Source: Terriglobia bacterium (lineage in GTDB: Bacteria; Acidobacteriota; Terriglobia; Terriglobales; Acidobacteriaceae). From it: a DNA stretch of 64,000 bases. The notes beneath the pieces were generated by a model. The model was not told the DNA's origin and did not search any database. It was given only the letters and a program-made list of their open reading frames with translations. Within the stretch, counting starts at the first letter, position 1. The number at the start of each line of letters is the position of its first letter. Below are positions 1-64,000 of the stretch, piece after piece. Both the position numbers and the translations under genes were made by a program. The stretch is from contig JAIQFO010000001.1 of assembly GCA_020073215.1 (NCBI GenBank), forward strand, positions 248,001 through 312,000. The letters are read 5' to 3'.

Positions 1-978
1 CGTGCCCAGCAGATTGCCGATTGCGGTGCAATCGTGCCAGGGGATTCCGATGACCCAGGCGACGGGCGCAAACAATACTCCGAATATCTGCTGCAGGCTG
101 GAAGGAAACCAAGTGAGTCCGAGCCAGCTATGAATGCCGCCGAGGATGCCGTTGGCAAGCGCGATCAGGGCGAGGAATGAAATCAGCATGGCGGCGATGT
201 TGAGCGCCAGTCCTAACCCGTCCGTGGTTCCGCGCGCAATCGCGCCCAGCAAGTTTTCCTTTTTCTCGGCATCCACTTCTTCCTCGCTCATCACGACACG
301 ACCCGCAGTTTTCGCAACCTCCGTCTCAGGCACCAGCATTTTCGACATCAGGATCGTGCCGGGCGCAGTCATGATGACCGCGCTTAGCAGATGTTTGGGT
401 TCGATGCCGAAGGCAATGTAGGCGGCCATAATGCCGCCGGAAACGTGGGCCATACCGCTGGTCATTACCGTCATCAACTCAGACCGAGTAAGGTCGGGAA
501 GAAATGGGCGGATGGTGAGCGGAGCTTCGGTCTGGCCCATGAAAATACTCGCCGCCACATTCAACGACTCGGCGCCGCTCGCACCCATGAAGCGCGTCAT
601 CACCTTGGCGGCGAGTTTGATGATGAACTGCATGATTCCGTAGTGATAGAGCACGGCGAAGAAGGCGGCGATAAAAATGACCGTTGGCAGCACCTGGAAG
701 GCGAAGAAGAATCCCATCGACGAACCTTTTGCACCCAGCGCGCCGAACACAAATGAAGATCCTTCGAAGGCATAGCTCAGCAAGCGATTGACCGCGTCTC
801 CTGCCTTTTGGAAGAGCACTCTGCCGATTTCAATCTTCAGCACAAAGATGGCAAACACTACTTGCAGGCCCAGGCCCCAAACAACCGTCTTCTTGTTGAT
901 TGCGCGGCGGTTGGTGGAAAAGGCGTAGGCGAGCCCCAACATGGTGAGCAGCCCGAGAATGCCAGTGAAACGTCCCAT
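1..978 (-). CDS. nupC: NupC-type concentrative nucleoside transporter (partial)
   Basis: Inner-membrane symporter importing nucleosides with a cation. The minus-strand reading frame is open from an ATG at 978 to the window edge, so the C-terminus is missing; 326 codons are visible. It begins MGRFTGILGLL and contains the CNT-family signature GQTEAPLTIRP followed by TSGMAHVSGG, and many hydrophobic segments. A GGGGAT stretch lies just upstream of the ATG as a ribosome binding site. It starts 18 bases after the stop of the pyrimidine-nucleoside phosphorylase, so cdd, the phosphorylase and this gene form an uptake-and-salvage operon. The family call is firm; the exact substrate range is not visible. 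Confidence 0.93.
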   Translation of the reverse strand, partial: MGRFTGILGLLTMLGLAYAFSTNRRAINKKTVVWGLGLQVVFAIFVLKIEIGRVLFQKAGDAVNRLLSYAFEGSSFVFGALGAKGSSMGFFFAFQVLPTVIFIAAFFAVLYHYGIMQFIIKLAAKVMTRFMGASGAESLNVAASIFMGQTEAPLTIRPFLPDLTRSELMTVMTSGMAHVSGGIMAAYIAFGIEPKHLLSAVIMTAPGTILMSKMLVPETEVAKTAGRVVMSEEEVDAEKKENLLGAIARGTTDGLGLALNIAAMLISFLALIALANGILGGIHSWLGLTWFPSSLQQIFGVLFAPVAWVIGIPWHDCTAIGNLLGT

Positions 979-996
979 CTTTATCCCCTTTATGAA

Positions 997-2346
997 TCAG
1001 TGTTGCTCTTTATAGATCGCGCGATGGACCAAGGACGGTTTGTGCGCGGGCGCGGCTTCGGCGATTTGATAACTCTCTTCCAGCAGCGTTTTAGCGCGCG
1101 CGGCTTGTGCGTCGGAGTGGCAGTGAATGGTGCAGAGCGACTCGCCAGCCGAGACTTTGTCGCCGATCTTTTTATGAACCGCGATGCCTACGGCGGGATC
1201 GACAGAATCTTCTTTGCGTTCGCGGCCTCCGCCGAGAATCACGCAGGCTGTGCCGACCTGCTCGCAGGCGATGGCGGTCACATACCCGGATCGGGAACTG
1301 GGCACTTCTACGCGGTGCTCGGTGCCGGGCAGTCGGGTCGGATCGTCGATCGCGCTGATGTCGCCGCCCTGCAACTCGACCATCTGGCGGAACCTCTCGA
1401 AGGCCTTGCCGGAGGCGATCATTTCCGTCGAAAGTTGCTTGCCTTGAGTCACCGTCTTTGAGGCGCCGCCAAGGTAGAACATCCAAGCCGCCAACTGTAA
1501 ACACAGGTCGCGCAGATCCGACGGACCACCGCCGTGCAAGACCTCGATGCACTCCTGCACTTCGAGCGCGTTGCCCACCATGCGGCCGAGGGGCTGGTTC
1601 ATGTCGGTGATGAGCGCGACCATCTGCTTGCCCATGCGTTCGCCGGTTTCGACCATGAGCTCGGCGAGGAAGATCGCGTCTTCCTCTTTTTTCATGAAGG
1701 CGCCGGAGCCGGTCTTCACGTCGAGCACGAGCGCGTCGGTGCCCTCGGCCAGCTTCTTGCTCATGATGGAGGCGCAGATGAGATACGGACTCTCGACCGT
1801 GCCGGTGACGTCGCGCAATGCGTACAACTTGCGATCCGCGGGAGCGACTTTTTCGGTCTGTCCAATCATCGAGCATCCGCAGGCTTTGAGCACGCGGTGG
1901 AATTCGGGGACGGTGAGACCGACGCGAAATCCGAGAATGGATTCGAGCTTGTCGAGCGTGCCTCCGGTATGCCCTAACCCGCGGCCGCTAATCATGGGGA
2001 CGTAGAGACCGCCGGCAGCGACCAACGGGGCCAGCACGAGCGAGGTCTTGTCGCCGACGCCGCCGGTCGAGTGTTTGTCCACCTTCTTTGCGGGCAGGAA
2101 ACTGAGGTCGAGGACTTCGCCGGAATGCAACATGGCATGGGTGAGGGCGGCGGTTTCTTCGCGCGTCATGCCACGCAGCACGACGGCCATGAGCCATGCC
2201 GCCATCTGGTAATCGGGAATGCTACTGTCGGTGCAACCGGCCACGAGATATTCGATTTCAGCGGCGGTTAGCGCACCGCCATCGCGCTTTTTGCGGATGA
2301 GATCGATGACGCGGAACGGCGTCTGGGGAAGACTCGGCTGGCTCAC
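997..2346 (-). CDS. deoA: pyrimidine-nucleoside (thymidine) phosphorylase
   Basis: Cytosolic enzyme splitting thymidine/uridine-type nucleosides with phosphate into base and (deoxy)ribose-1-phosphate. Visible family motifs include SGRGLGHTGGTLDKLES, KHSTGGVGDKTS near the N-terminus and a C-terminal PyNP domain. I choose a GTG start at 2346, giving 449 residues: it overlaps the cdd stop by four bases (GTGA), while reading further upstream only adds a low-quality extension inside cdd. The overlap implies translational coupling. The 1-phosphate product would need a phosphopentomutase, not seen here, before entering the DeoC step encoded near 20.5 kb. DeoA and Pdp types cannot be separated by eye. 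Confidence 0.93.
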   Translation of the reverse strand: MSQPSLPQTPFRVIDLIRKKRDGGALTAAEIEYLVAGCTDSSIPDYQMAAWLMAVVLRGMTREETAALTHAMLHSGEVLDLSFLPAKKVDKHSTGGVGDKTSLVLAPLVAAGGLYVPMISGRGLGHTGGTLDKLESILGFRVGLTVPEFHRVLKACGCSMIGQTEKVAPADRKLYALRDVTGTVESPYLICASIMSKKLAEGTDALVLDVKTGSGAFMKKEEDAIFLAELMVETGERMGKQMVALITDMNQPLGRMVGNALEVQECIEVLHGGGPSDLRDLCLQLAAWMFYLGGASKTVTQGKQLSTEMIASGKAFERFRQMVELQGGDISAIDDPTRLPGTEHRVEVPSSRSGYVTAIACEQVGTACVILGGGRERKEDSVDPAVGIAVHKKIGDKVSAGESLCTIHCHSDAQAARAKTLLEESYQIAEAAPAHKPSLVHRAIYKEQH

Positions 2347-2765
2347 TTGAGGCGGAACCCCTCCGGCAGAAGATCGGTGATGAGACTTTGCTTCGGACCT
2401 TTTGCGCCCTTGTAGAAGACGACGGCGCGCGGCCCGAATTCGTAAATCACCTGGCGGCAGGCGCCGCAGGGGGCGCATGGCACTCCGTGATCCTTTTCCC
2501 CAGCGGCGACCACGGCGACGGCGCGAATCTCGAGCTCTGGACCGTCTTTAGCGATAGCGGAAAAGATCGCCGTGCGCTCGGCGCAGTTGGTCATTCCGTA
2601 GGAAGAGTTCTCGACGTTGCATCCGGCGAACACTTGGCCCTTCGAGGTGAGAATAGCTGCGCCTACTTTGAAGTGGGAGAAGGGCGCGTAGGCGTTCTTC
2701 ATTACCTTGCGCGCTGACCGGAGCAGGCGTTCGCGCGTTGCAGAGGAAACCTTCGGCTTTTGCAT
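2343..2765 (-). CDS. cdd: cytidine deaminase
   Basis: Hydrolytic deamination of cytidine/deoxycytidine to uridine/deoxyuridine, feeding the phosphorylase encoded next. With the ATG at 2765 the protein is 140 residues, normal for the small tetrameric family. The zinc site is intact: NCAERTAIF supplies C61 and catalytic E63, and PCGACRQ supplies C100 and C103. A longer frame reaches 2888, but the extra N-terminus is not family-like. First gene of the cdd-deoA-nupC operon. Confidence 0.95.
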   Translation of the reverse strand: MQKPKVSSATRERLLRSARKVMKNAYAPFSHFKVGAAILTSKGQVFAGCNVENSSYGMTNCAERTAIFSAIAKDGPELEIRAVAVVAAGEKDHGVPCAPCGACRQVIYEFGPRAVVFYKGAKGPKQSLITDLLPEGFRLK

Positions 2766-2801
2766 ATGCAAGTCGATTCTGCTGAAGAACAAGAGTGGGC
2801 C

Positions 2802-2830
2802 ATTGTAACGCGTGAACCAGCTTCGCCAGC
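2802..2830 (-). promoter_or_regulatory. possible promoter of the cdd operon
   Basis: On the minus strand a TACAAT -10-like box lies at 2807-2802, about 35 bases before the cdd ATG. The -35 region about 17 bases further up matches poorly (CTGGCG-like). Weak pattern match only. Confidence 0.3.
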
Positions 2831-2890
2831 AGAGATTTTCGCGCCCGCGACTCGTTGTAGATGTATCGCGAACCTGACCTGCAACCAATC

Positions 2891-2917
2891 TTGACGCTCG
2901 CGTGTGCGGGTGATAAT
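2891..2917 (+). promoter_or_regulatory. possible promoter of the ASPIC/redoxin/TPR gene
   Basis: TTGACG at 2891-2896 and GATAAT at 2912-2917 with a short 15-base spacer, about 80 bases before the GTG start at 2998. Each box matches consensus at five of six positions; the spacer is shorter than ideal. Confidence 0.4.
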
Positions 2918-2997
2918 TTCAGGCCACACGTGGGTATCCCGGAGACATCGTTCTGAGCCGGCGAGAGAAGATACCGAGTTTTTCCGTCCCGAGCCCC

Positions 2998-5900
2998 GTG
3001 GACCTTCGCCGGCGCGACTTTCTGATTCGGTGCTGCCAGGGAGCCTCGGCGGCCTTAATTCCTGCCGGTCTGCACGGTCTCGGTTGGCGCTTCTTCTACG
3101 ACTTTGAGTCGACAGACACCGACTTGCCGGGGCGCGAATTCCACCTGCATCCTCATTATCGGATGCCCAGGCCTCTCGAGGCCTTGTTTCTCAAAACGCT
3201 AGCTGGTCTCGACGATTTTGTCGCCGAAAAATACGCTGACCAGATCGCAGCCATCCTCGCACAGTGGAGTTCGGGGCTGCTGCAGTCTCCGCAAAATGTG
3301 AGCGCGGTGGAAAAAGTTTTTCTGCCGAATTTCTCCGGATTCTCCCCACGGCCGGTTGCATCTGCGATTGTGCGCCCGGGGCGGGCGATCGAAGTCCGCC
3401 GCAACTCGTTCGAGCGGGAAACTACCCTTACGCGGGACGCTTTCCTACAGGAACTGCGCTCCTCCTGGAGCGGATTGGCGGAGATTCTCACGGCTGACTT
3501 TCAGGTAACCGCGATTGACGCGGGTTCCATGCCCGGCGCGGCACTCGTTCCCGGTCAACTGCAAACTCGCATCCGATACGAATTGGTCGGCACCGGCCGC
3601 GGTTTCTACCGTGAACAACGTGTCGGTTACTGGCAAATCGTTTGGGAACCATCTGCCTCCGGCGAGTTCCGCGTGCGCAGTTGGCAGGCACTGGAGGAAA
3701 CGCAGAGCCGGGCCGCTGGCCCCGGCTACGCCGACATCACGGCCGCTGCGCTTGGGGGCAATGCGTCCCACGCTTCGCAGCTTCTGCACGGAACGGATTA
3801 TTGGCGATCCGTGCTCGACGGCGCTTGTGGGATTGATATCTACGGCCACAACGGCGTTTCTGTCGGCGACATCGATGGCGATGGATTTGACGACCTCTAT
3901 GTATGCCAACCGGGCGGGCTTCCGAACCGGCTTTATCGAAATCGAGGCGACGGCACGTTTGAGGACATCACGGAAGCGGCGGGCGTCGGCGTCCTGGAAA
4001 ACACGGCGTGCGCGCTCATGGTCGACGTCGACAATGACGGGCAGCAGGATTTGATCGTCGTGCGGGCCAACGGTCCGATGTTATTTCTGAACCAAGGCGG
4101 CGGCAAGTTTCGCCAGAAGGCGGACGCGTTTCAGTTTGCGAGCCCGCCGCAAGGAACCTTCACCGGAGCGGCGGTGGCCGATTATGACCGCGACGGCTGG
4201 CTCGATATCTACTTCTGCCTTTATGTCTATTACCAGGGCACGGACCAGTATAAGTATCCGTCTCCTTATTATGACGCCAACAACGGGCCTCCCAATTTCA
4301 TGATGCGTAACCACCGGGACGGGACGTTTCGCGACGTAACTGCGGAAACGGGACTTAACCAGAACAACACGCGTTACAGCTTTGCTTGCGGGTGGAGCGA
4401 CTTCAACCGCGACGGCTGGCCCGACCTTTACGTGGTGAACGATTTCGGACGTAAGAATCTTTACCGTAACAATGGCAATGGAACTTTTACCGACATTGCC
4501 GCCCAAGCGGAAGTGGAGGATGTCGGTGCCGGGATGGCCGTCTGCTGGTCTGATTTCAACAATGACGGCACCGAAGACCTCTACGTCGCGAACATGTGGA
4601 CCGCGGCGGGCGAACGCATCACGATGCAGGATATCTTCCAGCCAAACGCGCCCCAGGAGACGCGCGCGCTTTATCACCAGCATGCCATGGGTAACTCGCT
4701 CTTTCGAAATCCGCTTGGCAAGGGCCGCGCATTCGAGGATACGACTGTCGCCGCCGGCGTCGGAATTGGGCGCTGGGCGTGGTCGAGCGACGCCTGGGAT
4801 TTCGATCACGACGGGTTTCCCGATCTCTATATCGCCAACGGCATGGTGACTGGCCCCTCGCGCAAAGACGAAGACCTGAACAGCTTCTTCTGGCGGCAGG
4901 TGGTTGCCAATTCGCCCGAGGAGCCAAAGCCGTCGCACGATTACGAACAGGGATGGAGCGCGATCAACGAGTTGATCCGCGCCGATGGCACGTGGAGCGG
5001 CTACGAACGAAACGTCTTTTACGCCAACAATGGCGATGGGACGTTCTCCGATATTTCGGGTGCGGTCGGGCTGGACTTTCTGGAAGACGGCCGCGCCTTT
5101 GCGCTCGCCGACTTCGACTGTGACGGCCGTCAGGAATTGTTTCTGAAGAATCGCAGCGGCCCGCAATTGCGGCTTTTGAAGAATGTCATGGAGGAGTTAC
5201 CTCCATCGATCGCGTTCCGATTGCGCGGAACGAAAAGCAATCGGGACGGTATCGGCGCGGTGGTCACGCTGGAAACGGAAACGAGCCGCCAGACGCGATC
5301 GTTGCAAGCTGGATCGGGCTTCCTCTCGCAGCACAGCAAAGATGTTTTTTTCGGCCTGGGAGCGGCGAAAGGCCCGGTGCGGGCCTCGATTCGCTGGCCG
5401 AGCGGACTGGTGCAGGATCTTCACGAGCTGCCGATCAACCACCGGGTGTGGGTTGAAGAAGGCTCCGAGCCATCTCGAATCGAGGCCTTCAGGACCCCTT
5501 CGGGGCGAGGCCAAGCTCCTGGCGCTGAGCCAACCAGCGCCAAGCGACAGCAAATCGAAATCCTGCCCACCACGGCTGAGACCTGGTTACTGGCGCCGGT
5601 TGAAGCACCCGATCTTTCTCTGCCCGATTTCGCTGGGCGGATGCAGACTTTATCCTCACTGCGCGGTATGCCGGTACTGCTTAACTTTTGGGCGATTGGC
5701 GCAGAGCGATGTAAGGAAGAGTGGGCTGCTTTCAACTTGCGACACGCAGCCTGGGCGGCCCAGGGTCTTCGACTCCTTTCCGTGAATCTCGACGCCGCCG
5801 CCGATACGGAAAGGGTCACGGCAGTGGTGCGTGAGCATCGTCTTTCGTTTCCAATCCTCCGCGGCTCCGACGACGTGGCAGCTATCTACAACATTGTTTT

Positions 5901-6867
5901 TCGTTACCTGTTTGACCGGCATCGTGATCTCGCGCTTCCCGCCTCGTTCCTGATCAACGCTACAGGTGAGATCGTGAAGGTCTATCAGGGGCCGGTGGAC
6001 GCGCAGCATGTTGACGAGGACTTCCGGCACATTCCCCAAACCGGCGCGGAACGATTAGCCAGGGCTCTTCCCTTTTCCGGCGTCACCGATACGATTGAGT
6101 TTGGACGCAACTATCTTTCCTACGGTTCGGTGTTTTTTCAGCGCGGCTATATGGACCAGGCCGAAGCTTCATTCCGCATTGCTCTGCGCGATGATCCTTC
6201 GAGCGCTGAGGCTCTGTACGGTATTGGAAGCGTCTACCTGAACCAGCAGAAGGCGGCAGAGGCCCGCGACAGTTTTGAACGCGCCCTTAAGCTTCGGGCG
6301 AGTTATCCCGATACTTTGGCAAATTCGTGGAACAACCTGGGCTTGCTGGCTGGGCGCGGAGGCCGCACGGACGAAGCGGTCGGCTATTTTCAACAGGCGC
6401 TCAAGCTGAGCCCTGATCACATCATTGCGCTCGATAACCTGGGCAGCGCCTATCGCCAACAAAAGCGATGGGAGGATGCTCGCAAAACATACGAGCGTGC
6501 GCTGGAGCTCCGCCCCAGCGACGCGGAGGCAAACTACGGGCTGGCGATGGTGTATGCGCAAAATGACGACACCGCGCGGGCGTTCGATCTTCTGCAGAAA
6601 GCACGGACGCTGCGTCCGGTTTACCCCGAAGCGCTGAACAACCTGGGAATTCTTTATCTGCGCACCGAGCGCCGGGATGAGGCCGTGGCGAGTTTTGAGC
6701 AGTGTATCCGCGTGGCGCCTGCCTTCGATCAGTCTTACTTGAATCTGGCCCGTGTCTATGTCATCGAGGGCGCCCCGGGAAAAGCTCGAGCCGTGTTGCT
6801 TGACCTGCTCAAGCAACATCCGGGACACGAGCAGGCACAGAAGATGCTGGCGCAGTTGGGTCAGTAG
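2998..6867 (+). CDS. Tat-exported FG-GAP/ASPIC-UnbV protein fused to redoxin and TPR domains
   Basis: A 1289-residue extracytoplasmic protein from a GTG start. The N-terminus has a twin-arginine-like RRRDFLIR motif and a hydrophobic stretch, suggesting Tat export. FG-GAP/VCBS-type repeats with acidic calcium-type loops (for example DIDGDGFDDLY) run from about residue 285 to 715. An ASPIC/UnbV segment (RGTKSNRDGIGAVV) lies near 740-800, a thioredoxin-like redoxin domain near 876-1005, and TPR repeats from about 1030 to the end. The redoxin active site reads NFWAIGAERC where CxxC is usual, so one cysteine is missing. The domains are clear; the job is unknown. Many Acidobacteriota carry ASPIC proteins beside TonB receptors, so a surface binding role is an inference. 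Confidence 0.88.
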   Translation: MDLRRRDFLIRCCQGASAALIPAGLHGLGWRFFYDFESTDTDLPGREFHLHPHYRMPRPLEALFLKTLAGLDDFVAEKYADQIAAILAQWSSGLLQSPQNVSAVEKVFLPNFSGFSPRPVASAIVRPGRAIEVRRNSFERETTLTRDAFLQELRSSWSGLAEILTADFQVTAIDAGSMPGAALVPGQLQTRIRYELVGTGRGFYREQRVGYWQIVWEPSASGEFRVRSWQALEETQSRAAGPGYADITAAALGGNASHASQLLHGTDYWRSVLDGACGIDIYGHNGVSVGDIDGDGFDDLYVCQPGGLPNRLYRNRGDGTFEDITEAAGVGVLENTACALMVDVDNDGQQDLIVVRANGPMLFLNQGGGKFRQKADAFQFASPPQGTFTGAAVADYDRDGWLDIYFCLYVYYQGTDQYKYPSPYYDANNGPPNFMMRNHRDGTFRDVTAETGLNQNNTRYSFACGWSDFNRDGWPDLYVVNDFGRKNLYRNNGNGTFTDIAAQAEVEDVGAGMAVCWSDFNNDGTEDLYVANMWTAAGERITMQDIFQPNAPQETRALYHQHAMGNSLFRNPLGKGRAFEDTTVAAGVGIGRWAWSSDAWDFDHDGFPDLYIANGMVTGPSRKDEDLNSFFWRQVVANSPEEPKPSHDYEQGWSAINELIRADGTWSGYERNVFYANNGDGTFSDISGAVGLDFLEDGRAFALADFDCDGRQELFLKNRSGPQLRLLKNVMEELPPSIAFRLRGTKSNRDGIGAVVTLETETSRQTRSLQAGSGFLSQHSKDVFFGLGAAKGPVRASIRWPSGLVQDLHELPINHRVWVEEGSEPSRIEAFRTPSGRGQAPGAEPTSAKRQQIEILPTTAETWLLAPVEAPDLSLPDFAGRMQTLSSLRGMPVLLNFWAIGAERCKEEWAAFNLRHAAWAAQGLRLLSVNLDAAADTERVTAVVREHRLSFPILRGSDDVAAIYNIVFRYLFDRHRDLALPASFLINATGEIVKVYQGPVDAQHVDEDFRHIPQTGAERLARALPFSGVTDTIEFGRNYLSYGSVFFQRGYMDQAEASFRIALRDDPSSAEALYGIGSVYLNQQKAAEARDSFERALKLRASYPDTLANSWNNLGLLAGRGGRTDEAVGYFQQALKLSPDHIIALDNLGSAYRQQKRWEDARKTYERALELRPSDAEANYGLAMVYAQNDDTARAFDLLQKARTLRPVYPEALNNLGILYLRTERRDEAVASFEQCIRVAPAFDQSYLNLARVYVIEGAPGKARAVLLDLLKQHPGHEQAQKMLAQLGQ

Positions 6868-6945
6868 CAGTTTCCATCAATACGCGACATCAATGCGACT
6901 TCTCATTTTGAGCACAGCGTAGGGCCAGCTGTCGATTGCATGACA

Positions 6946-6983
6946 GGAAAGCAGATCCTTCGCTTCGCGCAGGATGACAACTC
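6946..6983. repeat. dispersed intergenic repeat, family F
   Basis: A segment built around CCTTCGCTTCGCGCAGGATG between two convergent genes. Related copies lie at about 21571-21596 and 41339-41377, also outside genes. Confidence 0.6.
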
Positions 6984-8100
6984 ATTTGGGCGTTGAGGGC
7001 TTGCCCGGCTGCGGCGTCGGCGCTTTCAGAAGGTCCACAAATAACTTGTAGAATCTTTCCGCGTCCAGGTCGAACTGCACTTCTACCGGCCGGACATCGT
7101 GTTTGGGCTTATTCCAGTCTGACCAGCTGAGGGTGTCTCCGTAGCTGTAGCCGCGATCGAGGTTTACGTCCATGTAGTGATTTTCTTTTTTGGTAATCAG
7201 CGAAGGATCAAGCCAGGCCGCAGCCGCGAGTTCGTCCCACAGATAGTTATAGGAACTCCGCAGACGCGCATACTTGCCAATGTATTGCGCCGCCGGCGAG
7301 TTACTGGCTTTGATGTTGTCGATCAGCTGACTGGTCAATCTTGTCTTCACGGAAATATCGACCGGAGTGCAGATAATCTTCTTCCACGGAGCGCGCAGCA
7401 CCATGTGAGCGGCCTCCGGATCGAACCACAGGTTGAACTCGCGGCGGGGCGTGTCAATGAACTCGGGATCATCGGTCTGCGGGCTCAGACTCCCTCCCAT
7501 AAATACCAATTCTTTGGCCAGCGCCGGAAATTCCGGGTCGATGGAAATTGCAAGCGCCAGGTTCGTCATGGGTCCGCCCTCGTAGATCGTGACCTCGTGC
7601 GGATACTTACGAACCATGCGGATCAGAAAATGGGCGGCGTCTTCATCGGCGGCCCTGGTGGTGGGCTTGCCTTCCGGCATTGTTCCCAGTTCGCGAGGCG
7701 CGTGATACAAGTGCGGAGTCCAGGCGCCGAGCCACGCCACAAAGCCGTATTGTTGCTCCCACTGCTCCGTCTCTTCCTTGGTTCTTACGAGAGGATACTC
7801 GGCTCCGGGTACGACAGGAATGTCGGTTCGTCCGATGACTTCGAGCATGCGCAGGGTGTGCGCGACTTCTTCCGTCAGCCAGGCATCGCCCGTCACCACG
7901 GTAATGCCCAGGACTTCCGTTTGTGGAGACTGGATCAGCAGCAGGATCGATTGCTGGTCAGTGCCCGCAGGCCCGGCCGCATCCTGATCGATGATGAGCT
8001 TGCGCTTGTCTTTACTCTGGCTTTGGGCAGCAAGACAGGTCATCAGAATTACGCCTGCGACCACGGTACAGCGCAGGAATCGATCCAGTTTCATTCGCAC
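6982..8100 (-). CDS. secreted nucleoside hydrolase (IunH family) with altered metal motif
   Basis: Predicted periplasmic N-ribohydrolase releasing free base and ribose. The 372-residue protein begins with a signal peptide (hydrophobic TVVAGVILMTCLA, then AAQSQ). The mature part starts KLIIDQDAAGPAGTDQQ, in place of the usual DTDPGxDD calcium-binding motif: aspartates remain but their spacing differs. The downstream pattern VLGITVVTGD, IPVVPGAEYPL and EGGPMTNLALAI is typical of the family. It diverges from the 8181 gene with a gap of about 80 bases. Because the metal loop is unusual, substrate preference or even activity may differ from classic inosine-uridine hydrolases. Confidence 0.85.
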   Translation of the reverse strand: MRMKLDRFLRCTVVAGVILMTCLAAQSQSKDKRKLIIDQDAAGPAGTDQQSILLLIQSPQTEVLGITVVTGDAWLTEEVAHTLRMLEVIGRTDIPVVPGAEYPLVRTKEETEQWEQQYGFVAWLGAWTPHLYHAPRELGTMPEGKPTTRAADEDAAHFLIRMVRKYPHEVTIYEGGPMTNLALAISIDPEFPALAKELVFMGGSLSPQTDDPEFIDTPRREFNLWFDPEAAHMVLRAPWKKIICTPVDISVKTRLTSQLIDNIKASNSPAAQYIGKYARLRSSYNYLWDELAAAAWLDPSLITKKENHYMDVNLDRGYSYGDTLSWSDWNKPKHDVRPVEVQFDLDAERFYKLFVDLLKAPTPQPGKPSTPK

Positions 8101-8180
8101 ACCTCATTCACTTGCACTTGATGTAGGATCGCATGGAAGGCGGGCCCTTTGTAAAGCCCACTCCCCAGGAGCTGATTCGC

Positions 8181-9674
8181 GTGACCTCCGGCCGCTTCGC
8201 AAGAACTGGAATTTATGTTGCCGCCTGCGTTTTGGCGGTGGCAGGAGCCCTCGCACAGTCTAAAGATCCCGCCGCGAACGCCGCGTCGCTGGGGGCGTTG
8301 GAAGGCTCTGTGCGTGATTCTGCTGGGCGGGCGGTGGCGAACGCGACCGTCTTCTTGCAGCCCACGGCGGGAACCGGCACTCCCCCCGCGCAGATCCAGA
8401 CTACGCATGCGGATTCCTTGGGGGCCTATCGCTTCTCTGCGCTTTCAGAGGGCGCTTACATTCTGCGGGCGGAGATGAGCGGATATGCTCGCATCATCGT
8501 GGGTCCCGTGCGTCTCGCTTCGAGCGAGACGAAGAAGGTCGACCTCACGCTCACACCCGTGAAAGCTCCAGGAGCGGCCGCGTCGGCGCCCGAGTTCTTT
8601 GACGAACCTCAATTCACGGTGGCGGGCGTAACCCAAGCTACCAGCGCGGGAGGTCACGGGTCCGATACTGTGCTGCGAACCACGGAAGCGCTCGCCCGGG
8701 CCACGGTTTCGTTGAGCAAGGAACCGGCTGCGAGTTCCACGGCGATGACCTCCGCCGCGACAGAGGCTTCCCTGCGCGAGGCGGTGGCGCGCGACCCCAA
8801 GGATGCCGAACTTCATCACCGGCTGGGCGACATCGAGGAGAAGCTGGGCAATCCACTGGAGGCGGTGCGGGAGTACCAGCGCGCGGCGGAACTGGATCCC
8901 AGCGAACTGTATTTGTTTGACTGGGGAACCGAACTTCTCACTCATCGGGCGCTGGAACCGGCCACTGAGGTTTTGACGCAGGGCAGCCGCCGCTTTCCGA
9001 AGTCAGTGCGAATGCTGGTTGCACTCGGCGTCGCCTGGTACGCTCGCGGGTCCTGCGATCACGCCGTACAGAGTCTTGGGAGCGCGTCCGACCTCGATCC
9101 CGGCAATCCGACTCCCTATCTGTTTCTGGGGAGAATGCAAACCGTGGAGCCGACCGCGCTCGAAGGGTCGGTGGAAAGATTGGGGCGATTCGCGCAACTG
9201 CAGCCCGACAACGCGCTCGCGAACTACTACTACGCCGTCAGTCTTGCGAAAGAATCGGGGAAGCAATCGGCTGGTGCGGAGGACGGTGACGCCGGGCATT
9301 CAGCGCGCGTGGAAGCGCTGTTGCAGAAGGCGGTGGGTCTCGATCCGAAGCTGGGGGCTGCGTACCTGCAACTGGGGATTCTCTATTCTCAGCGCGGGGA
9401 TTTTTCACGGGCGATTGCGGCGTATCAAAAAGCCATCGAAGTCAGTCCGGAAGAAGTGGGCCCGCAACTCGATCAGACACTGGAAGAGACGCATTATCGG
9501 CTGGCGCAAGCTTACCAGCGGACCGGCGATAAAACCAAAGCTCAAGAAGAACTTGAACTTCATCGGCAGTTAGCAATGAAAACAAAAGAAGATGCGGAGC
9601 GTAAACGGCGCGAGATTCAGCAGTTTGTGATCTTGCTGCGGGACAAGAATTCCGCGTCGCAGCCGCAGCCTTGA
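8181..9674 (+). CDS. secreted carboxypeptidase-regulatory-like and TPR protein
   Basis: I choose the GTG at 8181 because AGGAG at 8167-8171 precedes it at good spacing; an in-frame ATG at 8133 has no such site. The 497-residue product begins with a signal peptide ending near ALAQS. A CarboxypepD_reg-like beta-sandwich (GSVRDSAGRAVANATVFLQP) follows at about residues 35-120. After a low-complexity linker, TPR repeats (LHHRLGDIEEKLGNPLEAVREYQRAAELDP and similar) fill roughly residues 205-470, ending in a charged helix. The same regulatory domain heads the Oar-like receptor at 12.3 kb. Probable periplasmic scaffold; function unknown. Confidence 0.83.
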   Translation: MTSGRFARTGIYVAACVLAVAGALAQSKDPAANAASLGALEGSVRDSAGRAVANATVFLQPTAGTGTPPAQIQTTHADSLGAYRFSALSEGAYILRAEMSGYARIIVGPVRLASSETKKVDLTLTPVKAPGAAASAPEFFDEPQFTVAGVTQATSAGGHGSDTVLRTTEALARATVSLSKEPAASSTAMTSAATEASLREAVARDPKDAELHHRLGDIEEKLGNPLEAVREYQRAAELDPSELYLFDWGTELLTHRALEPATEVLTQGSRRFPKSVRMLVALGVAWYARGSCDHAVQSLGSASDLDPGNPTPYLFLGRMQTVEPTALEGSVERLGRFAQLQPDNALANYYYAVSLAKESGKQSAGAEDGDAGHSARVEALLQKAVGLDPKLGAAYLQLGILYSQRGDFSRAIAAYQKAIEVSPEEVGPQLDQTLEETHYRLAQAYQRTGDKTKAQEELELHRQLAMKTKEDAERKRREIQQFVILLRDKNSASQPQP

Positions 9675-9733
9675 ACCGTATCGACGAGCGGAGCCGCAGG
9701 GCCCATGGGGCGATCTTTCTGAGGTCCGTTCCC

Positions 9734-11947
9734 TTACGGCGCATCGGCAGCACAGCGAAAGCCAACCGTGCCCGCTCGGTCGTGTCCCGGGGACATCAAG
9801 AGATACTTTTGGTGTTCATCCAGCCGGTAAGTTTGCGGGAAGTACCAAATCGAACCACTCGGTTGATAAGCCGCGCCGCCGCGAAGGATCGCCGCCCGAG
9901 TATGCGGATCGCGATATTCGTCTGTCCACTGAGACACGTTGCCGATCAGATCGAGAACGCCAGAGGGACTTGCTCCCTTCGGGAAAGCGGTTACGTCGGC
10001 GGAAGGACGCAAAGCGGGTCCTGAATCTGCCGGTGGAAGGGCTTGAGGGTTCCATTCATTCCCCCAGGGATACGGACGGCCGTCGGTGGATTGCGCTGCG
10101 TATTGCCATTCCCATTCGTGGGGAAGGCGTTTGTGGCTCCAGGCTGCGTACGCGCGGGCATCCTCGATCGAGACCCAGGTGACGGGTTTGTTATCCCAAC
10201 CCTGGGGATAGCTGCCATTCTTCCAGGCGCGCAAGAAGTTGTGATCGTCTTTTGGAGAATAGTGCGTCGAGTTCAAGAATCTCTTGAACTCAGCATTGGT
10301 CACTAGCGTCCGATCGATATAGAAAGTATGAATGTGCATTCGATGCCGATGGAAACGGCGCGCCGTATCTTCCCACGGATACTGCACATCCGCCCCAGGA
10401 TCATTGCCGCCCTCGATTTCAATGCCGCTCACCTGAAAGTCGTAGTCAGCCTCGGGAATGCGCACCATTCCTTCCGGCGGCAACTGGGACGTGGCGGTCG
10501 CTGGGATTTCAACCACAGTCTGGGGGACGGCTTTCCATTCCCGCGAGTAGCTGGCGAGAGGGCGCTTGGAACGCTCCGCCATATAGGACAGTAGGTTCTG
10601 AACACTTCCGTCCGGTTTCCCTTCCGTGGCCAGAACAGCACCGTAGCCGAGGCCTTCGAGGTCAAAGTTCAGGGTGGCCTTGCCGTTCGCTACGGCAGGC
10701 GTCAATTCGGTGCCGTGCCACAAATCGTAATAGTGCATCCCTTCTCGGTTTTGGACCTCGATCTGAGAACCGGCGACGTTGTATTCGTTGCGGTTGATGA
10801 TTGTCCACAACGTTCCCTTCGCCGTAGGAAAGCGACTCGCGAATACTCCTGCTTGCAAGACTGGAGCATGTGGTTCCCAGCCGGGGCTACGTAGAAAATC
10901 GGCCATGACGCGCTCGATGCGGGTGATGCGCAACAGGGCTTCGGCATCATGGGGATTATCTTCGTACCAGAAACCCCAGAGATTTTCGAGCGTGGCATAG
11001 CCCTGGCCATTGAAAAAGGCGTGCTGCAAACTGTCGGTCTTGTCGCGGGTAAAACGGTCCGTAACATTTACGGTGTGGCGCGGCTCCATCCACTTGTTCT
11101 TGCTGACCATCGGAATGAAGGGATACTGCTTCCCTTCCCAGGTCACCCAGTCGTTCCAGCTGAGGTTGGTCCAGGCGATGGAAGCGTCGCGCGGTTGAAA
11201 TTGGGGCTCGAGCGCGAGGGGATGGCCGATCGCGTCTGAGGCTTCGCGAAAGCCGGGCGGGACGCTCTCCAGCGTATCGAAGTTGATTCCGTCGGCGTCC
11301 ACTTCCTTGAGAAGTTGCGCCATGACCGTCGCTGGCGCCGCGCCTTCGTCTCGGGTCCCCGTGTCCCAGGCAAGAAGCGGAAAAAATACCTTCACGCCGC
11401 GCCGGTGAAATTGCTCAACCATGCGGCGCACACCCGGAATGCCACCGGGAAGATCGCGCAGCATATCGAATTGATTTCGATCGTCGATACCCAGGTTGGG
11501 ATAGACATGCCAGATAAGGACAGCATCGATGGGACCGATGCGGCTTTCGGTTTCGGAAAGGAACCGGTCGACGGTGTACTCGCCCTTGTCGGGGTCGTAG
11601 AAACTCCGGTCCCAGATGAGCAACTGGACCTGGGAGAAAATATGTTGCGTCCATTCGAGGTCAGGACGCTCGTACTGCGCAGGGTTGTAGCGCAGGAGAG
11701 TGCTGCGATCATTGCGCCACGCTTTCAGGCCTTCGAGCCATGCGGGTTGGTCGGATGGACTGGCGGGCCCGGGAAAGAAGACTTCGCTGGGCGGCGGAAG
11801 CTCCGTCAGATTCATAACGCCAGTATGGGAGACGAGGTCATGGCGCGGCTTCCACTCGTCGGCGGAAAACTGGATCGAAAGCAGCAACGGGGTGATTGCT
11901 GCCGCAAGCCATCGGAATTTGAGGACTCGGTTCAAGAATGAATGCAT
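9734..11947 (-). CDS. secreted TIM-barrel-like domain fused to FGE-like (SUMF1-type) domain
   Basis: With the ATG at 11947 the protein has 737 residues and an N-terminal signal/anchor segment (WLAAAITPLLLSIQF). The first two thirds resemble a glycoside-hydrolase-like barrel (AVLIWHVYPNLGIDDRNQFD, VKVFFPLLAWDTGT, EVDADGINFDTLES), but I cannot name the family. The last third is a formylglycine-generating-enzyme-like domain (RTLVTNAEFKRFL, PVTWVSIEDARAYAAW, LPHEWEWQYAA, PWGNEW, GNVSQWTDEY, GTVGFRCA). The paired cysteines that true FGEs use are not visible near LRGGAAY, so it is probably not a sulfatase activator. A TTG further upstream (12010) would lengthen the N-terminus. Confidence 0.82.
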   Translation of the reverse strand: MHSFLNRVLKFRWLAAAITPLLLSIQFSADEWKPRHDLVSHTGVMNLTELPPPSEVFFPGPASPSDQPAWLEGLKAWRNDRSTLLRYNPAQYERPDLEWTQHIFSQVQLLIWDRSFYDPDKGEYTVDRFLSETESRIGPIDAVLIWHVYPNLGIDDRNQFDMLRDLPGGIPGVRRMVEQFHRRGVKVFFPLLAWDTGTRDEGAAPATVMAQLLKEVDADGINFDTLESVPPGFREASDAIGHPLALEPQFQPRDASIAWTNLSWNDWVTWEGKQYPFIPMVSKNKWMEPRHTVNVTDRFTRDKTDSLQHAFFNGQGYATLENLWGFWYEDNPHDAEALLRITRIERVMADFLRSPGWEPHAPVLQAGVFASRFPTAKGTLWTIINRNEYNVAGSQIEVQNREGMHYYDLWHGTELTPAVANGKATLNFDLEGLGYGAVLATEGKPDGSVQNLLSYMAERSKRPLASYSREWKAVPQTVVEIPATATSQLPPEGMVRIPEADYDFQVSGIEIEGGNDPGADVQYPWEDTARRFHRHRMHIHTFYIDRTLVTNAEFKRFLNSTHYSPKDDHNFLRAWKNGSYPQGWDNKPVTWVSIEDARAYAAWSHKRLPHEWEWQYAAQSTDGRPYPWGNEWNPQALPPADSGPALRPSADVTAFPKGASPSGVLDLIGNVSQWTDEYRDPHTRAAILRGGAAYQPSGSIWYFPQTYRLDEHQKYLLMSPGHDRAGTVGFRCAADAP

Positions 11948-12295
11948 TGGGTGAGCTTGTGATGATAACTCAACGGATTCTCCCCCCTCGTAGCGGTCTT
12001 TCAAATTCAAAGACTTAGGAAGCGACTCCTGCCAGGTCTTTGAGAAATAAGGACTTGCTTGTAAGGTATTTATAAATCAATGACATAGGCGTTGTCGCAA
12101 AGCGATTTTTCGACCCGCTACTCCAGGTCTTTGAGGAATAAGCAGTTGCGAGTCTAGCGCAGGAACCCCTATCTGATTCCGTATCTGCAGATACGTGCAA
12201 ACGCATGAATTGCCTGAGTTGACAACAAAGGCTGAGGCTTACGGGTCAGTGTAAGCCTCGGCTCGATGGTTCCAGTTGTTCGCCTGATTCCGACG
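11948..12295. other. intergenic region with direct repeats and palindrome
   Basis: No coding region is evident in these 348 bases. The string AGGTCTTTGAG followed by AATAAG occurs twice (about 12032 and 12123). A perfect 14-base palindrome GTATCTGCAGATAC lies at 12181-12194. The terminator hairpin of the TonB receptor gene lies at 12234-12259. The stretch is visibly more A/T-rich than the flanking genes. Confidence 0.55.
12234..12259 (-). terminator. probable terminator of the TonB receptor gene
   Basis: Nine-base perfect stem (GAGGCTTAC at 12234-12242 with GTAAGCCTC at 12251-12259) and an eight-base loop. It lies 36 bases beyond the receptor's stop and is followed on the minus strand by a T-rich CCTTTGTTGTC. 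Confidence 0.65.
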
Positions 12296-15200
12296 CTAGA
12301 AATCAAGCCGTAGAGCAAGCTGCACGACTCGCCCGGTGTTGACAGTTCCATTTACCTTACCAAAGGTTGAAGTACTTTCGATGTCCTGCATGAGCGTCGC
12401 GCTGCTGCCGCTGAGATAAAACTCGGAGTGATTGAAAAGGTTGAAGAACTCCCCACGGAACTGGAGATTGTATCCCTCGTGGAGACGGAAGTTCTTAAGG
12501 GCTGAGAAATCCGTATTCACGAAGCGCGGGCCGTACACCGGTGCGCGTGACGCGTTTCCAAGCTTCCCGGGTGCGGCAGGCACGAAGCAGCTCGTATTGA
12601 ACCACTCGTTCACCGTGGGGTGGCTGAGCTTGGGATTGCAAACTTGATCCGGACGGTTCAGAGGAGTTGCATTCCAGAAGAAGGCTGCGCCAGAGTTGTT
12701 GGCACTGTCGACGATAAACAACGGGAATCCGGAAGTGGCTTTTTCAATTACATTGACCTGCCAACCGCCGAGCACGCCGTCCTCAACAGCGTTCCAGCCG
12801 CCGCCATAGTGCTTGCCTTTGCCGAAAGGCAGGTCGTAGAGGACGCTGGCTGTGAACTGGTCATTCAGATTGAGCTGCGAAAGACCCCAGTCGGCCCGTC
12901 GCGTTCCGGGCAGAGGCCAGAACTGGGCGCCGGGTGTAGTACCATCGCCATCCGCCATTCCGGTGTCAAACGTGCGCGACCAGGTGTAGCTGAGGAGCGC
13001 ATAGAGCCCGTGGCGAGCGCTCTTCGTCTCAGCCCTGATCAGAAGACCATCATAACGGGCCCGAGCTCCATCGCTGATGTTATAGACGAAGGATGGGAAC
13101 GCAAACGGTGCCGCCGGATAGGGGTAGACAGGGTATACCTGAGACGATGACGCGGTCGTGCACCCCAAGTGATAGTTCGGGTCGTAGTTTAGGTTCGCAA
13201 CGACCGTATTGTCGAACGGGAAACCGGGCATGTATTGTGGAAAACATGCCAGCGGCGACGTAGTGTTGAGATTCAGCCCGTAGAACAGGATGTGCGTGCT
13301 GCGCGTTCCCGCGTATCCGGCCGTCAGAACGATGTTTCCGGGAAGCTGGCGCTCGACGTTGAAGTTGAACTGCTGCACCATGCCCTGCTTGAAATTCCGA
13401 TTCTGAGACAGATACGTTCCAGTAAAGGCCTGCGGGTTTGGAGGCGACAGATAGGGCGTGAGCGGAGGAGTGAATCCATTTCCAAGCATGAAAGTGTATT
13501 TCAGTCCGCAGGGTTGAACATTCGGATCACTTGCTGTGAGAGTCCAGTTTCCGAATGGACAAGGAAACCCATTGCCGTAATTAAAGTTGTCCGTCTCGGC
13601 GTAGTAGGGCGGATTCTGCCACAGTCCCTGCGCGCCCTGGCTCCAGCCGGAATCGTGATAGATGGCGTAACCTGCTCGAATAACAGTGTTCTGACGGCCA
13701 AACGGCGTCCATGCGAGGCCGATGCGCGGCTCGAGAGCTGTTTTGTCGAATTTGATGCCTACTGCTCCGTCTGTATGAACACAAATCGTGCAGCCGTTAA
13801 ACGGCGCCTTGCCGGCGATAAGGAATTGTTTCGTGGCCCAGTCGAAGTTTGCCTGACGCCCTTGTGCCTCCGTGATCGGAGTCACTAGCGCCCAAGCCAG
13901 CCCTAAGTTCAAAGTCAGGTTGTTGGTCACGCGCCAGTCGTCCTGGACAAACGGACGAAACATCTTCCAGCGTCGCCCCGTGGTCGCGCCAAAAAACGTC
14001 TGATCGTGGAGAGTTGACTCCGTCTGGCCGATCAGGAGGTCCGCGATATTGTCTCCGGTGAACGAAGATGTGAATGACGCACCGGCACCGCCCTGGAAAA
14101 TGACTCCGTCCTGAAAGCCGTTAGTCATTACGTTCATCTGGTTGAAACGGACACCAATGCCCACGCGGAGATCGTGCCGGCCGCGAATCATGTCGAAGGT
14201 ATCGGAGAACGTAAATACGTTCGTGCCGCCCTGGAAGGGTGCAAAACCGCGGTCGCCCAGCGCCCAGTACTGGGCTGATAGGACGCTGGTCATTCCGCAG
14301 CTTAGACAATCTTTCAAAGTCTGAGTCAGTCCCGGGGGAGCATTCGGACACTTGCTATTGAGGTCCGCTCCGAGGATGCCGATATTCGCCGCCTGGCAGA
14401 TCGGCGCGCCAAATTCGCCAAAGGACATGATGTGGTTGAAGATCCGGTTATAGCCCACATACGCCTGGTTGATATTTTTCGAGTTGAAAATGTGAGTTTC
14501 GGAGATGACGGCGTTGCGCGCGTGGTTGCTGATGAGCTGGTTGCTGCCAAAGGCGTTTTGCTCCGCCCAGGTCTCTGAACCGCCGGGCACGAACGAGTTC
14601 GCCTGGTCGTAGGTAAAGCGCGCAAAGGAAGCGTCTTTGCTAGAAAAACTGTGATCCATCCGAATGGTGGCATTGCCCTCATTGAGCTTTCTCACGGGAA
14701 CGTTGGCGAAATTAACGCCCGCTGCCGGATTTGGCGTTCCACTCTGCGGATACAGAGCGATCATCTGCAGGCCGATCGGATCGGCCAGGCCGTAATCGGT
14801 CGGACCACCAGTGATCGGAATCTTGTTGCAGTTAACACCTGTAACTTGGCTGCCGTCAGCGTTTACGGCGGTAGGGGCTCCTGTCGCATCGCACTGGAAC
14901 GATAGGAAGTCGTAAGGATTGACGAGATTTGGGAACGCAATCAGACCGTTATATTGCGTCACACCGCGCGTGCCGCCTAAGGGATCGAGCGTGTAGTCCG
15001 CACACGGGACGGCAGGATTCCCGCACGTAGTGTTAATCCCCATCATCGCCTGCGTCGGAATCAGTCCGGTAAACGGAATACCTTTTCGCTGGCGCTTGGC
15101 TTCGTAATTCACGAAGAAGAAGGTCTTATCTTTCTGGATCGGTCCGCCCAGCGATCCACCAAACTGATTAAGATTGAATTTTTCCTTGAAGGCGGCAAAG

Positions 15201-16027
15201 TAGCTCTTGGCGTCGAATTTCGTGTTACGCAGATATTCGTAGAGTGCTCCGTGCCACTTGTTGGTCCCCGACTTGGTCGTTACCAGCACCGTCGGACCCG
15301 CGCGCGTTCCATATTCCGCGGAATAGTTATAGGTCAGAACCTTGAATTCCTGGATGGAGTCCATAGTGGGCAGAACCCCGATCCCGCCTGACGTGGTTTC
15401 GTCGTTGTTGTTGTTATCGAGGAGCCAATCCGTACTCTGCTCGCGCGATCCGCCGACGGAAAGTGAAAAGGTACCGCGTGCCGCGACTTCGCTGCTGGCG
15501 CCCTGACTGAAAAAGCTGTTCGGGTTGGTTTGCTGGGTCGTGCCCGGAGTGAGCGTGGCTAATTGCACGAAGTTGCGCCCGTTTAACGGTAGGTTCGCCA
15601 CTTGCTCAGCAGTGATTACCTGGCCGAGGGTTGGATTCGTGGTCTCCACGGCTACTTCAGTAGCGCTGACTTCAACCGTCGAAGTGACCGACGCGGGGTT
15701 GAGCGAGAAATTGATCTCGCGCTGTTCGTCGACCTGCAGACGAATGTCCTTCTGCTCGGTGGTCTGGAAGCCCTGCGACTCCACTCGAATGGTGTAATGC
15801 GCTACAGGCAGTAACGGTGCGAGGTAGTGCCCCGACCCGTCGGTCTTCGTATCGCGCGTGGCGCCCGTCTCCTGCGCGGTGATTTTGACCGTCGCCCCAG
15901 CGATGACCGAGCCGGTCTTATCGGCAACGGTTCCGGAAAGACTGCCGCTCGCCTGGCTATACAGAAGTGGACTGAGGAAAAACACGGAACCCAGGACCGC
16001 TACGACCAGCGCTCTTCTTTGCAGCAT
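12296..16027 (-). CDS. Oar-like TonB-dependent outer-membrane receptor
   Basis: Outer-membrane barrel of 1243 residues. The ATG at 16027 is preceded by AGGGGGAAAGCG, a strong ribosome binding site, so I prefer it to an in-frame ATG at 16114. A signal peptide (ALVVAVLGSVFFLSPLLYSQA) is followed by a carboxypeptidase-regulatory-like domain (GSLSGTVADKTGSVIAGATV), then a plug with NLPLNGRNFVQLATLTPGTT and YSAEYGTRAGPTVLVTTKSG. A long beta-barrel ends LALRLDF with a terminal phenylalanine. No TonB box could be assigned with confidence. This is the Oar class common in Acidobacteriota. Ligand unknown; nearby nucleoside hydrolases and ASPIC proteins are only suggestive. Confidence 0.92.
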   Translation of the reverse strand: MLQRRALVVAVLGSVFFLSPLLYSQASGSLSGTVADKTGSVIAGATVKITAQETGATRDTKTDGSGHYLAPLLPVAHYTIRVESQGFQTTEQKDIRLQVDEQREINFSLNPASVTSTVEVSATEVAVETTNPTLGQVITAEQVANLPLNGRNFVQLATLTPGTTQQTNPNSFFSQGASSEVAARGTFSLSVGGSREQSTDWLLDNNNNDETTSGGIGVLPTMDSIQEFKVLTYNYSAEYGTRAGPTVLVTTKSGTNKWHGALYEYLRNTKFDAKSYFAAFKEKFNLNQFGGSLGGPIQKDKTFFFVNYEAKRQRKGIPFTGLIPTQAMMGINTTCGNPAVPCADYTLDPLGGTRGVTQYNGLIAFPNLVNPYDFLSFQCDATGAPTAVNADGSQVTGVNCNKIPITGGPTDYGLADPIGLQMIALYPQSGTPNPAAGVNFANVPVRKLNEGNATIRMDHSFSSKDASFARFTYDQANSFVPGGSETWAEQNAFGSNQLISNHARNAVISETHIFNSKNINQAYVGYNRIFNHIMSFGEFGAPICQAANIGILGADLNSKCPNAPPGLTQTLKDCLSCGMTSVLSAQYWALGDRGFAPFQGGTNVFTFSDTFDMIRGRHDLRVGIGVRFNQMNVMTNGFQDGVIFQGGAGASFTSSFTGDNIADLLIGQTESTLHDQTFFGATTGRRWKMFRPFVQDDWRVTNNLTLNLGLAWALVTPITEAQGRQANFDWATKQFLIAGKAPFNGCTICVHTDGAVGIKFDKTALEPRIGLAWTPFGRQNTVIRAGYAIYHDSGWSQGAQGLWQNPPYYAETDNFNYGNGFPCPFGNWTLTASDPNVQPCGLKYTFMLGNGFTPPLTPYLSPPNPQAFTGTYLSQNRNFKQGMVQQFNFNVERQLPGNIVLTAGYAGTRSTHILFYGLNLNTTSPLACFPQYMPGFPFDNTVVANLNYDPNYHLGCTTASSSQVYPVYPYPAAPFAFPSFVYNISDGARARYDGLLIRAETKSARHGLYALLSYTWSRTFDTGMADGDGTTPGAQFWPLPGTRRADWGLSQLNLNDQFTASVLYDLPFGKGKHYGGGWNAVEDGVLGGWQVNVIEKATSGFPLFIVDSANNSGAAFFWNATPLNRPDQVCNPKLSHPTVNEWFNTSCFVPAAPGKLGNASRAPVYGPRFVNTDFSALKNFRLHEGYNLQFRGEFFNLFNHSEFYLSGSSATLMQDIESTSTFGKVNGTVNTGRVVQLALRLDF

Positions 16028-16122
16028 CGCTTTCCCCCTAGCGGCCACTCTTCTCTTCGCGAGCCAACGAACGGCGAATAGTCGCGTCGGAGACGTGGCG
16101 CGCCCCTTTTTCACGATGGGTC

Positions 16123-16151
16123 ATCTAAATAGATTAGATTTCTAAAGTCAA
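16123..16151 (-). promoter_or_regulatory. possible promoter of the TonB receptor gene
   Basis: On the minus strand TTGACT (16151-16146) and TTAGAT (16128-16123) are separated by 17 bases in an A/T-rich island. The predicted leader to the ATG at 16027 is roughly 90 bases. Confidence 0.45.
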
Positions 16152-16196
16152 GAGTTTTTGTTTGCGCCGCGAATGTCAGGCGACGAGGTTGGGAAT

Positions 16197-17924
16197 TCAA
16201 TTTTTCATAACGTCGTTTTTTGCATTGATGCTTTCACGGATTTTTACGGTTCGATTAGCGGTGACGTTTTCCAGGCGCTGGACCTGGCCGCTTGGCCAGC
16301 GAATCTCGATGGCATCGGCTTTGGTAGCTTTGCCTAGCCCGAAATGTAGGCGAAAGTCACTTTGCGAAATGTATCCGCCGCCACTGCGGACCTCCTGCGA
16401 CTGCTGGTGATCGCCGACGCGGACGGTGACCCTGGCCCCGATGGCGTCGCGGTTGGACTTTGTGCCTTCCAGTTTCAGCAGAATCCAGTTCCCGCGATCG
16501 CCCAGATTCTTCAGCAGGCTGGGACGATCGTGACTGTTGTTCACGAGGATCCCGACGGCTCCGTCGTTATCGAAATCGGCGGCGGCTACGCCGTGGCTGT
16601 TGAAGGGAGTGGTGATGCCAGGGCCGGCATCGAGCGAGATGTCGCGAAATTTGCCATTGCGCTCGTTCCAGTAGAGAATCTTGCGCTCGCGGAATGTGTT
16701 GTTCAGACCCTTATTATCGACTTCGGGATAGATGTGGCCGTTGGCCATGAAGAGGTCGGGCCAGCCATCGTTGTCTATGTCGACGAAGAGTGTCCCCCAT
16801 CCGAGGAACTGGGAATTCCTGGCGAGGCCGGCGGAGGAGGTGACATCGGAGAATGTTCCGTCATGATTGTTGTGATAGAGGGTGGCGGTGTCATCGGAGA
16901 AACTGGTTTTGACGATGTCGAGCCAGCCCTCGCCATCGTAGTCGGCGGCATCGGCTCCCATGCCGGCCTGCTCTCGGCCCCCGTCATTGAAGGCGACACC
17001 GGCCTCGACCGCAGTTTCGGTGAAGGTACCGTTGCGGTTGTTGTGAAAGAGCAGGTTGGGAGTGGAATCGCAGGCGACGTAGATGTCGGGCCAGCCATCG
17101 TTGTCGAAGTCGCCGGTGAGGGCGGTTAGGCAGTAATAGGAACCGGTCTTCGCCACTCCCGATGCCTGGCTTACGTCGGTGAAAGTGCCATCGCCGTTGT
17201 TGTGGTAGAGCTCGCTGCGCGTACCTTTCAGGCCGCGTGGACCGCACATGACCGGCATCCCCTTCCACAGGCACGCGGCGCCGCTGCCGGGCTCGGGCGT
17301 GTGCTGCGGATCGAAGTCGACATAGTGGGCGATGAAGAGATCTAGACGTCCGTCGCGGTCATAGTCCAGAAAAGCGCAGCCGGTAGACCAGCGGGCGTCG
17401 TCGTGCCAGAGGCCGGCCTTGCGCGTGACGTCGGTGAAGGTGCCGTCGCCGTTGTTGTGCAGCAGCACGTCGTGTCCCCAGAAGGTGACGAACAGATCTA
17501 CAAACCCGTCGTTGTCGTAGTCTCCGGCGCAGACTCCCTGCCCCCAGCCGACCAGGCCGACGCCGGCTTTTTCGGTGACGTCGGCGAACGTGCCGTCGTG
17601 GCGGTTGTGGTAGAGGTGACTGGTCGGGTCCTGGCCCTTGGGAAAACCTTCGAGGCGGCTGCCATTGACTACGAAGATGTCGGGCCAGCCGTCGTTGTCG
17701 TAGTCGAAGAAAGCGGCTCCGCTGCCGGTGGTTTCGATGATGTAGCGCTTGGTCTTGTCGCCTCCGTCTTCGGTTTTGGCAGTCAGGCCGGCGCGTTCTG
17801 CGAGGTCGACGAAGTTCACTTTGGGAGGAGTGGGCGGAGGAGCGGCGGGATGCGATTGGGCGGCTGCGCGTGAAATTGTTAGTACCCACAGCGCGACGAC
17901 AGCCGCAGCCAGCCTGCGATTCAT
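16197..17924 (-). CDS. secreted FG-GAP/ASPIC-UnbV repeat protein
   Basis: A 575-residue CRTAC1-type protein. The ATG at 17924 gives MNRRLAAAVVALWVLTISRAAAQ, a clean signal peptide; upstream in-frame starts only add non-signal residues overlapping a repeat. At least seven FG-GAP/VCBS repeats are visible, with FDYDNDGWPDIFVVNG-type loops that probably bind calcium and assemble a beta-propeller. An ASPIC/UnbV domain (LEGTKSNRDAIGARV to IRWPSGQVQRLENV) closes the protein. Paralogue of the propeller and ASPIC parts of the 2998 gene, without redoxin or TPR. It lies upstream of, and on the same strand as, the TonB receptor gene, suggesting a surface partnership (inference). Confidence 0.9.
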   Translation of the reverse strand: MNRRLAAAVVALWVLTISRAAAQSHPAAPPPTPPKVNFVDLAERAGLTAKTEDGGDKTKRYIIETTGSGAAFFDYDNDGWPDIFVVNGSRLEGFPKGQDPTSHLYHNRHDGTFADVTEKAGVGLVGWGQGVCAGDYDNDGFVDLFVTFWGHDVLLHNNGDGTFTDVTRKAGLWHDDARWSTGCAFLDYDRDGRLDLFIAHYVDFDPQHTPEPGSGAACLWKGMPVMCGPRGLKGTRSELYHNNGDGTFTDVSQASGVAKTGSYYCLTALTGDFDNDGWPDIYVACDSTPNLLFHNNRNGTFTETAVEAGVAFNDGGREQAGMGADAADYDGEGWLDIVKTSFSDDTATLYHNNHDGTFSDVTSSAGLARNSQFLGWGTLFVDIDNDGWPDLFMANGHIYPEVDNKGLNNTFRERKILYWNERNGKFRDISLDAGPGITTPFNSHGVAAADFDNDGAVGILVNNSHDRPSLLKNLGDRGNWILLKLEGTKSNRDAIGARVTVRVGDHQQSQEVRSGGGYISQSDFRLHFGLGKATKADAIEIRWPSGQVQRLENVTANRTVKIRESINAKNDVMKN

Positions 17925-18023
17925 GATTCCGTGTCCCCGGGAGAATCCTAGCAGGGAGAATCTTACAATCGGCAACATTGTCGCGCATGAAGAATCACTG
18001 TGGCCACGAGCATCTGCCGAGCT

Positions 18024-18066
18024 GCGCTCGGCTTGGACGGGCGAGGCGCCCGTCCCCACACGAGCG
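18024..18066. repeat. palindromic repeat, family D
   Basis: Contains GGACGGGCG and CGCCCGTCC as facing arms around AGG. The flanks CGCTCGGCTT and ACACGAGCG are shared with the copy inside hpnA at 48534-48577. Intergenic here, between the permease and ASPIC genes. Confidence 0.75.
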
Positions 18067-18070
18067 AGAT

Positions 18071-19048
18071 CTAGCCGTTTGCCCGGGCCACCAACACTAT
18101 CCCCAGACAGTAGAAGACGAACATGAGGGCGAGGTAGATCTTGGCTTTACTGGGCGCGCCTTCAAATTCTTTCCACGCTAGTACTCCCCAGAGAGCGGCG
18201 ACCATTGGGGCGGATTGCCCGATGGCATAGGAGATTGCCACGCCGGTGAAGCTGGCGGCGACCAGATTGAAGACCATGCCTACGCCCCAGATGAATCCGC
18301 CGAGCAGTCCGAGGGCGTGGCCGGAAATGGGTCCGCTAAAATATCCCGCGAAACTCACCGGCTCTCCGACCAGCGGATTTTTCATGAAATAGACGTTCCA
18401 GATGAGACAGGAGAGCAGCGCGCCCAGCGTCAGAAAGACGGCAATGCTGTAGGGACCGAGCGGGTTGCCGTGGGTCATCGCGCGTGCCACGAAGTAGGGC
18501 CAGAGGCCCATCAGGACACCAGAAACGACGCAGGTGACAATGCTCTTCTTCGAGATCGAACGGCCGGCGATGGCCAGGCTGCCGTAGGCCTTGCCGTCGA
18601 GGATTACGGCAACGAGCGCACAGACCACGCCGGCGGCGAGGAGCGCGGCGTCGCCCTTGGGCTGGCGTATGTAGCTGAAAATCACGCCGACGACGAGGGC
18701 GATCCCGATCGAGACGGGGAAAGCAACCGCGAGTCCAGCCATGTCGATGGCGGCAACCAGCAAGAGGTTGGCGAGGTTGAAGATGGCTCCGCCGATCATC
18801 ATGGAGACGATGCTGCCGCTGTCGGCCGACCGCACATTGTTCAGGAAGCTGGAAGCATCGTTGCCCGTGCTTCCCATGGTGAACGCCAGGATAAGCGAGA
18901 TCAGGAAGATGCCGATGGCATAGTCCCAGTAGAACAGCTCGAAGCGATACTTCTTGACACCCTTGTAGGTGTTGGCCCAGGAGCCCCAGCAGATGGCGCT
19001 CGTGATCATCATGAACAGCGCAATACCCAGACTGTGGGGAGTGAACAT
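18071..19048 (-). CDS. GRP/ureide-permease-like DMT transporter
   Basis: A 325-residue inner-membrane protein with about ten hydrophobic segments. The N-terminal AICWGSWANTYKG is characteristic of the sugar-porter/ureide-permease branch of the drug/metabolite transporter superfamily (glucose/ribose porters, plant ureide permeases). It follows the nucleoside hydrolase gene at 19.1 kb on the same strand with a gap of about 90 bases. A role importing the ribose or base released by the periplasmic hydrolase fits the pairing, but substrate cannot be read from sequence. Confidence 0.8.
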   Translation of the reverse strand: MFTPHSLGIALFMMITSAICWGSWANTYKGVKKYRFELFYWDYAIGIFLISLILAFTMGSTGNDASSFLNNVRSADSGSIVSMMIGGAIFNLANLLLVAAIDMAGLAVAFPVSIGIALVVGVIFSYIRQPKGDAALLAAGVVCALVAVILDGKAYGSLAIAGRSISKKSIVTCVVSGVLMGLWPYFVARAMTHGNPLGPYSIAVFLTLGALLSCLIWNVYFMKNPLVGEPVSFAGYFSGPISGHALGLLGGFIWGVGMVFNLVAASFTGVAISYAIGQSAPMVAALWGVLAWKEFEGAPSKAKIYLALMFVFYCLGIVLVARANG

Positions 19049-19070
19049 CGCCTCTCCTTAGAAATTAAGA

Positions 19071-19132
19071 AGCCCCTGAAAGGGCGTCGGATCTTGAAAC
19101 TAGCGGTATCGGTCGCGATACCCTGATGCGAA
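19071..19132. repeat. dispersed intergenic repeat, family A
   Basis: Begins AGCCCCTGAAAGGGC and ends CCCTGATGCGAA, with a divergent middle. Two more copies with matching ends lie at 33401-33465 and 36451-36516. Confidence 0.65.
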
Positions 19133-19139
19133 ACATACC

Positions 19140-20216
19140 CTACTTGCCGCGGATTCTGGAAACAAACAACTGCAGAAAGCGGTCGGCGTCGACTTCGGTG
19201 CAAACCTTGGCGTTGGGCTCGACTTTGTCAAGACCTTCGACCATGTAGCGATCCCCGTGCAGCACGTTGCGCTCTACCGCGCCGTGGCGGTTGGCGACTG
19301 TTTCGCCGCGCGTGAACTCGCCTCGGGTTTCGACCTCCACGTGCATCGGCGGCGCTTTTACAAGCGTCGCGTCGATGGCCACACCGACCGCGAGGGGATC
19401 ATACATCGGCGTGCCGTTGAAACCGAATTGCGCCGAGAGATCAATCAGGTAGTGCGCGACCTGGTAGATGAAATCATTCACTGGCCCGTGGGTCTGTCCT
19501 ATCTGGTCGAGATACTTCGACGAGAGCAATGTTTTGTCGCCGACATCGAGGCCGACCATGGTCAGGGGCCAGCCCGCCTGGAACACAATCTGAGCGGCTT
19601 CGGGATCGTTGTAGATATTGGCTTCGGCGGCGGCGGTCGAATTGCCGCCCGTGATCGAGCCGCCCATGAGGATGACTTCTTTCACCAGCGGGACGATGGA
19701 TGGGTCCCGCTCCACGGCGAGCGCGATGTTGGTGAGCGGGCCGACCGGAACCAGAGTGATTTCGTGCGGAGCCGCGTGCACCATTTCGATGATCAGGTCC
19801 GGGCCGTAGCGGGGATCGACTTTGCATTTACTGGGCGGCAATTCGATATTGGCCAGGCCGTTCTTGCCGTGCCAGAATTCGGCGGTGATCAACTTCTGGA
19901 AGAGCGGATGCTGCGCTCCCGCCGCGACGGGGATGTCGCAGCGGTTGGCCAGCGAGACCATGCGCAGCGCGTTCTCCAGTCCCTGCTTGGCGGTTACGTT
20001 GCCCGGTACCACGGTGACGGCGCGAACGTCCAACTCCGGGGAGTTCAGCGCCAGCATCAAGGCCATGGCATCGTCGGAACCGGGGTCGGTATCGAGGATG
20101 ATTTTTCTGGTAGTGCTGGACGCGGGGATGGCCAGCGTCATTGCGATGAGTGCAGAGAGAGCGGCGGCAAAGCAGAACTTTCGGTGAACTCGGAAACGAC
20201 TGCACGGGATAATCAG
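19140..20216 (-). CDS. nucleoside hydrolase, probably exported, with non-canonical start
   Basis: N-ribohydrolase of the IunH family. KIILDTDPGSDDAMALMLAL is the intact calcium/ribose motif, and PVGPLTNIALAVERDP and NIYNDPEAAQIVF also fit. The first ATG in frame (20141) would start inside a hydrophobic run. Reading upstream, RFRVHRKFCFAAALSALIAM forms a good signal peptide, and GGAGG lies at 20223-20227. No ATG, GTG or TTG exists between the upstream in-frame stop and 20141. I therefore place the start at the CTG at 20216, six bases after the ribosome binding site (358 residues); ATT at 20213 is an alternative. The upstream extension is inference. Likely operon with the permease downstream. 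Confidence 0.82.
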   Translation of the reverse strand: MIIPCSRFRVHRKFCFAAALSALIAMTLAIPASSTTRKIILDTDPGSDDAMALMLALNSPELDVRAVTVVPGNVTAKQGLENALRMVSLANRCDIPVAAGAQHPLFQKLITAEFWHGKNGLANIELPPSKCKVDPRYGPDLIIEMVHAAPHEITLVPVGPLTNIALAVERDPSIVPLVKEVILMGGSITGGNSTAAAEANIYNDPEAAQIVFQAGWPLTMVGLDVGDKTLLSSKYLDQIGQTHGPVNDFIYQVAHYLIDLSAQFGFNGTPMYDPLAVGVAIDATLVKAPPMHVEVETRGEFTRGETVANRHGAVERNVLHGDRYMVEGLDKVEPNAKVCTEVDADRFLQLFVSRIRGK

Positions 20217-20398
20217 AACGGACCTCCAGAATGCGGATTGCAGGATGCTGGAATCGCGCCGTGAGCGTATGCCTCACAAAGTCCCAGTGTCAAGGCGAAA
20301 CCGGGATACATCTTCGGACGTACCTGCCGTACAATCAAACGGCAAAGGGCGAGCCGTGGGACTTCGGAGTTCTTCTGCTCGTTTCCGAACTCCCAGGC

Positions 20399-20460
20399 GA
20401 GACGCGGCTTGCCGCGCCTCCGGCCGCAGAGGGAGACGGGGCAAGCCCCGTCTCTACAGC
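20399..20460. repeat. palindromic repeat, family E
   Basis: Two adjacent palindromes: GCGGCTTGCCGCG and GACGGGGCAAGCCCCGTC. A near copy occupies 47158-47220, where it runs into the 3' end of hpnG. Confidence 0.75.
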
Positions 20461-20483
20461 GCGTTTCTTTAGTGGAGCACTGG

Positions 20484-21518
20484 ATGCCGGTCGAACACAA
20501 CGAATCTCGGAATCGAGCGCGACTCGAAACACGCGACGACGGCGCGATTGCCACGCTCTCCGGGCGGCCTCTGCTCCGGAATACCGGCATTCCCCTCAAT
20601 CTGGATTGGGTCGGGGAAGCGCGGGTGAACACCAGCGCGGTCGAGCGCCGCGTTCAATCGCAGGTTGCGCGACGAACCGTGAAAAAGGAATGGCAGGCGG
20701 CATGGTTGCTGCGGGCCATCACCTGCATCGATCTGACGACTCTTTCCGGAGATGATACCGAGGAGCGCGTTCGCCGTTTGTGCGCGAAGGGCCGGCACCC
20801 GATCCAGCAGGAATTGGAACGAAAGCTTGGGATCGAGGAGTTGCAAATCAAGGTTGCGGCCATCTGCGTGTACCACACGTTTGTGGAGACGGCTCTGCAC
20901 GCGCTCGAAGGCAGCGGTGTACATGTCGCAGCCGTGTCGACCGGTTTCCCCGCGGGCTTATCGCCACTGGCGGAGCGGGTGGCGGAAATACGCCGATCGG
21001 TGGAGGCGGGCGCGCATGAGATCGATGTCGTGATCACCCGGGCGCATGTATTCGGCGGACGCTGGCAGGCGCTCTACGACGAAATTGCAGCATTCAAGCA
21101 GGCGTGCGGATCGACGCACATGAAGGTGATTCTTGGAACCGGAGACCTGATGACGCTGCGCAACGTGGCGCGCGCGAGCCTGGTGGCCATGATGGCAGGC
21201 GCTGACTTCATCAAGACTTCGACGGGGAAAGAGCCGACGAACGCGACCTTGCCGGTCGGCCTGGTGATGACTCGGGCCATCCGTGAATATGCGCTGCAGA
21301 CCGGGATGGCGGTGGGTTTCAAGCCGGCGGGCGGCATTCGCACGGCGAAGCAATCGATTGATTGGCTGGCGATGATCAAAGAGGAGCTTGGCTTGTCATG
21401 GATGCGGTCGGAAATGTTCCGCCTCGGAGCCAGCGGCTTGCTGGGCGACATCGAGCGGCAACTGGAGCACCATGCCACCGGGCGGTACTCGGCGGAGCAT
21501 CGGCATCCGATGGCATAA
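20484..21518 (+). CDS. deoC: eukaryotic-type deoxyribose-phosphate aldolase
   Basis: Cleaves 2-deoxyribose-5-phosphate into glyceraldehyde-3-phosphate and acetaldehyde. The ATG at 20484 follows GGAG with six bases between, giving 344 residues, longer than typical bacterial DeoC. Schiff-base lysine K244 lies in ADFIKTSTGK. The stretches ARRTVKKEWQAAWLL and IDLTTLSGDDT, and the C-terminal LLGDIERQLEHHATGRY, strongly recall animal DERA as I remember it. It is followed in the same direction by the ALDH16-type gene, which could oxidise the acetaldehyde. Together with cdd, deoA and nupC it completes deoxynucleoside breakdown, apart from phosphopentomutase. Confidence 0.94.
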   Translation: MPVEHNESRNRARLETRDDGAIATLSGRPLLRNTGIPLNLDWVGEARVNTSAVERRVQSQVARRTVKKEWQAAWLLRAITCIDLTTLSGDDTEERVRRLCAKGRHPIQQELERKLGIEELQIKVAAICVYHTFVETALHALEGSGVHVAAVSTGFPAGLSPLAERVAEIRRSVEAGAHEIDVVITRAHVFGGRWQALYDEIAAFKQACGSTHMKVILGTGDLMTLRNVARASLVAMMAGADFIKTSTGKEPTNATLPVGLVMTRAIREYALQTGMAVGFKPAGGIRTAKQSIDWLAMIKEELGLSWMRSEMFRLGASGLLGDIERQLEHHATGRYSAEHRHPMA

Positions 21519-21570
21519 GAGTAGTGAGAACCGTAACGCCGGCATGAATCGGCAGGGCGAATCAGGTAGG

Positions 21571-21596
21571 GGTCCTTCGACTGCGCAGGATGACAC
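21571..21596. repeat. dispersed intergenic repeat, family F copy
   Basis: GTCCTTCGACTGCGCAGGAT and flanks between deoC and the aldehyde dehydrogenase gene; related to copies near 6946 and 41339. Confidence 0.45.
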
Positions 21597-21635
21597 GCGG
21601 TTCATTTAGCGCGGTAAAAGGAATCGAGCACGCCA

Positions 21636-24062
21636 ATGAGCATTGCTGAAAAATTCGTAAGCATGGAATATGGGCCGGCTCCAGAAGATTCGAAGGAAGC
21701 CGTCGCCTGGCTGGAACGCCACGCCTTCCGCTTCCAACATTTCATCGGCGGCGGATGGCAGGCTCCCGCAGCGGGAGAATACTTCGACACCGTCGATCCT
21801 TCGAACGGACAGAAACTCGCATCGGTGGCGCAAGGATCGGCGGCAGACGTGGACGCGGCGGTCAAGGCCGCGCGGGCGGCGTCTTCCGGATGGCGGGCGC
21901 TCACACCGCATGCCCGCGCGCGCTACCTGTACGCCATCGCCCGACTGGTGCAGAAGCATTCCCGGTTGCTGTCGGTGCTCGAGACGATGGACAACGGCAA
22001 GCCTATCCGCGAGAGTCGCGACATTGATATTCCGCTGGTCGCGCGCCATTTCTATCACCATGCCGGTTGGGCGCAACTTCTGGAGCACGAATTTCCCGAA
22101 TACGTGGCGTGCGGGGTTGTCGGTCAGATCATTCCGTGGAACTTTCCGTTGCTGATGCTGGCGTGGAAGATTGCACCGGCGCTCGCGACCGGTAACACCG
22201 TCGTTCTAAAACCGGCAGAATTCACGCCGCTGACCGCGCTGGCCTTCGCCGGAATCTGCCAGGAAGCTGGCTTGCCCGCCGGTGTGGTCAACATCGTTAC
22301 CGGAGACGGATCAACCGGCGAGGCGCTGGTCAAGCATCCGGACGTGGACAAGATCGCGTTCACGGGATCGACCGAGGTCGGACGTGCGATTCGCGCCGCC
22401 ACGGCTGCGAGCCACAAACGGTTGTCGCTGGAGCTGGGCGGAAAGTCTCCGTTCATCGTCTTTGAAGATGCCGACCTCGATAGCACGGTCGAAGGCCTGG
22501 TGGACGGAATCTGGTTCAATCAGGGACAGGTCTGTTGCGCGGGCTCGCGGCTGCTGATGCAGGAGAGCATTGCCGAAGCGCTGATCGCGAAAGTGCAGGA
22601 GCGAATGAGTACCCTGCGCATCGGCGCGCCGCTCGACAAGGCAATCGACATTGGCGCCATCGTGGCGCGCGTGCAACTTGATCGCATTCGCAAGCTGGTG
22701 GACCAGGGCGTAGCCGACGGCGCGACGTGCTGGCAGCCGCAGGTCGCGTTGCCGGCGCGCGGGTTCTACTATCCGCCGACGCTGCTGAGCAATGTGCATC
22801 CGACCTCGATCGTCGCGCAGCAGGAAATCTTCGGACCGGTGCTGGCGGCGATGACGTTCCGCACTCCAGCGGAAGCAGTGGAGTTGGCGAACAATACGGT
22901 ATATGGCTTGGCAGCCTGCGTTTGGAGCGAGAGCATCAACGTTGCCTTGCATGTTGCCGCGCAGCTTAAAGCGGGAGTGGTCTGGGTCAACTGCACGAAC
23001 CTGTTCGACGCCTCCTGCGGCTTTGGCGGCTACCGCGAGAGCGGTTACGGTCGCGAGGGCGGACGCGAAGGCCTGCTGGAATATATGGAGCCGGCATGGT
23101 TCAAGAACGCCCCGATGCTTCCAGCAGAAAAGGCAGTCGCGCCACCTGAAGCGGAATTGGAAGGAGACTCGGGCGCTCACTCCTTTGGTACTTCCGCCGC
23201 CGAAACTTCTGACGGCACTCCGGTAATTGACCGAACCGTGAAGCTCTACATCGGCGGCAAGCAGGCCCGCCCCGACTCCGGCTACAGCATGGAAGTGCGC
23301 GCGGCCGACGGACGGCTGCTGGGTGAAGCACCGCTGGGAAATCGCAAAGACATTCGCAATGCCGTCGAGTCGGCGCGCAAGGCCGCGTCGTGGACAAAGG
23401 CCACGGCGCACAATCGTGCGCAGGTTCTTTACTACTGCGCGGAGAATCTCTCCCAACGGCGCGATGAGGTTGCGCATCGCCTCGCTGCCGTGGTCGGCGA
23501 AAAGCAGGCGGCCGTGGAAGTGGATCTCGGCATCGAGCGCATCTTCTCGTATGCGGCGTGGGCCGATAAGTACGATGGCGCGGTGCACAATCCTCCATTC
23601 CGGAATGTCGCCCTCGCGATGAATGAGGCCATTGGGACGATTGGTGTCATTTGTCCACGCGAAGCGCCGCTGCTGGGTTTTCTTTCTCTCGTGATGCCTG
23701 CACTCGCGGTTGGAAATACGGTGATCGCGGTTCCTTCAGAAGCCTATCCGTTGATCACCGGCGATCTTTACCAGCTCTTCGACACCAGCGATCTGCCCGG
23801 CGGCGCACTGAATATCGTGACCGGATACACGTCGCAACTTCTGAAGACGCTCGCCGAACATGACGATGTGGATGCGATCTGGTGTTTTGGTGATGAGGCC
23901 AGCGCCGCCGCGGCCAAGGCGATGTCAGTAGGCAATCTGAAGCAGGTCTGGACGAACGAAGGCCGCGTGATCGACTGGTTCAACCCGAAACTGGCCGAGG
24001 GCCGCTGGTTTCTTGAACACGCCACCCAGGTCAAAAACATCTGGGTTCCTTACGGCGAGTAG
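21636..24062 (+). CDS. ALDH16-type double-domain aldehyde dehydrogenase
   Basis: NAD(P)-dependent aldehyde oxidation. The 808-residue protein has two ALDH folds. Domain 1 (about 20-490) is complete: IPWNFPLLMLAWK, Glu266 in LELGGKSP, Cys300 in GQVCCAGSR and the C-terminal SGYGREGG. Domain 2 (about 525-808) keeps a cofactor-fold-like part (LYIGGKQARPDSGYS, GTIGVICPREAPLLGF) but ends without a catalytic cysteine region. This active-plus-pseudo-domain layout matches the ALDH16 family. Its position after deoC suggests acetaldehyde as substrate; a broader aldehyde range is equally possible. Confidence 0.92.
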   Translation: MSIAEKFVSMEYGPAPEDSKEAVAWLERHAFRFQHFIGGGWQAPAAGEYFDTVDPSNGQKLASVAQGSAADVDAAVKAARAASSGWRALTPHARARYLYAIARLVQKHSRLLSVLETMDNGKPIRESRDIDIPLVARHFYHHAGWAQLLEHEFPEYVACGVVGQIIPWNFPLLMLAWKIAPALATGNTVVLKPAEFTPLTALAFAGICQEAGLPAGVVNIVTGDGSTGEALVKHPDVDKIAFTGSTEVGRAIRAATAASHKRLSLELGGKSPFIVFEDADLDSTVEGLVDGIWFNQGQVCCAGSRLLMQESIAEALIAKVQERMSTLRIGAPLDKAIDIGAIVARVQLDRIRKLVDQGVADGATCWQPQVALPARGFYYPPTLLSNVHPTSIVAQQEIFGPVLAAMTFRTPAEAVELANNTVYGLAACVWSESINVALHVAAQLKAGVVWVNCTNLFDASCGFGGYRESGYGREGGREGLLEYMEPAWFKNAPMLPAEKAVAPPEAELEGDSGAHSFGTSAAETSDGTPVIDRTVKLYIGGKQARPDSGYSMEVRAADGRLLGEAPLGNRKDIRNAVESARKAASWTKATAHNRAQVLYYCAENLSQRRDEVAHRLAAVVGEKQAAVEVDLGIERIFSYAAWADKYDGAVHNPPFRNVALAMNEAIGTIGVICPREAPLLGFLSLVMPALAVGNTVIAVPSEAYPLITGDLYQLFDTSDLPGGALNIVTGYTSQLLKTLAEHDDVDAIWCFGDEASAAAAKAMSVGNLKQVWTNEGRVIDWFNPKLAEGRWFLEHATQVKNIWVPYGE

Positions 24063-24065
24063 AGG

Positions 24066-24156
24066 CATTGAATCATTGAGTCATTTAGTCATTGAATCAT
24101 TGAAAAGCTTGGCCCGCAGCGGGTCTTAAATGATTCAATGTCTCAATGATTCAATG
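24066..24156. repeat. long inverted repeat spanning ALDH end and TrpF-like start
   Basis: Left arm 24066-24101 and right arm 24129-24156 are built from the word CATTGAATCATT. Fifteen bases (CATTGAATCATTGAG) and a further twelve pair, with a small bulge. The loop itself carries GGCCCGC facing GCGGGTC. The ATG used by the next gene lies in the right arm, so a transcript could hide it. Confidence 0.8.
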
Positions 24157-24826
24157 TCCCAATGCCCGGCCCCGAGTAAAAATATGCTGCATCGGCAGTG
24201 TTGACGAAGCGGCTCTGGCCGTAGAGTGCGGAGCTTCCGCCCTGGGCCTGGTTTCACACATGCCGAGCGGGCCGGGCGTCATCAGCGACCAGCGCATCGC
24301 GGAGATTGCGGCCACCGTTCCACCGTCGATCGGGACTTTCCTGCTGACCTCGCGGCAAAATGTTGCCGACATCGTCGAGCAACAGCGTTTCTGCCGCACA
24401 AATACGATCCAGATTTGCGATCATCTTGCGGTTGGCACGCACCGCGACCTGAAGGATGCTTTGCCTGGGATCTCCCTGGTTCAGGTCATCCACATGACCG
24501 GGCCGGAGTCCGTCGAGCAGGCCGTGCAAATCGCGCCGCATGTGGATGCGATCTTGCTCGATTCCGGCAACCAGAAGCTCGCGGTCAAGGTGTTAGGCGG
24601 TACGGGCAGAACGCACGATTGGACCCTCAGCCGCGCCATCCGCGAACGCATCGGCATCCCGCTGTTTCTCGCCGGAGGGCTCACCCCGGAAAACGTCGGG
24701 CAGGCCATTGAAGAGGTGGGTCCGTTCGGGCTCGATGTGTGTTCCGGCGTGCGAACCGATGGCAGGCTGGATGCGACCAAGCTAAAGCGCTTCTTCTCCG
24801 CGGTGCGCAATGCGGGCGCACGATGA
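24146..24826 (+). CDS. phosphoribosylanthranilate isomerase-like (TrpF family) protein
   Basis: A 226-residue TIM-barrel protein. TrpF hallmarks are visible: VKICCIGSVDEA near the N-terminus (catalytic cysteine position), AILLDSGN (catalytic aspartate), GGTGRTHDW, LAGGLTPENV and LDVCSGVRTDG. The usual KICGxT is changed to KICCIGS, and no other trp genes are near, so it may be a paralogue with another sugar-phosphate isomerase role. The start at 24146 lies inside a long inverted repeat; an ATG at 24130 is out of frame. The deoC/ALDH neighbours hint at pentose metabolism, but this is speculative. Confidence 0.78.
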   Translation: MIQCPNARPRVKICCIGSVDEAALAVECGASALGLVSHMPSGPGVISDQRIAEIAATVPPSIGTFLLTSRQNVADIVEQQRFCRTNTIQICDHLAVGTHRDLKDALPGISLVQVIHMTGPESVEQAVQIAPHVDAILLDSGNQKLAVKVLGGTGRTHDWTLSRAIRERIGIPLFLAGGLTPENVGQAIEEVGPFGLDVCSGVRTDGRLDATKLKRFFSAVRNAGAR

Positions 24827-24845
24827 CATGTACAGATTTTTGCCC

Positions 24846-24874
24846 TTGACAGCGGGGATTTGCCAGTAGTCTAC
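24846..24874 (+). promoter_or_regulatory. possible promoter of the repeat-rich secreted protein gene
   Basis: A perfect TTGACA lies at 24846-24851. With 17 bases spacing the -10 would be GTCTAC (24869-24874), a poor match; TAGTCT slightly upstream is another choice. Confidence 0.4.
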
Positions 24875-24883
24875 TTGTGCCGT

Positions 24884-25000
24884 TTCGGTCTCGATAACAC
24901 GTTTCTCCCCCCAGACCGAACCCTTTGATCAGGCTCCTTTGGGGAGCCGTCACAACCTCGGAATTTTGGAACCTACTTTTTACAAAAAAGTTCGTTGAGG
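24884..25000 (+). promoter_or_regulatory. structured 5' leader with consecutive hairpins
   Basis: Between the putative promoter and the ATG at 25008, TTCGGTCT pairs with AGACCGAA around a 21-base loop. GGCTCC pairs with GGAGCC around TTTGG. A weaker GAAC...GTTC hairpin lies next to the GAGG ribosome binding site. No known riboswitch class is recognised. Confidence 0.4.
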
Positions 25001-25007
25001 TGTGACC

Positions 25008-27608
25008 ATGACCCGATCCTTCTGGAAAGCCTGCGAAGAAGTGTGTCTTGCAGTACTCACTAAGCAAACCCCTGTGCGACTCGCCGTTTTGCTGGCGGCC
25101 TGCCTGTCTCCAATGCTCGCCGTTGCTCAGACCGACACCTGGCTTGGCGGCAACGGGAATTGGAATACTGGCTCGATGTGGAGCGCTGGCCTACCGACTT
25201 CGACCTCCAATGTGTTTATCGACAAGGGCAACGCAAAAGCCTCTGCGGTCACGGTCAGCGACGTCGAGCAAAGCGCCGGCCTCACCATCGACAGCGACGA
25301 CAGCCTGACGCTGGCGAATGGATCCCTGCTCACGGTACATGGTCCAACGATCAGCAACGCGGGCGCGTTCCTCCTCAGCGGGACCAGCGGCGGGATTAAT
25401 TTAGACATCAGCGGCGCTGTGGCTCTGACCGGTGCCGGGGCTTTGACGATGTCGAATTACTCCGGCAATACCATCTTCGGCTATGGTCAGGGAACCGGGG
25501 CTTCGCTCACCAATCAGAGCACGATTCAGGGATCGGGAACGATCCAACCAGGCTGCAGCAACACCTTTAACAACCAACACATCGTCAATGCGAACCAGTC
25601 AACCCCATTGATCCTCAGCATCTGCAACGGGCCGTCTACGAACACGGGCACACTAGAGGCCACCAACGGAGGCACGCTGACACTGGAAGGCAACACGCAA
25701 GGTGCCGGAACGTTCGATAACACCGGCGGCGGTGTCATCCATGCCGACCCCAGTTCCATCGTGCAGTTGTATGGCAGTGCGATTGTCAAGAACGGGACAC
25801 TAACCACCAGCGGCAGCGGCGTGGTCCAATGCGCCGGAAACAATGGATTCTGCACCCTCGATGGGGCCACGAACAGCGGCACCCATCAGGTGGTGTCGGG
25901 TGGCGAGTACCTGGCCAACACCGTAACCAATAACGGCTCCTTCCAAGTGGGGACCATCAGCACCGGGGTGAATTTGGACATTTCCGGAAATGTGATTCTC
26001 AAAGGCACCGGGACTTTGAGCATGTCGAATCTTTCCGGGAACACGATTTTCGGCTACGGGCAGGGTACGGGAGATACCCTGACCAATCAGAGCACGATCC
26101 AGGGATCTGGAACAATCCAACCAGGCTGCAGCAACACCTTTAACAACCAACACATCGTCAACGCGAACCAATCAACGCCGCTATACATCAGCATCTGCAA
26201 CGGGCCCTCTGCGAACACCGGCACGCTGGAGGCGACGAATGGCGGAACCCTGGTTCTAGAAGGTAATGCAGAAGGCGCCGGGACCTTCGACAACTCCGGC
26301 GGCACCATTCATGCGGATGCGGGCTCGACCGTTGTGTTGTACGACAGTGCGATCGTCAAGAACGGGAATCTCACATCGAGCAGCACGGGCAAGACGCAGT
26401 GCAATGGGAGCAATGGCGCCTGCACGCTTGATGGGGTGACGATCAGCGGCACTCACCAGGTCATCAGCTCATACGAGAACCTGACCAATACCGTCACCAA
26501 CAACGGTTCGTTTCAGATGCTGGGGACGACCGGCAACAATGTGAATCTGGACATTCTCGGCAGCGCGACCCTGAACGGCTCCGGCACGCTCACGATGGGA
26601 GGTCCCGGCAACACCATCTTCGGTTTCTATCAGCCTAGCCCAGGTATCACGCTGACCAATCAGAGCACGATCCAAGGCGGCGGAACCATCAATCCCAGTT
26701 CCGGCAACAACTTTATCAATCAGCACATCGTCAGCGCCACGCAGAACCTGACCATCAATGGCAACGTCAGCAGTCCGGGAACGCTGAAGGTGAGTAAAGG
26801 CAAGACGCTCTACATCTCGGGCGGACTGTTCTCCAATTTCTCCGGCAACACGCTGACCGGCGGCAAATACATGGCGACGGGAAGCCTGTTATTTGATGGC
26901 GCCAGTATTGCGAATAATGCCGCCGGCATCACTCTGACCGGCACTACTGCCCTGATCGGCAACCAAAGCGCGGTCAATGCACTGACTGGTTTCTCCACCA
27001 ACGGGACCACCGGCTCTTTCACGGTCACCGGCGGCCAGCAGTTCTCCACCACACTCAGCGGCAACTTCAGCAACGCCGGGAAGGTGACCGCCGCCAAGAA
27101 CAGCGGCTTCAAGGTTCTCTGCAAGCCAACGTTCGTCTGCAACTATGTGCAGACGGCCGGGACGACAACGGTCGACGGTGTTCTCACGGTCGCGGTGGGG
27201 AATGTGAGCCTGCAAGGCGGCAAGTTGTTCGGCACGGGCACGGTTGTAGCCAGCGTAAATTCGAAGGCGTCGGTGACGGCGGGAGATACCCCCACCAAGG
27301 CGGGCATGCTCTCGGTGAGCACCTACACGCAGCAATCGACCGGCAGCCTCAACGTCCAAATCGGCGGCCTGACCGCCGGCACGCAATACAGCCAACTGGC
27401 CGTCGGCAACGGGGTCAGTCTGAATGGGACACTGAACATCAAGGTGATCAGCGGTTTTATTCCTGCGATCGGCAACACCTTCATCATCTTGACGGGCAAC
27501 CCCGTCAGCGGCAAATTCAGCACCGTCAACGGCACGACCATCAGTACCGGCGGGCACTTTAGCGTCACCTACAACCCGAGCAACGTGACCCTGACGGTCG
27601 TTCCGTAG
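25008..27608 (+). CDS. large secreted beta-strand-repeat protein
   Basis: An 866-residue exported protein. I use the ATG at 25008, seven bases after GAGG; an in-frame GTG at 25002 is too close. A signal peptide (LAVLLAACLSPMLAVAQ) is followed by GGNGNWNTGSMWSAGLP, a start seen in passenger-like beta-helix proteins. A 191-residue unit recurs, with phase points at bases 25476, 26049 and 26619, built of Gly/Asn/Thr-rich strands (GSGTIQPGCSNTFNNQHIV). The C-terminus (GNPVSGKFSTVNGTTI) resembles autotransporter-associated repeats, but no barrel, sorting motif or PEP-CTERM tail is visible. Probable surface or matrix adhesin; no defined ligand. Confidence 0.85.
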   Translation: MTRSFWKACEEVCLAVLTKQTPVRLAVLLAACLSPMLAVAQTDTWLGGNGNWNTGSMWSAGLPTSTSNVFIDKGNAKASAVTVSDVEQSAGLTIDSDDSLTLANGSLLTVHGPTISNAGAFLLSGTSGGINLDISGAVALTGAGALTMSNYSGNTIFGYGQGTGASLTNQSTIQGSGTIQPGCSNTFNNQHIVNANQSTPLILSICNGPSTNTGTLEATNGGTLTLEGNTQGAGTFDNTGGGVIHADPSSIVQLYGSAIVKNGTLTTSGSGVVQCAGNNGFCTLDGATNSGTHQVVSGGEYLANTVTNNGSFQVGTISTGVNLDISGNVILKGTGTLSMSNLSGNTIFGYGQGTGDTLTNQSTIQGSGTIQPGCSNTFNNQHIVNANQSTPLYISICNGPSANTGTLEATNGGTLVLEGNAEGAGTFDNSGGTIHADAGSTVVLYDSAIVKNGNLTSSSTGKTQCNGSNGACTLDGVTISGTHQVISSYENLTNTVTNNGSFQMLGTTGNNVNLDILGSATLNGSGTLTMGGPGNTIFGFYQPSPGITLTNQSTIQGGGTINPSSGNNFINQHIVSATQNLTINGNVSSPGTLKVSKGKTLYISGGLFSNFSGNTLTGGKYMATGSLLFDGASIANNAAGITLTGTTALIGNQSAVNALTGFSTNGTTGSFTVTGGQQFSTTLSGNFSNAGKVTAAKNSGFKVLCKPTFVCNYVQTAGTTTVDGVLTVAVGNVSLQGGKLFGTGTVVASVNSKASVTAGDTPTKAGMLSVSTYTQQSTGSLNVQIGGLTAGTQYSQLAVGNGVSLNGTLNIKVISGFIPAIGNTFIILTGNPVSGKFSTVNGTTISTGGHFSVTYNPSNVTLTVVP
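25375..26760 (+). repeat. tandem internal gene repeat, about 573-bp unit
   Basis: Two full units and a partial, more diverged third unit inside the beta-strand-repeat gene. Phase points lie 573 and 570 bases apart. Units one and two share long, almost unchanged stretches (for example around 25552-25600 and 26125-26173), implying recent duplication or gene conversion. Confidence 0.85.
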
Positions 27609-27808
27609 CTGGCTGCGCACTTGTATTGGACAGGCCGCGATAGGGGACATTTCTATTGTGGTATGACACACGCGGGGTATCGCGTTGACTTTTGCGGCCC
27701 CTACAGGCAAACTCTCTGTTCGCCCGTAACAGGCATTCGGGCGACACTTTGAGCCCGGCGTAACCGCAGAAACCAAGGCGGAGGCCTACTCGGGGAACTG
27801 TTCGACCT

Positions 27809-28255
27809 ATGTCCGCAAACCGCGTCTCCTACACGCTCGATTCGACGCTGGAGACGGTGAACAACGCGGAAGAGACGGCTGGCCGCATGGCGGCCGAGGC
27901 CGGATTTGACGACGAGGAGATCATGAAGATCTCCATGGCGGTGCGAGAAGCCGCTGTGAATGCCGTTTTGCATGGCAATGCTTACGACCCCAGCAAGAAA
28001 GTTACACTAGCGTTTGAGCGTACCGCCCACGACCTGGTCATAGTCGTCCGCGATCAGGGCAAGGGGCTTGACGCCAGCAGAATCCCGGACCCGCTGGCTC
28101 CGGATAACCTGATGAAGACATCGGGTCGAGGTATTTTCCTGATACGCTCGTTCATGGATGTGGTGGAAATCCACCCCTCCAAAGCGGGCACCGAACTTAG
28201 AATGATCAAGCATGTCCACGGCAACCCCGCGGATTCCAAGGAGGCTCTCCAGTGA
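27809..28255 (+). CDS. RsbW-like anti-sigma factor / serine kinase
   Basis: A 148-residue GHKL-fold ATPase of the anti-sigma regulatory class. The N-box MAVREAAVNAVLHGNAY, the G1-type VRDQGKGLD and GRGIFLIRSFMD are visible. Such proteins bind a sigma factor or phosphorylate a STAS antagonist. It overlaps the STAS gene by four bases, the standard RsbW-RsbV partner arrangement, although the order is kinase first. No sigma factor gene is in the window, so the target is unknown. Confidence 0.92.
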   Translation: MSANRVSYTLDSTLETVNNAEETAGRMAAEAGFDDEEIMKISMAVREAAVNAVLHGNAYDPSKKVTLAFERTAHDLVIVVRDQGKGLDASRIPDPLAPDNLMKTSGRGIFLIRSFMDVVEIHPSKAGTELRMIKHVHGNPADSKEALQ

Positions 28256-28599
28256 GCATGAAGTCCAGTACTCGTCAGGTGGATGGCGTCACGATCGTCG
28301 ACCTCAGCGGCCGGATCACCCTCGGCGAAGGCAGCGTGATTCTGCGCGAAACCGTGCGCGACCTGGTTTCCAAGGGCCAGAAAAAGATCCTGCTGAACCT
28401 CGCCGACGTAAACTATATCGACAGTTCCGGTATTGGCGAACTCGTCAGTGCCTTCACGACTTGCAAGAACCAGAGCGGCGAACTCAAACTGCTTAACCTT
28501 ACCAAGAAAGTGCACGACCTGCTGCAGATCACGAAACTCTACACCGTCTTCGATGTGAAAGACGACGAAGCAGTGGCCGTGAAGTCTTTCGGCAAGTAG
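28252..28599 (+). CDS. STAS-domain anti-sigma factor antagonist (RsbV-like)
   Basis: A 115-residue STAS protein that would bind the kinase encoded just before it. YIDSSGIGELV holds the serine that partner kinases phosphorylate. GTG at 28252 is preceded by AAGGAGG at 28238-28244; an in-frame ATG six bases on is also possible. Translation is probably coupled to the kinase gene. Confidence 0.92.
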   Translation: MSMKSSTRQVDGVTIVDLSGRITLGEGSVILRETVRDLVSKGQKKILLNLADVNYIDSSGIGELVSAFTTCKNQSGELKLLNLTKKVHDLLQITKLYTVFDVKDDEAVAVKSFGK

Positions 28600-28802
28600 A
28601 CGCGCGCGGGAAGCCTGGCACGCCGGTCTCATACCCGGCACTCCACCCGAGCCCGCCAAAAATTCGGCGTGCTCGGGCCCCCGGGGCGCTTCTGTTCCTT
28701 TTTCGGGAAAGGGCCGCGAGATTTTTCGTTCTACTCCGCGTAGGACTTCTCCTCCACGCCTAGAATGAAACTGAGGATGCACTCTTCCGCGCCTCAGTCA
28801 CC

Positions 28803-29336
28803 ATGCGTTTTCGAATTCTGACTTTCCTGGCCGTAACTGTTCTTGTTGCCGTTCTTACCATGAACGGCGTTGGCTTCGCGCGCAATGCTCCCAAGCATGA
28901 CTGCGTCTCTTTCGCCGAAGCGAGCCAGCATGTGGGCACGACCCAGTGCGTCAGCGGAACCGTGCTGCACGTGGACGAGGGTGGCAACGGCCTCACGTTC
29001 CTCAACTTCTGCCAAGACGCCAAGGCGTGTCCCTTCACAGTGATTGTGTTGCCAGACGACCTCAGAAAAGTGGGTGACATTCGCCAACTCGAAGGCCGGC
29101 AGATTGAAATCAAGGGCACGATCGAGGACCACGAGGGGCGCGCGGGGATCACCTTGCGCCACACCCAACAACTCGGCGAAGCGGCGTTCCTCGTGATTCC
29201 TGCCGTGCCCACGGAATACGACGTCGAGCGCCGGGGCCACTACAGTGCAGGGAGGGCCACCCGTCACAAGGCCAAGAAGAAACATACCAAGCAAGGCCGG
29301 CCGGTTTCGATCGAAGATCCGGAAGAGCCGCAATAA
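28803..29336 (+). CDS. secreted OB-fold-like small protein
   Basis: A 177-residue protein with a signal peptide (RILTFLAVTVLVAVLTMNGVGFA). The mature part VSFAEASQHVGTTQCVSGTVLHV ... IEIKGTIEDHEGRAGITLRH looks like a small beta-barrel of the OB type found in secreted nucleic-acid-binding-like domains. It has three to four cysteines that could form disulfides, and a basic lysine-rich C-terminus. No neighbour explains its role. It converges on the beta-barrel gene at 29393. Confidence 0.7.
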   Translation: MRFRILTFLAVTVLVAVLTMNGVGFARNAPKHDCVSFAEASQHVGTTQCVSGTVLHVDEGGNGLTFLNFCQDAKACPFTVIVLPDDLRKVGDIRQLEGRQIEIKGTIEDHEGRAGITLRHTQQLGEAAFLVIPAVPTEYDVERRGHYSAGRATRHKAKKKHTKQGRPVSIEDPEEPQ

Positions 29337-29372
29337 AAAAGGCTGCTTTAAGCCTGGTGGCCCAAAGCAGCC
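29335..29372 (-). terminator. intrinsic terminator of the small beta-barrel gene
   Basis: GGCTGCTTT (29341-29349) pairs perfectly with AAAGCAGCC (29364-29372). On the minus strand the stem is followed by TTTTTT. It sits between two convergent genes and may also stop plus-strand transcripts, though no T-run follows in that direction. Confidence 0.8.
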
Positions 29373-29392
29373 CCTTGTCACCGGTCAAAGAC

Positions 29393-29902
29393 CTAAAAGC
29401 GAAACACGACGCCGGTGGAAAGTCTGACGTTCTTGCTGGAGTTGGCGCCGGACACGTGATAGTAGACCCAGTCCACTTGACCGCGCAGGGCCACCAGTTT
29501 GCTCATTTTGACATCCGCTCCTCCGCCGTACAGCATCGTGAAACCATTAAGAGACGCCGAGGCGCCGCCTGCCGACCCCACAAAATGAGCCCCGCCGAAT
29601 AGCGCATGAACGAATGGATTCACCGTGCCCTCATGATTCAAGTTGAGTACAGGCCCTCCGGTGTACGAGTACACCTTGAAATCAATGCCACCGATCGTTT
29701 TGTAGGAGCCGCTAAAGTCTCCTGTGATTCCAAACGCCTTGTTAACGTTACCTGTCACTGAAGCGTTCCAGCCATTGAAGTTTTCGCCCTCAGAATGCAG
29801 GAATTGATAACCGCCGAACACCTCCGCTTTGGGATACTCTTGCGCCACTAATGGGATCGAAAAGAAACCCACAAAAAGAACTAGAATTAGAAACTTTTTC
29901 AC
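29393..29902 (-). CDS. small outer-membrane beta-barrel protein
   Basis: 169 residues with a signal peptide (MKKFLILVLFVGFFSIPLVAQ) followed by alternating amphipathic strands (AEVFGGYQFLHSEG, VNPFVHALFGGAHF, LSTGVVFRF). It ends in phenylalanine as outer-membrane barrels do. It resembles OmpA-like/porin-family eight-strand barrels. TCTCCTTT upstream on the plus strand reads as an AAAGGAGA ribosome binding site for the ATG at 29902. Confidence 0.85.
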   Translation of the reverse strand: MKKFLILVLFVGFFSIPLVAQEYPKAEVFGGYQFLHSEGENFNGWNASVTGNVNKAFGITGDFSGSYKTIGGIDFKVYSYTGGPVLNLNHEGTVNPFVHALFGGAHFVGSAGGASASLNGFTMLYGGGADVKMSKLVALRGQVDWVYYHVSGANSSKNVRLSTGVVFRF

Positions 29903-30089
29903 ACTTTTCTCCTTTGCGAAATTTAACTCGGACTGTCGCCCCTTAATGCCAGGGCTGCCTGTTCCATTCTTAACAAGCTGCGCGCCGTACTCGTCTGTAT
30001 GAAATGCGTTTTGCAGCGCACGTTATAGTAGAAACCGGCATTGAGAAAACTGCACATTACATGTGACACTGACCGATAGATAGTGTTGT

Positions 30090-30140
30090 TATGTCTAGAC
30101 ATAGGAAAACCTCGTCACGGTTACTCGTGACCTAGGTCAC
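30090..30140. promoter_or_regulatory. cluster of perfect palindromes
   Basis: TATGTCTAGACATA at 30090-30103 and GTGACCTAGGTCAC at 30127-30140 are perfect 14-base palindromes. GTCACG (30114-30119) also pairs with CGTGAC (30126-30131). They lie between the 3' end of the glycosyltransferase gene and the upstream region of the barrel gene, so operators or a terminator are both possible. Confidence 0.45.
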
Positions 30141-31414
30141 ACTAAGCCCTTGCGCAGTTCTTCCAGCGCATACTTCGTCCCCCGCCACACGATGCCGTCA
30201 TTCGAGAAGGTGTGGATCATGGAGCGCAGCAGGGTGTACATGAACAGGTTGCTGCTGACCGGATGCAGAAAGAAGTAATACGCGGGAACGGCCGACCTGG
30301 CGGACATGCCGTAATAAATCAGAAACAGCGAAGCGAGTGCGACGGCGTAAGGAACTCGCGCCCAGCCGTGTGCCATCCAGACGCCAAGGAATGGCCCGAG
30401 ATTCAGAAAACCCAGTCCCACGATGCAAACCACGGTTCGCGGCCACTGAAAGGAAAGCACTGCAAAGAAGTTCTTAGTGAGATTGTTGACGATGCCGAAA
30501 GCTCCCTTGGCCCAGTGAAGCGAAATCAGGTCTTCCCCAAACACGTTGCGCTGGGCGAAGCCCGCGTTCTTGACCACCTTGCCGAGCTTCATGTCGTCGA
30601 GCACTTCCATGCGTAAGGCTCGATAGGTGCCGACCGCGTCATAGACCGAGCGCCGGACCAGGTTGAAAGCGCCCACGCCCATGTGGTCCCGCGCTTTGGG
30701 ATCGGCTACTTTCCAGGGACGGTGTCCGAAAACGAAAAGCGCCTGGAAGAAGGCGATCATCATTCTCTCGCCCGGCCGCTTCATGATCATGCGCGGGAAC
30801 AGGACGACGTGATCGGCTCGCTCGGCTTCGGCATAGGCAATGGCGCGCCGCAGGGAATCGGGCTTGAAGCGCACATCGGCGTCGGTGAATAGTAACCAGT
30901 CGCCTCTCGCCTGCTGGCCGGCTGTCCACATGGCGTGGGTTTTGCCTAGCCAGCCGGCGGGCAGTTCTGTAATGTGGATCGCCTTGAGCGGTGCCGCGCA
31001 GACGCTCCCCTCCACTGCGCTCAGGGCCTGCTTGTCCGCGCCTGTCTGCGGTGCGGGTACTGCCGGCACGCGGGCGGGGGTACCCGCGCCACGCGGGCTC
31101 GCTGAGGCCGCAACCTCATCCATGATCTGACCGGTGCGATCCGTCGAGCGATCGTTAACGGCAATGATTTCGTAGTTGGAGTACTCAAGCGCCAGCAACT
31201 GCGTCAGCGTCTCGCGGATATGTTCTTCTTCGTTGCGCGCGGGAACAATGATGCTGACTCCAGGCTCGCCGTTTGGAGTCGCCGGGGTGCGATCCCATTC
31301 GGGACGCGCGATATCGGTGATACGCGGCATGCCGAACGCCGCTTCCACGATGCGCGAGAACCAGGCCAGTGCCAGGATGCCGCCTGCAATCCAGTGAACG
31401 GTTTGCCAATGCAT
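30137..31414 (-). CDS. family 2 glycosyltransferase, membrane-anchored
   Basis: 425 residues from the ATG at 31414; it starts five bases after the MFS stop, so the two are an operon. An N-terminal hydrophobic helix is followed by a GT2 domain: VSIIVPARNEEEHI, IAVNDRSTDRT, LLFTDADVRF and the acceptor-side LRMEVLDDMKLG. Three to four transmembrane helices end the protein (CIVGLGFLNLGPFLGVW and others). It recalls HpnB/CrtQ-type glycosyltransferases, and hpn genes lie 7 kb away, but I would not assign a substrate. Residues about 100-140 form a Pro/Ala/Gly-rich insert with no place in the GT2 fold; its DNA resembles intergenic repeats. Confidence 0.86.
   Translation of the reverse strand: MHWQTVHWIAGGILALAWFSRIVEAAFGMPRITDIARPEWDRTPATPNGEPGVSIIVPARNEEEHIRETLTQLLALEYSNYEIIAVNDRSTDRTGQIMDEVAASASPRGAGTPARVPAVPAPQTGADKQALSAVEGSVCAAPLKAIHITELPAGWLGKTHAMWTAGQQARGDWLLFTDADVRFKPDSLRRAIAYAEAERADHVVLFPRMIMKRPGERMMIAFFQALFVFGHRPWKVADPKARDHMGVGAFNLVRRSVYDAVGTYRALRMEVLDDMKLGKVVKNAGFAQRNVFGEDLISLHWAKGAFGIVNNLTKNFFAVLSFQWPRTVVCIVGLGFLNLGPFLGVWMAHGWARVPYAVALASLFLIYYGMSARSAVPAYYFFLHPVSSNLFMYTLLRSMIHTFSNDGIVWRGTKYALEELRKGLV
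31000..31105 (-). repeat. repeat-derived in-frame insert in the glycosyltransferase gene
   Basis: The coding stretch has the word TGCGCTCAGGGCCTGC and a palindromic GGGTAC-rich part. It encodes a low-complexity loop ending QALSAVEGS between the NDRSTDRT and ITELPAGWLGK blocks of the GT2 domain. A related word (GCCCTGAGCGAAG) lies intergenically at about 62586. Confidence 0.55.
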
Positions 31415-31418
31415 TCTG

Positions 31419-32696
31419 CTAGGAAGATGCTCCTGAGGGAACTTGCGACGGCGCCGATTCCTCGCGGATCCGCATGGGCGGCGCAAATCGCATGCCATAG
31501 AACAGTATGGCAGAAGAGAGCGTGATCGCGACGACCGGCCCCAGAAAAGCAAGTTCCAGCGAGTACTTGTCGGAAATGTAGCCGATGAGAGCGGCCGATG
31601 GCACATCGCCGAAGAGGTGGAAGATGAAAATGTTTGCGGCCAGGGCCGCTGCGCGGACGTGCGGTCCAACGGAACTGATCACGGCGGCGTTCAGTGGGCC
31701 GGTGTTCAGCAGCAGCAAGAATTCCGAAACGAAGATGCCGACGATCATGGGCCTGCCGCTGGCGAACAAAGCGATGCACATGGCCGGAATGCCCAACCCA
31801 AGGCTGACGGCGGAGACCAGGTAGTGGGCCGACTTGGTTCGCCGCAGCACACGATCGGAGATCCAGCCGCCCGCCAGAGACGCGACCAGCCCGTTCACCA
31901 GAGTGCTCAGGCCAAAAACGAGGCCCGCCTCCCCCAGGCTGTAACCATGCGCGCGGTGCAGAAAGGTTGGCATCCAGACCTGGAGTCCGCCGAGCGCGAA
32001 CGTCATCATTGCCATGCCAAAGGTGGCGGTGAGGAATGCGGGATTGCGGAACAAGCTTCTTAGCGTGTCCCGCTCGGGAACCTTGCTCTCGGCCGGATCG
32101 AATTGGCCGAGCTCCGGCTCGGGAATCAACAGAAGCAGCAAGGCGAGCAGAACTCCGGGTGCGGCGCCCACGTAGAATGGAGCGCGCCAGCCGTACTTTG
32201 GACCCATGTACCCGCCCAGCAGGTACCCCAGCGCGGTTCCGACCGGGATGGCGAGATAAAACACTCCCATGACCCGCCCTCGTTTCTCGGGCGGGAACAT
32301 GTCCGCGACAAAAGTGGGAGAAAGAATGACGAAGCTGGCTTCACCGATGCCGACCAGGGTATGACGAATGAGCAGTTCATCAAAGTTCTTGGTGAAGGCG
32401 GTGAGGAGAGTCGCGAAGCTCCACACCAGGGCGCCGATGACGATAACGCGCTTGCGCGAGAAACGCAGCGAAAGCGGCCCCATGAAAGGCGCCGCGCACA
32501 TGTAGAAGATGAAAAAGACGGTCGTGAGCAGGCCGAACGCCAGGTCGCTGCGATGGAACTCGGCCTTAACCAGATCCTGAACCGCGAACAACACGGAGCG
32601 GTCGATGTAATTGAGCAAATTCAGCGCCGTCAGCAGCGCCAGCGCCGTTCGAGGATAGAGTTTTGCCGCGGGCACGGGGTCGAGAGAATATAACAC
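31419..32696 (-). CDS. MFS transporter (spinster/anion-symporter-like)
   Basis: 425 residues and about twelve transmembrane helices. LNYIDRSVLFAVQDLV in helix 1, GEASFVILSPTFVADMFPPEKRGRVMG and PVGTALGYLLGG are typical of the spinster-like MFS branch. The start is a GTG at 32696 without a clear ribosome binding site; a GTG 21 bases in is an alternative. Operon with the downstream glycosyltransferase. Substrate unknown; spinster proteins are often associated with lipid or sugar-lipid traffic, which would fit a lipid glycosyltransferase (inference). Confidence 0.85.
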   Translation of the reverse strand: MLYSLDPVPAAKLYPRTALALLTALNLLNYIDRSVLFAVQDLVKAEFHRSDLAFGLLTTVFFIFYMCAAPFMGPLSLRFSRKRVIVIGALVWSFATLLTAFTKNFDELLIRHTLVGIGEASFVILSPTFVADMFPPEKRGRVMGVFYLAIPVGTALGYLLGGYMGPKYGWRAPFYVGAAPGVLLALLLLLIPEPELGQFDPAESKVPERDTLRSLFRNPAFLTATFGMAMMTFALGGLQVWMPTFLHRAHGYSLGEAGLVFGLSTLVNGLVASLAGGWISDRVLRRTKSAHYLVSAVSLGLGIPAMCIALFASGRPMIVGIFVSEFLLLLNTGPLNAAVISSVGPHVRAAALAANIFIFHLFGDVPSAALIGYISDKYSLELAFLGPVVAITLSSAILFYGMRFAPPMRIREESAPSQVPSGASS

Positions 32697-32723
32697 GGCC
32701 GGTGGCTGACCCGGAGTCTGGTC

Positions 32724-32763
32724 ATAACGATTGACATTATTAATGCTTGCCGTTATTATAACG
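32724..32763 (+). promoter_or_regulatory. higBA promoter with overlapping operator
   Basis: TTGACA (32731-32736), 17 bases, TATTAT (32754-32759). The start codon GTG is at 32766, so the mRNA probably begins at or near the start codon. CGTTAT and ATAACG form an inverted repeat at 32751-32763 over the -10 box, and a further ATAACG half-site lies at 32724-32729. A HigA operator is likely. Confidence 0.75.
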
Positions 32764-32765
32764 AA

Positions 32766-33041
32766 GTGATCAAGACTTTCGCCAACAAAGAGACGGCGGA
32801 AATCTGGAGAACCGGCAAAACCAAGGGCGCGCCGCCAGCCAGTGTGACGAAACGGAAGCTAGCCATGCTCGAGGCTGCCCTGACGCTAGACGACTTAAAA
32901 GTTCCGCCCGGCAACCGGCTGGAGAAACTGCACGGTAATCGGCAGGCGCAGCTCAGCATACGAATTAACGATCAGTACAGATATTGCTTCGCATGGCATG
33001 CACCGGATGCTTACGATGTGGAAATCACGGATTATCGTTGA
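32766..33041 (+). CDS. higB: HigB-type toxin (RelE superfamily mRNA interferase)
   Basis: 91 residues with the family pattern MIKTFANKETAEIW, a Lys/Leu-rich middle helix, PPGNRLEKLHGNRQAQLSIRINDQYRYCF and the C-terminal YDVEITDYR. HigB proteins cut mRNA on the ribosome. Toxin-first order with higA starting 12 bases after the stop fits the HigBA type. A near-consensus promoter lies so close that the transcript is probably leaderless. Confidence 0.93.
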   Translation: MIKTFANKETAEIWRTGKTKGAPPASVTKRKLAMLEAALTLDDLKVPPGNRLEKLHGNRQAQLSIRINDQYRYCFAWHAPDAYDVEITDYR

Positions 33042-33052
33042 GGCTGATTAGC

Positions 33053-33373
33053 ATGAGCATTGTCAGAAAAGGCACACCAAACTGGAAAGTTCATCCTGGC
33101 GAAATCCTGCGCGAGGAGTTCATGAAGCCATTGAGCATATCCGCCTACGAGTTGGCAAAACGGCTGCACGTACCCGCGCCTCGCGTCAACGACATTGTTC
33201 TGGAACGGCGTGGGGTCAGCGCCGACACCGCTGTCCGCTTGTCCCGCTTCTTCGGAACGACCGAACAGTTTTGGCTGAACTTGCAGGGAGCCTACGAAAT
33301 CAGCCGCGTCAAAGCTGAGCACGCGGGCGAGATCGAACTCATCAAGCCACGAGCAGCAGCCGCCTCTCGCTAA
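33053..33373 (+). CDS. higA: HigA-type antitoxin (XRE family)
   Basis: 106 residues from the ATG at 33053. A longer in-frame start at 32984 would overlap higB and adds non-family residues. The HTH is visible as SISAYELAKRLHVPAPRVNDIVLERRGVSADTA, preceded by WKVHPGEILREEFMKP, the signature of the HigA/VapI group. It should neutralise HigB and repress the promoter at 32.7 kb. Confidence 0.94.
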   Translation: MSIVRKGTPNWKVHPGEILREEFMKPLSISAYELAKRLHVPAPRVNDIVLERRGVSADTAVRLSRFFGTTEQFWLNLQGAYEISRVKAEHAGEIELIKPRAAAASR

Positions 33374-33400
33374 CGCCGTGTGAGGTTGAGTTCCGGATCC

Positions 33401-33465
33401 AGCCCCTGAAGGGGGCGCGGGATTCCGGAACTTTTGGCATCGCTAAAGCGACGCCCTGATACGAA
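33401..33465. repeat. dispersed intergenic repeat, family A copy
   Basis: AGCCCCTGAAGGGGGC at one end, GGCATCGCTAAAGCGACGCC in the second half, ending CCCTGATACGAA. It lies between higA and queF, which converge here. Confidence 0.7.
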
Positions 33466-33501
33466 TCCCTCTACCACTCTTCACTTCCGGAATCCCGCTT
33501 T

Positions 33502-33909
33502 CTACTTCTGACTCTTCTTCACCCGCGGCCACCGCGCGATCACCACCGTCGAAATCCCACCGCGCGGACGGAACTCGCCTTTTACTTCGGCCCACACCGG
33601 CTTGGCCCAGTGGACAACGTCCTCCAACACCTGGTTCACGATGTTCTCCTGGAAGATGCCGAGGTTTCGATACGCCTGCAGATATTCTTTTAACGACCTC
33701 AACTCGAGGCAGCGGCGGTCGGGCACGTAGCGGATCACGATGTTGCCAAAGTCCGGCAAGCCAGTCTTGGGGCAGACCGACGTGAATTCGGGATCGTCCA
33801 CCACAATTTCGTAGGCGGGAAACTGGTTGGGCCAGGTCTCGATTTCGGGAAACTTGTGATCGAGCCCGGCGCTGGCGTGCTCGTCGGTATAGCGGCGCGG
33901 TTTCGGCAT
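33502..33909 (-). CDS. queF: NADPH-dependent preQ0 reductase
   Basis: Reduces 7-cyano-7-deazaguanine to preQ1 in queuosine synthesis. 135 residues, the short unimodular type. Catalytic C46 lies in FTSVCPKTGLPDFG, with the aspartate at D53, and the QueF motif region appears as CLELRSLKEYLQAYR. No other queuosine genes are in the window and no preQ1 riboswitch is apparent upstream. Confidence 0.95.
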   Translation of the reverse strand: MPKPRRYTDEHASAGLDHKFPEIETWPNQFPAYEIVVDDPEFTSVCPKTGLPDFGNIVIRYVPDRRCLELRSLKEYLQAYRNLGIFQENIVNQVLEDVVHWAKPVWAEVKGEFRPRGGISTVVIARWPRVKKSQK

Positions 33910-34097
33910 GGCCTATTGTAGCGAGCCTCGCTGGGGGCCCGCAAAATTCCACGGCCCAAAATTCCGCGATCTAAACTGCGCAATCCGGCCGGTGCAAATG
34001 GGGGTCGCGGCGCATCCAATCAGGTAGCCCGAAGTAAGCTTTTTGCCTGCCTGGTACCCGGCTTGGGTGGTACATTGAAGCTTACGCCTTTCTCTGT

Positions 34098-35342
34098 ATG
34101 CCACTGAATGGAAACAGTTCAGCACGCCCGCCTCGGCGCTGGTGGATGACCGCGCTTGCCATCCTGGGGGCGGTGATCGTGATGGCGGCGTTTGTCTCCC
34201 ATCGCGATGATGGGGTGCCGGTGCGGACCGCCGTGGTCGAGCAGAGCAACATTCGCAGCATGGTTTCCACCAACGGAAAAATTGAGCCGGTCAATAACTT
34301 TGAGGCCCACGCTCCGATCTCGACCAGTGTCCGGCGCGTTCTGGTCAAGGAGGGCGATCATGTAAAGAAGGGTCAACTCCTGGTCGTTCTGGATGACGCC
34401 GACGCACGGGCACAAGCGGCTCGCGCCCAAACGCAAATGAAAGGCGCACAGGCCGACCTGAGCGCCGCGGAACGCGGCGGGAACCGGGAAGAAATGCTGA
34501 GTCTGGATGCGCAACTGGTCAAGGCCGGCACCGACCGAGATTCCGCACAGCGGACTTTGGACGCGCTGAAGAAACTAGCGTCTCAGGGTGCGGCCTCGGC
34601 GGGAGAAGTGCGAGATGCGGAAGATACTCTGGCCCGCGCCGACGCCCAACTCACCTTTCTCCGGCAAAAACGGACGAAGCGATATTCGCATGCGGAGATA
34701 GCGCACGTCGAAGCGCAGGGGACTGAGGCCCAGGCCTCCTACGATGCGGCGCAGGATGTGCTGGCGAAATCGAATGTCCGCGCCCCGTTTGATGGCATCG
34801 TGTATTCGCTGCCCGCGAAGCAAGGCGGTTTCGTCGCGGCCGGAGATCTTCTACTGCAGTTGGCCGATCTGCGAACGGTGATGGTCCGCGCTTTCGTCGA
34901 TGAACCCGACGTGGCCAGGCTGGTTCCGGGAAATCCGATCGAGATTACCTGGGACGCCGTCCCTGGGAGGGTGTGGCTGGCCACGGTGACTAGCATCCCA
35001 TCAACGGTGAAGTTGCGCGGTTCGCGCAACGTCGGCGAGACCACCAGCATCGTAGATAACAAGGACTTGAAGCTCTTGCCCAATATCAACGTGGGAGTAA
35101 CGATCGTCGCCGCCGAGCACGACAACGTGCTGGTGGTACCGCGCGAGGCAGTACGAATGGACGATTCCAAACCTTATGTCTTGCTGGTGGCGGGCCACGA
35201 ACTCAAGCGCCGGAATGTGGAGACTTCCCTTTCCAATCTCACGCAGGTCGAAATCACGAGCGGCCTCTCCGCCAAGGACGTCATCGCGATCAACTCGTCA
35301 AATGGCAAACCGATCGGCGACCGGACGCAGGTCAAGTTTTAG
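34098..35342 (+). CDS. HlyD/MacA-type periplasmic adaptor subunit
   Basis: 414 residues with one N-terminal membrane anchor (MTALAILGAVIVMAAFV). A lipoyl-like half (VRRVLVKEGDHVKKGQLLVVLDD) is followed by a long coiled-coil hairpin (about residues 110-220). The second lipoyl half is VRAPFDGIVYSLPAKQGGFVAAGD, and beta-barrel/membrane-proximal domains end the protein. It would bridge an inner-membrane pump and TolC. The next two genes run in the same direction, but no ABC or RND permease is present, so the pump partner must lie elsewhere. Confidence 0.88.
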   Translation: MPLNGNSSARPPRRWWMTALAILGAVIVMAAFVSHRDDGVPVRTAVVEQSNIRSMVSTNGKIEPVNNFEAHAPISTSVRRVLVKEGDHVKKGQLLVVLDDADARAQAARAQTQMKGAQADLSAAERGGNREEMLSLDAQLVKAGTDRDSAQRTLDALKKLASQGAASAGEVRDAEDTLARADAQLTFLRQKRTKRYSHAEIAHVEAQGTEAQASYDAAQDVLAKSNVRAPFDGIVYSLPAKQGGFVAAGDLLLQLADLRTVMVRAFVDEPDVARLVPGNPIEITWDAVPGRVWLATVTSIPSTVKLRGSRNVGETTSIVDNKDLKLLPNINVGVTIVAAEHDNVLVVPREAVRMDDSKPYVLLVAGHELKRRNVETSLSNLTQVEITSGLSAKDVIAINSSNGKPIGDRTQVKF

Positions 35343-36308
35343 ATGATGACACGCACTTCCAGAGTCTTTCTCGTTTTCCTCACTCTGCTTGCCTCGTTGA
35401 ACGCCAGCGTAGCGGATTCGGCCAAGGACATGCTGGCGGCCGGCTGCATCGATAAAGCCATCGCCGAATTGAACGGCCATCTCGCGTCGGCGCCGACGGA
35501 CGCGGAATCGGCGAACCTGCTGTGCCGCGCTTACTTCGCGGTCGACGATTGGGACCGGGCGGAGTCTTCCTGCCGAAAAGCCGTGTCGCTCGATCCGGGC
35601 AACGGGCGATTCCATCTCTGGCTGGGGCGCGTGTATGGCGAAAAGGCGGATCGCGCCAATTTCCTGAGCGCCGCGAGCCTGGCGGGAAAGGTCCGCGGAG
35701 AGTTCGAGCGCGCAGTGCAACTGAATCCGAAAGATGTGGATGCCCGGCTCGATCTGGCGGAGTTCTACCTGGAAGCGCCCGGCATCGTGGGCGGGGGCGA
35801 GCAGAAGGCCCGCGAGCAAGCGCGGTTGATCGCAACCATGGACTCGGGCCGTGAACACTGGGTTTACGCCCGCATCGCCGAAAAGAACAAAGACGCTGCC
35901 GCCGCGGAACGGGAATATCGCCAGTACATTGATCTCAGCAGGGGGGACGCGGAAGCGTGGTTGAACCTGGCGCTGTTTTTCCGCCACCAGAAGCGCTATG
36001 ACGAAATGGAGCAAGCCATCGTCAAGCTCAGCCAGGCGCCGACGACCAAACTTGAGGTTCTGGAGGAAGCTTCCGGCATGTTGTATCGCACCGGGCGAAG
36101 GTATCCTTTCGCCATGGAGCTGCTGCATCGGTATCTCGCCACAGGGCCAGTGGAAGCGGCTCCGGCGCACAAAGCTCACTATCTCCTCGGCACACTACTG
36201 GAAAAGCAAGGCGATAAAGAAGGCGCGGCGCGCGAGTATCGCGCCTCCCTGGCCTTGTTCCGAAGCTACGACATGGCCCAGCAAGCGCTCAATCGAGTTG
36301 TCCACTGA
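35343..36308 (+). CDS. secreted TPR-repeat protein
   Basis: 321 residues, starting on the base after the adaptor stop (an ATG three bases later is also possible). Signal peptide (VFLVFLTLLASLNASVA), then TPR helices (AIAELNGHLASAPTDAESANLLCRAYFAVDDWDRAE and later repeats) to the C-terminus. Tight spacing suggests co-translation with the adaptor; probable periplasmic accessory of the export set. Confidence 0.82.
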   Translation: MMTRTSRVFLVFLTLLASLNASVADSAKDMLAAGCIDKAIAELNGHLASAPTDAESANLLCRAYFAVDDWDRAESSCRKAVSLDPGNGRFHLWLGRVYGEKADRANFLSAASLAGKVRGEFERAVQLNPKDVDARLDLAEFYLEAPGIVGGGEQKAREQARLIATMDSGREHWVYARIAEKNKDAAAAEREYRQYIDLSRGDAEAWLNLALFFRHQKRYDEMEQAIVKLSQAPTTKLEVLEEASGMLYRTGRRYPFAMELLHRYLATGPVEAAPAHKAHYLLGTLLEKQGDKEGAAREYRASLALFRSYDMAQQALNRVVH

Positions 36309-36450
36309 GGATGGCAAGAATCCCTCGCGCAGAGTGGCATCCCCAATGACTTTCCGAAGCTACTGCGCCATTGGCGTCCGGCGCACTACAATTTGTGCGT
36401 CGCGGCGGAGCCGCGGCCTGATCCCTGGGAAAAGTCGGACGTCGATGCCC

Positions 36451-36516
36451 AGCCCCTGAAGGGGCATCTCATTTCATCGACCCTGTGGCATCGCTAAAGG
36501 GACGCCCTGACACGAA
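36451..36516. repeat. dispersed intergenic repeat, family A copy
   Basis: Starts AGCCCCTGAAGGGGC and carries GGCATCGCTAAAGGGACGCC, ending CCCTGACACGAA. The rest of the gap between 36309 and 36563 shows no gene. Confidence 0.7.
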
Positions 36517-36563
36517 CCCCGGGGTTCCCGCAGCCTGACGAATGACGGGATGAAGGTGACGAA

Positions 36564-37886
36564 ATGAAATTTCGATTGCCGCGGTGGTCACGCTCCACGA
36601 ATGTGCTCGCCATAATTACGGCTTCGCTGATGATTGCAGCGCGCGGGCAGGCTGAACCGCTGCCGCTGGAGCGCGCCATTCGACTCGCGCTCGCGCACAG
36701 CACCGGTTCGGCGATCGCGAATGCCGACGTGCAGCGCGCCTTTGCCTCCTACCGCGAACTTCGCAACAACTACATGCCACAGTTCATCCTCGGTTCGGGC
36801 CTCGGCTGGACCTATGGATACCCCCTCAGCATCGAGGGATCGGCACCGGCGCTGGCGAATGTCGTCGCGCAGAGTTCAGTGTTCAACCCTTCGCAGCATC
36901 AGTTCATGAATGCGGCGAAAACGGACTGGCGCGCCTCCCTGTTTCAGGACAGAGACCAGCGCAATGCCGTGATCCAGGATGTGGCGCTGACCTACGCTGA
37001 GCTGGCGAAGTGGGAGGCGCGACTGGTGCGCTTGCAGCAGGACGAGTCGCAGGCGCAGCAGATGGAGCAAGCAGTAGCCGAGCGCGTACAGGAGGGCGTC
37101 GACAGCAGCGTCGACTTGACCAAAGCCAAACTCGTCGCGGCGCGTATGCGTCTACACCGGGCTGAGGCGCGTGGCTCCGCCGACGTCCTGCGGCGGCATC
37201 TCTCGACGCTGACCGGTTTGCCGGTTTCCTCTATCGAACTCGCTCCCGAAACCATTCCGGCTCTGCCACCCGTCGCTGCGGAAGAAGATCTTTCGCAAAA
37301 GGCAATCGCCACCAGTCCCGCGATCAAGTCTGCTGAGCAACATTCTCTGGCGGAAGCGATGCGGGCTTCGGGCGAGCGCCGAGCTTTGTATCCGTCAATT
37401 GATTTTTCTGCCCAGTATGCAAGGTTTTCAACCTTCAATAACTACACCCGATACTTCCCGGCCGGCACCTTCCAAAAGGACAATGCCACGGTCGGCTTGG
37501 CCCTCCGCATCCCGCTGTTCAACGCCAGCCAGCGCGCGCGGGCCGATGCGGCCGCGACCGATGCCCTAAAGGCAAAGAAGCAAGCAGAGGCGGCTCGCAA
37601 TCAGGTGGCGGAGGAAACATTGAAACTACAGCGTGCCGCCGAGCAACTCGAGGCCGCCCGCGAGGTCGCGCAGCTGGAATATCAATTGGCAGAGTCGGGC
37701 CTGGAGGCGGCCCAGACCCGGATCGATGCCAAGACTGGCACCTTGCACGAATTGGCCGATGCGCGCGCGCAGGCCGCCGAACGCTATCTGCTTTTCCAGG
37801 ATGCCGATTTTGAGTACCAGCGGGTGCGGCTGAATCTGCTGCGTACAACAGGGGAGTTAGAGAATTGGGCCCTTCATAAACCCTGA
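36564..37886 (+). CDS. TolC-family outer-membrane efflux protein
   Basis: 440 residues with a signal peptide (SLMIAARGQAEP) and two OEP repeats: LPLERAIRLALAHS near the N-terminus and ASGERRALYPSIDFSAQYARF in the second half. Long alpha-helical coiled-coil segments (KAKKQAEAARNQVAEETLKL) are clear. It forms the outer-membrane channel partner of the adaptor at 34.1 kb, from which it is separated by a TPR gene and a repeat-bearing gap of about 255 bases. Confidence 0.88.
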   Translation: MKFRLPRWSRSTNVLAIITASLMIAARGQAEPLPLERAIRLALAHSTGSAIANADVQRAFASYRELRNNYMPQFILGSGLGWTYGYPLSIEGSAPALANVVAQSSVFNPSQHQFMNAAKTDWRASLFQDRDQRNAVIQDVALTYAELAKWEARLVRLQQDESQAQQMEQAVAERVQEGVDSSVDLTKAKLVAARMRLHRAEARGSADVLRRHLSTLTGLPVSSIELAPETIPALPPVAAEEDLSQKAIATSPAIKSAEQHSLAEAMRASGERRALYPSIDFSAQYARFSTFNNYTRYFPAGTFQKDNATVGLALRIPLFNASQRARADAAATDALKAKKQAEAARNQVAEETLKLQRAAEQLEAAREVAQLEYQLAESGLEAAQTRIDAKTGTLHELADARAQAAERYLLFQDADFEYQRVRLNLLRTTGELENWALHKP

Positions 37887-38205
37887 TTCGAAATGAATAG
37901 AAACAGGCACCGTCTTCCTCCGTGAACTGCTGCGTACCCTGGGGTTAAGGCGTTCTTCTACCACGGGGTACACAGAGTCACACGGGAGAACCCAACCGCT
38001 TCCCGCCCGAACCCGATTCTCGCCTCTCAATGCGCAATAGCGACGTTCAGCAAGGTTCTTTTGCCATCTGCGGCCTTGTAAGGCACACTAGCATAAAGGC
38101 TTCCACGCTTTTTATAGGGGTTGAAGACGTACCTGGATGGTAGCGTCGACCGGGTGTGTGTGCGCCTTGAGTGTGTGTATCTAATGTTAAAATAAGAGAC
38201 TCACT
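37887..38205. other. intergenic region upstream of hpnJ
   Basis: 319 bases without a convincing gene. Short T-rich and GTGTGT runs precede TAAAAT at 38188-38193, with TTGAGT 15 bases upstream, a weak promoter candidate for hpnJ. Confidence 0.4.
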
Positions 38206-39678
38206 ATGCCTCTGAAAACACTGTTTTTGAACCCGCCTTCGTTTGAGAATTTCGATGGAGGCGCGGGCTCGCGCTGGCCTGCCACGCGCGAGATTGAATC
38301 GTACTGGTATCCGGTCTGGCTCGCCTATCCCACCGGAATGCTCGAGGGCGCGCGCTTGTTGGACGCCCCGCCTCACCACATCACGGCGGAAGAAACGATC
38401 CGTACCTGCAAGGACTATGAACTGCTCGTGCTGTTCACGAGCACGCCCGGGTTCCCCGGCGACGTCCGCATGGCCGAGGCCATCAAAGACAGCAATCCTC
38501 ATATCAAGATCGCTTTCGTCGGACCGCACGTCAGCGTGCTGCCCGAAAAGTCGTTGCTGGACGCGAAGGTGATCGACGTAGCCTGCCGCAAGGAATTCGA
38601 CTACTCCATCGTCGAATACGCGCAAGGCAAACCGATCGAAGACATTCTGGGGATTTCCTACCGCAAGAACGGCGGGGTCGTGCATAATCCCGACCGGCCG
38701 ACGATTCAGGATCTGGATTCCCTGCCGCATGTGACCGACGTATACCGGCGCGACTTGGATGTCCGCCGCTACAACGTGCCTTTCCTGCTCCACCCGTTCG
38801 TGGCCCTCTACACCTCGCGTGGATGCCCGGCGCAGTGCACCTTCTGCCTCTGGCCCCAGACGCTCAGCGGACACCCCTGGCGCAAACGCTCCAGCGACGA
38901 CGTAGCGCGCGAGATGGCCAAGGCGAAAGAATACTGGCCGTATGTGAAGGAATTTTTCTTCGACGACGACACTTTCAACCTGCAGAAGGCCCGCACCGTC
39001 GAGTTATGCTCCAAGTTGAAACCGCTGGGGCTGACTTGGTCCTGCACGTCGCGAGTCACCACCGACTTTGAAACCCTCAAGGCCATGAAAGAAGCCGGAT
39101 GCCGGCTCCTGATCGTGGGCTACGAATCGGGGGACCAGCAGATTCTGAAGAACATCAAGAAAGGCGCGACCGTCGAGCGCGCCCGCCAGTTCACGAAAGA
39201 CTGCCACAAACTGGGACTCGTGGTCCACGGAGATTTCATCCTCGGCCTGCCCGGAGAGAGTCGCGAGACCATCAAGAACACGATCAAATTTGCCAAGGAA
39301 CTCGACGTGGAGACGATCCAGGTTTCGGTGGCACATGCCTACCCTGGAACGGAACTGCACGAGTTCGCGATGAAAAATGGTTTTGTCACCAGCGAGTCGA
39401 AAATGGTGGACGATGGCGGACACCAGATGGTGCAGATCGAGTATCCCGGCCTGCCCGCCGCGGAAGTGCTCGAGGGGGTTCATCACTTTTACGATGAATA
39501 TTATTTCCGTCCCAAGGCCGCGTACCGCATTTTGAGAAAGGCCATGTTCGATGGCGGCGAACGCAAGCGCTTGTACAAAGAAGCGCGGGCCTTCTTGAAA
39601 CTGCGCGCGCAGCGCCACAAGTGGGTCAAGGAAAACCGCAAGGACGAAGCGCCTGCGCCGGAACCGGCCAAGGCGTGA
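38206..39678 (+). CDS. hpnJ: hopanoid-associated radical SAM protein HpnJ
   Basis: 490 residues. An N-terminal B12-binding-like domain (LFLNPPSFENFDGG, IAFVGPHVSVLPEKSL) precedes a radical SAM core whose 4Fe-4S cysteines are C207, C211 and C214 in SRGCPAQCTFCLWP. FILGLPGESRETI follows in the core. The family is linked to the cyclitol-ether ring of bacteriohopanetetrol head groups, after HpnI and HpnK act on the polar head; those two genes are not in the window. It faces away from the hpnE-D-C operon and is followed by two small DMT genes. Confidence 0.9.
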   Translation: MPLKTLFLNPPSFENFDGGAGSRWPATREIESYWYPVWLAYPTGMLEGARLLDAPPHHITAEETIRTCKDYELLVLFTSTPGFPGDVRMAEAIKDSNPHIKIAFVGPHVSVLPEKSLLDAKVIDVACRKEFDYSIVEYAQGKPIEDILGISYRKNGGVVHNPDRPTIQDLDSLPHVTDVYRRDLDVRRYNVPFLLHPFVALYTSRGCPAQCTFCLWPQTLSGHPWRKRSSDDVAREMAKAKEYWPYVKEFFFDDDTFNLQKARTVELCSKLKPLGLTWSCTSRVTTDFETLKAMKEAGCRLLIVGYESGDQQILKNIKKGATVERARQFTKDCHKLGLVVHGDFILGLPGESRETIKNTIKFAKELDVETIQVSVAHAYPGTELHEFAMKNGFVTSESKMVDDGGHQMVQIEYPGLPAAEVLEGVHHFYDEYYFRPKAAYRILRKAMFDGGERKRLYKEARAFLKLRAQRHKWVKENRKDEAPAPEPAKA

Positions 39679-39684
39679 TGGAGA

Positions 39685-39731
39685 GACGGGCGTCTCGCCC
39701 GTCCAGCCGGGAGGGGATGCCCGGCGCTCCA
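39685..39731. repeat. palindromic repeat, family D copy
   Basis: GACGGGCGTCTCGCCCGTC is a near-perfect palindrome, followed by GCCGGG and CCCGGC arms. Sits between hpnJ and the first DMT gene. Confidence 0.75.
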
Positions 39732-39748
39732 CGGGAGTTACCTCGTAA

Positions 39749-40186
39749 GTGACATTTCGAAAATACCTTGTCCTGGCAGGAATCACGGCATTCAGCACCG
39801 CGGGTGATTCCCTGCTGGCTCGTGGGATGAAAGAGCTCGGCGGCTTTTCCCTGCACAATCTTTTCGGCCTGCTGCTGGCTATTCTCAATCCCTGGGTTGC
39901 CCTCGGAATTCTTTTCCTGCTGACCTTTTTCGCCTGTTACATGTCCGCGCTGTCGTGGGCTGACCTCACGTATGTCCTGCCGGCCACGTCGCTCGCCTAT
40001 GTGCTCGTCGCTTTGGTGGGGCACTTCCGTCTTCATGAAGAAATCTCGGCCACACGCTGGCTTGGCATTGCCTTGATCACCGCGGGCGTAGGCTTTGTCG
40101 CTGCCGGCCCTTCGGTCACACCTGGTCTCCACCGCGACAACTCGGCCGAGGTTGCACACGATGCCGTTTCCCAGGAGGTGGAGTAA
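39749..40186 (+). CDS. EamA/SMR-type small DMT membrane protein
   Basis: 145 residues with four transmembrane helices and a GTG start. LADLTYVLPATSLAYVLVALVG-like text and HEEISATRWLGIALITAGV match half-size EamA/ArnE-type subunits. It is followed after three bases by a second, similar protein, suggesting an obligate heterodimer. Confidence 0.8.
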   Translation: MTFRKYLVLAGITAFSTAGDSLLARGMKELGGFSLHNLFGLLLAILNPWVALGILFLLTFFACYMSALSWADLTYVLPATSLAYVLVALVGHFRLHEEISATRWLGIALITAGVGFVAAGPSVTPGLHRDNSAEVAHDAVSQEVE

Positions 40187-40188
40187 GC

Positions 40189-40569
40189 ATGAATGAACTC
40201 TACGCGTGGGCAGCGATTGCGCTTATCATTCTGGCCTCAACCACCGGAGACGTACTGCTCTCCTACTCCATGAAACGAGTGGGACACGTGGGTGAACTCT
40301 GGCAGCGGAGCGGGCTGCTGGCGGTGATTGGGCGCATCGTCACCACGCCCACGTTTGCGCTTGGCCTGATGGCGATGGGAGTCGCGTTCTACAGCCTGCT
40401 GTTTGGCCTCTCATGGGGGAACCTCAGCCTGGTCGTACCGGCATCGGCCTCGCTCACCTTTGTGGCGAATGCGCTGGCCGCGCGCATCTTCCTGCACGAA
40501 CGCGTAGGGCGACGGCGTTGGATTGCGGCCTTGCTGGTCGCAGGTGGCGTGGTGCTAATGGCGGTCTGA
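40189..40569 (+). CDS. EamA/SMR-type small DMT membrane protein, second subunit
   Basis: 126 residues with four helices. Like its partner it ends in the EamA helix pattern (SLVVPASASLTFVANALAAR, HERVGRRRWIAALLVAGGVV). The paired arrangement recalls ArnE/ArnF, which flip a lipid-linked amino sugar. Next to hpnJ this suggests a flippase for a modified hopanoid or lipid-linked sugar (inference). Confidence 0.8.
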   Translation: MNELYAWAAIALIILASTTGDVLLSYSMKRVGHVGELWQRSGLLAVIGRIVTTPTFALGLMAMGVAFYSLLFGLSWGNLSLVVPASASLTFVANALAARIFLHERVGRRRWIAALLVAGGVVLMAV

Positions 40570-40576
40570 ATTGCAC

Positions 40577-41197
40577 CTAACCGAATAGATCGACGGGGCC
40601 GACCAGGAGCCGCTCTTCCTCGCCCGGATCTTTTCCCGTAGATGCGGCATCGTCCGATTCCGGACTTACTCCCGAACTCCCGCCCGAACTCTCCGGCGGC
40701 AGCGTTGTTCCCAGCAAAGGGAACCGCCTGCTCAACCTGGTCGCTTGCAGTCTCCGGTAATCCAGTTGCCGGCGAAATGACTCGGGATCGATCTCGCGCC
40801 GTGTGGTCCTGATGTCGTTCATGACCGCCTGCAACCTGGCCAACTCCGTGATCAGATCCGCGAGCACACCCTTGCCACCAGCACTCAACAGAACAAACTC
40901 CAGACAGGCTCCGGAGTGGCCCCGAATCGCCCTTACTTCACCCACGGCCCGGAACGACGCTGCGTTGACGCGCAGCACGAGTTCGGCCCGCACGCCGGGA
41001 GCTATCGGCGAAGTGGTTTCGACGCAACATCCGCCGAGGCTCAGGTCGCGAATCTTCCCTGGAAGAATGATGCCGTCGGACGGGAGGCGGCTGATGGTGG
41101 CGTGCCCGCCACAACTGAATCGCGGGCTATCGCGGCGATCGTCGATTGCAAGAACATGGTTCTCCCGAACATTGTCCGCGCCGTCGCGTTTAGCCAT
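40577..41197 (-). CDS. PilZ-domain protein
   Basis: 206 residues with a cyclic-di-GMP-type PilZ domain: DRRDSPRF (RxxxR-like) and DLSLGGCCVET (the D/NxSxxG motif), then a beta-barrel through about residue 115. A helical and Ser/Pro-rich C-terminal half has no recognised fold. Converges on the second DMT gene. c-di-GMP binding is likely from motifs; target unknown. Confidence 0.88.
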   Translation of the reverse strand: MAKRDGADNVRENHVLAIDDRRDSPRFSCGGHATISRLPSDGIILPGKIRDLSLGGCCVETTSPIAPGVRAELVLRVNAASFRAVGEVRAIRGHSGACLEFVLLSAGGKGVLADLITELARLQAVMNDIRTTRREIDPESFRRQLDYRRLQATRLSRRFPLLGTTLPPESSGGSSGVSPESDDAASTGKDPGEEERLLVGPVDLFG

Positions 41198-41310
41198 CTT
41201 TATTAGATCGTGCGTTCGGGACGGATACTTGATAGGAACATCGCGGTAACCCGGGATTCGAAACTGACGTAATTAAAGTCGAGGCGAGTCTCGTCCAGAT
41301 GCCGCAACTG

Positions 41311-41377
41311 GAGTTGTCATCCTTCTCGCGTGCACCGGGAGAAAGCAGGTCCTTCGTTTCGCTCAGGATGACAACTC
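41311..41377. repeat. inverted repeat with family F core
   Basis: GAGTTGTCATCCT (41311-41323) and AGGATGACAACTC (41365-41377) are perfect inverted copies around about 40 bases containing AGGTCCTTCGTTTCGCTC. Lies between the PilZ and hpnE genes. Confidence 0.7.
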
Positions 41378-41443
41378 TACCTGCTCAAAATGACAACTCT
41401 AGTTGCTTAGTTTTCACGGCTCTGGTTGTTTAGTTTGACGGCT

Positions 41444-42907
41444 CTAATGAAAGAGTTTCATCAATCCACGCGGGGCTAAATCGGAGACGAGAAAGCTGGG
41501 GCGTTTACCGCTGGCGAATCGTGCCACAGCTTCCGCCGCCAGATATCCGCTGCGCACCGCGCCCTCCATGGTGGCGGGCCAGCCGGTTGCGGTCCAATCG
41601 CCGGCGAGAAAGACTCGCGGCCATGCCGTATCGGGCTTGGGACGGTGCTGGTCGATTCCCGGGCGCGGCGAATAGGTTGCGTGCACTTCCTTGATCACGG
41701 TCGATTTCAGCAGTTTCGCTTCGCGCGCGCCGGGGAAAAACTCCTGCGCTTCTTTCATCGCCAGGTCGACAATTTCCGTCTTCGACTTTTCCACCAGACC
41801 GCGGGAGCAGCTCACGACCAACTCAACGTAGCTGCCGAGGCCGTTCTCGCAAGCTTCGTCGCTGTGAGCGTCGTTGTTCCGAACCTCAGTATTCCGGGCC
41901 TCAATGAGCCGCGATTTGTGAAACATCCACTGGATCGTTCGGTCGAGCAGCACGGCGTGATCGAGATCGCTGATCTGCCGGTCGAACCAGAGATGGATGC
42001 CGGTGATCGGTGAGGACGAGAACTGGCCTAGCGCGGCGGCCAGAGGCGCAGCCGACGGAGTGTCGGGCAACATGCGCGCGACACCATCAAAAGGGACCGC
42101 CAGAACCAGATAGTCGAATCTCTGTTCCTGCCCGTTCGTGGTCACATCTACGCCAAAGGCTTCCGAGCGGAACGATTCCACGCCGGCACGAAACTGGATC
42201 TCTCCGCCACGGGCGCGGATGTAGTCTCCGGCGGTGCCATACAGTTCGGTGAGGGGCACGGTTGGAATTCCCATGCGCCCGGCCGCGGCTGACTTAAGAA
42301 ACGACTCACGCACCACCTGGGCCGCGTAAGGGACCGAAACCCGATCGAGATCTTCGTTCAGGGCGCTGACCAGGATGGTTCTCCAGAAACGCTCGATGGC
42401 TTGCTCGGTTTGTCCGTGGCGTTTGAGCCAGTCGAGGAATGTCTCACCCTCGTCCGCTGGAATGGAAGGAGCGAGCGCCAGCATGGCGCGGCTGATGGCC
42501 ATCTTGTCGCGAAAGCTCAAACACTCGGCCCGGAGAAACGCCGGCGCGGTATGCAGCGGCGCCGGCAGCCATGACGGGGCGATCACCGATGCACGTCCTC
42601 CGGGCTCAAGGAAGGTCAGCTTCTCATACCAACGGATCTTGTCTTGCACTCCCGTGCGTTGATAGAAATCGAGCAGGTTGGTGCAGCAGCCGAGCAATAC
42701 GTGCTGGCAATTGTCCACAATTTCGCCGGTGCCAGGATGCTGATAAGAAGAGGCGCGCCCACCGAGATAGGGGCGGCGCTCAAACAGGGTGACGCGAAAC
42801 CCTGCTTCCGCCAGCGCGCATCCAGCGGCCAGACCGGCCAACCCGCCTCCAGCGATAGCGACGGTAGAAGGGTTTGTCGTGTTAGTGGAGATCGAGGGCG
42901 GCATCAC
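41444..42907 (-). CDS. hpnE: hydroxysqualene dehydroxylase HpnE
   Basis: 487 residues. FAD-binding amine-oxidase fold with VAIAGGGLAGLAAGCAL near residue 18 and C-terminal FLAGDWTATGWPATMEGAVRSG. It converts hydroxysqualene to squalene in the three-enzyme HpnC-D-E route. Its start overlaps the hpnD stop by four bases, and the gene order C, D, E is conventional. Confidence 0.94.
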   Translation of the reverse strand: MMPPSISTNTTNPSTVAIAGGGLAGLAAGCALAEAGFRVTLFERRPYLGGRASSYQHPGTGEIVDNCQHVLLGCCTNLLDFYQRTGVQDKIRWYEKLTFLEPGGRASVIAPSWLPAPLHTAPAFLRAECLSFRDKMAISRAMLALAPSIPADEGETFLDWLKRHGQTEQAIERFWRTILVSALNEDLDRVSVPYAAQVVRESFLKSAAAGRMGIPTVPLTELYGTAGDYIRARGGEIQFRAGVESFRSEAFGVDVTTNGQEQRFDYLVLAVPFDGVARMLPDTPSAAPLAAALGQFSSSPITGIHLWFDRQISDLDHAVLLDRTIQWMFHKSRLIEARNTEVRNNDAHSDEACENGLGSYVELVVSCSRGLVEKSKTEIVDLAMKEAQEFFPGAREAKLLKSTVIKEVHATYSPRPGIDQHRPKPDTAWPRVFLAGDWTATGWPATMEGAVRSGYLAAEAVARFASGKRPSFLVSDLAPRGLMKLFH

Positions 42908-43842
42908 AGCAGACGCTTCAGGATTCCTTTTCCCATGACCGAAAGTTTTTCCGGAACCGTTAACCGGACCCGCTCACTGAAGACGTCGTACTGGTTCGCC
43001 GCCATCTTTTCGAGCAAGCGGCGATAAATGGTGATCAAGACCCATAAGGCGGGCTGGCTGTCTTCATTCACCAGCGGGATCAGTTCTTCCCCGGAGCGGT
43101 AGCCGTCGCGCGCCCGATCCGCCTCCATCGCCAGCAGCGGACGGATGCAGGCAATGTCAACCTGCGGCGTGGCCAGATCGGCGGCCGAGAGTCCGTGCTG
43201 CGCGAGGTCCTCCTGCGGAAAATACACCCGGCCCATGGCGACGTCTTCTTTGACATCGCGAATGATGTTCGTAAGCTGAAAGGCGAGACCGCAGTGTTCG
43301 GCCAGCGACTCGGCGGCGGGATCGCGATACCCGAAAATCTTGATGCACACCAATCCAACCACCGACGCCACGCCGTAGCAATACTGGCGCAACTGTTCAA
43401 ACGTCTGGTAACGCGCAACCAGCGGCGCACCGGTGTAGGCTGGCTGCGCGTGATCGAGATCAGCAGCCGTGCCGTAGGCGAGTTGATCGAGAAGGCCAAC
43501 CGGAATCTGGTAGGTGCGCTGCGCATCGGTCAGCCCCAGCAGCACTGGATCGTCGGTTGGCTGTGCCGCCAATGCGCGGTGGACTTTATCGAGCCAGTCC
43601 GCCAGCCGGTTATGGCGATCCTCGGGGCTGAGCGTGGCGTCGTCGGTAATGTCGTCGCAGCGTCGCATGAAGGCGTACACCGCGCTCAACGCATTCCGTT
43701 TTCTCCGCGGAAGTACCGCAAATCCATAGTAAAAATTTTTGGCGGCGGAGCGGGCGATGCTCCGGCAGACGGAGTACGCCATATCGAGCTGGGAAGGGGT
43801 CGGAGAAAATTGCACGGGCGCATTTCCCGCGACCGTACTCAT
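42904..43842 (-). CDS. hpnD: presqualene diphosphate synthase HpnD
   Basis: 312 residues of the squalene/phytoene synthase superfamily. Two Asp-rich motifs bind Mg-diphosphate: MRRCDDITDD and LTNIIRDVKEDVAMGRVYFP. It joins two farnesyl diphosphates to presqualene diphosphate. Four-base overlaps with both hpnC upstream and hpnE downstream show tight translational coupling. Confidence 0.93.
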   Translation of the reverse strand: MSTVAGNAPVQFSPTPSQLDMAYSVCRSIARSAAKNFYYGFAVLPRRKRNALSAVYAFMRRCDDITDDATLSPEDRHNRLADWLDKVHRALAAQPTDDPVLLGLTDAQRTYQIPVGLLDQLAYGTAADLDHAQPAYTGAPLVARYQTFEQLRQYCYGVASVVGLVCIKIFGYRDPAAESLAEHCGLAFQLTNIIRDVKEDVAMGRVYFPQEDLAQHGLSAADLATPQVDIACIRPLLAMEADRARDGYRSGEELIPLVNEDSQPALWVLITIYRRLLEKMAANQYDVFSERVRLTVPEKLSVMGKGILKRLL

Positions 43843-44780
43843 CGGAGTTTCCCCAGCGCGGCACGGGCGACCAGGGCCAGCTTCCGCGTCCTGGAGATTG
43901 CGGGACGCCGGCCGAGCACGGCGTAATTCTGGCGCTCAATTGCGTTCAGGATTTCCTGTCCGCCGCGGCTGAAGAGTTCGATATCAATGGCCAGTTCGCG
44001 CTTAACATTCGCAATCAGCGGCAAACCTTGCCGAAACCATTCCCGGGCGCGTTCGACTTCAAACTTGATCATCTCGCGGAACGCGGAAGTGTTTTCACGG
44101 TCGCGGATCACGTTTTCGCTCACCCCGAAACGGCGCAGGTCTTCGAGGGGAAGATAAATTCGTCCTTTGGCAAAGTCCGCGCTCACGTCTTGCCAGAAGT
44201 TCGCGAGCTGCAACGCGGTGCAGGTGCAGTCGGAAAGCTGTTGGCGGTCGGAATCGCGATATCCGCAGAGGTACAGCACCAGGTGGCCGACCGGATTCGC
44301 CGAAAACTTACAGTAGCCAAGCAGATCGTTGAACGTTTCGTACCGGCTGACGTTTTGGTCCTGCCGGAAAGCAGTCAGCAAGTCGGCGAATTCATGTTTC
44401 GGAATTTCAAACTGGCGCACCGTTTCGGCGAGCGCGACAAATACGGGATGGCGGGGATGACCGTCGTAGCACGCGTTCAGCTCCGCCTCCCACTGCTCGA
44501 GCATCTGTAAAGATGCGGCGGTGTCGCCCACTTCGTCGCCCAGGTCGTCGGAGATGCGGCAATAGGCATAGACATTGAAGAAGTGCTGGCGCAGCCGCTC
44601 CGGAAGAAACCACGACGCAACTGAAAAATTCTCGTAGTGCGAGCGCGCCAGGCGGCGGCAATATTCCAGTGCCTCGGCTTCCGAAGGCGCGTGCTCGGGA
44701 ATGGCGTACTCAGGCGGCAGCGCACTCCAGGCGGAGGCGGGCGGCGCAGTCGAGGGATGGCTGGCAGCGGTTGTCATCAA
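43839..44780 (-). CDS. hpnC: hydroxysqualene synthase HpnC
   Basis: 313 residues. Squalene-synthase-like fold with YCRISDDLGDE and LANFWQDVSADFAKGRIYLP as metal-binding motifs; it converts presqualene diphosphate to hydroxysqualene. First of the three squalene genes, separated from the dehydrogenase genes by about 110 bases that hold a palindromic repeat. Confidence 0.93.
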   Translation of the reverse strand: MMTTAASHPSTAPPASAWSALPPEYAIPEHAPSEAEALEYCRRLARSHYENFSVASWFLPERLRQHFFNVYAYCRISDDLGDEVGDTAASLQMLEQWEAELNACYDGHPRHPVFVALAETVRQFEIPKHEFADLLTAFRQDQNVSRYETFNDLLGYCKFSANPVGHLVLYLCGYRDSDRQQLSDCTCTALQLANFWQDVSADFAKGRIYLPLEDLRRFGVSENVIRDRENTSAFREMIKFEVERAREWFRQGLPLIANVKRELAIDIELFSRGGQEILNAIERQNYAVLGRRPAISRTRKLALVARAALGKLR

Positions 44781-44811
44781 AACTTAATCCCACAGGACAG
44801 AACGTGTTTCG

Positions 44812-44862
44812 TGGAGAGCCGGGCGTCCTCGCCCGGCGGACGGGCGAGACGCCCGTCGCTCC
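44812..44862. repeat. palindromic repeat, family D copy
   Basis: Two adjacent hairpins: GCCGGGCG/CGCCCGGC and GGACGGGCG facing CGCCCGTC. Between hpnC and the first dehydrogenase gene. Confidence 0.75.
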
Positions 44863-44891
44863 ATCGTACGACTCATCACGCGATCACGACG

Positions 44892-45941
44892 CTAGTGACC
44901 CGGGATAATCGCGGTCTTGATATCGCCGTTGCGGTTCAGCATGTGGCGGAGCACATCCTGCAAACGCGAAAGCGGCGCTTCGCCGGTAATGTAGTCGTTG
45001 CCGCAAACTTTCTTCTCGGCAATCAAACCGAAGGCCCGGCGGACCGTCTCCGGCGTGTGATGAAAAGTCGCCTTCAACGTGATTTCCGAGTAATGCAGGC
45101 GGTTGGTGTCCAACTGCACCTTGGTTCCCGTGGCGCACCCGCCGAAGAAATTCACCGTGCCGCCCTTGCGAACCATCTGCACGGCCCACTCCCACGCTTC
45201 CGGGCGGCCCACGGCTTCGATCGCGACATCGGCGCCGCGCCTCTCCGGACTCAACTCGCGCACCGCCTCGACCGGATCTTTCACCTTGGTAATCTGCACC
45301 ACCTCGTGCGCGCCCTTCTTGCGCGCCAGGGAGACCTGCGAATCCCGCTTGACCACCGCAATCACATTGCAGCCGATGGCTTTCGCCACTTGTACAAACA
45401 TCAGACCAATCGGCCCGCCGCCAATCACCGCAACCGTGTCGCCGATCTCAACTCCGGTTTCATGCAGGCCCCGGAGAACGCAAGCCAGCGGTTCGGTCAT
45501 CGCGGCATCTTCGAAGGTCACATTCGAAGGCACGACGAGCATATTGGTTTCCACAATGCGGCGTGGAATCCGTATGTACTCGGCGTAGGCACCATTATTG
45601 AACAGCAGATCTTCGCAGAGGTTTAACTGGTGCTTGGAGCAATAGAAGCACATGCCACAGGGAGCTGAGTTGAGCGCGACTACGCGCATTCCCTTCTTGA
45701 AGCCGCGCACACCTTCCCCAACCTGCTCGATCGTGCCGGCCAGTTCATGCCCGAACAACGCCGGCGGCACGATCATGCGGGCGTGATAGCCCCGCTGATA
45801 CACCTTCAAGTCGGTGCCGCAGGTTAGCGCCACGTGGACCTTGACCAGAACTTCGCCTTCGCCCACCGGCGGGATTGGCACTCTTTCAATCTTGACGTCT
45901 TCTTTGCCGTACAGGACGGCAGCCGTCATCTTGCCAGTCAC
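44892..45941 (-). CDS. medium-chain zinc-dependent dehydrogenase in the hopanoid operon (1)
   Basis: 349 residues from a GTG at 45941 that overlaps the upstream dehydrogenase stop by four bases; an ATG at 45929 is possible. The catalytic zinc site includes ALTCGTDLKVY and FGHELAGTI. The structural zinc loop is CGMCFYCSKHQLNLC, and the Rossmann core has VAVIGGGPIGLMFVQVAKA. Resembles threonine/sorbitol dehydrogenase-like MDR proteins. Its place between hpnG and hpnC is the main clue to a role in hopanoid side-chain chemistry (inference). Confidence 0.85.
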   Translation of the reverse strand: MTGKMTAAVLYGKEDVKIERVPIPPVGEGEVLVKVHVALTCGTDLKVYQRGYHARMIVPPALFGHELAGTIEQVGEGVRGFKKGMRVVALNSAPCGMCFYCSKHQLNLCEDLLFNNGAYAEYIRIPRRIVETNMLVVPSNVTFEDAAMTEPLACVLRGLHETGVEIGDTVAVIGGGPIGLMFVQVAKAIGCNVIAVVKRDSQVSLARKKGAHEVVQITKVKDPVEAVRELSPERRGADVAIEAVGRPEAWEWAVQMVRKGGTVNFFGGCATGTKVQLDTNRLHYSEITLKATFHHTPETVRRAFGLIAEKKVCGNDYITGEAPLSRLQDVLRHMLNRNGDIKTAIIPGH

Positions 45942-47113
45942 AGTTGATGTCCTTCCCACGCGATGCACCCCATCACGCCAAAACCGGGCGTGCTGGGGGC
46001 CCCGCCGCTCCCCGGCTGGATGACGATTTTCATCGTGTCCGGTCGAGGATGGGCAGCCAGATTCAGCGCTTCTACACCGCTTTGCAGCGGGAAACGGTGG
46101 CTGACAAGCCGTTCCATGTCCATTTCACGGTTCATGACGAACCGCACCGACTCCTCCTGTAATTCCACTGACGCGCTGTAGGATCCAAGCAACGCCTTTT
46201 CGTCCATGCACACCGCAGCCGGATCAATCGTGACCTCGCCCCGTACCGTCTGCGCAAACAGCAATACCCGACCCCCCGGACGAGTCGCATCCATGGCAGG
46301 CCGGATCAGGCCGCTCCCGCCAACTGCTAGAATCACAGCGTCAGCCCCGCGTCCCTCGGTCATTCCGCGCACCGTTTGTCCGGCGTCAGCCTTGGAAGCG
46401 TCAATTGTAAGTGTTAGGCCGAAGCTACTAGCTATTGTAAGCCTCGCCGGATACAAATCGGAAGTAATCACCCGAGCCCCCGCCCGCTTGGCCAAAGTCG
46501 CGAGGATTAGACCAATCGGACCTTGTCCGATCACCAGCACGGTCTCCCCCGCCTGCAGACGAAGGGTTTCAATTCCTTTGAGGCATGTGTTCACCGGTTC
46601 GACAAAACAGGCCTGCTCGAAGCTGACGTCGTCCGGGATGCGCACGGTTCCCTTCTCGACAATCCAGTCCATCACCCGAACGTATTCCGCGAATCCTCCG
46701 CCCGAGGGTTCGAACCCGGCCGTGCATCCGACCTTCTTGTACGTGGCGCACTGCGCGAAGGTTTTCTGGCTGCAGTAATAACACTCTCGGCACGGGATGT
46801 GATGAAACACCACCACGCGTTCGCCGACGCTGAACTTTCGAACACCCTCCCCCACCTTCGCAACGACACCCGCGGTTTCGTGACCAAAAATACGCGGCGC
46901 GGAGTGGGAGCCGGTCGAAATCTTCTTCAGATCGGTGCCGCAGATTCCACAGGTGTGGACCCGAACCAAAATCTCCCCGGGTCCGATTTCCGGCACCGGC
47001 ACTTCTTCCAGGCGGACGTCGTTCACACCGCGATACACGGCCGCCCGCATGGTGGAAGGAATTTCGCGCCTCTCGCTTTCAACCGCTAATGTTGAAGGTC
47101 GTGCAATTGCCAT
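45938..47113 (-). CDS. medium-chain zinc-dependent dehydrogenase in the hopanoid operon (2)
   Basis: 391 residues, starting 19 bases after the hpnG stop. Zinc residues: TCGICGTDLKKI, FGHETAGVV and CRECYYCSQKTFAQC. Cofactor motif VLVIGQGPIGLILATLAKRAG. Paralogous to the next dehydrogenase, with which it overlaps by four bases. The pair may act as one heteromeric or sequential system. HpnG makes ribosylhopane, whose reduction to bacteriohopanetetrol needs a reductase I cannot assign to a known gene; these are candidates. Confidence 0.85.
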   Translation of the reverse strand: MAIARPSTLAVESERREIPSTMRAAVYRGVNDVRLEEVPVPEIGPGEILVRVHTCGICGTDLKKISTGSHSAPRIFGHETAGVVAKVGEGVRKFSVGERVVVFHHIPCRECYYCSQKTFAQCATYKKVGCTAGFEPSGGGFAEYVRVMDWIVEKGTVRIPDDVSFEQACFVEPVNTCLKGIETLRLQAGETVLVIGQGPIGLILATLAKRAGARVITSDLYPARLTIASSFGLTLTIDASKADAGQTVRGMTEGRGADAVILAVGGSGLIRPAMDATRPGGRVLLFAQTVRGEVTIDPAAVCMDEKALLGSYSASVELQEESVRFVMNREMDMERLVSHRFPLQSGVEALNLAAHPRPDTMKIVIQPGSGGAPSTPGFGVMGCIAWEGHQL

Positions 47114-47132
47114 AGCAGACTCTATTCTTTAC

Positions 47133-47915
47133 CTATCGATTCCTGATGCCAACTCCCGTAGAGACGCGGCTTGCCGCGTCTCCGGCGGCGGAGGAGACGG
47201 GGCAAGCCCCGTCTCTACAGGAAGAAGAACTTAAAGCCGGTCGCTCCAGATAACTCGCAAGCGCGGCGCAAAGAGCACGGCTTGCCTTTGAGCTGTTCCG
47301 CGCCAAAGCAATCGTAGTCCCCCAGAGCCACGGGCGCAGCGCTACATGACACGCAAACCTCACGGAGTGAAAACTCCCGTCGTCCGCCACAAAACGATCC
47401 ATTGCCGGCAGGCAAAAATCGGCGGCGTCGGAGATGGCTTTTAAAGCTCCAAACTCCACTCCCCGCGCCTGCGCGCCTTGCGCCACGGCCGCGGCTTCCA
47501 TGTCTACCGCGTTCGCGTCATAAGCTTTGCGCAAGCGAATTTTCTGTTCCTTGCCCGCCACGGCCGCCGAACTCACCAGAATTCCCTCACCCGAGCCGAC
47601 GTCTGTCCGAACGCCGTCGGCAGCGTTGATCACCATGCGCGGCTCAAACACCTGCCTGACATGCAGGGACGCATCCAGCGCTCCGGCAAAACCAACCGAA
47701 ATCACCCGCACCGGGCTCACTTCCCGAATCACCGCTTCAGTTGCGCGGCGCGCTGCTTCCGCCCCAATGCCGCCGCACAGCAACGCCGCGTCGCCATTTT
47801 CAAAGAGACGATAGCGCCGCCCGCCGTGTTCGATCATTCTGACCTTCCAGCTTCGGATTAGCGGTTCCACCTCTCGCTCCATCGCGGCAATGATCGCGAT
47901 CTTCATTTCAGACAT
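47133..47915 (-). CDS. hpnG: hopanoid-associated nucleoside phosphorylase HpnG
   Basis: 260 residues from the ATG at 47915, overlapping the hpnA stop by eight bases. MTA/SAH-nucleosidase-like core with IAIIAAMEREVEPLI, VISVGFAGAL and NAVDMEAAAVAQ. HpnG removes adenine from adenosylhopane. The last 30 or so residues (SCRDGACPVSSAAGDAAS) are encoded by a palindromic repeat and do not belong to the family, so the natural C-terminus has been extended. Confidence 0.9.
   Translation of the reverse strand: MSEMKIAIIAAMEREVEPLIRSWKVRMIEHGGRRYRLFENGDAALLCGGIGAEAARRATEAVIREVSPVRVISVGFAGALDASLHVRQVFEPRMVINAADGVRTDVGSGEGILVSSAAVAGKEQKIRLRKAYDANAVDMEAAAVAQGAQARGVEFGALKAISDAADFCLPAMDRFVADDGSFHSVRFACHVALRPWLWGTTIALARNSSKASRALCAALASYLERPALSSSSCRDGACPVSSAAGDAASRVSTGVGIRNR
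47158..47220. repeat. palindromic repeat, family E copy, inside the hpnG 3' end
   Basis: Near copy of the 20399-20460 element, with GCGGCTTGCCGCG and GACGGGGCAAGCCCCGTC. It lies within the last codons of hpnG. Confidence 0.8.
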
Positions 47916-48948
47916 ATCCGTTGCTGCGGAACCAATCCACCGACCGCCGCAGCGCACCCTCTACTGGAACCATCCGCCAGCCCAGTTCCCGTTCTGCTTT
48001 TGCCGAACTCACAAACATCATCTTCCGCCCCATGCGCACCGCGTCAATCGTGGCCCGCGGCTCGCGGCCCAGAAGCCGACCGGTCACCATTTCGTCCACC
48101 ACCCCAGTCGCCAGCGCAAAAAAGTATGGCAGTTTCACGCTCGGCGACTTCAAACCCGTGATGGCGGCCAGCCGGTCCAGAATCTGCTTCAGCGTAAGAT
48201 TCTCTCCGCCCAGAATGTAGCGCTCGCCCGATCTTCCCTTCTCCAGCGCCTGAATATGGCCGCGCGCGCACTCGGTCGCATCCACCAGGTTCAAGCCGGT
48301 TTCCACGTACGCCGGAAACTTTCGCTTCAGGAAGTCCACGACGATTCGCCCGGTCGGAGTCGGCTTGAGATCACGCTCCCCAATCGGCGTCGTGGGATTC
48401 ACCACCACCACATCCGCTCCTGATCTCGCGGCCTTGATGGCCACTTGCTCGGCCATGAACTTCGAACGCTTGTAGTGTCCGATCATGTCCGCCAGCGCCA
48501 CTGGGCTTTCTTCGTCCGCCAGGCTGGCGAACTCCGCTCGGCTTGGACGGGCGAGCGCACCCGTCCCTACACGAGCGCTGCGGTTCGAAGTGAAGCCCAC
48601 GGTCGCTACGCTGGACGTATACACAATACGCCGTACGCCTTGTTTCCGCGCCGCCTCGAGCAACGAACGGGTGCCCTCGACGTTCGAGCGATACATTTCG
48701 TCGGGATCGCGCACCCACAACCTATAGTCCGCCGCCACGTGAAATAGCGCGTGGCAGCCGAAAAGCGACTTCTCCATCGAAGCCGGGTCGCGCAAATCAC
48801 CGATGACCCGATCGGCGTTCAGGCCCACCAGGTTCCGCAGATCGCTGGTCGGCCGCACTAGCAGACGCAACTCCGCGCCCTGTTCCGCCAGAACGCGCGC
48901 AACATGGCTGCCTAAGAATCCGGTAGCGCCGGTAACGAAAGCCAGCAT
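47908..48948 (-). CDS. hpnA: hopanoid-associated sugar epimerase HpnA
   Basis: 346 residues, extended SDR: AFVTGATGFLGSHVARVL at the N-terminus, YTSSVATVGF, MIGHYKRSKFMAEQVA (YxxxK) and VNPTTPIGERDLKPTPTG. The order hpnA-hpnG and eight-base overlap are typical of hopanoid operons. Residues about 123-141 (RSARVGTGALARPSRAEF) interrupt the usual GFTSN to LADEE passage and are encoded by a palindromic repeat. The frame is kept, so the protein may still fold with a surface loop. Confidence 0.9.
   Translation of the reverse strand: MLAFVTGATGFLGSHVARVLAEQGAELRLLVRPTSDLRNLVGLNADRVIGDLRDPASMEKSLFGCHALFHVAADYRLWVRDPDEMYRSNVEGTRSLLEAARKQGVRRIVYTSSVATVGFTSNRSARVGTGALARPSRAEFASLADEESPVALADMIGHYKRSKFMAEQVAIKAARSGADVVVVNPTTPIGERDLKPTPTGRIVVDFLKRKFPAYVETGLNLVDATECARGHIQALEKGRSGERYILGGENLTLKQILDRLAAITGLKSPSVKLPYFFALATGVVDEMVTGRLLGREPRATIDAVRMGRKMMFVSSAKAERELGWRMVPVEGALRRSVDWFRSNGYV
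48534..48577. repeat. palindromic repeat, family D copy, inside hpnA
   Basis: Shares CGCTCGGCTTGGACGGGCGA and ACACGAGCG with the intergenic copy at 18024-18066, with small differences in the centre. Confidence 0.85.
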
Positions 48949-48951
48949 TTA

Positions 48952-49054
48952 GCAGTTAGCACTTAGCGTTTAGTTCACGCTGGGTGCGCGAGCGAGAGGC
49001 GAAAGCTTCCACTGGCCCAGGCTAGCTGAGTGCTAAATGCTAAGTGCTAACTGC
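48952..49054. repeat. long inverted repeat filling the shc-hpnA gap
   Basis: Arms of 22 bases at 48952-48973 and 49033-49054 pair with one mismatch; both are built on AGTTAGCACTTAGC. The right arm includes the shc stop codon, and the left arm ends four bases from the hpnA ATG. Confidence 0.85.
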
Positions 49055-51014
49055 CGCCCTTTTCCGCCATCACCTTCGAATACGTCGTAAGCGCGATGAG
49101 TGGAAAATACTGGCGATATAGGTGGTACATCAGATAGAACACGCGCGGAAAGCCGGTTCCGGTGTAGAAAGGCTCGTCCCACGAACCGTCTCTCTTCTGC
49201 GTGCGCAAAAGATACGCCATGCCGCGGGTCACGCATTCGCTGCGCGTGTCGCCCACGGCCAGCAGTCCCATAATTGCCCACGCCGTCTGCGAAGCTGTAC
49301 TGTCGCCCTGCCCGCGCAGGTTGGGATCGTCATACGACCCTACCGTCTCGCCCCAGCCCCCGTCGGCATTCTGCACCGATCGCAGCCACTCCGCCGCCTG
49401 CTGGATCATGGGGTCGTTGGGGTCTACGGCCATCGCTTCCAAGCCGCGCAATACCAGCATCGTGCCGTAGATGTAGTTCACGCCCCAGCGCCCGAACCAG
49501 CTTCCGTCCGGCTCCTGCTCCTGGCGAATAAACTTGATTGCCCGCTGCACCGCTGGATGGTTCTGGTCGTATCCATAAGCCGCAAGACACTCTAGGATGC
49601 GGCCCGTGATGTCAACCGTTGCCGGATCGAGCATGGCGTTGTGATCGGCGAAGGGGACGTGCTGGAAGACCATGCGGTCGTTGTCTTTGTCGAACGAAGC
49701 CCAGCCTCCATTCTTGCACTGCATGGACAAAACCCAATCAATCGCCCGCTGCACCGACTCGCTCTGATAGCGTCCGTTCGGATGTTCGACACGGCTCAGC
49801 GCCAGGCAGACCATAGCCGTGTCGTCGACATCGGGATAGAACTCGTTGTTGAACTCGAAATACCAGCCGCCCGGTTCGCCCTTCGCATTCTTGATTTTCC
49901 AGTCTCCAGGCTTGCGCACCTGCTTCTGCAACATCCAGTCGGCGCACTTCACCAGGCGCGGATCGGTCGCCGGGACCCCGGCCTCGCCCAGGGCAAACAG
50001 CGCGTATGCCGTATCCCAAACCGGAGACAGGCAGGGCTGCATGCGGAAGGTGTCGCCCTCTTCAATTCCCAGCTTCTCAAACTCATCCAGCGCCCGAATC
50101 ACCTGGGGGTCGTCGACCGAATAGCCCAGGCAGCGCATGGCGATGATGGAGTTCATGATCGACGGGAAAATCCCTGCCAACCCATCGCTCATCTCGAAGC
50201 GCTGCAGCATCCACTTCTCGGCTTTTCTGAGAGCGAGCGAGCGCAGCGGACGAATGTGCACACGCTCGGCCCAGTGGGTAATCCGATCCAGCACGAGGAA
50301 AAAATTGCGCCAGGAAATCAGCTTCTTCGCCCAGTGCAGATGCATGCGCGACTTGTCGCGCCCACCCACAAAAAGTTCTTCCACTCCCATTTCGTCGGGA
50401 ATCTTCTTGAACGGCTTTTTGGCATAGCAGATCGAAAGCGGCACCAGGATAGCGCGCGACCACGAAGAAATTTCGTAGATGTTGAACCAGAACCAGTTCG
50501 GGAAGAGCACGATCTCCGGCGGAACCGCGGGAACCGCGTCGTAATCGTACTGCCCAAAAAAACAGAGATAGATCTTGGTGAAGGTATTGACTTCGGTCAC
50601 GCCGCCCATGGCAAGGATCTTCTTGCGGGCGCGCGCCAGTGCTGGATGATCCGCCGTGAAACCAGCCAGCTTCAGTCCGAAATAAGCTTTCACCGAAGCG
50701 CCGATGTGGGAAGGGCCGCCGGCGTGGGTGCTCCAGCCCCCGTCTTCGTTCTGGTGCTTAAGAATGTAGCGAGCGGCCTTGTCGAAGCGTTCCTGGCTGC
50801 CGGTGCCGAGAAGCGCGTGGAGCAGGATGTAATCGGATTCGAGGGTGGTGTCGGCCTCGAGTTCTCCGCACCAGTACCCCTCTTCGTGCTGCCGCGAGAA
50901 AAGATATTTGCGCGCCGCATCGACGGCTACCGCGACCCGGCTCTCCAGGTCGTCAATCTTTCCGAATCGCATCTGCGGTGCAGAGGCCGAACTATAAGGG
51001 GAGGATTCTTCCAT
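49047..51014 (-). CDS. shc: squalene-hopene cyclase
   Basis: Membrane-bound cyclase (HpnF) turning squalene into hopene/hopanol. 655 residues, usual length. The catalytic acid motif DVDDTA is at residues 395-400. QW-type repeats are visible (QNEDGGWSTHAGG, QEQDGSWFG-type, QNADGGWGETVGS, QKRDGSWDE). The ATG at 51014 directly follows the ispH stop, so isoprenoid supply and cyclisation are co-expressed. Confidence 0.96.
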   Translation of the reverse strand: MEESSPYSSASAPQMRFGKIDDLESRVAVAVDAARKYLFSRQHEEGYWCGELEADTTLESDYILLHALLGTGSQERFDKAARYILKHQNEDGGWSTHAGGPSHIGASVKAYFGLKLAGFTADHPALARARKKILAMGGVTEVNTFTKIYLCFFGQYDYDAVPAVPPEIVLFPNWFWFNIYEISSWSRAILVPLSICYAKKPFKKIPDEMGVEELFVGGRDKSRMHLHWAKKLISWRNFFLVLDRITHWAERVHIRPLRSLALRKAEKWMLQRFEMSDGLAGIFPSIMNSIIAMRCLGYSVDDPQVIRALDEFEKLGIEEGDTFRMQPCLSPVWDTAYALFALGEAGVPATDPRLVKCADWMLQKQVRKPGDWKIKNAKGEPGGWYFEFNNEFYPDVDDTAMVCLALSRVEHPNGRYQSESVQRAIDWVLSMQCKNGGWASFDKDNDRMVFQHVPFADHNAMLDPATVDITGRILECLAAYGYDQNHPAVQRAIKFIRQEQEPDGSWFGRWGVNYIYGTMLVLRGLEAMAVDPNDPMIQQAAEWLRSVQNADGGWGETVGSYDDPNLRGQGDSTASQTAWAIMGLLAVGDTRSECVTRGMAYLLRTQKRDGSWDEPFYTGTGFPRVFYLMYHLYRQYFPLIALTTYSKVMAEKGGS

Positions 51015-52016
51015 TTAGGACTCCACGGCGATGGCCGGGGCCGCGGCAATCGTTTCGACGATCTCCGGCGGCAATCCAAAGCGAACATTTTCCGGCATGA
51101 TTTCCAATTCCCGCACGTCGCCAAAGCCCTTTCCCGCCAGGTACTCGACCACTTCCTGCACCAGATGTTCCGGAGCCGAAGCTCCCGCGGTCAGGGCTAC
51201 CGTCCTCACGCCATTTAACCACTGCGGCTGAATATTGCGGCAGTCATCGATTAGATGCGCCTCGGTGCCCAAACTTCGAGCCACTTCCACCAACCGCTTG
51301 GAATTTGAACTGTTATCGGAGCCAACCACCAGCAGCAAATCGGCGTCGGAGGCTACGTGCTTTACGGCAACTTGCCGGTTTTCCGTGGCATAGCAAATAT
51401 CCTGCGCCGCCGGGCCTTTGATATTCGGGAATCGCTTTCGCAGCGCGGCGATAATGTCGCGGGTCTCATCGAGGCTGAGCGTCGTCTGGGTCAGGTATGC
51501 CACCCGGTTGGGGTCGGGCAAGGTCACCGACGCCACCTCCGCGGGCGAACCGACGACCTGAGTCACTGCGGGAGCCTCGCCGAGCGTGCCAATGACTTCG
51601 TCGTGATCGCGGTGACCGATCAGGATCAGCGAATAGCCTTCCTTGGCGAACTTCACCGCCTCCACGTGCACCTTGGTGACCAGCGGACACGTGGCATCGA
51701 TCACCCGCAGCTTCCGCAGTTTGCTGCGGTCGCGCACTTCCGGAGAAACGCCGTGGGCGCTGTAGATGACGCGCTCGCCCTCCGGCACTTCATCCACACC
51801 GTCGACAAAAATTGCGCCCTTCTGCTGCAATTCTTCCACTACAAAGCGGTTGTGGACAATTTCCTTGCGCACATAAATCGGCGGCCCAAACGCCTCCAGC
51901 GCAATCCGGACGATGTCAATCGCCCGCACCACCCCGGCGCAGAATCCCCGCGGCTTTAACAACAATAGGGTCTTCGTGTGTAAATTCCCGGTCTCAGACA
52001 AGCTGCAACCCCCCAC
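51015..52016 (-). CDS. ispH: 4-hydroxy-3-methylbut-2-enyl diphosphate reductase
   Basis: Last step of the MEP pathway, producing IPP and DMAPP. Iron-sulfur cysteines lie in KPRGFCAGVVRAIDIV, DATCPLVTKVH and QDICYATENRQ. TQTTLSLDET and VVGSDNSSNSKRLVEVA are family signatures. The longest frame starts at a GTG at 52016 (333 residues). A TTG at 52001 has a GGGGGG stretch at seven bases and could be the true start. First gene of the hopanoid operon. Confidence 0.95.
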   Translation of the reverse strand: MGGCSLSETGNLHTKTLLLLKPRGFCAGVVRAIDIVRIALEAFGPPIYVRKEIVHNRFVVEELQQKGAIFVDGVDEVPEGERVIYSAHGVSPEVRDRSKLRKLRVIDATCPLVTKVHVEAVKFAKEGYSLILIGHRDHDEVIGTLGEAPAVTQVVGSPAEVASVTLPDPNRVAYLTQTTLSLDETRDIIAALRKRFPNIKGPAAQDICYATENRQVAVKHVASDADLLLVVGSDNSSNSKRLVEVARSLGTEAHLIDDCRNIQPQWLNGVRTVALTAGASAPEHLVQEVVEYLAGKGFGDVRELEIMPENVRFGLPPEIVETIAAAPAIAVES

Positions 52017-52056
52017 CCACTAGGGTACACGTCTTCTTTGGAAAAGATGCTCTAAG

Positions 52057-52084
52057 GGTATCGAAAGATGCACTCCGAGGTCAA
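52057..52084 (-). promoter_or_regulatory. weak promoter candidate for the ispH-shc operon
   Basis: TTGACC (52084-52079) and GATACC (52062-52057) on the minus strand, 16 bases apart, about 40 bases before the start. The -10 match is poor. Confidence 0.3.
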
Positions 52085-52174
52085 CGTAAGCCTTTGAGAG
52101 TGTGGGGATTAGCAGCAGACGGGGAAAAGGGGTAGGTGAACGGAGGGCGGAGGTGGTCCTCGCGCTGCCTAGCC

Positions 52175-52939
52175 TCACTCAAAGTATCGCGGATCGCTGC
52201 CGGGAAAGGGATGAGGATCAATCTTGGTGACACCCAACACGTTCAGGAGTTGCTCAGGCAATATGGGCTTGCTTCTAAAATTGTAGTCGCGAATGCTGCT
52301 CACCGCATTCACGAATTTCTTATCCAAGGTCAGAAAGTAGTCCGGTCCGTTGGCTTGCGCCGTCCACAAGTGGAAAGCGTCGGAATAGTGTCTTTCCGAG
52401 AGATGGCGACACAATGACTTAAAACGCTCTAACTGCATTAAGCTTTCCTGTTCGAACACTGGCAGCATGTTGTAGAACTCACGCGCCTGCCTGAGAAGCG
52501 ACGGATCCAGCTTCAAAAGAAAATCGCAAAACTCTGGCAGTCCCTCTTTTCTGAGGTATTCGCTAAAATCCACATTTTGCCGAAAGCGCGACCGATTGAC
52601 GGCCGATAGACAATTCTTCACGTTGACCCCGGCAAAAAGGTCGCCGAAAGTCCCCCGCATCCCACCAGTACCGCGCGCCTCCTCAAACGTGAGTTCAATG
52701 TAGGAGTAGCACTCTACGGTTCCTTCCTTTGTAAGCCTAGCGATAGTTGGCAGGTACAAAATCTGCTTCTGAAGCCACCCTTCTGTAGCGGATCGGTCGG
52801 GCTTCCGTTTCCAGCCCGCGATCAAAGAGGTATGCTCGTGACCACCCCAGTTTATTTTTTTCTCGATCTGGACGTCTTCCGCAAAAATCCCATATCGCCG
52901 GACGCTCAGATCGACGAGGACTGAAACCATCTTATTCAT
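52175..52939 (-). CDS. PIN-like accessory protein
   Basis: 254 residues, visibly more A/T-rich than its neighbours. The C-terminal part SDAFHLWTAQANGPDYFLTLDKKFVNAV has the acidic pattern of PIN-type nuclease folds, and an aspartate near the N-terminus (VSVLVDLSV) could be the first acidic residue. The middle is unlike known families to me. It overlaps the recN stop by eight bases, although the composition suggests transfer. No antitoxin partner is adjacent. Ribonuclease activity is possible but not shown. Confidence 0.65.
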   Translation of the reverse strand: MNKMVSVLVDLSVRRYGIFAEDVQIEKKINWGGHEHTSLIAGWKRKPDRSATEGWLQKQILYLPTIARLTKEGTVECYSYIELTFEEARGTGGMRGTFGDLFAGVNVKNCLSAVNRSRFRQNVDFSEYLRKEGLPEFCDFLLKLDPSLLRQAREFYNMLPVFEQESLMQLERFKSLCRHLSERHYSDAFHLWTAQANGPDYFLTLDKKFVNAVSSIRDYNFRSKPILPEQLLNVLGVTKIDPHPFPGSDPRYFE

Positions 52940-54638
52940 TCGCCCGAATCATCTGCTCCGCATGCTTGCGCGAAGTCTCTGTTAGCTTCGCCCCCGACAA
53001 CATGCGCGCCACTTCCTCGGTGCGCTCTACGCCAGTGATCTGGCGCACGGTAGCCTTGGCGCGGCCTCCAGATTCCCGCTTTTCGATCAGGTAGTGGTGA
53101 TCGGCAAAAGTTGCGATCTGTGGCAGGTGGGTGACGCAGAGCACCTGATTCCCTTTGGCGAGCGCCTTCAGTTTCTTGCCGACAGCCTCGGCAGCGCGGC
53201 CTCCGATGCCGGTGTCAATTTCGTCGAAAACTAATGTGCGCTGCGCGGCCGCCGACTTCTTCTTAGGATTGGCCGCCGGATTCGCTTCCGCTTCGACACT
53301 CGCCTTCAATGCCAGCATGACGCGCGAAAGTTCGCCGCCGGACGCAATCTGCTCCAGGGGGCGCATCGCTTCGCCGGTGTTGGTCGAGATGCGATAGACG
53401 ACCTGATTGATTCCCGAAGAGGTCCAATGCTCCTCGCCTTCGCTCTCTTCGACTGCGATGCGAAAACTGGCGCGCATCGCGAGGTCGTTGATCTCGGCCT
53501 CGACCAGCTTCTCCAATTTGCGTCCCGCCTCCACCCGCTTGCGCGAGATGCTGCGGGCCGCTTTACGATATTCGTCGGCCGCCACAGCCAGCATCGCACG
53601 AAGTTCAAGTAACACCTGATCTTTGTTCTCCATCTCTGAGATTTTTCGCCGGATATCTTCGCCGAAAGAAATGGCCTGTTCCAGCGTTGGCCCATACTTG
53701 CGTTTCAGACGATCCAGCAGCGCCAAGCGCTCTTCAATCTCGGCGAGGCGCTCGGGGGACGCCTGGATTCCTCCGGCATAATCGCGCAGCGTTGCTCCCA
53801 CATCTTCAACGCTGATGCGTGCCGAGTCGAGCGCCGCGAGCGCATCCTGAAACTTCGGCTCATAACGGACGAGTTCCTCTACGTGCTTCTGCGCAGCGCG
53901 CAGACTCGACGAAGTGGAAGCTTTGCCCTCATACAGCAGGTCGAAGGCATGGATGGCCGCGCCGTAGATTTTCTCGGCATTGGCCAGGACGCGCTTCTCG
54001 GCTTCCAGTTGTTCATCTTCGCCGGTCCGAAGACGCGCCTCTTCGATCTCCCGGCACTGAAAATTCCACAGGTCGAGCAGACGCATGCGATCCTGCTCGT
54101 CCCGTTCGAGTTCGGCGATGCGTCCGCGAATCTGCTTCCAGCGGGTGAAAGCGTCAGACACTTCCTTCAACTCGACTCCCGCATAAGCGTCGAGCAGGTC
54201 CTGCCGCGCCCCGGCGTCAAAATTTACGATGGATTCATTTTGCGCATGGATGACGGCCAGATACGGCGCAATCTGTTTGAGCACCGCCACGGTCGCGGGC
54301 TGGTTATTGATGAACACGCGGCCCTTGCCGCCCGAAGCGATCTCGCGCCGCAGAATCAGCGAGCCATTCTCCGCATCCAGTCCGTTGGTCTCGAGTATCT
54401 CTTCGATGGAACGCGCCGCAGATCCGTCACTCTCAAACACCGCGGCAACCACAGCCCGTTCCGCACCCGTCCGGATCACATCCGACGAAGCTTTGTCCCC
54501 CAGGAGCAATCCCAGCGCGTCGATCAGAATAGATTTGCCGGCTCCAGTCTCGCCGGTCAGAAGATTCAGGCCCGCCGCGAATTCGATCACGACATTGTCG
54601 ATCACGGCGTAATTTTCGAGTCGAAGTTCGGCCAGCAC
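52932..54638 (-). CDS. recN: DNA repair protein RecN
   Basis: 568-residue SMC-like ATPase acting in double-strand-break repair. Walker A GETGAGKS at residues 29-36. Long coiled-coil arms run through the middle. ASGGELSRVMLALK (signature) and TLVFDEIDTGIGG (Walker B) are followed by VLCVTHLPQIATFADHHYLIEK. Length is normal. Confidence 0.96.
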   Translation of the reverse strand: MLAELRLENYAVIDNVVIEFAAGLNLLTGETGAGKSILIDALGLLLGDKASSDVIRTGAERAVVAAVFESDGSAARSIEEILETNGLDAENGSLILRREIASGGKGRVFINNQPATVAVLKQIAPYLAVIHAQNESIVNFDAGARQDLLDAYAGVELKEVSDAFTRWKQIRGRIAELERDEQDRMRLLDLWNFQCREIEEARLRTGEDEQLEAEKRVLANAEKIYGAAIHAFDLLYEGKASTSSSLRAAQKHVEELVRYEPKFQDALAALDSARISVEDVGATLRDYAGGIQASPERLAEIEERLALLDRLKRKYGPTLEQAISFGEDIRRKISEMENKDQVLLELRAMLAVAADEYRKAARSISRKRVEAGRKLEKLVEAEINDLAMRASFRIAVEESEGEEHWTSSGINQVVYRISTNTGEAMRPLEQIASGGELSRVMLALKASVEAEANPAANPKKKSAAAQRTLVFDEIDTGIGGRAAEAVGKKLKALAKGNQVLCVTHLPQIATFADHHYLIEKRESGGRAKATVRQITGVERTEEVARMLSGAKLTETSRKHAEQMIRANE

Positions 54639-54737
54639 AAGGGTCCTGCGATCTTCAGTTCACTATCTGTAATTGACGCGCAGCATAGCACATACCGCTG
54701 CGCCGGGCACCCAAGAGAAAAAAGGCAAAACCATTCC

Positions 54738-54810
54738 ACCGCAGAGAACGCGAAGCACGCTGAGAAAATGCAAGAAGAATCTCTGCGACCTCTGCGATCT
54801 CCGCGGTCAA
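54738..54810. repeat. imperfect inverted repeat upstream of tolQ
   Basis: ACCGCAGAGAACGC facing a GCGATCTCCGCGGT stretch around AGAAGAATCTCTGCG, a common bacterial intergenic repeat style. The rest of the recN-tolQ gap holds only the promoter candidate. Confidence 0.55.
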
Positions 54811-54881
54811 ATTTTCGGAAATGGGCTGGCCCGCGATGTTAACCGATACGATACGCCGCAAAATCGCCCGCCCCCTTCGTC

Positions 54882-54887
54882 TATAAT
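54882..54887 (+). promoter_or_regulatory. -10 box of a possible tol operon promoter
   Basis: Perfect TATAAT about 26 bases before the tolQ ATG. No matching -35 is seen 16 to 18 bases upstream. Confidence 0.4.
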
Positions 54888-54912
54888 CTTAGGCAGGGTT
54901 CTTCCCGAAACC

Positions 54913-55620
54913 ATGCATTTTCTTACCGTCCTCCTCTTCTTTGCCGGTGGCGAAATCGTTGATCTCGTCCTTCAGACCGGTCCGGTCGCAAAAACCGTCC
55001 TTCTCCTTCTGATCGCGTTTAGCGTGCTCTCCTGGGCCGTGATTCTTTCCAAGTGGCTGCTGATCCGGCGCGCGCGCTGGCAGAACGGACGTTTCGTTCG
55101 CTCTTTCCGCAAGGCGCAGCGCATGCAGGACATCGCCTCGGTCGCTGAACAGTTTCGTCCCAGCCCGCTGGTGGGAGTGTTTCAAGGCGCAGTCGAGGAG
55201 TTCCGGCGCCAGATGGGAATGACCGGAGCCGTCCACAACCTCGCCGCCATCCAGCGCGCCATGCAAATCGCCTCTTCCGAAGAGATTACCCGCCTCGAAC
55301 GCAGTGTCCCGTGGCTGGCCATTACGGGTGCGGTTACGCCGTTTATTGGACTGTTCGGAACCGTCTGGGGAATCATCGACGCGTTCCACGGCCTGGGCAC
55401 AGCCGGTGCGGCAACCCTGCGTGCGGTCGCTCCTGGAATTTCTGAGGCTCTGGTGACCACCGCCGCCGGCCTGGCTGCGGCCATCCCAGCAGTGATTGCC
55501 TATAACCTCATCATTGGCTCGATTCGCGAAATGGCCGCGCGCAACGACGACTTCACGCTCGAAATGCTCAACCTGGTCGAACGCCAGCAGACTCCGCAAG
55601 TGACCGAGGCGCGGCGCTAA
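54913..55620 (+). CDS. tolQ: TolQ / MotA-ExbB family proton channel protein
   Basis: 235 residues from the ATG at 54913; a longer frame to 54673 reads through a repeat and is not family-like. Three transmembrane segments; RSVPWLAITGAVTPFIGLFGTVWGII and GISEALVTTAAGLAAAIPAVIAYN are the family core. With TolR it uses proton flow to energise TolA across the envelope. Its stop overlaps the tolR start (TAATG). Confidence 0.93.
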   Translation: MHFLTVLLFFAGGEIVDLVLQTGPVAKTVLLLLIAFSVLSWAVILSKWLLIRRARWQNGRFVRSFRKAQRMQDIASVAEQFRPSPLVGVFQGAVEEFRRQMGMTGAVHNLAAIQRAMQIASSEEITRLERSVPWLAITGAVTPFIGLFGTVWGIIDAFHGLGTAGAATLRAVAPGISEALVTTAAGLAAAIPAVIAYNLIIGSIREMAARNDDFTLEMLNLVERQQTPQVTEARR

Positions 55621-56048
55621 TGGCCTTCACCTCCACCAACGGACGCACTCAGACAGCGCTCGCCGACATCAACGTCACGCCGCTGGTGGATGTCGTCCTC
55701 GTGCTGCTCATCATTTTCATGGTGACCGCACCGGTCTTGCAGTCCGGGATCGAAGTCAACGTGCCCCACACCCGCACCGTCAAAGAGATCACCGAAGAAC
55801 GGCTGGTGATCAGCATCGACAAGTCGCAGAAAGTTTTTCTCGGCAACGATCCCATCAACATCAACCAGATCGGAGCACGCCTGAAACAGAAAATTCGCGA
55901 TCCGCAACACCAGTCAATTTATTTGCGCTCCGATGAAGATGTCCCGTTTGGCGCCTTCGCCACGGTGATGGACGCCATCAAGCAGTCGGGCATCAGCAAC
56001 GTGAGCATCGTTACGCAGCCGATGGATAGCCATGGCGGCCGTCGCTGA
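55620..56048 (+). CDS. tolR: TolR / ExbD family protein
   Basis: 142 residues with one N-terminal helix: ADINVTPLVDVVLVLLIIFMVT contains the essential membrane aspartate. The periplasmic domain ends SIVTQPMDSHGGRR. The position after tolQ, with coupled start and stop, settles TolR over a generic ExbD. Confidence 0.93.
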   Translation: MAFTSTNGRTQTALADINVTPLVDVVLVLLIIFMVTAPVLQSGIEVNVPHTRTVKEITEERLVISIDKSQKVFLGNDPININQIGARLKQKIRDPQHQSIYLRSDEDVPFGAFATVMDAIKQSGISNVSIVTQPMDSHGGRR

Positions 56049-56820
56049 TTTCGACATCTATTCCGAACGGGGCGAACTGCGCCGGCCGTTGGCTTGGTCG
56101 GTCGGCCTGCACCTTGGGTTCGTGGCGTTCGTCGTGCTCTATGCCGTGTTTATTAACGGCATTCGAGGTGAGGGCTGGGGCAGCGGCGGAGGAGGAGAGG
56201 CCATGGGCGCGACTCTGGTGAGTTCCGTTCCCTTGCCCGCCAATCCGACCCAGACCCAGAACGTTCTGGCAACCGAATCGAAGGGTCTTTCAAAATCGCA
56301 ACCCACGGTTCAGGAGAAGGAACCGGAAGCGATTCCGATTCCCGACAAGAGCGCAAAGAAAGTGAAGCCCGCGCCGGTCAAGAGCGCAACGCAGCGTAGG
56401 CCGCAACCAGAACCGGAGGAGTCGAATCAGATTCCGTATGGCGAGGGCGGTCCGGTCAGCGGCCCCTACACCATGAGCGCAGGCGGGGCCAAAGGCGGTT
56501 TTGGTTTTACCGGAAGCGGTGGTGATTTCGGCAACCGCTTTTCGTGGTACGTCCAAGGCGTCCAGCGGAAGGTAACCGAGAACTGGTTGAAGTATGAAAT
56601 CGATCCGCGCATTACAAACGCGAAACGGGTGTATCTGACGTTTGATATCGGGCGCGATGGACACCCCATGAATGTCGCGATCGAGCAGTCGAGTGGAGTA
56701 CCGTCGCTCGACCTTTCGGCCACGCGTGCGATCCAGCGCATTGATACCTTCGGCCCGCTGCCGCCGGATTATTCGGGCAGCAAAGTTTCGGTGGAGTTTT
56801 GGTTCGATTACAAGCGGTAA
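56032..56820 (+). CDS. tolA: TolA/TonB-like energy-transducing protein
   Basis: 262 residues: an N-terminal anchor (WSVGLHLGFVAFVVLYAVFI), then a Pro/Lys/Glu-rich spacer of about 90 residues. A compact TonB-C-type domain (YLTFDIGRDGHPMNVAIEQSSGVPSLD) follows. The start overlaps tolR by 17 bases. TolA by position between tolR and tolB, even though the domain also fits TonB. Confidence 0.85.
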   Translation: MAAVADFDIYSERGELRRPLAWSVGLHLGFVAFVVLYAVFINGIRGEGWGSGGGGEAMGATLVSSVPLPANPTQTQNVLATESKGLSKSQPTVQEKEPEAIPIPDKSAKKVKPAPVKSATQRRPQPEPEESNQIPYGEGGPVSGPYTMSAGGAKGGFGFTGSGGDFGNRFSWYVQGVQRKVTENWLKYEIDPRITNAKRVYLTFDIGRDGHPMNVAIEQSSGVPSLDLSATRAIQRIDTFGPLPPDYSGSKVSVEFWFDYKR

Positions 56821-56824
56821 GTGT

Positions 56825-56876
56825 GGGGGCCGGGCGACTCGCCCGTCCAGTCGAGCGGGGACGCCCGGCGCTCCAC
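56825..56876. repeat. palindromic repeat, family D copy
   Basis: GCCGGGCGACTCGCCCGTC and GCGGGGACGCCCGGC halves between tolA and tolB, ending CGCTCCAC as in the 39.7-kb copy. Confidence 0.7.
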
Positions 56877-56897
56877 ACCAACAAAGGGAGCACAAAA

Positions 56898-58256
56898 TTG
56901 CGTAACTCAGTTCGCCCCGTCCGTCGTCATACATTGATCTCTAGTACTCTGATCGCCGCCTGGCTGGTTCTTTTGGCGGCCGCCAGCTCCGCCCAGGACT
57001 GGATTCGCACCGGCACCGGGCTCGGCGTTGAGCGCGTGCGCCTGGCCGCCTCCGACTTCAAGCCCTCGACCGCCGACGCCAACAACGCAGCCCTGCTGAA
57101 GACCTTCAACGACACACTCTGGAACGACCTCGACAACGCCGGAATCTTCGATCTCGTCTCCAAGAGTTTCTATCCGCTGCAAGTGGCCGGGCAACCGTCC
57201 GAGGTCAATTTCTCCGCCTGGAATTCGCCCCCACCGAACGCCTCCATGCTCACCTTCGGCAACCTGGGCGCAGCCGCCGGCAAGGTCACGGTGCAGGGAT
57301 GGCTCTACGACGTCAAGAATGAAAAGTCGCCGCAGGTCCTTGGCAAGCAGTACGCCGATAATGCAACCAATGATGCGGTGCGGGTGATCGCGCACCGGTT
57401 TGCAGACGAAATTATTTTCCGCCTCGGCGGAGGCATTCCCGGCATTGCCGAAACCAAGATTTATTTCGTCAGCAAGCGCACGGGCAGCAAAGAAATCTGG
57501 ATGATGGACTACGACGGCGCGAATCAACAGCAGGTCACGCACCTCGGCACCATTTCCCTGTCGCCGCGCATCTCGCCCGATGGCTCGCGCCTGGCGTTCA
57601 GTTCCATGACGAAGAGTGGTTGGGAAATTATGATGTACTCATTCGATCTCAACCGCATCGTCGCCTTCCCGCGTTTTGGAGGTATGAATCTTTCGCCGTC
57701 GTGGTCGCCCGAGGGCAAGATCGCATTCTCATCCTCACGCAATGGCTACCCCAATATTTTTGTCGTCGATGCCTCGGGAGGAAACTCGCGCCGCCTGACC
57801 AACGACAAGGGTCCCGACATTGCTCCGGCCTGGAATCGCAAGACTGGCGGCCAGATCGCTTTCGTCAGCGGACGGACCGGCCTGCCGCAGATCTACACCA
57901 TGGAAGCGGACGGCACCAACCTGCAGCGGGTCACCGATCAAGGCTATGCCGTTTCTCCCAACTGGTCGCCGAACGGACAGTTCCTGACGTTCTCGTGGCA
58001 GCGCAAGTACGGGCCCGGAGAACCGGGTGCCAACGACTTATATTTAATGGACGTCGCCAGCAAGCAGTGGGTACAACTCACGCACGATGCGGGGCGCAAC
58101 GATTCGCCTTGCTGGTCTCCGGACGGCCGCCACATTGTGTTTCAGTCCCACCGCTCGGGAACCGACGAGATCTGGACCATGCTGGCCGACGGCTCCAACG
58201 TGAAGCAGTTGACTTTCAAGGGCGAGAACACGCAGCCCAACTGGAGTTGGAAGTAG
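56898..58256 (+). CDS. tolB: Tol-Pal system beta-propeller protein TolB
   Basis: 452 residues. The start is a TTG at 56898, seven bases after GGGAG; reading further upstream would run through the repeat. The signal sequence (TLIAAWLVLLAAASSAQ) is followed by an N-terminal domain (about 30-170) and a six-bladed WD40-like propeller (VTHLGTISLSPRISPDGSRLAF, NLSPSWSPEGKIAFSSSRNG and others). Periplasmic; binds Pal. Confidence 0.95.
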   Translation: MRNSVRPVRRHTLISSTLIAAWLVLLAAASSAQDWIRTGTGLGVERVRLAASDFKPSTADANNAALLKTFNDTLWNDLDNAGIFDLVSKSFYPLQVAGQPSEVNFSAWNSPPPNASMLTFGNLGAAAGKVTVQGWLYDVKNEKSPQVLGKQYADNATNDAVRVIAHRFADEIIFRLGGGIPGIAETKIYFVSKRTGSKEIWMMDYDGANQQQVTHLGTISLSPRISPDGSRLAFSSMTKSGWEIMMYSFDLNRIVAFPRFGGMNLSPSWSPEGKIAFSSSRNGYPNIFVVDASGGNSRRLTNDKGPDIAPAWNRKTGGQIAFVSGRTGLPQIYTMEADGTNLQRVTDQGYAVSPNWSPNGQFLTFSWQRKYGPGEPGANDLYLMDVASKQWVQLTHDAGRNDSPCWSPDGRHIVFQSHRSGTDEIWTMLADGSNVKQLTFKGENTQPNWSWK

Positions 58257-58548
58257 ATTGGTTAACAGTCTGTGGCACAAGTGAGATTCGTGCCGAGGCG
58301 TAAGTTTCTTGGGATGAGTTCGTATCGGGTGTATGTTTCGTATCAGACTTAGGTTCGGATCAGGGCACGCCTTCGGGAGTGCCGCAGGAGTTACGTCATG
58401 AAGGCGCCTTAAGGCGCTGAAGCCGGAGATTGGAATTACACCACGTTCTTTTAAGCAGAATCGTTTTGCGGCTGGCTGAAAGTGCGCCCCTTCGTCAAGC
58501 TGCAAATTCCATGCCACCAAGCGGGCGCACAGAAACAGGAGGAATCAG
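58257..58548. other. intergenic region between tolB and pal
   Basis: 292 bases with repeat-like words (GGCGCCTTAAGGCGC palindrome near 58403, GCCTTCGGGAGTGCCG) but no gene. AGGAGG at 58537-58542 serves pal. Confidence 0.5.
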
Positions 58549-59301
58549 GTGAACAACGCAATGAGAAATACAACCACGATGACGAGATGGGCGACCCTGG
58601 TATTTGCACTCAGCGCAATCATGTTCCTGGCGGCCTGCCACAAGAAGGCCGCTCCGCCACCGCCACCGCCGCCACCCGCACCCACGGCTCCCACCGCCAC
58701 GCTGTCGGCGAGCCCAAACACGATCGACAAGGGACAATCGACAACCCTGACTTGGCAGACCACGAACGCCACCGACGTCAGCATCGACGGAATCGGCGCG
58801 GTGGACGTGAACGGCTCGCGCCAGGTGACCCCGGCGGACTCGACCACGTACCATCTCATCGCGAAAGGCGCCGGCGGAACCCAGGATGCCACCGCTCGCG
58901 TCACCGTCAACGCGCCCCCGCCACCGCCGCCACCGCCGCCTTCCGCCACCGAGGAGGAACTGTTCTCGCAAAACGTGAAGGACATCTACTTCGATTATGA
59001 CAAGTACGATGTGCGCTCGAGCGAGCAGGGCTCGTTGCAAGGCGACGCCGGGTTCCTGCAGCAGCATCCCAACATCCACATCACGATTGAGGGGCACTGC
59101 GACGAGCGCGGATCGACCGAATACAACCTGGCTCTGGGCACCAATCGCGCCGATGCCGTGAAGAACGCGCTCATTCAGGCTGGAGTGTCGGGCGATCGCA
59201 TCAAAACCATCAGCTACGGCAAGGAAAAGCCGTTCTGCACCGAGTCGAACGAAAGTTGCTGGCAGCAAAATCGCCGCGGCCACTTCGTGTACGCGAAATA
59301 A
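58549..59301 (+). CDS. pal: peptidoglycan-associated lipoprotein Pal with extra Ig-like domain
   Basis: 250 residues from a GTG with AGGAGG six bases upstream. Lipobox FLAAC (cysteine near 32) indicates an outer-membrane lipoprotein. Polyproline linkers (PPPPPPP) flank an inserted Ig-like beta-sandwich, about residues 45-120 (SPNTIDKGQSTTLTWQTTNA). The OmpA-type peptidoglycan-binding domain follows (IEGHCDERGSTEYNLALGTNRADAV). Standard Pal lacks this middle domain, so the reach or binding of the protein may differ. Confidence 0.94.
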   Translation: MNNAMRNTTTMTRWATLVFALSAIMFLAACHKKAAPPPPPPPPAPTAPTATLSASPNTIDKGQSTTLTWQTTNATDVSIDGIGAVDVNGSRQVTPADSTTYHLIAKGAGGTQDATARVTVNAPPPPPPPPPSATEEELFSQNVKDIYFDYDKYDVRSSEQGSLQGDAGFLQQHPNIHITIEGHCDERGSTEYNLALGTNRADAVKNALIQAGVSGDRIKTISYGKEKPFCTESNESCWQQNRRGHFVYAK

Positions 59302-59312
59302 GCAGAGGAGGT

Positions 59313-59340
59313 GGAGGGACGGGCGTCTCGCCCGTCCTTG
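59313..59340. repeat. palindromic repeat, family D copy
   Basis: GGACGGGCGTCTCGCCCGTCC is a near-perfect palindrome, just after pal. Confidence 0.75.
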
Positions 59341-59365
59341 CTCTCCATCAACCTGGGAAGACCCG

Positions 59366-59437
59366 GGCTTTGACTTTGTCTCTGGCTTTGACTTTGTCTC
59401 GGGCTTTGACTTTGTTCCGGGCCTTGACTTTGTTTTG
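59366..59437. repeat. four tandem 18-bp repeats
   Basis: Units at 59366, 59384, 59402 and 59420, all of the form GGCTTTGACTTTGTxxxG with a few changes. No open frame of interest crosses them. Confidence 0.85.
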
Positions 59438-59441
59438 AAGG

Positions 59442-59498
59442 GGCGCGGCTTCAGCCGCGCCGTTAAGGGCCGCAAAATCAACAGCGGCTTTAGCCGCT
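59442..59498. repeat. two adjacent palindromes upstream of cpoB
   Basis: GGCGCGGCTTCAGCCGCGCC at 59442-59461 and AGCGGCTTTAGCCGCT at 59483-59498, a known repeat style of related genomes. They may act as a terminator or attenuator between pal and cpoB. Confidence 0.6.
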
Positions 59499-59565
59499 GA
59501 GGGCAACGGCCGCGCGGATCGCGAGTTGCCGCTAAGCGAAGTGTTGACATCCAAATAGGGAAACT

Positions 59566-60399
59566 ATGAAATCCAATCGCATCTCGCTCCTCCTCGCTCT
59601 GTTCCTCATCATCTGCATGGCACCTGCCTACGGCGCCAACAAGGACATCGTCCAATTGCAAACCCAGGTCGACCAGTTGCAGCAGCAGATGACCCAGATG
59701 AAGCAGTCGTTTGACGAACGCATGGGCGTCATGAAGAATTTGCTCGAGCACAACACCGACGCCGCCAACAAGGTAACCACCGCCATCAACGATCTGCAAA
59801 CGTCGATCAACAAACAGCAGCAGGATCGCGCCGCACAGGTTGACCAGATCTCCGGTCAGATTCAAGCGCTCAACGACACCATGGACGAACTCAAGGTTCG
59901 CCTTGCCAAGCTGAGCAAGCAATTTGAGGATATGCAGGCGGCGCAGCAATCCATGGCGGCGCAGCAGTCCCAAGTGCAGCAGCAGGCTCAGGCCGTGGCG
60001 CAAGCCCCGGCGCCCGACGTGCTTTACAACGAGGCACTGCGCGACTACACCAGCGGGAAAAACGACCTGGCCGTTCAGGAATTCAACGACTACATCAAGT
60101 TTTACCCGAACACCGACCTGGCCGGAAACGCTTATTTTTATCTAGCCGAAATTCAGTTCAAGGCCGGCGATTACAAAAAGGCGGTCGCGAACTACGATCT
60201 GGTGCTGCAGAATTTTCCCAGCGGAAACAAGGCTGCCACCGCTCAGCTCAAGAAGGGATACGCGCTGCTGGAACTCGGAAAAACGGACGAGGGCACACAG
60301 GAATTGAAGCACGTCATCCAGCGCTATCCCCGCACCACCGAAGCCACGCAAGCCCGAGAGAGATTGCGAAAGGTGGGGCCAGCGCCGAAAAACCGCTAG
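59566..60399 (+). CDS. cpoB: Tol-Pal system coordinator CpoB (YbgF)
   Basis: 277 residues: signal peptide (LLLALFLIICMAPAYGA), a Gln-rich coiled coil (about 25-145), a QSQVQQQAQAVAQ linker, then TPR repeats (LYNEALRDYTSGKNDLAVQEF, DLAGNAYFYLAEIQFKAGDY). Last gene of the tol-pal cluster and in the usual order. CpoB links envelope constriction to peptidoglycan synthesis in well-studied bacteria. Confidence 0.94.
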   Translation: MKSNRISLLLALFLIICMAPAYGANKDIVQLQTQVDQLQQQMTQMKQSFDERMGVMKNLLEHNTDAANKVTTAINDLQTSINKQQQDRAAQVDQISGQIQALNDTMDELKVRLAKLSKQFEDMQAAQQSMAAQQSQVQQQAQAVAQAPAPDVLYNEALRDYTSGKNDLAVQEFNDYIKFYPNTDLAGNAYFYLAEIQFKAGDYKKAVANYDLVLQNFPSGNKAATAQLKKGYALLELGKTDEGTQELKHVIQRYPRTTEATQARERLRKVGPAPKNR

Positions 60400-60409
60400 T
60401 CCGTGTAGA

Positions 60410-60531
60410 GCGGACACTCCTGTCCGCTGCCGTCGCTTTTGGGTTGGGCCTTGTTTCTTGGTTTGGTCGAGGACAATTGTCTGCCGCAAGGCCGCCTTCG
60501 CTGCCCGCTTTTCGCGGACAGGAGTGTCCGC
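60410..60531. repeat. MITE-like 122-bp element with perfect 18-bp inverted ends
   Basis: GCGGACACTCCTGTCCGC at 60410-60427 and its exact reverse complement at 60514-60531; each end is itself a hairpin. It lies between convergent cpoB and the 60540 gene, so it could stop transcription from both sides. Confidence 0.8.
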
Positions 60532-60539
60532 GTCACAAA

Positions 60540-61109
60540 TTACGGGCGTCGCGTAGTATTCGGTACCACCACTCCGCCCTCAATCTTCGGAATGCCAAAG
60601 TGCCCACCCAGGTGCGAGAGGTCCAGCGGACTGATAGACCCGGAAACCACGATAAAGTTGACCTCACTCGCCCGGGCCACCAGAATCGCGATGTCGCTGA
60701 TCGCGTTGTTCTCCAGCCGGATCCAGAGATCGCTTACCCCCGGGCCGCCATCCTTCTCGTGGTTGTTCATCAACTGCTTCCAACCCGCCGCGCGGTACTC
60801 CTCTTTCACGGTACTTAGAACCGCCGGATCATACATCCAGCGTCCCGAAAAATGATAGCTGTGCACCGAGACCCCGCTCACGCCGGCGATCACGCGACGG
60901 AGATCTTCGTTGTCCTGATCGAGTTTCGACGCGAATACCAGCATGGAGTGGTCCAGCGTGAACTCGGTTTTCGAGGATGCGCTTTGCCGCAAAGCTTCAA
61001 TGCCCTGAGGAATCCATTCGCGCTGCGGCTGCGCCTCGGTAAATGTGGCCGCAGAAACAGTGATCAAAACAACAAAAACGATGCTCGACAATTTCATAGA
61101 GCGCCTCAA
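60540..61109 (-). CDS. secreted DUF4252-like protein
   Basis: 189 residues with a signal peptide (LSSIVFVVLITVSAATFTEA). The mature part, with ALRQSASSKTEFTLDHSML, a VIAGVSGVSVHSYHF strand and ILVARASEVNFIVVSGSISP, fits my recollection of DUF4252 (putative auto-transporter adhesin-like or secreted proteins). No neighbour explains it. Confidence 0.7.
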   Translation of the reverse strand: MRRSMKLSSIVFVVLITVSAATFTEAQPQREWIPQGIEALRQSASSKTEFTLDHSMLVFASKLDQDNEDLRRVIAGVSGVSVHSYHFSGRWMYDPAVLSTVKEEYRAAGWKQLMNNHEKDGGPGVSDLWIRLENNAISDIAILVARASEVNFIVVSGSISPLDLSHLGGHFGIPKIEGGVVVPNTTRRP

Positions 61110-61212
61110 TATCCAGCAGAAACGGTTAGACGGAGGCTTCCCGGCCCATGAGCCAGAACCCCTAGCTGATTAAGAACCCGGCGCACAGAAATTAGTTGCA
61201 CGAAACCCCGCT

Positions 61213-61306
61213 GGGTGCCCCACTCATCGCGTTTTCTGCGATGAGTGGGATTTCAGTGCGGGTGCCCCACTCATCGCGCTCTATGTGATGAGTGGGACTT
61301 GAGTGC
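61213..61306. repeat. tandem pair of 47-bp hairpin units
   Basis: Units 61213-61259 and 61260-61306. CCCACTCATCGC pairs with GCGATGAGTGGG in the first; in the second a 10-base stem remains. Located between a minus-strand signal-peptide gene and the HAD gene. Confidence 0.8.
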
Positions 61307-61352
61307 CGCCAAAAGCGGACGAAAGCACAACCGGAACCCTCGAGGGTGAGTT

Positions 61353-62213
61353 TTAGTTGGCGTCGGCCGCCGATGTCACCTCCGCCGCCACGACGCCGCT
61401 GGGCCGCAGCGTGACCCAATCGGTCTGCACGCGATCCCATCCCTGAATCAGGAAGCCATACGATTCGAACAGTTGACGGATCTGCGGCCGCTGCCACCCG
61501 GCGATCTCCTCCAGAATCGGCACCAGTGTGGCCAGCGCGTTGTCGCCCAGCACCGTACGCTTTGCGATCTGCGCCACCAGTTTCGACTCCGAAACGGCAA
61601 TGGTAAAGCCGTCTCGCCGGTTCACGTGCAGCATGACATGAATGTCAGAACTGCCATCGCCCACGTAGACAATGTGGTCCGCGGGAATGCCCAGCTGTTC
61701 TTCGAGTTGATCCAGTCGCGTTACTTTTCCATATCCAGCAGTAGCCCGCACCAGGCTTTCGATTTCACCCGAGGCCTTGTACTTGAACTCGGTGCCAAAG
61801 ATGTGCTCCTGCGGCACGATCCCCTCGAGTGCCGACTGGATCACCTCAACCGGCGATGCCGAGAGCACATAAAAATCAAAATGGAATCCGTCGATCCGCC
61901 GGTCGAGAATCTCGTAAATCTGCTTGATGTTTTCCTTGAGGCGAATGCGCTTCCCGACCTCCACCAGGTGGTCGCGCCGGACCCGCGTACGGAACTCGGG
62001 GTCGTGCAGCAGCAGATAAGAAAGTTCGGCGCCCTGCTGAACCAGGTTCAGTTTCGTCATCCCCTTGGCCTTGCGCTCGAATTCTGCGACCGAAATGCCC
62101 AGCAGTTCGCTCAGCACGTAACCCGTGTCATTGAAGGTCAACGTCTTATCGAAGTCGCTGGCAAACAGATAATGTTTCCGATATTTGCGATCCATATGCG
62201 CTATTAGATTCAA
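61353..62213 (-). CDS. HAD-superfamily phosphatase (phosphoserine phosphatase-like)
   Basis: 286 residues with all HAD motifs: [12 protein letters not shown] (DxDxT, nucleophile D20), VLSASPVEV (motif II serine), and [13 protein letters not shown] (motif IV). An insertion of helices between motifs I and II makes it a C1-cap type like SerB. The longest frame starts with TTG at 62213; an ATG at 62195 is a plausible alternative. Substrate unclear. Confidence 0.85.
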
Positions 62214-62343
62214 AATCAGGTTAACCGGCTATTAATTTTACCGATGGCGGTCATGTAAGAACTTGCATTGCCCACCGCAAGCTTTCAGCGTAACCTAACC
62301 TTGTAATCATTCTCATCGAAGCACGCACTTCAAGAGGCCTGCC

Positions 62344-62535
62344 ATGCCGAAAAGTGTCAGCGACCACCTGCACAATGACGCCGACCGCGGAAAGGGTTCC
62401 CAGGAACCCGACGAACGCACCCAAGCCGGCAACAACTCCATGCAAGGCCAGCTTTCCCACCGCCACCCCGACCCCATGCAGGACGGCGCCGACAGCGATT
62501 TCCCCGAGCCCGGACACAGTCCCGAGCACTCGTGA
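62344..62535 (+). CDS. small hydrophilic protein
   Basis: 63 residues rich in Asp, His, Pro and Ser (HLHNDADRGKGSQEPDERTQ). The ATG at 62344 follows AGAGG at good spacing, and third codon positions are strongly G/C, as in real genes here. No known domain; likely disordered. The overlapping minus-strand frame is a shadow running into a repeat. Confidence 0.5.
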   Translation: MPKSVSDHLHNDADRGKGSQEPDERTQAGNNSMQGQLSHRHPDPMQDGADSDFPEPGHSPEHS

Positions 62536-62581
62536 CCAGTTAGCGTCGCAAAAGAATAGATAATGGAGCGACTGGCGGCCT

Positions 62582-62612
62582 CGCGAGCCTGCCCTGAGCG
62601 AAGTCGAAGGGT
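62582..62612. repeat. dispersed short repeat
   Basis: GCCTGCCCTGAGCGAAGTCG word, widespread in intergenic regions of related genomes; a related word occurs in the glycosyltransferase insert. Confidence 0.5.
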
Positions 62613-62746
62613 CCAGCAACCCCATCTCTCCGACGTCCAAGCCCGTCTAGTTGGACGCTGAATCCTCGCCCCATGCCCGCTCATCTCATCCTTTGCGTTC
62701 CCCATTTCCATCAGCGTTTCCAACCTGAACTCACGAGGCAGAGTCC

Positions 62747-63766
62747 ATGTCGAAGATGAAAGCTGTCCAAGTCGGCAAACCCGGCGGTAATTTCGAACTC
62801 GTCGAAAGAACCATCCCCGAACCCGCCCGCAATCAGGTCCGAATTAAAGTCGAAGCCTGCGGCATCTGCCACAGCGACGCACTCGTAAAGGAAGGCCATT
62901 GGCCCGGCCTGCAGTACCCACGCGTTCCCGGGCACGAAATTGCCGGCCGCATCGACGCCGTCGGCGCCGGCGTCGGCAACTGGAAACCCGGCCAGCGCGT
63001 AGGAGTCGGTTGGCACGGCGGCCATTGTTTCACCTGCGATCCCTGCCGTCGCGGCGACTTCATCAACTGTCAGGTCGAAAAGATTACCGGCATCAGCCAC
63101 GATGGCGGTTACGCGGAATACGTGGTTACGCCCGCCGAAGCGGTCGCCGCCATCCCCGATGATCTCCCTGCCGCCGAGGCCGACCCGCTGCTTTGTGCCG
63201 GCATCACAGTTTTCAATGCGCTGCGCAATGCGGGCGCGCGTGCAGGGGATCTAGTCGCCGTGCAAGGCATCGGCGGACTCGGCCATCTTGGAATCCAGTA
63301 TGCCCGGCAGATGGGCTACCGCACTTTTGCCATCGGGCGGGGCAAAGACAAAGAAGCGCTGGCCAGAAAACTCGGCGCCGCTCACTACGTGGATACCGCC
63401 GCCGGCGATCCGGCCGAAGAGCTACAGAAATTCGGCGGCGCCAGCGTCATCCTCGCCACCGCGCCCGATTCAAAAGCTATCTCAGCGCTGGTGAACGGAC
63501 TCTCGCCCAACGGCAAACTGGTCGTGGTCGGCGCCAGCTTCGAACCGATCACCGTCAGTCCGATTCAATTAATCTCAGGCCGCAAGTCCATCCAGGGATG
63601 GGCCTCCGGAACCGCCAAAGATTCCGAAGACACGATGCAATTCAGCGCGCTCTCGGGAGTCCGCCCGATGATCGAGAAATTCCCGCTCGAAAAAGCTGCG
63701 GAAGGTTACGAACAAATGATCAGTGGCCGCGCCAGATTTCGCGCAGTACTGACCATGGGTGGGTAG
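62747..63766 (+). CDS. zinc-dependent alcohol dehydrogenase
   Basis: 339 residues, medium-chain family. Catalytic zinc: ACGICHSDALVKEG and VPGHEIAGRI; structural zinc: CFTCDPCRRGDFINC; cofactor motif VAVQGIGGLGHLGIQYARQMG. Length is normal. The substrate is unknown; alkanol or cinnamyl-type alcohols are usual for this branch. It stands alone, in front of a repeat-bearing gap. Confidence 0.9.
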   Translation: MSKMKAVQVGKPGGNFELVERTIPEPARNQVRIKVEACGICHSDALVKEGHWPGLQYPRVPGHEIAGRIDAVGAGVGNWKPGQRVGVGWHGGHCFTCDPCRRGDFINCQVEKITGISHDGGYAEYVVTPAEAVAAIPDDLPAAEADPLLCAGITVFNALRNAGARAGDLVAVQGIGGLGHLGIQYARQMGYRTFAIGRGKDKEALARKLGAAHYVDTAAGDPAEELQKFGGASVILATAPDSKAISALVNGLSPNGKLVVVGASFEPITVSPIQLISGRKSIQGWASGTAKDSEDTMQFSALSGVRPMIEKFPLEKAAEGYEQMISGRARFRAVLTMGG

Positions 63767-63875
63767 AAATTAGCACTTACGAGGAGAGGTGCGGTAGCGG
63801 GCCTGCGCCCCGCCCTGACGCGGCGAAGCCCCGTCACCACATGGTCTATTGTTCAATCCCTGGCCGTCAGTTCCG

Positions 63876-64000
63876 CTACCGCAACTCCTCCATGCACTGC
63901 GCCAGCACTTCCCGGCTAGGCCGTACTGCTGATTCCGGCAAAGTCGCCAGCGGTTGATCCGTGACATTGAGCATGTCAATAAAGCTGGGCGCCTTCTCAT
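63876..64000 (-). CDS. 3' end of an unidentified gene (partial)
   Basis: Minus-strand frame open from the window edge to a TAG at 63878-63876. The 41 visible residues include EKAPSFIDMLNVTDQPL and end LAQCMEELR. They look like a real protein end (G/C-rich third positions, amphipathic helix), but the family cannot be told. Confidence 0.5.
   Translation of the reverse strand, partial: EKAPSFIDMLNVTDQPLATLPESAVRPSREVLAQCMEELR

What the first reader, a model, noticed from the sequence alone, without database searches (positions are those of the whole stretch)
44892..47915. Two zinc dehydrogenases embedded after hpnG: candidates for the ribosylhopane reductase
Seen: hpnA-hpnG and two MDR dehydrogenase genes are linked on one strand by overlaps and a 19-base gap, with hpnC-D-E following. 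Known: HpnG removes adenine from adenosylhopane and the product must be reduced to give bacteriohopanetetrol; to my knowledge no enzyme has been assigned. Inference: one or both dehydrogenases carry out that reduction or a later head-group oxidation.
Basis: partly seen in the sequence, partly recalled or inferred. Interest (0 to 1): 0.72.

Follow-up and report, generated by a model that had tools for sequence, protein, structure and literature searches.

The report
Dehydrogenase pair in acidobacterial hopanoid operon
Two neighbouring zinc dehydrogenases sit inside the hopanoid-lipid gene cluster of one group of Acidobacteriota and look dedicated to hopanoid chemistry, but related bacteria with hopanoid genes lack them, so they are candidates and not the proven missing enzyme that finishes bacteriohopanetetrol.

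Summary
ispH-shc-hpnA-hpnG-MDR1-MDR2-hpnC-hpnD-hpnE run on the minus strand; both MDRs keep all zinc ligands. The placement is not chance: of 197 sampled Acidobacteriota genomes 34 have MDR1, and all 34 have shc. MDR1 is next behind hpnG (23) or hpnA (10) in 33 of 34; MDR2 is next before hpnC (22) or hpnD (10) in 32 of 34, also in 13 genomes where the two genes have parted. The hopanoid-linked copies form one MDR1 and one MDR2 clade, drawn from a tandem MDR family found in many phyla, mostly in genomes without a detected shc (39 of 45). By sequence MDR1 is NAD-type and MDR2 NADP-type.

The inference is partly supported. MDR2 could reduce ribosylhopane with NADPH; MDR1 looks like an NAD-linked oxidase. 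Twenty other sampled genomes carry shc and hpnH without either orthologue (15 of them hold a more distant, unlinked MDR2-family gene), so a general-reductase role is doubtful. HpnA (53 of 55 shc genomes, NADP-type) is a strong rival. Eleven genomes with the pair lack hpnJ, against a cyclitol-ether role. The genes are already in print as ug1/ug2, function unknown (Sinninghe Damsté 2017). My reading: a lineage-specific hopanoid side-chain redox pair.

The parts
51015..52016 (-). ispH (4-hydroxy-3-methylbut-2-enyl diphosphate reductase)
   Evidence: NCBIfam equivalog over cut-off
49047..51014 (-). shc/hpnF squalene-hopene cyclase
   Evidence: TIGR01507 800 bits, cut-off 431
47908..48948 (-). hpnA, extended SDR; Arg after beta-2 (NADP-type by recalled rule), Ser-Tyr-Lys set
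   Evidence: TIGR03466 481 bits; R32, S112, Y159, K163 in 70 of 70 sequences aligned
47133..47915 (-). hpnG, nucleosidase/phosphorylase-like; ATG 47915 overlaps the end of hpnA
   Evidence: TIGR03468 best hit, 89 bits, under cut-off 187; PNP_UDP_1
47154..47222 (.). palindromic repeat (30-nt arms) inside the 3' end of hpnG; a second copy of the element at 20400-20453
45938..47113 (-). MDR1 (position of 'ug1' of Sinninghe Damsté 2017): Zn-dependent MDR dehydrogenase, NAD-type; catalytic Zn C58 H78 E79 E172, structural Zn C108 C111 C114 C122, D219. Conserved part starts at Met22 (47050)
44892..45941 (-). MDR2 (position of 'ug2', before hpnC): Zn-dependent MDR dehydrogenase, NADP-type; start GTG 45941 gives a 4-base overlap with MDR1 (ORF opens at 45968)
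44812..44863 (.). inverted repeat (16-nt arms) in the MDR2-hpnC gap
43839..44780 (-). hpnC
   Evidence: TIGR03464 348 bits over cut-off
42904..43842 (-). hpnD (best family match, under its cut-off)
   Evidence: TIGR03465 230 of 279 bits
41444..42907 (-). hpnE
   Evidence: TIGR03467 492 bits over cut-off
38206..39678 (+). hpnJ, on the opposite strand
   Evidence: TIGR03471 779 bits over cut-off

Best explanation
MDR1 and MDR2 are a dedicated pair of zinc-dependent dehydrogenases that work on the C35 side chain of hopanoids in one lineage of Acidobacteriota. Shown by computation: members of a tandem MDR family found in many phyla, mostly without hopanoid genes, entered the hopanoid operons (one clade for each gene); the two genes have since stayed with hpnA/hpnG and hpnC/hpnD respectively; MDR1 has an NAD-type and MDR2 an NADP-type cofactor site by sequence; both keep all zinc ligands. 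Inferred: HpnH and HpnG give ribosylhopane, whose ring-open form carries a C35 aldehyde; MDR2 uses NADPH to reduce a carbonyl of this side chain (the C35 aldehyde, giving BHT, or a side-chain ketone), while MDR1 uses NAD+ to oxidise a side-chain hydroxyl. The pair may therefore oxidise and re-reduce the side chain and not only carry out the one reduction.
For: 34 of 34 genomes with an MDR1 orthologue have shc, against 55 of 197 overall. By family: all 5 MDR1 families fall among the 13 families with shc out of at least 64 (labels seen), chance at most 1.7e-4 if families were independent, which they are not fully. MDR1 is next behind hpnG or hpnA in 33 of 34, MDR2 next before hpnC or hpnD in 32 of 34; in all 13 genomes where the two genes have parted each kept its own hopanoid neighbour (the window itself). 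Tree: hopanoid-linked MDR1 66 of 66 monophyletic, support 1.0; hopanoid-linked MDR2 68 plus two, support 0.993. Cofactor residue: MDR1 acidic in 66 of 66, MDR2 non-acidic in 67 of 68. In G007 MDR1, MDR2, hpnA and hpnG are all undetected while shc, hpnH and hpnJ are present.
Against: No biochemistry; substrate not shown; cofactor rule recalled. 20 sampled shc+ hpnH+ genomes do without the orthologues. Non-hopanoid pairs of Acidobacteriota share the active-site motifs ([STA]YS in MDR1, [FY]H[HYM] in MDR2), also in families where no shc was found (f33, f43, G117), so the ancestral substrate was probably not a hopanoid and could still be used. G117 has an MDR2 of the hopanoid clade without shc or hpnH. 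In G059 the pair is not linked to hopanoid genes. The G007 case may be an assembly gap. Much of the co-occurrence is shared ancestry (22 of 34 genomes are in families f1 and f2).
Confidence: 0.55

Rival explanations
1. One reading: MDR2 (or MDR1) is the ribosylhopane reductase that makes BHT in these bacteria.
For: NADP-type site in MDR2; position behind hpnA-hpnG; family of aldehyde, polyol and ketose dehydrogenases; enzyme still unassigned in 2025. 15 of the 20 shc+ hpnH+ genomes without orthologues do hold a more distant MDR2-family gene (f30 at 45-48% identity, f45 and G176 at 35-39%; placed in the MDR2 family for those put in the tree).
Against: 20 sampled genomes in 8 families have shc and hpnH but no orthologue. 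Five of them (G028, G053, G063, G081, G105) show no MDR2-family member at E 1e-40: nothing in G028 and G063, and in G053, G081, G105 only a gene that matches MDR1 better (only the G105 gene was put in the tree). In the four f45 genomes checked the MDR2-family gene is NAD-type. PMC5462960 says that Chloracidobacterium thermophilum makes BHT and lacks ug2. One reductase would not need two MDRs with different cofactors.
Confidence: 0.22
2. HpnA is the ribosylhopane reductase in Acidobacteriota and MDR1/MDR2 only modify the side chain afterwards, for example inverting a hydroxyl by oxidation and re-reduction.
For: HpnA is over cut-off in 53 of 55 shc genomes and in 0 of 9 genomes without shc over cut-off that were tested (two weaker matches there, 239 and 264 bits). 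It is NADP-type with Ser-Tyr-Lys in 70 of 70 aligned. In 14 of the 20 shc+ hpnH+ genomes without the pair it lies in a shc-hpnH-hpnA-hpnG row. Proposed in PMC5462960.
Against: G053 has shc-hpnH-hpnG and no HpnA match. 6 of 48 hpnH-bearing Alphaproteobacteria lack hpnA (PMC12583986); [quoted passage not shown]
Confidence: 0.3
3. The pair keeps its ancestral, non-hopanoid small-molecule substrate and rides in the operon by inertia or shared regulation.
For: The MDR2 family is widespread without a detected shc (39 of 45 genomes), and active-site motifs are largely shared with non-hopanoid pairs.
Against: One clade each, kept beside hopanoid genes also after the two genes parted and after hpnG left the cluster; long stem branch of hopanoid MDR1 (0.42).
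Confidence: 0.15
4. MDR2 serves the squalene part of the operon (hpnC-hpnD-hpnE).
For: MDR2 is next before hpnC or hpnD in 32 of 34 genomes, also where MDR1 lies elsewhere.
Against: The functions of HpnC, HpnD and HpnE in squalene formation were established by expressing the three genes in E. coli (as told in PMC5462960), which leaves no step open.
Confidence: 0.06
5. The pair helps HpnJ make the cyclitol ether head group.
For: hpnJ lies close by in the window; MDR1's best NCBIfam model is scyllo-inosose 3-dehydrogenase (172.7 bits, far under the 450 cut-off).
Against: 11 of 34 genomes with the pair have no hpnJ match at E 1e-80, and 7 genomes outside family f1 (five f30, G028, G176) have hpnJ over cut-off without the pair.
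Confidence: 0.03

Closest known systems
ug1 and ug2 of the acidobacterial hopanoid clusters (Sinninghe Damsté et al. 2017, PMC5462960; passages and section 17 seen)
   Same: ug1 follows hpnA-hpnG and ug2 precedes hpnC-hpnD-hpnE, as MDR1 and MDR2 do; ug2 is described as often annotated as a Zn-binding alcohol dehydrogenase of about 350 aa, in SD1 and SD3 but not C. thermophilum.
   Different: The passages seen call both 'unknown function'; the zinc class of ug1, the NAD/NADP difference, their paralogy and the wider tandem family are not in them. Identity of ug1/ug2 with MDR1/MDR2 rests on position; figure and supplement not seen.
Polyol/ketose dehydrogenases (PDB 1e3j, 1pl6), L-threonine 3-dehydrogenases (2dfv, 2dq4) and the uncharacterised Sinorhizobium dehydrogenase 4ej6/4ejm
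   Same: Same fold (TM 0.74-0.88 by query length for these entries), MDR domains.
   Different: 26-30% identity; no NCBIfam cut-off reached. The top structural hit, 4ej6/4ejm, has no assigned function.
Tandem MDR pairs of Nitrospirota, Eremiobacterota, Bathyarchaeota and others (among L123-L202)
   Same: One member falls in the MDR1 and one in the MDR2 family.
   Different: No hpn genes found beside them, and mostly no shc detected in the genome.

Membership tests
Zn-dependent medium-chain dehydrogenase (MDR) superfamily | ADH_N (PF08240) and ADH_zinc_N (PF00107) domains over gathering score | tested here: met
   both proteins
Zn-dependent medium-chain dehydrogenase (MDR) superfamily | catalytic Zn ligands Cys, His-Glu, Glu and structural Cys4 | tested here: met
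   invariant in the 33 MDR1 and 31 MDR2 sequences scored
Characterised MDR enzymes (TDH, IolM, idonate, galactitol-P dehydrogenase and others) | NCBIfam cut-off | tested here: not met
   best MDR1 172.7 of 450, MDR2 168.4 of 458 bits
Ribosylhopane reductase | present wherever ribosylhopane is turned into BHT | tested here: inconclusive
   20 shc+ hpnH+ genomes without orthologues, but their BHT was not measured here and 15 of them hold a more distant MDR2-family gene
Ribosylhopane reductase | NADPH-type cofactor site (NADPH need in Methylobacterium extract recalled; of Bodlenner 2015 only the title was seen) | tested here: inconclusive
   met by sequence for MDR2, not for MDR1; rule recalled, no binding data
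Ribosylhopane reductase | turnover of ribosylhopane | not testable with these tools
   needs protein and substrate
Hopanoid biosynthesis cluster gene | conserved linkage to hpn genes and co-occurrence with shc | tested here: met

The most novel reading that the evidence does not exclude
A two-enzyme, two-cofactor module: MDR1 (NAD+) oxidises and MDR2 (NADPH) reduces the hopanoid side chain so that the flow is driven one way, setting a lineage-specific stereochemistry or oxidation level of bacteriohopanepolyols and including, or bypassing, the unassigned ribosylhopane reduction.
Probability: 0.2. Interest if true: 0.75.

Novelty: new variant of a known kind. Interest (0 to 1): 0.5.

Why it matters
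The step from ribosylhopane to bacteriohopanetetrol still has no assigned enzyme (PMC12583986, 2025, passages), although BHT and its relatives are widely used bacterial biomarkers. The pair, together with HpnA, gives three concrete knock-out targets, and the comparison suggests which could be general and which lineage-specific. It could also explain lineage-specific hopanoid head groups in a soil phylum.

Tried and rejected
Cyclitol-ether role: rejected, hpnJ and the pair do not go together. Strict dependence on hpnG: rejected, ten f27 genomes keep hpnA-MDR1-MDR2 without hpnG in the cluster; HpnG-like proteins lie elsewhere in nine of the ten. MDR-MDR fusion suspected: artefact of my gene caller, separate genes. 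5-deoxyribose salvage as ancestral function (ribosylhopane is a 5-substituted 5-deoxyribose; class II aldolase next to MDR2 in L158, Pfam, and its homologues by clustering in L152, L167, L198; DeoC/LacD aldolase next to an MDR1-type gene in L019, Pfam, homologues in L020, L120, L122 by clustering): not supported, a nucleosidase was found in 1 of 71 non-hopanoid loci scanned (L203, about 8 kb from the pair, and fetched because of that hit). Contexts of the non-hopanoid pairs that I scanned (dxs and NAD kinase in f33, prephenate dehydratase in f45, cupin, FeoB, ResB, aldolase, 2-oxoacid dehydrogenase elsewhere) show no common theme. Structures predicted from 13 and 14 sequences (pLDDT 82 and 88) only confirm the MDR fold. 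Promoter-like sites are at chance (1 against 1.1) and terminator-like sites within it (7 against 4.6, sd 2.6).

Completeness of the 46 genomes is not given, many are MAGs, and the threshold was E 1e-30. Orthologue tiers were set at a gap in score: MDR1 393 bits and more against 224 and less, MDR2 398 and more against 308 and less. 'Next to' means the next gene among my reference genes; the gaps between match ends are at most 218 bases except 768 in G074 (hpnG to MDR1). The tree sets hold three contigs twice (L159, L163, L178).
Full report
OBSERVATION. The window is a stretch of an acidobacterial genome (G000:C14, 5.6 Mb assembly); among the named loci a very close cluster is that of a bog Acidobacteriaceae MAG (L188, MDR1 90% and MDR2 94% identical). 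On the minus strand ispH, shc, hpnA, hpnG, MDR1, MDR2, hpnC, hpnD and hpnE follow one another. The finding's coordinates run from the hpnG start codon (47915) to the MDR2 stop (44892). hpnG overlaps hpnA by 8 bases, a 19-base gap separates hpnG and MDR1, and MDR2 most likely starts at GTG 45941, overlapping the end of MDR1 by 4 bases. Both MDR proteins carry the two MDR Pfam domains over cut-off and reach no NCBIfam cut-off. The genome holds 16 and 19 matches to the two MDR domains, so two side by side inside a nine-gene hopanoid run needs an explanation.

CO-OCCURRENCE. I searched the same 197 sampled genomes of the phylum. shc is over cut-off in 54, plus one fragmented copy in G148; 55 in all. 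MDR1 orthologues (393 bits and more, 51% identity and more; next hits 224 bits and less) occur in 34 genomes, all among the 55. MDR2 orthologues (398 bits and more; next 308) occur in the same 34 and in G117, which has no shc or hpnH. By family that is 5 of at least 64 families, all within the 13 with shc: chance at most 1.7e-4 if families were independent. 21 shc genomes lack both genes. In one of them (G007) hpnA and hpnG are undetected too, a loss or an assembly gap. The other 20, in eight families (f24, f25, f30, f39, f45, f46, f54, f63), have hpnH.

GENE ORDER. In the 34 genomes (33 plus the window) MDR1 is next behind hpnG in 23, next behind hpnA in 10 (all of the f27 genomes, with no hpnG between), and unlinked in 1 (G059). 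MDR2 is next before hpnC in 22, hpnD in 10, and neither in 2 (G059; G194, where the contig ends about 1.4 kb after MDR2). In 13 genomes MDR1 and MDR2 are apart; in all 13 MDR1 stays behind hpnG and MDR2 before hpnC. This double retention is the strongest evidence that each gene serves the hopanoid pathway. The exception, L153, is a 6-kb contig of a genome that has shc.

ORIGIN. In a tree of 262 MDR sequences hopanoid-linked MDR1 is one clade (66 of 66, support 1.0) and hopanoid-linked MDR2 is one clade (68 plus L153 and the G117 gene, support 0.993) (the G059 genes were counted as hopanoid-linked because the genome has shc). The two families are paralogues. Tandem pairs with one member in each occur in Nitrospirota, Eremiobacterota, Latescibacterota, Planctomycetota, Armatimonadota, Bathyarchaeota and others; counted by hand, 22 of 45 loci outside the hopanoid clade have the MDR1-family partner within 0.5 kb on the same strand. 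In 39 of these 45 genomes no shc was detected (7 of 46 with shc, one of them the L153 genome; completeness not given). The pair family is thus wider than its hopanoid use, and a single recruitment is the simplest reading. In the non-hopanoid pairs of Acidobacteriota the active-site motifs are largely the same ([STA]YS in MDR1; Phe/Tyr-His-His/Tyr/Met in MDR2), which counts against a wholly new type of substrate.

MECHANISM. All zinc ligands are invariant in the 33 and 31 orthologues scored. At the end of the second Rossmann strand MDR1 has Asp or Glu in 66 of 66 and MDR2 a non-acidic residue in 67 of 68 hopanoid-linked sequences, mostly followed by Lys/Arg/Asn and Arg/His; by the usual rule (recalled, not tested here) MDR1 uses NAD and MDR2 NADP. 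HpnA has Arg at the matching place and Ser, Tyr and Lys of the SDR set in 70 of 70 aligned. The NADPH need of the Methylobacterium extract is recalled; of Bodlenner 2015 I saw only the title in a reference list. So MDR2 and HpnA fit a reduction and MDR1 an oxidation. The predicted structures are ordinary MDR folds; the top structural hit is an uncharacterised Sinorhizobium dehydrogenase (4ej6/4ejm), followed closely by threonine, butanediol, ketose and polyol dehydrogenases.

If MDR1 or MDR2 were the general ribosylhopane reductase, the 20 shc+ hpnH+ genomes without them would need another enzyme. In 14 of the 20 the genes read shc-hpnH-hpnA-hpnG (positions; eight of these clusters viewed); in the five f30 genomes they are scattered, and G053 has no HpnA match. 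HpnA is over cut-off in 53 of 55 shc genomes and in none of nine tested genomes without shc over cut-off (two weaker matches there). G028, G053, G063, G081 and G105 show none at E 1e-40. HpnA is not universal either: absent in 6 of 48 hpnH-bearing Alphaproteobacteria (PMC12583986) and undetected in G053.

OTHER ROLES. hpnJ is undetected in 11 of the 34 genomes with the pair and present in seven without it outside family f1, so the cyclitol ether is not the purpose. A squalene role for MDR2 is unlikely because HpnC, HpnD and HpnE account for the known steps (PMC5462960).

PRIOR ART. Sinninghe Damsté et al. 2017 (PMC5462960; passages and section 17 seen) already report ug1 behind hpnA-hpnG and ug2, often annotated as a Zn-binding alcohol dehydrogenase, before hpnC, function unknown, and suggest HpnA for the ribosylhopane step. 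Eight searches listed no paper whose title or abstract start assigns the enzyme; only PMC5462960 and PMC12583986 were opened, both in part. The library holds only open-licence papers.

VERDICT. Observation confirmed; interpretation partly supported. The pair is best described as a lineage-specific hopanoid side-chain redox pair; MDR2 remains a fair candidate for ribosylhopane reduction in this lineage, MDR1 a poor one.

Noticed in passing
47154-47222 and 20400-20453: Palindromic GC-rich repeat element in two places of the window; one copy lies inside the 3' end of hpnG (6 matches against 0 in shuffles). A different inverted repeat lies in the MDR2-hpnC gap at 44812-44863.
   Followed up: partly
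G000:C75:74688-75641 (L041, L061): hpnH has left the hopanoid run in this genome and lies on another contig; G022, G074 and G194 also have hpnH on a different contig from shc, while the other 18 of 22 genomes of family f1 have both on one contig.
   Followed up: partly
L025, L027, L028, L039, L062, L102-L105 (family f27): In nine of ten f27 clusters MDR2 is followed by hpnD with no hpnC detected, and all ten lack hpnG in the cluster; an HpnG-like nucleosidase lies elsewhere in nine of the ten genomes (none found in G187).
   Followed up: partly
L044 (G053): shc-hpnH-hpnG cluster followed by an FMN-dependent dehydrogenase, HMG-CoA reductase and mevalonate-pathway genes; no HpnA match at E 1e-70 in the genome.
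   Followed up: no
L124, L125, L130, L132, L136, L146, L161, L176: A small protein (about 160-190 aa; cupin domain in the two scanned) recurs near the non-hopanoid MDR2-family gene in several phyla.
   Followed up: no
window 47908-48948: HpnA matches the sterol-demethylase protein SdmB model at 208 bits (under its 600-bit cut-off), a hint of a triterpenoid substrate in place of a sugar.
   Followed up: no
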